This document shows, piece by piece, positions 1 through 5,019 of a DNA stretch of 5,019 bases. The DNA is from Kiritimatiellia bacterium (GTDB lineage: Bacteria > Verrucomicrobiota > Kiritimatiellia > RFP12 > UBA1067), in the NCBI GenBank assembly GCA_017547265.1, contig JAFYQC010000033.1, positions 1-5,019 of the forward strand, in the 5' to 3' direction. Both the position numbers and the translations under genes were made by a program. A model generated the notes under the pieces. That model did not search any database, was not told where the DNA came from, and saw only the letters and a program-made list of their open reading frames with translations. How positions within the stretch are numbered: position 1 is the first letter of the stretch; each line of letters begins with the position of its first letter.

Positions 1-2
1 TT

Positions 3-1046
3 GCCTATCGGAACGTATCAGTCCCCCCGCAGGCGAGGTTGTATCCACCGACGCGGTACATGGGTTCCAAGAGGAAGTTGCTCGGTGAGATATGTCGTGT
101 TGCGAGCCAGTTTGATTTTGGCAGTGTACTTGACCTGTTTTCAGGTTCAGGAGTCGTGGGTTACATGTTCAAGTCAATGGGTAAGACCGTATGCTGCAAT
201 GACTATATGGCGATGTCGGCGACATTCTCAAAAGCGATGGTAGAGAACAATGCGACTATGTTGACCGATGACGATGTCGTTCGACTGCTTAAAAGACCAA
301 AATCTGTTGATGATTTTGTGTCGGTAACATTCAATGGAATTTTCTTTACAGAGGAGGAGAACGAGAGGATCGATGTGCTACGGACGAACATAGCACGTCT
401 GAAGAATCCCTACAAGAGGGCAATCGCCATGACGGCGTTGATTCGCGCCTGTGCGAAAAAGCAGCCAAGAGGACTTTTCACGTACGTTGGCGAGAGATAT
501 GACGACGGGCGAAGGGATCTCCGTCTGTCGATAGAGGAACAATTTATGGAGTGTGTCAAATCCGTCAATGCGGCTGTGTTTGATAACGGACGGGTGAACC
601 GGTCTGTATGGGGCGATGCGTTGAGGCTTGAAGATACAACTGCTGACCTTGTCTACATTGATCCGCCGTATTATACGCCCAAGTCTGACAATGAATACGT
701 GCGACGCTACCATTTTCTCGAGGGTCTTGCTCGCTCTTGGAAAGGGGTCGAGATTCAGCAGGAAACAAAGACGAAGAAGTTTAAATCCTATCCAACTCCG
801 TTTGCCAGAAGGGAGGGTGCGGAAAAGGCCTTTGACGAGTTGTTCGCGCGTTACCGAGAGTCGATCATGATCGTTTCCTATTCATCCAACAGCCTTCCGA
901 CGAAGGAGCAGATGATGTCTTTGTTGGCGCGGTACAAACGGAACGTGGAGGTTCTGCCGATTGACTATCGTTACAACTTCGGGAATCGCTCTGGAGGTAA
1001 TGTGATGCGGCAGAACGTCAGAGAATTCCTATTCGTCGGATATTGA
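3..1046 (+). CDS. D12-class adenine-N6 DNA methyltransferase (5' end may lie outside the window)
   Basis: Transfers a methyl group from S-adenosylmethionine to N6 of adenine in a specific DNA site, and is probably the protective half of the restriction-modification pair with the next gene. Numbering from the TTG at base 39, the alpha-class motif order is visible: motif X RYMGSKRKLL (residues 6-15), motif I LDLFSGSG (31-38), an acidic motif II position at D55, a long middle part (about 57-200) that should hold the target recognition domain, and catalytic motif IV DPPY (208-211) in YIDPPYYT. The C-terminal part (about 260-335) looks complete. The frame is open back to base 3 without a stop. The TTG at 39 has a purine run directly against it with no spacer, so a start upstream of the window is likely; the TTG would give 335 residues. 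The stop is 12 bases before the endonuclease ATG, which suggests one transcript. The family assignment is firm; the target sequence cannot be read from the protein. Confidence 0.92.
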   Translation, partial: AYRNVSVPPQARLYPPTRYMGSKRKLLGEICRVASQFDFGSVLDLFSGSGVVGYMFKSMGKTVCCNDYMAMSATFSKAMVENNATMLTDDDVVRLLKRPKSVDDFVSVTFNGIFFTEEENERIDVLRTNIARLKNPYKRAIAMTALIRACAKKQPRGLFTYVGERYDDGRRDLRLSIEEQFMECVKSVNAAVFDNGRVNRSVWGDALRLEDTTADLVYIDPPYYTPKSDNEYVRRYHFLEGLARSWKGVEIQQETKTKKFKSYPTPFARREGAEKAFDELFARYRESIMIVSYSSNSLPTKEQMMSLLARYKRNVEVLPIDYRYNFGNRSGGNVMRQNVREFLFVGY

Positions 1047-1058
1047 GAGGTTGTCGAG

Positions 1059-3230
1059 ATGATTGAAATCTGGCAAGTGGGCAATACTGGTGTCAGGAAT
1101 CCAATGCGGATTCATGAGGCATTCAGGCTTTATGCCGACTCTGGGCTTGTGGGTAAGATTCGCGGAGTAGCAGGTGCGGTCGCCTTGACAAACTACCTGT
1201 GCGAGAAAGGAATTCTGCACAATGCGCCGGGCCGTGACACGACCGGCAGTTACGGTCGCAAGTGGAGATTGGTGTTCAACAAGAACGGCTTCACCTACGA
1301 TGAATATTCCGAGGCAGACGGGATTTCGCAGGCGGAACTGGGCCCAGTTGACGACATTACGCCTTTTGGCAAGGCGTTTCTTGTTGCGGACACCGTACCT
1401 GCTGTACAGGAGTTTTTCCTCCGCGCCTCGGCAATGCATATGGAAAAAATGTCGGACGGGGGAACGTTTTCTCCGCTCCGATGGACATTGGCCATCATGC
1501 TTGAAATCGAAAGGCAGACAGGTTCAAGCGCGGTGGGGTTTACGGAATTTTCCGCTTACATCCAGACGTCAAATCCGATGACGCCTGTGGAGAGTGTCGC
1601 TTCGGAGATTCTTGCAATGCGTGCTGGGCGGGCTGTAGCCGCCTCAAAGAAGAAGTTTGACAAGGAACTTTTTAAGCGCCTTGGACGTGACTACCCGAAG
1701 AAGGTCGAGAACTTTTCTGAATATGGCGATATGAACCTTCGTTATCTGCGTGCGACTGGCATGGTTAGGGCACAAGGGAAGGGCATTGCGATCATTGATG
1801 AAAAGCATGATCTCGCGGAGATTCTTGCGAGTGAGCAACGGAGTGACACGGCTCTTCTTTCGCGACTTCATGAACTCTACGAAGGAGCCCCTCTCCCGAC
1901 CGATGACATGGAGACGGCTAAGCGTGTTCTTTTGGGACTTGAAGACCGTCTCAGAAGACGAGGAATTGTCTTTGACGTTGATCACTCGCAGCTGCGTTCA
2001 TCTGCCGATGTAAACAATGCGCGATATCGCCTGGAGGCACTACTAGAAAATGACGAGGAGATTCTATACGCACGCGAGCAGAAGCAGAAGTGGAGTGAGA
2101 TTGCGGACTACATGACTCTTGTCATGAGCCGCGGGGGATTCAAGCGGTATGACGATGACACGGAGATTCGGGTGCCGAAAGACGAAGCCCCGGCTTACCT
2201 TGAATGGGTTGTATGGCGTGCGTTTCTCGCCATGAACACCTTGACGAATAAGCCATACGAGATAAGGCGATTTAAAGTTGACCAGGATTTCTTTCCGGTT
2301 GGTACTGCTCCCGGTAACGGGCCAGATATGATTGCGGAATACGAGGGATGCAAAATTGTCATTGAGGTCACAATGTCTGACAACTCCAGGCAAGAGGCAA
2401 TGGAAGGCGAACCTGTCCGTCGTCATGTTTATGATTCCATAGCAGGAGGAGGCAAGCCTGTTTGGGGATTGTTCATCGCAAAAAATGTAAACACGAACAC
2501 GGCGGAAACATTTAGGGTGGGTACATGGTACGACAAAGATGACGTTCGAACTCGTTTGAATATCGTGCCGTTGACGCTTTGCCAATTCAGGGATTACTTT
2601 GTGTCAATATTTTCGGGCGCGCCCCATCGAAACGGTGAGATTGTGGGGCTACTGGAGAGCTGTGTCGCGAGACGTGACATGGGGTATGCGTTGGAATGGA
2701 AGACGAGCATAGCATCAGAAGTCTCGTCGGTCATTCGAAAGAAGGGCAATAGTGCACGCATTGTTTCAGAGGTCGTGGCAGCGCTCAGGTTCCGCGAGTA
2801 TCTGCCGGTGTATACGCTGCAGGCGGCGTGCGGGTATTTCGGCGAGGGCGAGCCGGTGGAGCCGGATGGCTGGGTGAAGGTGGAGAACTGCGGGCGGCTT
2901 GACGAGGGGATGTTCGTGGTACGGGCGAAGGGACGGTCGATGGAGCCGAAGATCCATGACGGCGACCTGTGCGTGATGCGCAAGTACGAGGGTGGGAGCC
3001 GCAACGACGAAATCGTCCTTGCGCAGCACCGGGAGTTTTACGATTCCGACTCCGGCGGCGCGTATTCCATCAAGAAGTATTCGAGCGAGAAGGTGATGGA
3101 GGAGGATGGCTCGTGGCATCACGAGCGGATCACACTCTTGCCGCTCAACCGCGAGTACGAACCGATCGTGATCGACGCGAACGAGGATGGCGAGTTCACC
3201 GTTGTCGGCGTGTTGAAGGGCGTGCTGTAG
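1059..3230 (+). CDS. Type IIS restriction endonuclease (AlwI/N.BstNBI family) fused to a LexA/UmuD-like S24 domain
   Basis: Predicted to cut or nick DNA beside a short asymmetric site (family members recognise GGATC or GAGTC). Residues 4-18 (IWQVGNTGVRNPMRI) look like the AlwI-family N-terminus and support this ATG, as does GAGAGG eight bases upstream. The nuclease core spans about 375-510. E382 (LEWVVW), D423 (GNGPDM), E436 (IEVTMS) and E449 (EGEPVRRH) correspond to E418, D456, E469 and E482 of N.BspD6I; the last three keep the same 13-residue spacing, aligned from memory. This is a PD-(D/E)XK fold with Thr in place of the usual Lys. LFIAKNVNTNTAETF (471-485) and NIVPLTLCQF (501-510) are further family blocks. 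Residues of about 580-723 are an S24 peptidase domain with scissile Cys591-Gly592, Ser627 (GRSMEP) and Lys672 (YSIKKY). N.BstNBI is about 604 residues, so the S24 part is an extra C-terminal module. The fusion is read directly from one uninterrupted frame; its regulatory meaning is inferred. Confidence 0.9.
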   Translation: MIEIWQVGNTGVRNPMRIHEAFRLYADSGLVGKIRGVAGAVALTNYLCEKGILHNAPGRDTTGSYGRKWRLVFNKNGFTYDEYSEADGISQAELGPVDDITPFGKAFLVADTVPAVQEFFLRASAMHMEKMSDGGTFSPLRWTLAIMLEIERQTGSSAVGFTEFSAYIQTSNPMTPVESVASEILAMRAGRAVAASKKKFDKELFKRLGRDYPKKVENFSEYGDMNLRYLRATGMVRAQGKGIAIIDEKHDLAEILASEQRSDTALLSRLHELYEGAPLPTDDMETAKRVLLGLEDRLRRRGIVFDVDHSQLRSSADVNNARYRLEALLENDEEILYAREQKQKWSEIADYMTLVMSRGGFKRYDDDTEIRVPKDEAPAYLEWVVWRAFLAMNTLTNKPYEIRRFKVDQDFFPVGTAPGNGPDMIAEYEGCKIVIEVTMSDNSRQEAMEGEPVRRHVYDSIAGGGKPVWGLFIAKNVNTNTAETFRVGTWYDKDDVRTRLNIVPLTLCQFRDYFVSIFSGAPHRNGEIVGLLESCVARRDMGYALEWKTSIASEVSSVIRKKGNSARIVSEVVAALRFREYLPVYTLQAACGYFGEGEPVEPDGWVKVENCGRLDEGMFVVRAKGRSMEPKIHDGDLCVMRKYEGGSRNDEIVLAQHREFYDSDSGGAYSIKKYSSEKVMEEDGSWHHERITLLPLNREYEPIVIDANEDGEFTVVGVLKGVL
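2781..3227 (+). other. S24 (LexA/UmuD-like) autoprotease domain encoded within the endonuclease gene
   Basis: This is the domain-coding region for residues of about 575-723. It follows the UmuD/LexA C-terminal layout in order: a cleavage segment LQAACGYFGEGEP (587-599) with Cys591-Gly592 where UmuD has Cys24-Gly25; FVVRAKGRSMEPKIHDGDL (619-637) with the nucleophile Ser627; YSIKKYSSEK (669-678) with Lys672 at the general-base position; and a C-terminal block LLPLNREYEPIVID (693-706) close to LIPMNSAYSPITIS of UmuD. All residues needed for RecA-stimulated self-cleavage appear present. In this family the domain also dimerises, so it could serve as a dimerisation module. The DNA here is richer in GC than the nuclease part (about 65% over 2821-3060 against about 49% over 2281-2400, hand-counted). 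Confidence 0.85.
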
Positions 3231-3279
3231 ACTGCGCTAACGACGAGTGGGGAGACGATTTAAATATTACATGGGGGAC

Positions 3280-3308
3280 TTGACGGAGATTATCTAAAAT
3301 GATAACAT
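3280..3308 (+). promoter_or_regulatory. Possible sigma-70-type promoter for the toxin-antitoxin operon
   Basis: TTGACG at 3280-3285 matches five of six -35 positions and lies 17 bases before TAACAT at 3303-3308, a weak -10 matching four of six. Transcription would begin near 3315 and leave a leader of about 30 bases before the preferred toxin ATG at 3347. The surrounding 3258-3310 stretch is A/T-rich relative to the flanking genes. This rests on consensus matching by eye only; TAAAAT at 3295-3300 is a better -10 hexamer but has wrong spacing. Confidence 0.35.
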
Positions 3309-3334
3309 GTCCGGCGAACCCGAAGGCAGGAAAC

Positions 3335-3339
3335 GGAGG
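3335..3339 (+). promoter_or_regulatory. Ribosome binding site GGAGG deciding the toxin start at 3347
   Basis: A perfect GGAGG sits seven bases before ATG 3347. The upstream in-frame ATG at 3299 has a weaker CGGAG at 3284-3288 with a 10-base spacer and would lie upstream of the predicted transcription start. The site therefore favours a 127-residue rather than a 143-residue toxin. Confidence 0.75.
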
Positions 3340-3346
3340 TAGGAAG

Positions 3347-3730
3347 ATGGCAAAGAAGAAAAAAACGAGAAAACAGGCGGCGGCAAGCACGGCGGTTGCT
3401 GTTGAACCCGCGAGCGGCAAGCGTATCGAATTTACGCCTGGCGCATGGCGGTTCTACAACGCGCAGAGCGAAGCGGTCAAGGCGGCTTTCGGCGACGCAT
3501 TGGCGAAACTAGAGACGGATGGACGACTCGTGCCACCGCAGGGCAAGCCCATAGCTCCAAACCTCTACGAAATACGTGTTAAGGTGAACCCGAACCAGTA
3601 CAGGCTTTTCTATTGTTACTTCGACCCGAACGGCGTACTTGTCCTTTCCGGCTTCGTGAAAAAGACGCGAAAGACCCCGCAGCACGAAATCGACAAGGCA
3701 AAGCGTATACGTGGGGAGGTGTTGAAATGA
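3347..3730 (+). CDS. RelE/HigB-type toxin, phage Gp49-like family (type II toxin-antitoxin)
   Basis: A 127-residue basic protein and probable toxin of a HigBA-like module; relatives fold like RelE and usually cut mRNA at the ribosome. The diagnostic part is C-terminal: KPIAPNLYEIRVKVNPNQYR (67-86) followed by LFYCYFDPNGVLVLSGFVKK (87-106) and TRKTPQHEIDKAKR (107-120). This is the Gp49-like (PF05973-type) pattern of a LYEIR strand, a YR-FY strand, a G-F-KK strand and a TP-EI-A helix. Conserved basic residues (R77, R86, K105, K106, R109) are candidate RNA-contacting positions. The first 25 or so residues are a Lys- and Ala-rich tail (MAKKKKTRKQAAAS) that is longer than is usual for the family and looks disordered. 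The stop codon overlaps the start of the antitoxin gene (ATGA), so the two are translationally coupled, and the toxin-first order is typical of HigBA. Substrate and actual toxicity cannot be read from sequence. Confidence 0.85.
   Translation: MAKKKKTRKQAAASTAVAVEPASGKRIEFTPGAWRFYNAQSEAVKAAFGDALAKLETDGRLVPPQGKPIAPNLYEIRVKVNPNQYRLFYCYFDPNGVLVLSGFVKKTRKTPQHEIDKAKRIRGEVLK
3715..3719 (+). promoter_or_regulatory. Ribosome binding site GGAGG deciding the antitoxin start at 3727
   Basis: GGAGG within a GGGGAGG run lies seven bases before ATG 3727, inside the end of the toxin gene. Spacing equals that of the toxin gene's own site. It selects the ATG of the ATGA overlap over the longer in-frame start at 3613, which would bury 38 codons in the toxin gene. 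Confidence 0.8.
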
Positions 3731-4200
3731 GCCGTGTAATTGACATGACGAAAGTTGTACCTGGGGCGTGGGAAACGATCAAGGCGCGACGGAGCGAGCA
3801 GTTTCGGCGCGATCCCAAGGCCAAGGCTGCGTGGAAAAAGCGCGCGGAGCGGAGTGCAGAGCGCAGGGTGAGAGCGGACGCGAAGATGTATTCTCGTGAA
3901 CACGGGAACTACCTCGATTCGCTCCGGCGCGACTGCCCCGGTTTTGCGGAGGGTGAGAACGCGGAGCGGACGGCGACCGCACTCAAGGCGGCGATGCTGG
4001 ACGCGCGGGACAGGAGCGGATTGACTCAAGCCGAGATCGCAGCGAGGATGGGCGTAAGACCGTCTAACCTTTCTCGCCTTCTCCATGGTAACGGTGGCGT
4101 TAATGGCGCGACGTTCGCCGCTTTTCTGAGGGCTTGCGGCTTTGGTTTCGACATTCGCATATTTCCCTTTCCGGACACAGAATACAAGGCCGGCGTTTAA
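3727..4200 (+). CDS. XRE-family helix-turn-helix antitoxin of the HigBA-like module
   Basis: A 157-residue protein that should bind and neutralise the toxin encoded just upstream and repress the shared operon. The DNA-binding part is a Cro/CI-type helix-turn-helix at about 82-140: ATALKAAMLDARDRSGLTQA leads into EIAARMGVRPSNLSRLLHG (103-121), with GLTQAEIAARMG as the first two helices and RPSNLSRLL as the recognition helix. The end, LRACGFGFDIRIFP (134-147), is the usual tail of HigA-like antitoxins. The first 75 residues are unusual: a highly basic, Arg/Lys/Ala-rich segment (about 19-52) predicted helical, then YLDSLRRDCPGFAEGENAER (62-81). Many relatives are near 100 residues, so this is a substantial N-terminal extension, perhaps the toxin-binding part. 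The start overlaps the toxin stop by four bases. Autoregulation is family knowledge; no operator palindrome was found with confidence. Confidence 0.85.
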   Translation: MSRVIDMTKVVPGAWETIKARRSEQFRRDPKAKAAWKKRAERSAERRVRADAKMYSREHGNYLDSLRRDCPGFAEGENAERTATALKAAMLDARDRSGLTQAEIAARMGVRPSNLSRLLHGNGGVNGATFAAFLRACGFGFDIRIFPFPDTEYKAGV

Positions 4201-4319
4201 CGACGATGATGGCATAATGCATGTCGGTTTGATACCGTTCCTTTTGGATTCGAAGATATTGGAAGATGCATTGCACAGCCACTGAGAGGGAGCAAGGTTT
4301 GAAAAACAGGGAGTGAAAA

Positions 4320-4949
4320 ATGTCAGAACAACTGGTGGTACGATTCGAACATAACGGGAATCCCGTGGCCGGGGCCATTGCGTCGTGGGGTGCGTACACG
4401 AGCTGCGCTGCAACACTGACCGAGGATCTGCTCTGGGCTTGCGAGGATCATGTGAAGCTCTCGCGTCGAACCGGTGAAGACCTTGCCTGTTATCGTGTCC
4501 TTCGTATGTTGCGCGGCCTCGGATGCGGATTTGAAGATTGGGATGAAGAGCGTATTCGAGCAGAAGAGCTGGAACGCCGATTCCGAAGGGGGACTTGCAA
4601 TGTATATGTTTTCGACCCCTGTCTCTGGACGAATGTGGTCTGCTTGACAAATAGCGGTACCGTCGAGGCGTTTACGCCATGCGCTAATGGAACCGTAGCA
4701 ATAAACCTGGATCGGAAGACGGTCCGGTTTGATTCGTGGCACCGCCTGGGGCGGGACGAGTTTGAAATGGATTCTGAATTCAAGGCGCGCCATAGCCGAT
4801 TAATTGCTGATTTCGATCCAACAGGTGAAATGGGGTGGGCCGAGTTTCATTCAAAATTGCTGCCTATGCTCACAAATAACGAAACTCTCGCGGGCGGGCA
4901 CTTCAAGTCTCAGGATGGGCTGTATGTGTATGTCGCGATCGAGTGTTAA
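4320..4949 (+). CDS. Protein of unknown function, 209 residues
   Basis: I do not recognise this protein. The ATG at 4320 is supported by AGGGAG (4308-4313) with a six-base spacer, and the reading frame is clean with codon use like its neighbours. It appears soluble: there is no signal peptide or membrane segment. The N-terminus alternates strand-forming and polar residues (LVVRFEHNGNPVAGAIASWG, 5-24). The middle is helical and charged (about 66-91, rich in Glu and Arg). The C-terminal half mixes short strands such as GTVAINLDRKTVRFDSWHR (124-142). Nine cysteines are spread through it (29, 41, 57, 69, 93, 101, 108, 121, 209) without a CxxC pair, so a classical zinc ribbon is not indicated. It lies 119 bases after the antitoxin and may be a separate transcript or a cargo gene. 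No function is claimed. Confidence 0.7.
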   Translation: MSEQLVVRFEHNGNPVAGAIASWGAYTSCAATLTEDLLWACEDHVKLSRRTGEDLACYRVLRMLRGLGCGFEDWDEERIRAEELERRFRRGTCNVYVFDPCLWTNVVCLTNSGTVEAFTPCANGTVAINLDRKTVRFDSWHRLGRDEFEMDSEFKARHSRLIADFDPTGEMGWAEFHSKLLPMLTNNETLAGGHFKSQDGLYVYVAIEC

Positions 4950-4959
4950 AAATGGTGAC

Positions 4960-4999
4960 CTACTGCGTCAAAAGGGTTAGCCCCCTTTTGACACAGTAG
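4960..4999. repeat. Imperfect inverted repeat, 17-bp arms with a 6-base loop
   Basis: The left arm CTACTGCGTCAAAAGGG (4960-4976) and right arm CCCTTTTGACACAGTAG (4983-4999) are reverse complements apart from one C/A mismatch, around the loop TTAGCC. It begins 10 bases after the stop of the unknown gene, so a transcript would form a strong hairpin there. No T-run follows the right arm, so a standard intrinsic terminator is not shown. An operator for a downstream gene, an mRNA 3'-end stabilising hairpin, or part of a small mobile or repeated element are alternatives. Confidence 0.8.
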
Positions 5000-5013
5000 C
5001 ATTGATACAGTAG
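4993..5013 (+). repeat. Short direct repeat ACAGTAG, two copies 14 bp apart
   Basis: ACAGTAG occurs at 4993-4999 and again at 5007-5013. The reverse complement of its last six bases (CTACTG) opens the inverted repeat at 4960. That makes three copies of CAGTAG/CTACTG in 54 bases. It may be a protein-binding site or the edge of a repeat array cut off by the window end. Confidence 0.5.
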
Positions 5014-5016
5014 GAG
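5012..5016 (+). promoter_or_regulatory. Possible ribosome binding site for a gene beyond the right edge
   Basis: AGGAG followed by AAA lies at the extreme end of the window, the spacing expected if a start codon follows within a few bases. No start codon is visible, so this is only a suggestion. Confidence 0.25.
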
Positions 5017-5019
5017 AAA

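Follow-up and report, generated by a model that had tools for sequence, protein, structure and literature searches.

The stretch of DNA analyzed here, called the window below, covers 5,019 nt (contig JAFYQC010000033.1, positions 1 to 5,019, forward strand), and its features are listed in Table 1. The open reading frame at 1059-3230 (+) encodes a protein of 723 residues, in which an endonuclease of the AlwI/N.BspD6I type runs in frame into an S24 domain, hereafter the tail. Twelve bases separate the endonuclease start from the end of a D12-class methyltransferase gene, whose product also matches the second half of the 643-position PADLOC profile PDLC03261 (E = 2e-161) and is probably the cognate enzyme of the endonuclease; an adjacent methyltransferase fits an AlwI-type Type IIS endonuclease. 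GGATC is the site expected of an AlwI-type enzyme. Searches of Pfam, NCBIfam, and PADLOC assigned no convincing family to a 209-residue ORF at 4320-4949 (+). At 4960-4999 a 17-base inverted repeat with one mismatch (CTACTGCGTCAAAAGGG / CCCTTTTGACACAGTAG) was seen by eye, which may be a terminator or a repeat element.

Table 1. Features of the window and, in the last line, of one related locus
Feature	Coordinates	Strand	Remarks
D12-class N6-adenine methyltransferase, 5' part cut by the left end of the window	3..1046	+	PF02086, E 3.7e-22
AlwI/N.BspD6I-type endonuclease part, residues 1 to about 566	1059..2756	+	putative catalytic E382, D423, E436
Junction and start of tail, residues about 567-591, P1 cysteine last	2757..2831	+	
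Predicted self-cleavage bond Cys591-Gly592	2829..2834	+	C and G each in 138/138 alignment rows
S24 autopeptidase domain, residues 592-723	2832..3227	+	Ser627 codon 2937-2939, Lys672 codon 3072-3074
Gp49-like toxin	3299-3730	+	PF05973, E 4.7e-18; directly after the R-M genes
HTH antitoxin-like gene	3727-4200	+	overlaps the Gp49-like toxin gene
Stand-alone tail, 167 aa, Kiritimatiellae contig	L001:7947-8450		same protein as P0229

Both parts of the fusion are recognizable by profile. The RE_AlwI family (PF09491) matches residues 99 to 510 (E = 3.6e-91; 306.8 bits against a curated cut-off of 23.1), residues 3 to 559 cover the PADLOC type II REase profile nearly end to end, and Peptidase_S24 matches residues 613 to 718 above the Pfam cut-off (E = 1.2e-9). 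E382 and D423 of the PD-(D/E)XK site align with N.BspD6I, and E382, D423, E436, and T438 are each conserved in 62/62 rows of alignment A3. The fusion does not reach the LexA equivalog model (TIGR00498, 18.9 bits against a cut-off of 110.95) or the UmuD model (NF007621, 23.3 bits against 110); in fold, its tail matches chains of LexA, UmuD, and lambda CI, some of which were solved on RecA filaments. Structure prediction was among the checks suggested in an earlier note on this DNA; the AlphaFold model has a pLDDT of 88 and a pTM of 0.82 and contains a complete S24 fold, with no disordered or low-confidence linker between enzyme and tail. The tail combines the S24 autopeptidase fold with a Ser-Lys dyad and an Ala/Cys-Gly bond, as members of that family do. 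The claim of the earlier note that one frame joins a complete AlwI-type endonuclease to an S24 domain is borne out, since both profiles score above cut-off and dyad and site are intact. Judged from sequence and model, the enzyme is intact, the fold, site, and dyad are present, and the tail is reused repeatedly. This is most likely a functional restriction endonuclease of the AlwI type, to whose natural C terminus a LexA/UmuD-like autopeptidase tail has been grafted.

Among 120 AlwI-type relatives listed (of 3442 matches), 30 bear the S24 tail (P0001 to P0029 and P0076), including P0027, in which the tail is present and no precomputed S24 domain is recorded; the other 90 gave no S24 match and differ in this from the window's protein. 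The loci L002 and L072 have the same fusion beside a large ORF of about 630 residues, which lies directly before or overlaps the AlwI-S24 frame. At the junction in the window, GC3 jumps from 0.55 in the enzyme part to 0.86 in the tail, as might be seen in an artefact of assembly or gene calling. We reject that explanation, to which we give a negligible probability, in view of L002, L072, and the other tailed relatives: the search for further proteins with both domains that the earlier note had proposed yielded at least 30, which excludes a unique assembly error. The graft in the window looks recent from its composition, because GC3 in the tail is so far from that of the enzyme and of the methyltransferase (0.58); the step from enzyme to tail is small in L002 (0.61 to 0.66) and L072 (0.51 to 0.58). 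The ends of the 90 tail-less AlwI proteins showed no degron-like pattern, the commonest last three residues being SEQ (28/90).

According to passages of PMC8565304, on S24 repressors of Bacteroidetes, the hallmark of self-cleavage is an Ala-Gly bond, or Cys-Gly in UmuD, together with a Ser-Lys dyad. In an alignment of 138 tails (those of 137 of 227 retrieved proteins, found by shared short words, and that of the window), A589, C591, G592, S627, and K672 are each present in 138/138 rows, and L582, P583, and F594 of the cleavage loop are conserved too. A check of 218 rows, biased to the site in that one scan pattern and a regular expression contain it, found G592, S627, and K672 in every row; the P1 residue is Ala in four rows (L011, L023, L034, and L039) and Cys in the other 214. 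The check includes L001 and excludes P0026, which has an insertion before the site and reads KAACG. A freer profile search around known carriers covered 387 genomes from a single phylum (21 with a match) and 393 from a single order (9 with a match); of its 33 matches, 30 fall within open frames that are 450 residues or longer. Twenty-seven of the loci so found have new ids, although four repeat earlier loci (L172, L173, L175, and L176); 25 of the 27 align with Ser and Lys, with Ala-Gly in 19 and Cys-Gly in 6, and in L172 and L159, misaligned by our script, Cys-Gly and the dyad are present by eye. Their partners match the known clusters described below in 20 cases, 17 of them Schlafen-type, and match none in 7. 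The sole exception among 30 other loci is L120, with Ala-Thr at the site and Ser and Lys kept, possibly a natural tail form that would be uncleavable; L095 and L105, also misaligned by the script, have a normal site and dyad. Cleavage competence, as predicted from these residues, is well supported.

The tail might instead serve mainly to dimerize the enzyme or to bring it to RecA filaments, with self-cleavage minor or later. The C-terminal domains of LexA and UmuD dimerize, cutting both strands takes two nuclease domains in Type IIS enzymes, and L120 has kept the domain without the Gly of its site. Binding alone, however, would not require the site and both catalytic residues that are kept in the 138 rows, and we regard this explanation as improbable.

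The tail is found on other enzymes as well. Residues 570 to 723 used as a query matched 328 proteins, of which 120 were listed, and a scan of genome contigs gave 143 relatives among 204 pattern matches, from which 80 loci were kept. The resulting 219 tailed proteins comprise 137 proteins, the 80 genome loci, one locus on a viral contig, and the window. L001 was left out of the clustering because its N-terminal part is too short, and the N-terminal parts of the remaining 218 form 19 single-linkage BLAST clusters at E = 1e-10, some of them distant members of one kind; partner names come from one scanned representative per cluster (two for the AlwI and the TnsA-like cluster). Restriction clusters hold 95 of these proteins and the helicase cluster 111, and 12 have no assigned partner. 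The commonest class is the Schlafen-group-3 helicases (cluster 0, including L014), followed by AlwI (33/218), Type II specificity subunits (26), HsdR (14), HaeIII-type enzymes (8), Type IIG R-M-S chains (4) and a second IIG-like cluster with a partial match (2), three clusters of Type III Res (3, 2, and 1, the 2 by weak matches), another Type II REase (1), HsdS (1), a TnsA-like cluster with a match below threshold (2), and six clusters without a partner match (10), one of them with a zinc ribbon after the tail. No lone methyltransferase is found among the representatives of the 19 clusters. The tail is C-terminal in 212/219 proteins, with more sequence after it in 7, and 79 of the 80 loci have one tailed protein in the stretch examined, L027 having two. 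By these matches the tail is a portable module on unrelated restriction and helicase proteins, and the single odd Type IIS enzyme implied by the earlier note proved too narrow a view.

The Schlafen-group-3 helicases with a tail are mostly from Bacteroidota among the loci. A topoisomerase-type zinc ribbon (PF01396) follows the tail in P0164, P0219, and P0223. Inspection by eye alone showed PD-(D/E)XK-like motifs in three partners without an assignment (P0139, P0123, and P0219) and also in P0134. The AlphaFold model of P0139 (cluster 5), from a 4-row alignment, has a pLDDT of 47 and was set aside.

Among the matches listed, the window's tail is 93% identical to that of the near-copy P0001 and 84% to that of the AlwI sister P0002, and its identity to the tails of HsdS P0121, HaeIII-type P0122, and the unassigned P0123 is 86%, 86%, and 84%. 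On a quick tree of 122 tails, with SH-aLRT as the only branch support, the partner label changes 37 times (minimum, 19), and the starred branches force at least 5 changes for HsdR and 4 for AlwI, and for SLFN, specificity subunit, and HaeIII at least 3 each. With shuffled labels the mean rose to 70.6 changes, and 37 or fewer was reached in none of 200 shuffles, so tail swaps are repeated but not free. A Gly/Ala-rich stretch of the GGRGATALP type precedes the tail in the unrelated fusions P0121, P0122, and P0123 and recurs inside P0123, as seen by eye; perhaps it is a dispersed coding repeat that has helped the shuffling of tails.

Some related tails have no nuclease attached. A search restricted to 82 to 260 residues gave 78 proteins, many from short contigs, among them P0229, a stand-alone tail whose cluster is on 7 contigs and which is identical to L001 except for two leading residues. 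The DNA just upstream of the L001 gene resembles the pre-tail stretch of HsdS fusions over 23 to 47 residues. In P0291 and P0292 a related tail is joined to an HTH, and these tails, together with the stand-alone one, offer hints from sequence of a repressor origin. Little points to phages or plasmids as carriers of the tail: an IMG/VR scan with the whole protein gave 6 pattern matches with no relative among them, a scan with the tail alignment gave 12 weak loci, of which only L081 spans nearly the whole tail (34% identity, AACG site), and the records searched for the tail yielded no phage match and one plasmid match (35.8% identity).

Given its family and the residues it has kept, a link of the tail to RecA and the SOS response seems reasonable. 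In 26 host genomes chosen from the 80 loci, RecA was found in all (25 above cut-off), and LexA at E 0.001 in 21, a count that includes tails and UmuD-like proteins and of which 3 were above cut-off. Peptidase_S24 was found in 26/26, tails counted; G009 and G012 have three tails, G015 and G023 two, and the other 22 one. The UmuD/LexA-like sites of the hosts (13 of 23 motif-matching loci) have Ala at P1, with P2 and P3 variable. Self-cleavage could also be a maturation or stress step that needs no RecA and is triggered by pH or some other stress. The presence of RecA in all 26 hosts speaks against this, weakly, since RecA was also found in 14/14 control genomes, and we hold a RecA-free step to be quite improbable.

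We favor a built-in restriction alleviation. DNA breaks or gaps would lead to RecA filaments, and the tail would dock on RecA, cut its own Cys591-Gly592 bond, and then leave the enzyme. The new C terminus of the enzyme next to the cut would be ...LQAAC here, and ...AAA, IAA, or VAA in other tails, and would lie where LexA-like proteins keep ClpXP degrons; the cut enzyme would be degraded or weakened. A nuclease that had cut its own chromosome would thereby be switched off, as would one meeting unmethylated sites that arise from repair or on entry into a new host, and the outcome would be a portable, enzyme-independent alleviation. The RecA trigger, the degradation, and the direction (off) are what we infer, and we put the chance that RecA-triggered self-cleavage shuts restriction off when the chromosome is broken at just under even. 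It is favored by the retention of site and dyad in 138/138 and nearly all other rows, the fold shared with LexA, UmuD, and lambda CI chains, RecA in all 26 host genomes searched, the lack of a lone methyltransferase among the 19 cluster representatives, the 37 partner changes on the tail tree, and the 84 to 86% identity of the window's tail to tails on HsdS, HaeIII-type, and unassigned proteins. Passages of PMC5742171 and PMC10584840 place degrons of LexA-like proteins beside the cleavage site and send the N-terminal part of LexA to ClpXP after self-cleavage, and PMC4231737 and PMC11109961 describe alleviation of EcoKI restriction by ClpXP.

Several observations fit self-cleavage as an off switch less well. 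The AAC end is suggestive only as a degron and not a proven one, and its conservation may reflect merely docking of the cleavage loop, since L582, P583, and F594 are also conserved. L120 has Ala-Thr at the site, and some tails stand alone or behind an HTH. Where the tail is attached to a specificity subunit or a type IIG chain, its action would affect methylation along with cutting, and an infecting phage that gave rise to RecA filaments would put the enzyme out of action just when it was needed. EcoKI alleviation is said in PMC11109961 not to be an SOS function. The model without a disordered linker leaves room for a specific enzyme-tail contact in the window's protein, and none of the 200 shuffles grouped the partner labels on the tail tree as strongly as they are grouped in fact. 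With related tails present on unrelated folds, an outcome that is blind to the partner, such as removal and degradation, would be likelier than a tailored lock. More broadly, the tail could be a general post-translational circuit breaker, moved among Type I, IIS, IIP, IIG, and III enzymes and Schlafen-type helicases, each of which would sense breaks via RecA and destroy itself; this we advance tentatively, at somewhat below an even chance. Both the off switch and this extension receive slightly lower odds on account of L120, of the tails that stand alone, and of the way partners cluster on the tree.

Cleavage might conversely be an on switch, the tail keeping the nuclease or helicase quiet until RecA filaments formed in phage attack release the active effector. 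UmuD is activated by cleavage, according to a passage of PMC8565304, and the lack of a low-confidence linker in the model (pTM 0.82) would suit a lock. What keeps this alternative alive is that the Schlafen-group-3 helicases, whose single scanned representative bears a weak resemblance to AbiO and Nhi, are the majority partner (111/218). We nevertheless think it unlikely: the tail is an addition to enzymes that are already complete and have tail-less relatives of full length, related tails occur on many unrelated folds, and the Gly/Ala-rich stretch seen by eye before the tail in P0121 to P0123 speaks against a tailored lock.

If self-cleavage does turn restriction off, Type II and III systems would gain an intrinsic restriction alleviation. 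How host-killing nucleases stay safe during DNA repair and new-cell entry is an old question. A switch that cuts itself upon DNA damage and can be reused on unrelated restriction enzymes would offer one solution, valid for many restriction types at once; such a tail is also a possible tool for making nucleases labile once DNA has been damaged. The parts are known, and their combination is new and repeatedly used. Among the titles and abstract openings listed by searches of open-access literature, we found no description of a restriction enzyme-S24 fusion and no family of Type IIS endonucleases with an S24 domain, in agreement with the earlier note, which knew of none. The terms S24, LexA, UmuD, and autoproteoly are absent from the R-M review PMC12707154, and the word restriction from PMC3765255, on SOS peptidases.

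Compared with known systems, the Type IIS relative N.BspD6I (AlwI family, PF09491) ends where the window's tail begins. LexA, UmuD, HdiR/IrvR, and lambda CI have the peptidase fold, the Ala/Cys-Gly bond, and the Ser-Lys dyad in common with the tail; in place of an HTH or a polymerase subunit, the window's protein has a nuclease as its N-terminal part. To our knowledge, HsdR of EcoKI has no S24 tail. The likeness to ClpXP alleviation of EcoKI is that the tail would reduce restriction when DNA has been damaged or when host DNA is unmodified; the EcoKI degron is described as unidentified in PMC4231737, and its alleviation differs in lying outside the SOS functions (PMC11109961). C-proteins also control restriction in Type II R-M systems, some as C-REase fusions according to PMC12707154, but theirs is transcriptional control, while that of the window's tail would be of the self-proteolysis type.
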